Below, piece after piece: positions 1 to 14,718 of a DNA stretch of 14,718 bases (position 1 is the stretch's first letter; the number at the start of each line of letters is the position of its first letter). The stretch comes from an uncultured bacterium. GTDB lineage: Bacteria; Patescibacteria; JAEDAM01; Absconditabacterales; Absconditicoccaceae. The stretch is from positions 1 to 14,718 of the forward strand of contig CAIVDB010000105.1 in assembly GCA_903904545.1 (NCBI GenBank), given 5' to 3'. The notes below the pieces were generated by a model. That model searched no databases. It saw nothing but the letters and a program-made list of their open reading frames with translations, and had not been told where the DNA came from. A program made the translations under genes and the position numbers.

Positions 1-301
1 GGCACTTTTCAAGCTTTTTTTTTATAATTGCCTTTGAAATATTTTACATTTTTATGGAATTAAATATCTACTAAATAGAATTTAAGTTTTAAATATAGGT
101 TCACTGTAAAATTTAAAGCATTTATAAATTTGTATAAAATATAAAGCAAATTAAAAAAAAAGTTTAAATATCGCTGCTTGTTTGCTGAGCACCATTTATT
201 ATGTGCGCAAATGGTCTTCGATTTGAATAATCTCTTCTTCTTCGACTAAAATTTAAATAAGTTTAGCAAGTTTTAACCAAAATTAAACTTAATAAAGCAT
301 A
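1..301. other. AT-rich non-coding stretch downstream of the giant gene
   Basis: I see no convincing gene here under code 25 or the standard code. On the minus strand there is an inverted repeat at 191-197 and 209-215 (ACCATTT/AAATGGT, 11-nt loop). A run of nine A on the plus strand (153-161) would be a U-run in a minus-strand transcript, but it lies about 30 nt beyond the hairpin, too far for a standard intrinsic terminator. Termination of the giant gene may occur here, but I cannot assign a site. A short acidic minus-strand reading around 200-255 has no start codon and is bounded by stops. Confidence 0.5.
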
Positions 302-3300
302 TTACGTATTCATCGTTGGTTGGGTGTCTCTAGTTGGCACTTCATTTATTGTATCCACATTAGTATCTGATTTGGGGTTAGATGATTCATTTGATAATCT
401 CGAATTACTTTGCGATGTGTAGAGTTGATTGACATCGGCTCCTGTTGTAGATAGAAAGGTAAACGGGTCAGGATCTTTGTTGAGTATATTGTCTATCTGT
501 CCGATGTAATTGTTGGTATTGTATGAAGGGATACTTAAGATTCATACTCCGCCTCCTGTATATCATACATTGTTTGCTTGGTGGAGCAATCCTGTTCCAT
601 AAGTAAAATCTACAAACATATCTCCAGTTATTATTTTATTATCTCTATTAGTTGTTGATCGATTATTTCCATTTATAAAATATTGTCCACTACGATTTAT
701 CGGATTTGCGATATATGGATAATCTATAGCTCAATTGACGTCTAGTGTCCCTGCTGATCGATTGCTTCAACTTATATTAGTATCTGTGGCGTTCCCTGGT
801 ACCATTACTCATCATCATGTGATGAGATTTGATGTTCCACCATTTTTGTTGCTAAACATCTTTAAGGTGCCGTAATACGTTCCAGAACTTCATGCAGTTA
901 GCCAGATTCATTGTATGCTATTATTATATAATCGAGTATCATTGATGATATTATTTGTTGTATTCCCCTCCATCTTTATTCCATATCGTAGATTATTGTA
1001 ACTTTGTATATTGTTGATGAGATTATTTCCTCCTCCATTGATATCAATTCCGTGAAATCCATTATTGTATACTAGAGTATTGCTTATCACATTGTTGTAA
1101 GAGACATCTATGGATATTCCTATGCTATTGTTATTGAATACTTGTGAATTTATGAGATAGTTCTTACTTCATGGATTTGTTCAATAAATGCTATATCATT
1201 GTAAAGAACTTGAATAGAATAATGAGTCTATGGTTTCTATATTATTTGTTCAGACTATTGAGGTATTTACTTTGTTGTTGAAGGCATGGATTCTATAGAG
1301 TGTTCAGTTGGTTACGTTGTAGAGAGATATTCACTTTGCATTGCCTGAACCTATAGAGGCTCCTCATGGAGTAGCACTACGTAATTGTCCTGATCCATTG
1401 TTTAATCCATCAATTTTCAAATTGTCTATTATGACGTTCTTTCTATTGGTCGCTTGTAGCATTATCCCTATTGCAGTGTCTCCAGCACTATAGAGGTAGA
1501 CATCTCATTTTCCAATAATAGCGATACAATTCCCACTAAAATCTATGGTGTTGGACATAATATATCTTCCTGGATCTAGAACGTAGATTGTATTTGCTGC
1601 AAGTCCTAGTGGTAAACTATCTATTCCGCTGGTATCGAAATTTGAGATATTGAGAACATTCATTGACCAGATATTACAATTTCCTGTCCAGTGTCTCGTG
1701 TAAGCTGTGGTATCGGTCCCCCCTGTCCCATTCCCATTTCCATCTCCGAAAAGAGCATTAATGATTTGTCCACTTGTCGGATTTGTATTCCAGAAAGATT
1801 TATTGATAAAATTATCATTGTCTCGCGTGTTACTTGTCGATACATTTTCTTGGATTGTAGTTATAGAGAAATTGGAGCTTCTTTCGCCTATATTTACTGT
1901 CCCCATTCTTATAGTATAGTAATTTGCACTTGCACTCATAGCAATAGAGAACTGATCTCCATTAGCTCCCGTTCCATTTGTTCCTATATTAATCCCATTT
2001 TTGTAGAGTGTTCCCCGTCATGAGATGTTGATGGTATTTGAGACTCCATTTGACATTCCCGTTAGAGTTATAATGTTGGACGTGTAAAGTTGGTTGCGAG
2101 TAGCGTCATATATTGGAGTAAATACAAATTGATCAGGATCAAGGTCTTCTGTCGTCGTTATTGTAAATGTACTGGATTGTGTTCCCATAAATAATTGAGC
2201 TGCCTTTGTCTCACTATAATTAGTACTTCCTGTCATAGCGATATAAAATTGATCTCCATTGCTACCTGTTCCTTCCGTGCCTATATTTATATTGTTTTTA
2301 TACAATATACTATCATTTCAAGAAAGGTAAATGATAGTATTTAATCCTGCCGACATGCCAGTGATGTTAATGATATTTGATGTATATATCTGATTACGTG
2401 TGGCTCAGGTAATGATATCTACATTAAATGCCCTTGGGTTCCTATCCGTTGGGTAGTAATCTCACCATTCTATATTTATGAGTCCGCTATTTATATTTTC
2501 CGAATGGAAACTAAATATTCCTGTCTGATACTGTATATTGGTGATATTCGCATTTGTTCATCCTACAAGTAATGTAAGTGATTTTCTTCTTAGATTATCT
2601 TCTAGATTACTTGTATCTAAATTTATAATAAGTTGATTTCCACTAATGGTAGTAGCTACTTCTGTTTCCTGTTTACTTGCAATATATTCGTATACTTCCT
2701 GAGGTCATGCTACCCAAACTCTATCAGATCAATTCTTCCCATAGGTATTTGAAATATGATCTATAAGATATTTCCATTTTGTCCGTGATATACTGCCAGT
2801 TAGACCTCAAGCAAATTTTACACTATGAGAAAAAGATTGTCTTGATACTTTTGTAGTTGCGTTTGCTGCGTTCATGAGTGTATCAATGTCTGTTATCATT
2901 GTTCCTGTGGTAAATCCATCATCAACATAATATTCTCTATGAAAGAGCAGATGATTGAGATCTATGGTATTATATATATTTATTCCATCTGGGTATGCTG
3001 CAGTCCCCTGAGAAGATACTGACTTATATCATAGATCTCGTGCTGGCTGTGTATATCAGGTGTCTCCAGAAGGAAGAATCACATGGGTGAGCATAGCACC
3101 AGATATCCCTATACGTTCTTGAAATCGAGTATTTGCTTTTTCTAGTTCGTATCTGTAGTCCAATCCTGTCGTCCCTGGAGGATTGTCTGGATAATTAAAG
3201 AGTTCTCCAGATGCCGGATAAGCGCTTGATGTTCGTCAGTGGTTTACTACATCCCATCCATTGAGATATGTTTCCCTGAGTTGTGTTCGTGTCATGTATG

Positions 3301-6300
3301 CAGGCGTAGTATAGTGGAGATCTGAAAAAGAACGATTTACAGAATATCGTGCATATCATCATCTGAATGCAATATCATTTCCTGCTCCATCGGTAGAATA
3401 GACTCATGGTGCTATAAAATTAACGTTTTCTCATGATACTCTTCCTCCATTGAAATATTGAAATACAGGTTGATATCACCCAATACCCCCATCGTCGATG
3501 ACCCAACCATAGGCTAGATCTTTATTGTATTTTATGGGTGCTTTAGTTATGACCCCCGTAGTTATATTTTGATCAAAAGTAATGATTATTTGTTTTGGAT
3601 AATTGATTTTGAAACTAGCACCCGTGCTATTGCCTGCCGTGTCTGTTACGGTGAAAACATAATTTCATTCATTACTTATGCTTGTCCCACTGATATAATC
3701 TCTTCCGTTGAGCGTTGCTCCTGAGAGGTTATCATCTCAAAAATAAATAACTATCTGATTCCCATATGTTGTTCAACTACTTACTCATGTGAATGTGGGT
3801 GGAGTAATGTCTTGTTTTGTTGTTACAGAGAAACTTCATGATGTTGGGCTTAATGTTGGTCCTATTTGTAATAGCACTGTCTTTGTACTTAAATATGTGC
3901 TACTCCCTGTAATAGTAATATAAAATTGATCTCCGTTGGCTCATGTATAGTCTGTCCCTATGTTGATTCAGTTTTTGTAAAGTATTCATTGTCCCGTTGC
4001 TGTTCCACTTGCAATTACTCAATTACTCATCCCTGTAAGTGTAACTATGTTTGAGGTATAGAGTTGATTGGGCTCTGCCCCAGTTATAGACACAAAAATA
4101 AATTGACTTGGAATATTTGAACTTGTGGGATCTTGTTTTGTTGTAACAGAGAAATTTGCCCAATTTGCTCCCCCATAAAATGTTGAGTTTCTTATTGTAT
4201 AGTAATCTGCACTTCCTGTGATCGCTATATAAAATTGATCTCCATTCTTTCCAGTTCAATTGGTTCCTATATTTATTCAATTCTTGTAGATAGCTCACCG
4301 TCCACTTAAGGAGATGACTGTATTTATTCAACTATACATGCCACTCAGTGTGATAATGTTTGACGTATAAAGCTGATTGATTTCTGCACTTATGATTGGA
4401 GAAAAGGAGAAACTATTGGGGTCCTCATCGACAGCATCAATCTGTGCAATATACTTATTACTTATATAAGGAAAGTTTCCTAGTATTAATAAAGATCAAC
4501 TATATCTTACTGTCCTTGTTTGTAAAATTATTCCTGTTCCATAAGTAAAATCTATGAAATCTTGCCCTGTATAATCTTTTCTTCCTCTCCCTGCTGTTGT
4601 TCGACTAGTCCCTGTTATAATGAGTGATCCTATTTCTGTGACTACATTCGTAATATAATTGTGTCACATAGTTCCTCAAGTGTTTAGGTTTCCTGTTGCT
4701 CGATTGAATCCACTTATACTATCATCTGTAGGATACCCTATAAATATCCCTGTTCATGATGCATTATTATTTGCTGCAGCATTATTAGTGTTTCCAAATA
4801 ATCTTAAATCCCCATAATACTTATTTCATGTTGCACCTGCACTTGAAGATATTCCATTGGTATTATTGTTATATGATCGAAGATTGTACATAATGTTATT
4901 TGCAGTGCCTCATTTGATAAACACCCCTGCAAAGAGATTGTTATATGTTTGTGTATTGAGTATCATATTATTCCGCCCTGTATCTATAACTATTCCATAG
5001 AAATTGTTGTTGAATGTCTGACAATTTTGTATCGTTGTGTAATATGTTCTACTTAAAGATATTCAAGCCCCTTTATTGTTGAATGCTAGGGTGTTTACTA
5101 TATTTCCGTTATAAGAACCGTATAGATATATTCCGTCGGAATATGTGTTGTAGATTATGCTGTCAATAATATTTATATTTCTTGAATTTGATATATTTAT
5201 ACCATTTCTATTGTTGTATGTTTGTACATGATGGAGTGTTATGTTCTTACTATCATATAAAAATATTCCATCACTGTTTCCTGAAGCAATATTACCTTCG
5301 AAACGGATAGTACCGTCTTCATTCTTTATTCCATCAATTTTCACATTTGCTATAATAATATTATTTTTACTATATGTCTTTAATGTGGCTGCGTTTATTA
5401 GTCTTTGATCTGTGTATAGTGTGGTTTCACCTTTAGCTATAATTGCACTACAGTTTCCATTGAACACTATTCAAGTCGATCCGTTGGATATGATATATCC
5501 TCAGGCCTCTAATACATATATTGTGTTGGCTAATGGATTTAATGGCATACTATTAGCTCCACTGTTGTCATAATTTTGGATATATTGAACATCCATACTT
5601 CCTGTGTTACAATTACCTGTTCGTCATTGTGTATATGCTGTTTTATCATTTCCTCATAAACCATCTCCAAATAGTGCCGTAATGATTTCTCCTGTTGTTG
5701 GGTTTGTATTCCAAAATGAGCTGTCAATAAAATAATCATTGTTTCGTGTGCTTGTACTAATATCATTCTGAATTGTGGTTACTGATCGTGATCATGATAT
5801 AGCTCATATTGTTATTGTCCCTATTCTGGTTGTATAAAAATTTGTACTTCCTGAGATTTCAAGATATATTTGATCCCCATTTGCTCCTGTTCATGATTGT
5901 CCAATATTTATACCATTTTTATAGAGAACTCATCGTCATGATAGTTGAAGTATATTTGATATCCCATTTCACATTCATGTCAGAATAATAATATTTGAGG
6001 TATAGAGTTGATTTATTTGTGCATCAACAATGGGAGTGAATACAAATTGATCTGGATCGTTCTCATTGTCTGTTGTTACAGAGAAAATACTTGATTGTTG
6101 TCCTATGATGAGTTGGGCATTTTTTGTTTCTGTGTCATTATTACTTCCCGTCATTGCGATATAAAATTGATCACTATTAGCTCCTGTGCCTCAAGTCCCT
6201 ATATTAGCTCCATTTTTATATATTTTTGCACTTGCTCAAGAAAGGTAAATGATGTTGTTTAGCCCTGGTGACATACCAGTGAGTGTAATGATATTTGAAG

Positions 6301-9300
6301 TATAGAGTTGGTTGCGTATTGCTCAGCTTATTGTATTTAAGTTGAAATTATCGGGGTTTCTATCTCATAGATAATAATTTCCCATTTCTATATTGATCAA
6401 TCAACTATCCTTATTTTCTGAATGGTAAGTAAATAATCCTGTCTCGTATTGTATGTTTATTATATTCGCATTTGTGCCAGTTATTATCAAACTTAATGCT
6501 CTTCTTCTTAAATCAGTATCTACATCTAAAGTATCTAAATTAATAATAAGTTTATTTCAGCTGATACTTGTCTCTATTTTTGATTTTTGTTTCATTGTAA
6601 GATATTCGTAAGTTTCTTGCCCTCATGCAAATCGCACTCTATCTGATCATCATTTTCCATATGTCGAATATATATGATCTACGAGATATTTTCGTTTTTC
6701 AAATCCTATATTTCCATTTAGATTCCCTGTGAATGCAATCCTATGAGAAAAGGCTTGTCTTCGTAGTTTACTTGTTTCATTTGTTCTATTCATTAGATCG
6801 TCAATATCTACAATCATACTTCATGTTGAGAATCCATCATCATAATAATATTTCCTGTTTAGTTGAAGCTGATAGAGATTTATGTCTGTATAGATATTGA
6901 GTCATGATGATCAGTTAGCTATTCATTGTGCACTTACTGATTTATATCCTGAAGCAAATCCTGGTTGTGTATATCCAGGATCTCCTGAAGGAAGAATGAT
7001 ATGACTTAAAAATATTCCTGATAATCCTATGCGATCTCTTACATATTCGTAGTTCTTTATCAATTCATAGGCATAGTCTAGTCCTGTAGTCCCTGGAGGA
7101 TTGTCTGGGTAGGCATATGTTTGCCCTGATGAAGGATACGCTGAACTACTTCGTCCATGATTGAAAATATCCCAACCATTGAGATATGTTTCTTTTAAAT
7201 TATCTCGCGTCATATATGATGGAGTGGTATAATGAAGATCATAAAAACTTGAATTTACTGCATATCGCGCGTATCCTCATCTAAATGGGACATCATTGCC
7301 TGCGCCATCAGTGAAATATAATCCAGGAGCAATGAAACGATTGTTCCATCCTGATATTTCTCCTCCATTGAGATATTTGAATCCTGGCTGATATCCCTCA
7401 ATAAGCCCATCATCAACAACTCGACCATATGCTACATCTTTATTGTATTTTAAAGGTGCCTTTATTACAATTCATGTCGTTATTTCCTCATCAAAAGTAA
7501 TGGTGATTGTTTTTGGAATGCTTATTCTAAATGTTGCTCCTGTTGTGTTGCCTACACTGTCAAACACAATGAACGTGTATACTCATTCTGCAGAAATGAT
7601 CGTCCCTCCTGTGTAAGGTGTCTCATTGAGTGTTGCTCCAGATAGATTTTCATCGCTGAAAAATATTTGCACTTGTTCACTGTACGTTTCTCATGAAATG
7701 ATCCCTGTAAATGTTGGTGGTGTTATGTCTTGTTTTGTTGTTATACTAAACGTTCCCTCTTTGTCTCATATCCTTAAAGTCCCTGAGATTGTTCTGAAAT
7801 ATTCAGGGCTACTTGTTAGACTGATGTAAAATTGATCATCATTACTTCCTGTTATTTCTCATTCTATCTGAGATCAATTTTTATAAAACATTCCTGTGTT
7901 ACTTATTGTCCCTGTTGCAATAGCTCATATGCTCATCCCAGTTAGTGCGATACTGTTGGATGTGTAAATCATATTTCTCTCTGCTCCAGTTATATTATTA
8001 AATGAGAAAGAGCTCGGATTTGCATTAAAATCTGGGTTGTTTTTTGTTGTTACAGAAAATGTACTTTGTGTTATCCCTGCTTGAAAGTATCCGTATCTTA
8101 TCGTGAAAAAATTAGCACTTCCGGTGATTGCTATGTAAAATTGATCTCCATTTGATCCTGTTCCTCATGTGCCGATCTGTATTCCGTTTTTATATATCAA
8201 TCCCCATCATGTTAGATTTACTCTTGTTGTGTATCCGCTTTCGATCCCTGTGAATGTAATAATGTTGGATGTATAGAGTTGATTTGTTTCTGCTTCTGTA
8301 ATTGGTGTAAAGGAAAAATAATCAGGATCTGTGCTAAATACCTCTAGTTCTCAAATATATTTGCTAGTAGTATATGGGATATTTGACTGGTTCAAGAGAC
8401 TTCCAAAATAGGCTATTGGTATCGTTTGATAAAAAATTCATGTTCCATAAATGAATTGTATAAAATCTTGTCCAGTATAATTCTTTCTTCATCTGTTTGT
8501 TGTGCTTCGATTTGTTCCTGTTGTTATAAATGAGCCGTTTTGAGCTATCGCATTTGTGATATAATTATATCACATAACTCCTCCTGTTTCCAAGGTTCAG
8601 CTAGATCGATTTAATCAACTTATATTTGTGTCAGAAGGGGATCCTATAGATATTCCGGTTCACTCTAGATTGTTGTTTGTTGCTGCATTGTTGCTATTTT
8701 GGAATATTTTTATTGTCCCATAATATTTATTCCCTGTAGCTCAGACACTTGAAGCAATTCAGTTTGTACTGTTGTTATAAAGTTGTGAATTGTGTATGAT
8801 ATTATATGATGAACTTGTTTTTAAATATATTCAAGCTCGTGAGTTATTATAGGATTGTGTATTTGTTATTACATTATTTCCTCAACTATCGATATTTATT
8901 CCATAAAAAGAATTATTGAATACTTGTGAGTTGCTTATCGAGGCATAGGAAGTCCTTCCCATGGCTATTCAAGCATCTTTGTTGTTGAATATAAGACAAT
9001 TGTTTATGGAAATTTTGTTTCATGCGTATACATATATTCCGTTCGATGAACTATTGTATGTTATACAATTATTTATGCTAACATTTATAGATGATTCTAT
9101 ATCTATTCCATATTTATTATTGTATGTTTGCGCTTTATTTATACTTGAATTCCTTGTATTATACATATAAATTCCATAATTATTCCCTGAACTTATATTT
9201 CATTCAAAACGGATTGTTCCATCGCCATTTTTTATCCCATCAACTCTTACATTGTCTATGATCAAATTATTTTTATTTAATGATTTTAGTGTCGCTCCAG

Positions 9301-9742
9301 TTCAAAGTCTTTGATTTGTATACAGTGTTGGTGTCCCTTTCCCTATCACTGCTATACAATTCCCATTCATTAATATTTGATTTGAACTAATATATTTTCC
9401 TGGCGAAAGGATATAAATGGTATTCGCTTCAAGGATCTGAGGTATACTATCTATCCCACTTGTATCATAGTTTTGTATGTACTGAACATTCATGGTTCCA
9501 GTTTCACAAAGCCATTCCCGTCACTGTGTGTATGCTGTTTTGTCGTTCCCTATGGTCCCATCTCCAAAAATAGCAGTGATGATTTCTCCTGTTGTAGGAT
9601 TGTTATTCCAAAAAGATTTATCCAGAAAATTATCATTATTTCGAGAAAAATTATTGTCGAATGCTCGCAATCATCTGATCGTTATTATGAGGGAAATTAG
9701 AATTCCTCAAAATAAAATTCTTTTTCGTGATTTCTTCATCAT
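302..9742 (-). CDS. Giant secreted multidomain surface protein (3,146 aa) with beta-helix, Ig-like and polysaccharide-deacetylase-like modules; code 25
   Basis: Reading TGA as Gly gives one frame from ATG 9742 to TAA 302-304. I scanned it codon by codon and found no TAA or TAG and about 105 TGA. An in-frame TAA at 9752-9754 fixes the start at ATG 9742 or the adjacent ATG 9739. Residues 1-27 form a signal peptide: MMKKSRKR, then a hydrophobic core with two TGA-glycines (G12, G24), ending LRA. Each module runs: SFWN..PTTGEI segment; pectate-lyase/NosD-like beta-helix rich in YNN and GI (roughly 147-340, 1448-1650, 2765-2958); two Ig-like repeats of ~100 aa (DPD.F.F..LYTSN..TLTG..YKNG..NGDQF..FSVTT); a DITPPTFTG Ig domain (about 669-749, 1972-2051); a NodB-like region (about 758-1051, 2066-2354); two more YTSN repeats. 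The last copy stops inside its first YTSN repeat and ends in a hydrophilic tail. I see no sortase motif, C-terminal membrane helix or dockerin. A host-contact or glycan-binding role is inferred only. Confidence 0.9.
305..1792 (-). repeat. Partial module copy C of the giant gene (residues 2651-3146)
   Basis: The third copy keeps the SFWN segment, the beta-helix and the following linker. It breaks off just after DPDPFTF..NQLYTS, the opening of the first YTSN repeat. A tail of about 40 residues rich in Ser, Asn, Thr and Asp follows and does not match copies A or B. It carries three consecutive TGA codons at 809-817. The truncation point suggests loss or non-duplication of the Ig and deacetylase parts, with a new C-terminal end. 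Confidence 0.8.
1793..5713 (-). repeat. Module copy B of the giant gene (residues 1344-2650)
   Basis: This second full copy has the same domain order as copy A and a period of 3,921 nt (1,307 codons). YTSN motifs lie near 4358-4378, 4048-4070, 2372-2395 and 2072-2094. The deacetylase-like region is near 3545-2680. Many Gly codons are TGA here where copy A has GGN, and the reverse, which is internal evidence for the codon reassignment. Example: the YKNGIN motif uses TGA at 3968-3970. Confidence 0.85.
5714..9610 (-). repeat. Module copy A of the giant gene (residues 45-1343)
   Basis: This is the first full copy of the tandem module, measured from the Trp codon of the SFWN motif to the same codon in copy B (3,897 nt, 1,299 codons). 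Order: SFWN/TAYTQ segment, beta-helix, KYYG..F linker region, YTSN repeats near 8262-8285 and 7957-7975, DITPPTF Ig domain near 7735-7495, deacetylase-like region near 7470-6590, YTSN repeats near 6290-6310 and 5990-6012. The module resembles copy B in protein and more loosely in DNA, so the duplication is not recent. Confidence 0.85.
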
Positions 9743-9791
9743 AAGCGCTTCTTATTTTTCTTTATTTCTAAAGGGTTTTTCTGTCCTTTAT

Positions 9792-9819
9792 AGTATATGG
9801 AAAATCTATTCCGAATCAA
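9792..9819 (-). promoter_or_regulatory. Candidate sigma70-type promoter for the giant gene
   Basis: On the minus strand, TTGATT (9814-9819) is followed after 16 nt by TATACT (9792-9797). This puts a start of transcription near 9785 and a leader of about 43 nt before ATG 9742. It lies in the 131-nt gap downstream of the UPF0489-like gene. In this AT-rich DNA such a match could arise by chance. No clear Shine-Dalgarno sequence is visible before the ATG. Confidence 0.4.
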
Positions 9820-9873
9820 AAACTAATGGCTCCTTTATTGTGTTTTTACTTGTTTTTCTTGTTAAAAATCATT

Positions 9874-10602
9874 CTATACTTGTCATAATAGCTTATTTAT
9901 GATATCTATAGCCTGCTTTTGGTCTATAAAGTATGGCGATGTTGCTATAGTAATTATTTCTGCATGGGAAATTAGTTGCTGGATAATTTTTATATCATCT
10001 TGAGTAATTTCTTTCCCTTCTCGAAAATCAATATCTAGATCCAAAATAAAATTTAGAATTCAGAATTCAGAATTCAGAATTGAATGAAGTGCTGTATCTG
10101 TTCTGATTTGGATGACATCATTGATTATTCAGGAATTGATTGCTGCGGGGATGAAATTGCCTACATTGGTCTTGGTGTTGACGAAGGCTTGGATGTCTGG
10201 AATCGGGAATCAGGAATCAGGAATCGGGAATCTATTTCCATTGGGTTTCATATCGGAGTGTTGATCGATATGGATTAAGTTAAAAGGTTCTGAAGGTTGA
10301 GAATGTTTCGAATGTTGGTGATTGTATCGAAAAGACAGTGCGTGATTGTGGTTATCTACAATGAAGATAGGTTTGCCGTGGTAGTCGAGCTGAACGAAAT
10401 TTTTGAGTCAGATACAAGATGTTTTTTTCCCGTTTACTATCTCTTCAAAACATATTTCTGAACCTCTTTGGAGGTCGGTTAAGCTTCCTTGTATTAGGCT
10501 TGGAACGTATATTTTCCCTGTGGATCAAAGTGCTCTTCTTTGTTGGTAAGAAAATTCATTATTGCCAATGGGATCTGATATATATAGGGGAGTGGAATAC
10601 AT
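9874..10602 (-). CDS. UPF0489-family (arginase/deacetylase-fold) protein, 242 aa; code 25
   Basis: Reading TGA as Gly gives a frame from ATG 10602 to TAG 9874-9876 with six in-frame TGA (residues 26, 65, 131, 158, 181, 240) and no other stop. The sequence has the sign-posts of UPF0489, a family with the arginase-type metal site: IVDNHNHAL (81-89), LIHIDQHSD (109-117), VGNFIPAAI..GII (148-160) and ILDLDIDF (186-193), then a helical end with ITIATSPYFI. The His/Asp residues H85, H87, D113, H115, D117, D188, D190 and D192 are the candidate metal ligands. Known relatives include peptide arginases that turn Arg to ornithine; the substrate here is unknown. Two heptanucleotide arrays lie inside the gene and translate as FPIPDSGFPIPD and ILNSEFGILN between conserved blocks. 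Under the standard code the gene is invisible. The family call rests on motif recall. Confidence 0.75.
10055..10081 (-). repeat. Heptanucleotide tandem array (AGAATTC, about 3.9 copies) inside the UPF0489-like gene
   Basis: On the plus strand the 7-nt unit AGAATTC repeats three times and then six of its bases repeat. Read on the minus strand it encodes ILNSEFGIL, including one TGA-Gly, just before the conserved ILDLDIDF block. Three units equal seven codons, so a change of one unit would shift the frame. Confidence 0.9.
10199..10232 (-). repeat. Heptanucleotide tandem array (GGAATCR, about 4.9 copies) inside the UPF0489-like gene
   Basis: On the plus strand the unit GGAATC(G/A) occurs nearly five times. 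Read on the minus strand it encodes the peptide repeat FPIPDSGFPIPD with a TGA-Gly in the middle, between the HIDQHSD metal motif and the VGNFI block. Its period and core (GAATC) match the array at 10055-10081, suggesting the same slippage process. Confidence 0.9.
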
Positions 10603-10920
10603 GGTTCTTATTAATGTTAAATGCGTAATGCTAAATGTTTAATTATGGAGTCTTTTTGAATTAAGAATTTAGAGTTTGGCGGTAAGAAGTAAATTAAGAA
10701 TTTATAGGTCAGAGTTAAGAGGTGAGTTTTTAATTTAGGGTCTAGAGTTCAGAATTCTGCACTCAATTTTTCTTTACTCAACTTATCACACATACTTTTA
10801 AATCCTTAACTCAACTCTGCCCACCTAATGCAGCACACTTAACTCAACTCTGCCCACCTAATGCAGCACACTTAACTCATTATACATTATTCATCTTCTA
10901 TTATCAATCAAAAAAATCAC
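10603..10920. other. Repeat-rich intergenic region between the divergent UPF0489-like and metK units
   Basis: I see no gene here on either strand under either code. The region holds short repeats: AATTAAGAATTTA at 10659-10671 and again at 10692-10704, a TAGAGTTCAGAATTC stretch at 10743-10757 that resembles the array inside the neighbouring gene, and a 33-bp direct repeat (separate entry). The UPF0489-like promoter should lie here on the minus strand, but I cannot point to a convincing match. Confidence 0.6.
10805..10879. repeat. 33-bp direct repeat, two perfect copies plus a partial third
   Basis: The unit beginning CTTAACTCAACTCTGCCC and ending GCAGCACA runs 10805-10837 and is repeated exactly at 10838-10870. 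A third copy starts and stops after CTTAACTCA (10871-10879). The copies are adjacent with no spacers, so this is a tandem duplication, not a CRISPR array. A looser related stretch may precede it at about 10772-10804. Confidence 0.9.
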
Positions 10921-10948
10921 TTGAATCTTCTTTTGAGATATGTACTAT
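10921..10948 (+). promoter_or_regulatory. Candidate promoter for the metK riboswitch leader
   Basis: TTGAAT (10921-10926) and TACTAT (10943-10948) are separated by 16 nt. Transcription would begin near 10955, only a few bases before the 5' strand of riboswitch stem P1 at 10959. This fits between promoter and aptamer strengthen both calls. Confidence 0.6.
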
Positions 10949-10958
10949 ATGTCTACTC

Positions 10959-11134
10959 GATATCCAGAGGAGTGATAGAGAATAGGCTCGTACCGTTCAT
11001 CGGTATAGTATCGACATCATAAAAACTTTCAGTAAAATTCAAGTTTTTATTGTGTCTCTACTATTAAACACTCCAGCAACCATTTCGGTCTAACCGGAAC
11101 AGGTGCTCCCTCCTACCCGCAAGGGAAAGATATT
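10959..11134 (+). ncRNA. SAM-I (S-box) riboswitch aptamer
   Basis: The aptamer core is recognisable and sits directly before metK. P1 pairs 10959-10964 (GATATC) with 11129-11134 (GATATT, one G-U). ATCCAGAG follows, matching the family's 5' junction. P2 pairs GGAGTG (10969-10974) with CACTCC (11069-11074), then TAGAGA (10976-10981) with TCTCTA (11055-11060). GCAACC (11076-11081) and GGTGC (11102-11106) form the P3 base (ACC/GGT), extended by TTTCGGT/ACCGGAA (11083-11089/11093-11099). P4 is CCC/GGG with a GCAA loop (11116-11125), followed by AAAGAT leading into P1. In this family SAM binding stabilises P1 and leads to termination. The P2 arm is unusually long (see findings). Confidence 0.85.
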
Positions 11135-11164
11135 CTCGAAAATCTATTTGATATTCTTTGATGA

Positions 11165-11195
11165 CTCTTTCTCTCGCCGAGAAAGGGCTTTTTTT
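11165..11195 (+). terminator. Intrinsic terminator forming the riboswitch expression platform
   Basis: CTTTCTC (11167-11173) pairs with GAGAAAG (11179-11185) around a 5-nt loop, followed by GGC and seven T. It lies between the aptamer and metK. AGGGAAAG (11122-11129), which is needed for P4 and the start of P1, can pair with CTTTCTCT (11167-11174), the 5' side of this terminator. That gives a plausible antiterminator when SAM is low, so metK would be repressed by its own product. Confidence 0.8.
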
Positions 11196-11246
11196 ATGCT
11201 GGTTATTGAACGAAATTACTTTTTTATTTTTTTATGAATAGAAACA

Positions 11247-12374
11247 ATGAGACATTTTATTACCTGTGAATCAGTAACGGAAGGACACCCAGATAAAATG
11301 TGTGACCAGATTTCTGATGCTGTTTTGGATGCGTGTTTGGCACAAGACCCCTTATCTAGAGTTGCTTGTGAAAGCTTAGCAACGACAGGAACGATCGTAA
11401 TTAGTGGAGAGATAACTACTAAGGCGACTGTAGACTACGAAGCTATTGCTAGAAAAACTGCTTTGGATATCGGATACGACGGAGATGAGAAATACTTTGA
11501 CGGAAAAACGTGTTCAGTAATTAGTTTTATCCATACTCAATCACCTGATATTGCTCAAGGAGTAGATACAGGTGGAGCAGGGGATCAGGGTATCATGTAC
11601 GGATACGCAACGAATGAAACCAAAAATTATTTACCTTTACCTATCGATCTTGCACATGAATTAGCTCGACAATTGACTAAGGTAAGAAAAGAAGGGACAC
11701 TCCCTTTTCTTTACCCTGATGGAAAAACTCAAGTAACGGTAGAATACGAAGAGCATACACCTGTAAGAGTAGATGCTGTGGTAGTTTCTTCTCAACATGC
11801 ACTTGATGTGACTCAAGAACAAATTGCAGCAGGTATCCATGAATTTGTGATTAATCCTGTCCTTGGAAGTCTTATAGATGCAAATACGAAGTTCTATATC
11901 AATCCTACAGGAATGTTTAATGTAGGAGGACCGGCTGGAGATACTGGACTTACTGGAAGGAAGATTATCGTCGATACGTATGGTGGAGTTGGGAAACATG
12001 GTGGTGGAGCATTTAGTGGGAAAGATCCTACAAAGGTAGATAGAAGTGGAGCATATATTGCAAGATATTTAGCTAAGAATATTGTAGCAAGTGGTGTCTG
12101 TGAAAGATGTGAAATCCAACTTGGATATGCCATTGGAGTACCACAACCTGTAAGTGTCTATGTAGATTGTTTTGGAACACAAAAAGTCGATCTTCAATCG
12201 ATCGTAGATGCAGTCAAAAATAACTTCGATTTGAGTCCAAAAGGAATTATTGAGAAGTTAAATCTTAGAAGACCAATCTTCCAAAAAACTGCTTCTTATG
12301 GGCATTTTGGTAGAGAAGGATTCTCTTGGGAACAATTGGATGCTGTGGATGTATTTAAGAAATTGATTGTTTAA
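11247..12374 (+). CDS. metK: S-adenosylmethionine synthase (methionine adenosyltransferase)
   Basis: The 375-residue product is a clear MetK, close to the usual 380-400. The enzyme makes S-adenosylmethionine from methionine and ATP in the cytoplasm, releasing phosphate and pyrophosphate, and usually works as a tetramer needing Mg and K. Visible signatures are TEGHPDK near the N-terminus (residues 11-17), [12 protein letters not shown] (110-121, the MetK hexapeptide signature), [12 protein letters not shown] (228-239) and [16 protein letters not shown] (252-267, the glycine-rich nonapeptide signature). The start at ATG 11247 matches the family N-terminus [14 protein letters not shown]; no strong Shine-Dalgarno is visible. 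The gene follows a SAM-I riboswitch and terminator and ends before its own terminator, so it appears to be a single-gene unit. None of its 38 glycines is encoded by TGA, unlike every other gene in the window. Confidence 0.98.
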
Positions 12375-12410
12375 TTGTGAATTACTAATTTCGAATTATA
12401 AGAAAGAAAT

Positions 12411-12439
12411 GCCTGCGCTTCGTGCGTGGGCTTTTTTTT
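12411..12439 (+). terminator. Intrinsic terminator of metK
   Basis: GCCTGCGC (12411-12418) pairs with GCGTGGGC (12424-12431) over eight positions, two of them G-U, around a TTCGT loop. Eight T follow at 12432-12439. It begins 37 nt after the metK stop codon. Confidence 0.9.
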
Positions 12440-12522
12440 GAAGAATCATTATAGATTATAGATTCCCCACCTTCGTGGACAAGTGGATTTTAGATTTGAA
12501 GGATTTCCTTTTTGTCGGAAAA

Positions 12523-12551
12523 TTGACAAAATTGACCTTTTGGAGTATAAT
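12523..12551 (+). promoter_or_regulatory. Perfect-consensus sigma70 promoter for the CAP-domain gene
   Basis: TTGACA (12523-12528), a 17-nt spacer and TATAAT (12546-12551) match the consensus at every position. Transcription should start near 12558, giving a leader of about 20 nt before ATG 12578. The promoter sits between the metK terminator and the CAP-domain gene, so that gene is its own unit. Confidence 0.88.
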
Positions 12552-12577
12552 AGATTGTTTACTTCATTAGCTAGGTT

Positions 12578-13273
12578 ATGGTGAATTCATTACTCGCTTC
12601 AAAAGTTGATTCTTCCAATCTCACATCGCAAGATGATTTTGAAAATATAGAAAATAATGAAAGTGTTATTCATCAATCTTTGACAACAGTAGAGACAACA
12701 ACTCAATTACAAACACTTAAGCTTGCTACGACGGTACAAACGGCATTGAATGATGAACATGAAGATCAATCAAAATCAGAAAAAGAATCAGAAAAAAAAT
12801 CTTTGAATCAGAAAGAAATCCCTCATGAAAAGATTATAACTATGCAATTTGATGCGCTTTTTGATCTTTATAAAGACAAAGCGATTCCTCTAATTAGAAA
12901 ACATTTGTTGATAGAAATTAATAAGTTCAAAGAAAAAAATACATATACATCAAATTCTGTACTCCAGTGATTAGCTCAAGAACATGCAGATGATATGCAG
13001 AAGAATTCTTATTATAGTCATACCGATTTATTATGAAAATCTCCATTGGAGAGAGCTACTGGCAAGTATTCGTTTACAAGACTAACAGAAAATATGGTGC
13101 CTATCCATAGTAATATAGAGGGTATTATGTATTTGTTTGCAAACAGCACTTCTCATAAAAAGATATTTTCTGAAGAATTCAAAGAACTTGGAATTGGTAT
13201 CTCTCAGCGTACTCCCAATGGTACCTATTATGTAGTGGTAGATTATGCTCATCCTCTACCAGAAAAAAAATAA
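12578..13273 (+). CDS. CAP/SCP (YkwD-like) domain protein, 231 aa; code 25
   Basis: Two in-frame TGA (12968-12970 and 13034-13036) are read as Gly; the true stop is TAA at 13271-13273. An in-frame TAG at 12572-12574 limits the start to ATG 12578 or GTG 12581. The C-terminal half (about 105-231) is a CAP domain, the family of bacterial YkwD and eukaryotic CRISP/PR-1 proteins. It shows QEHADDM (134-140), YYSHTDLLGKSPLERA (145-160), TENM (170-173), STSH (190-193) and GIGIS..TYYVVVDYAHP. H148, E171 and H193 match the conserved cavity residues. Position 153, encoded by TGA, is the near-invariant Gly of SH.D..G.SP. The N-terminal half is Thr/Ser/Lys/Glu-rich with no recognised fold. I see no signal peptide, although most bacterial CAP proteins are exported. 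The molecular function of bacterial CAP domains is mostly unknown. Confidence 0.92.
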
Positions 13274-13277
13274 TTTC

Positions 13278-14705
13278 TTATATATTTACATATACTTTAG
13301 ATTTCTGATCTTCCAAAGTGGCATTTACTTTGGTATATTCTGTTAGAAGCTTGCTTATGGTGTCGACATAATTTTCTTTTCATTTATCCCCATTGCTGTT
13401 TTTCTTAAACTCTTGTAATGCAAGGAGATAGGAATTCATATCATTTCCAAGTGCTGGCATTTCCCAGACATCACTAGATTTCCCATTATTTTCAATTGTA
13501 CGTTGTTGGATACGAGTATCCTTTCTATCTATGAGAATCCAAGCTTCATTTAGTTGTCCAAAAGCTGTATTGCCTCCTTTTGTGTCTCATGAAAATCCTG
13601 GAATATTCCATTTGTTGAATGGTATATTATTTATCTGCACAATATTATTTCTGTTTTTATTGCTAATATCCAATCTTATAGCGCCTACATTATAATATCT
13701 GTTATCACTTCCCAAGACTACATAATTTATATTAAATCCTACCTTCACAACATTGAGTAAAGTTTCTTGATTTTTGGTAAGTGCCACAATTCCATCACTA
13801 TTTTCTGGAGATTCTATTATAATCCCTCATCCCGTGTAATTATCTCATTTCTTCTCTGTTCCTACTATTTGTGTTCCTGAAGTATCTATAGGATTTATTT
13901 TCATCTTAGCTAGATATCCTACTTGATCAGGACTTAATCATGCGATTTGCATCATAGCTCTGCTATAAGAAAATCCTTTATTTAAAATTGCTTGCTTTTC
14001 TTGTGGGGTTTTTCCTTGTACATTTAAAAAATTTGCATCAGGTAATTTGTTCTTTGGAAATCATTTGGCAATAAGTGTTCATCTTAATGTCTTGAACATC
14101 TGCGTGACTTTAGCTTCTCCTAACTGACTTACTCTTGTTGCATCCGCCTTTCCTATGAGCGTGAGCATGCAGGGAAGCTTTTTTTTGATAATCTCATTGA
14201 TCCCTTTAGAGATACTTTCTTGTCTGGATGGAGATATATCGATAAATTCACCAACTTTTTGTATCTCTTCTGTATTAGCAAACTCTGATTCGTCTCAGTC
14301 TTTTGGTGGTGTATTTGTAATTTCGTTTTTTTCTGCTTCAAACCTTTGTAAGAATTCATTGGTATTTATTAGTGGAGAATTTACATTCCTTTTGGTATTG
14401 TCTTTGAGTAAAAAAAGATTGTAGGTTAAAATAGCTAATTTAATATCTTGGCTAGATTTTTCCATCAACTCCTTCATGATCATATGACCATCTCCATTTT
14501 GGCGGAGATTGTTGATATTCGCAAGGAGAATATTTTTGTTCGTTGTATATTCTTGTTTTTTCTTTGCATCAATTTCATCAAGTTTATTTCCTACTTGAGT
14601 GTTTTTGTTCGGGTCTTTTGCTAATTTTTCAGTTTGTTCTTGAAACTCAGCAGTTGCTGGTGTATCAGTATTCTCTTTGTATGCTTCTGGACCTTTTGGA
14701 GGCAT
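13278..14705 (-). CDS. Hypothetical protein, 475 aa, unrecognised; code 25
   Basis: Reading TGA as Gly joins several fragments into one frame from ATG 14705 to TAA 13278-13280. It has eight TGA (plus-strand positions 13380, 13587, 13827, 13845, 13938, 14061, 14079, 14295) and no other stop. I do not recognise a family. The N-terminal third (MPPKGPEAYKENTDTP, then Glu/Lys/Gln-rich stretches) is hydrophilic and likely helical. The middle (LPCMLTLIGKADATRVSQLGEAKV) is mixed. The C-terminal half (VKVGFNINYVVLGSDNRYYNV, then FNKWNIPGFSGDTKGGNTAFGQLNEAWILI) looks like a compact beta-rich domain. I see no signal peptide or membrane segment. The four codons between ATG 14705 and the window edge contain no stop, and no Shine-Dalgarno is visible, so the start could lie outside the window. 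The gene converges on the CAP-domain gene with a 4-nt gap and no terminator between them. Confidence 0.8.
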
Positions 14706-14718
14706 AATGTTGGAATTA

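Follow-up and report, generated by a model that had tools for sequence, protein, structure and literature searches.

Absconditabacteria are regarded as dependants or predators of other bacteria. Claims about their contact proteins are largely predicted, and recoding, which hides genes, adds to the difficulty. Positions 302 to 9742 of the stretch of DNA analysed here (the window, 14,718 nucleotides) raise the question of whether a giant gene lies concealed in them and what its product may do. The answer reached here is one probably exported protein with an identifiable catalytic-type head.

Read with NCBI code 25, the region is a single ATG-to-TAA frame of 3,146 codons in which the closing TAA is the only TAA or TAG. 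This confirms the single frame of the original prediction, which had given no strand; the gene lies on the minus strand (9742 to 302), and the plus-strand reading of 302..9742 in the same register has many stops. Given the base composition, the probability of zero TAA/TAG across 3,146 codons is ln P = -191, and the remaining five frames of the region carry 85 to 222 TAA/TAG each. Taken together, these values exclude chance as the origin of the frame. Under table 11 the longest listed minus-strand frame within 302..9742 is 144 aa. The giant gene is real and is hidden by recoding, and the prediction of a giant, probably exported protein of this kind in a lineage closest to Absconditabacteria is supported.

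The protein comprises three units (residues ~31-1330, ~1331-2637 and ~2638-3110), the third of which is incomplete. Beta-helices and a catalytic-looking domain had been recognised before, whereas the division into units had been missed. Units 1 and 2 share one order: a beta-helix, two repeats, a module named after its DITPPTFTG motif, the catalytic domain and two further repeats. The features are as follows.

302..9742, minus strand: whole gene, 3,146 aa, with TGA read as Gly and CGA/CGG as Trp
9662..9742, minus strand: predicted Sec signal peptide, residues 1-27, with a charged start and a putative hydrophobic core at 9-27
8333..9640, minus strand: unit 1 right-handed beta-helix, residues 35-470 (PF13229; model of residues 28-480; our own HMM)
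7727..8332, minus strand: unit 1, two NQLYTSN repeats of ~100 aa, from alignment, presumably Ig-like
7538..7729, minus strand: unit 1 DITPPTFTG module, residues 672-735, found in both whole units
6362..7513, minus strand: unit 1 CE4 deacetylase domain inside a beta-sandwich module, residues 744-1127
within 6362..7513, minus strand: unit 1 head residues D777, D778, H862, R963 and H1000
5759..6361, minus strand: unit 1, two further NQLYTSN repeats, from alignment
4427..5743, minus strand: unit 2 beta-helix, residues 1334-1772 (Pfam and our own HMM)
3803..4426, minus strand: unit 2, two NQLYTSN repeats, from alignment
3623..3811, minus strand: unit 2 DITPPTFTG module, residues 1978-2040
2444..3595, minus strand: unit 2 putative CE4-type domain, residues 2050-2433, from sequence
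within 2444..3595, minus strand: unit 2 head residues D2083, D2084, H2168, R2269 and H2306
1844..2443, minus strand: unit 2, two further NQLYTSN repeats, from alignment
482..1822, minus strand: unit 3 beta-helix, residues 2641-3087 (our own HMM)
302..469, minus strand: break of unit 3, with the start of an NQLYTS repeat, an unrelated Ser/Asn-rich tail and the TAA

Units 1 and 2 are 62% identical in amino acids and 67% identical in DNA, and the latter value rules out an assembly duplication as the source of the units. Over 1,296 aligned codons they differ by 399, 310 and 659 changes at codon positions 1, 2 and 3, and 396 identical residues are encoded by differing codons. The third-position excess and the differing codons point to selection on the protein, and the giant gene appears to be under selection at that level.

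Relatives were found, as a check suggested with the original prediction had sought, and they include P0006, a partial protein of 1,580 aa named as an Absconditabacteria MAG protein at NCBI. A first protein search gave at least nine matches (7,990 candidates scored), among them P0006, P0007 and P0008, and a second at least six (7,997 candidates scored), among them P0019 (3,011 aa), P0020 (4,387 aa) and P0021 (3,867 aa). Two peptide patterns, run against genome contigs, located the catalytic domain at no fewer than 52 loci, mostly named as Patescibacteria or Bacteroidota, with one Chlorobiota record. These counts are lower bounds, since the scan used two patterns and a limited set of candidates was scored. 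The database relatives measure 1,057 to 4,387 residues, and several are partial. P0019 and P0020 each have two beta-helices and two catalytic domains, while P0021 has a single beta-helix, many repeats and two catalytic domains, of which one is whole and the other partial. The order of beta-helix, repeats and CE4 domain recurs in P0006, P0007, P0019, P0020 and locus L001, and the domain order is therefore not unique, contrary to what had been supposed. Among the titles and abstracts listed we found no published description of these proteins or of a tandem unit of beta-helix and BoPDA-type deacetylase.

Codon meanings were examined in 49 of 53 loci, taken as standard-code relatives and leaving out L001, L002 and L012, which have in-frame TGA, and L050, which has a stop. 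At the 27 TGA sites of the two catalytic domains Gly makes up 34% of residues in these relatives (45% at GGN sites, 8% background), and in a profile built from them Gly was the top score among the six meanings tried for TGA. The proposed reading of TGA as Gly is supported, but that code was incomplete, as the profile and the pair counts assign CGA and CGG to Trp and not to Arg. At 13 CGA/CGG sites of the catalytic domains the same relatives have 33% Trp and 0.2% Arg; at 29 sites with other Arg codons Trp stands at 0.4% and Arg at 20%, and at seven TGG sites Trp reaches 50%. In 49 ordered pairs between units, CGA/CGG faces CGA/CGG 32 times, TGG 6, Phe 5, Gly 2, Gln 2, Tyr 1, Ser 1 and other Arg codons 0 times. 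Of 20 meanings scored with the profile, Trp was the best (677.2 bits), followed by Phe at 659.2 and Arg at 624.1, a preference of Trp over Arg by 53 bits, and reading CGA/CGG as Trp lifts the score of the independent Pfam beta-helix family from 107.4 to 158.6 bits. All of this argues against plain code 25 with CGA/CGG as Arg, the translation used originally, which we regard as highly improbable. A weak point in its favour comes from metK, where residue 141 (window 11667-11669) is CGA in a variable column that contains Lys and Arg (Lys 4, Arg as AGA 3, Asn 2, Tyr 1, Glu 1 and CGA 1 in 12 relatives).

Judged by its codons, the giant gene follows the code with TGA=Gly and CGA/CGG=Trp that Shulgina and Eddy report for Absconditabacteria (PMC8629427). 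CGA/CGG accounts for 35 of its 51 Trp codons, and a table 25 translation turns these 35 into Arg. CGA makes up 30 of 3,146 codons, or ~95 per 10,000; in the survey, which counted codons in aligned Pfam domains, CGA stays below 37 per 10,000 in every species covered (PMC8629427). The high use of CGA suggests an advanced stage of reassignment, as read from one gene and not from a genome. No tRNA gene lies within the 14,718-nt window. At 30 aligned window CGA/CGG sites P0006 has Trp 15 times and Arg 11 times, a mixture which suggests that public annotation renders CGA/CGG as Arg in an Absconditabacteria-like lineage. The sources of P0007, P0019, P0020 and P0021 apparently translated TGA as Trp at many Gly sites.

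The catalytic-looking domains of the original prediction prove to be a CE4-type domain in two copies. In the predicted fold of head 1 a CE4 barrel is inserted in a beta-sandwich module, which is the architecture of BoPDA (Bacteroides ovatus BACOVA_03992; PDB 4dwe, 9d44, 9d4i, 9d5t and 9d60; PF15421, Polysacc_deac_3). Both units contain the Asp base, the metal Asp, one metal His, the acid His and the late Arg, and these residues are kept in most of the family; the roles of base, metal and acid residues are taken from the reported work on BoPDA (PMC11713874). The second metal His of canonical CE4 enzymes is absent from both units (HGWSS, HGWTS), neither of which has the H(S/T)xxH motif of the canonical (NodB) His-His-Asp triad, and His is found at +4 in 6 of 55 domains. 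Against PF15421 (gathering cut-off 28.5 bits) unit 1 scores 17.8 bits and unit 2 scores 16 bits (plain code 25), and the domain is therefore called a structural relative and not a PF15421 member. P0006 reaches 28.3 bits against the same cut-off of 28.5. In alignment A2, which contains 43 of 53 loci and the two window domains and leaves out L037, L038, L040, L041 and L047-L052, 40 of 45 members match PF15421 at E up to 0.1.

The predicted beta-helices are borne out by the PF13229 match and by a structure model. The model of unit 1 (residues 28-480, six-row alignment) has a mean pLDDT of 66.4, with a good core, poor quality past residue ~358 and values below 50 over residues 358-453. The modelled fold is like that of many glycan-active beta-helices and of the adhesin PfbA, a likeness that does not show function. 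An epimerase role was considered and rejected, as the likeness is one of fold only and both DPHE, the catalytic motif of mannuronan C5-epimerase, and DPH occur 0 times in the 3,146-aa translation. The repeats, originally described as Ig-like, are present and may be so, although none of the eight whole NQLYTSN repeats (~100 residues) has a convincing Pfam family or a PDB chain below E 0.8. Their best weak family matches are DUF6727 (E 0.01, three of eight repeats) and IceA2 (E 0.013, one of eight), and weak PDB matches are to lectins at E 0.84 or worse. DUF4369 slightly passes its curated cut-off of 25 (25.7 and 27.5 bits, residues 625-704). This match runs from the last part of a repeat into the beginning of the DITPPTFTG module and was taken as uninformative, and a DIP2311-like identity was set aside with a score under its cut-off.

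The domain tree has 67 rows, made up of 54 of 55 domains (without L050) and 13 of 17 protein domains; the latter leave out duplicates from the window, the fragment of P0021, and P0008, which was taken to be identical to L002. Eleven of the 12 rows taken as TGA-recoded form one clade (100/100), and the twelfth, L012, with 25 TGA in its match, falls with the Paceibacterota record L004 (98/94). Window unit 2 is joined to P0021 (98/94), and both lie within a group made up of the window and P0021 (98/96). By this topology the units seem to have duplicated before that split, although caution is due because P0021 is a long row in which TGA was translated as Trp. Such translations of P0007 and P0019-P0021 blur their placement in the tree. 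In the beta-helix tree the helices of window units 1 and 2 pair weakly (84/81), and that of unit 3 stands apart. Among 49 genomes of unstated completeness in the order of the L001 genome, three have a strong match and two a weak one, and the giant protein is thus probably not universal in the lineage. The window metK is 82% and 81% identical to those of the two best-matching of the 49, which together with the naming of P0006 supports the placement closest to Absconditabacteria. A phage origin was rejected, as the one relative on a viral contig, L053, is distant (30% identity) and the neighbouring genes look chromosomal; on the same question a single-sequence scan confirmed no relative.

Four other window genes were examined: metK, a CAP-domain gene, a UPF0489-like gene and one without a family match. 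The UPF0489 / peptide-arginase-like protein has 242 aa (window 9874-10602, minus strand), and its gene lies 131 bp upstream of the giant gene and contains two 7-bp tandem repeats. A perfect 33-bp tandem repeat of 2.3 copies (window 10805-10879) occupies the intergenic region before metK. In the long metK leader, a stretch within window 10900-11250 presumably resembles part of a SAM-type leader, as judged by eye; a SAM riboswitch before metK was rejected, as no Rfam family reaches its gathering score anywhere in the window and none matches at E up to 1 in 10600-11300. The CAP-domain protein (window 12578-13273, plus strand) adjoins the gene of a 475-aa protein (13278-14705, minus strand) with no Pfam or NCBIfam match.

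The predicted signal peptide (residues 1-27) is plausible: the start is charged, the top 19-residue hydropathy window begins at residue 9, and P0006 and P0019 have similar N-terminal starts. At the other end of the protein no C-terminal anchor was recognised: the last 200 residues lack an LPxTG-like motif, and no further hydrophobic segment equals the first in strength. The relative P0021 ends in a borderline SLH match (20.2 bits, just under the cut-off of 20.8). The missing anchor and the unrelated tail make a truncated allele or an assembly junction possible. That the 3' end is not native, being either such an allele or a contig joined to other sequence near 420, is a serious possibility to which we give somewhat less than an even chance. 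The ancestral protein would then have gone on through the rest of unit 3 and into further domains, like P0021. Unit 3 is broken within its first repeat, the last ~37 residues have no match in the other units, and P0019, P0020 and P0021 do continue into other C-terminal domains. On the opposite side, the frame ends in a clean TAA, and none of the listed frames carries on into the 301 downstream bases. A DNA search of window 1-450 against 49 genomes (no more than 13 candidates scored in each) left the tail unmatched and gave matches of 24-79 bases in six genomes, all at positions 5-296 and non-coding.

For the role of the protein we propose a Sec-exported, multi-headed fibre of an Absconditabacteria-like cell that binds and deacetylates glycans and acts on polysaccharide outside the cell, a reading that we hold to be about evenly balanced between right and wrong. 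The beta-helix and beta-rich repeats of each whole unit would form a stalk, and the BoPDA-type CE4 deacetylase built into a carbohydrate-binding module would be the working head. The carbohydrate module would hold the polysaccharide while Asp778 and His862 (Asp2084 and His2168 in unit 2) bind a divalent metal, and acetyl groups would be removed with Asp777 (2083) as base and His1000 (2306) as acid. Tandem units would give each molecule several binding and cutting heads. The analysis establishes the frame with its code and repeat units, a predicted fold for head 1 and the residues conserved in both heads; we infer export, metal binding, activity and action on extracellular polysaccharide. Candidate targets are a host or prey cell, a shared matrix and the cell's own capsule. 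Polysaccharide of a neighbouring cell, be it host or prey, or of the matrix of that cell would be the most likely, a ranking based on the presumed lifestyle of the lineage and on the attachment proteins proposed in Vampirococcus (PMC8080830). Several points stand against the fibre: BoPDA showed no detectable activity on the substrates tried, no anchor is recognised, the end is abrupt and unrelated, the beta-helix model is weak, the PF15421 score is under its cut-off, and the distribution among genomes is patchy.

Alternatively, the heads may work on the capsule or exopolysaccharide of the producing cell, which is the role proposed for BoPDA, and the protein would then remodel the self surface and not serve contact. 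BoPDA is reported to lie in a capsule locus (PMC11713874), whereas none of the four other window genes examined is a recognised capsule gene and BoPDA, a stand-alone lipoprotein, differs in architecture from the giant repeat protein; we consider this reading unlikely. It is quite unlikely, in our view, that the protein is mainly a structural adhesin with CE4 domains serving as non-catalytic glycan-binding modules. The missing second metal His in both units and the undetectable activity of BoPDA on the substrates tried (PMC11713874) would fit such a role, but the base, the metal Asp and His, the Arg and the acid His are present in both units and mostly conserved in the family, and CtAxeA, another dyad enzyme, is active according to the BoPDA paper (PMC11713874). 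Host or prey contact, as originally proposed for the giant surface protein, is not supported in that form. The catalytic family occurs in many Bacteroidota too, so that it is not specific to host-dependent cells and does not imply host contact. A narrower idea is quite doubtful, namely that in some Absconditabacteria a fibre with two or more spaced enzyme heads would, where the cells touch, deacetylate the envelope of a host or prey cell or a polymer of the matrix. The heads are of the dyad type here, and in P0019 and P0020 a triad head precedes a dyad head. In the literature covered we saw no giant contact fibre reported to be a glycan deacetylase in its own right.

The proposed glycan-deacetylating fibre can be set beside several known systems. 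Giant surface proteins in Absconditabacteria are already known in kind: Vampirococcus lugosii is described with giant membrane proteins of 1,392 to 4,163 residues linked to host attachment (PMC8080830), and secreted wall-degrading enzymes have also been reported in Vampirococcus. The size class, a lineage with UGA=Gly and a presumed adhesive role at the surface are common to both. In the main-text description, the Vampirococcus giants contain WD40, 'TRP', PKD, saposin, DUF11, integrin, fibronectin and alpha-2-macroglobulin domains and not the unit found in the window (PMC8080830). AlgE4/AlgG-type mannuronan epimerases, tailspikes and PfbA were compared for the beta-helix, and the DPHE motif of the epimerases is absent from the giant protein. 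The database relatives P0006, P0007, P0019, P0020, P0021 and L001 share the order of beta-helix, repeats and CE4 domain within its module, in one or two copies, but have other N- or C-terminal domains, and P0006 and P0007 are partial or cut. In P0019 and P0020 the first head has the canonical metal motif (HSLRH/HTLRH) and the second the dyad form, and in the domain tree the two triad heads nest among dyad heads. BoPDA and its fold are reported as unique to Bacteroides (PMC11713874); contrary to that report, sequence relatives of the BoPDA-like domain are spread over Patescibacteria and Bacteroidota. BoPDA and the window heads have in common the CE4 barrel within a beta-sandwich carbohydrate module, the Asp-Asp pair, one metal His, the equivalents of Arg297 and of the acid His337, and the absence of the second metal His. 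BoPDA is a stand-alone lipoprotein of ~499 residues, whereas here two copies, ~20% identical to it, are built into a repeat protein of 3,146 aa.
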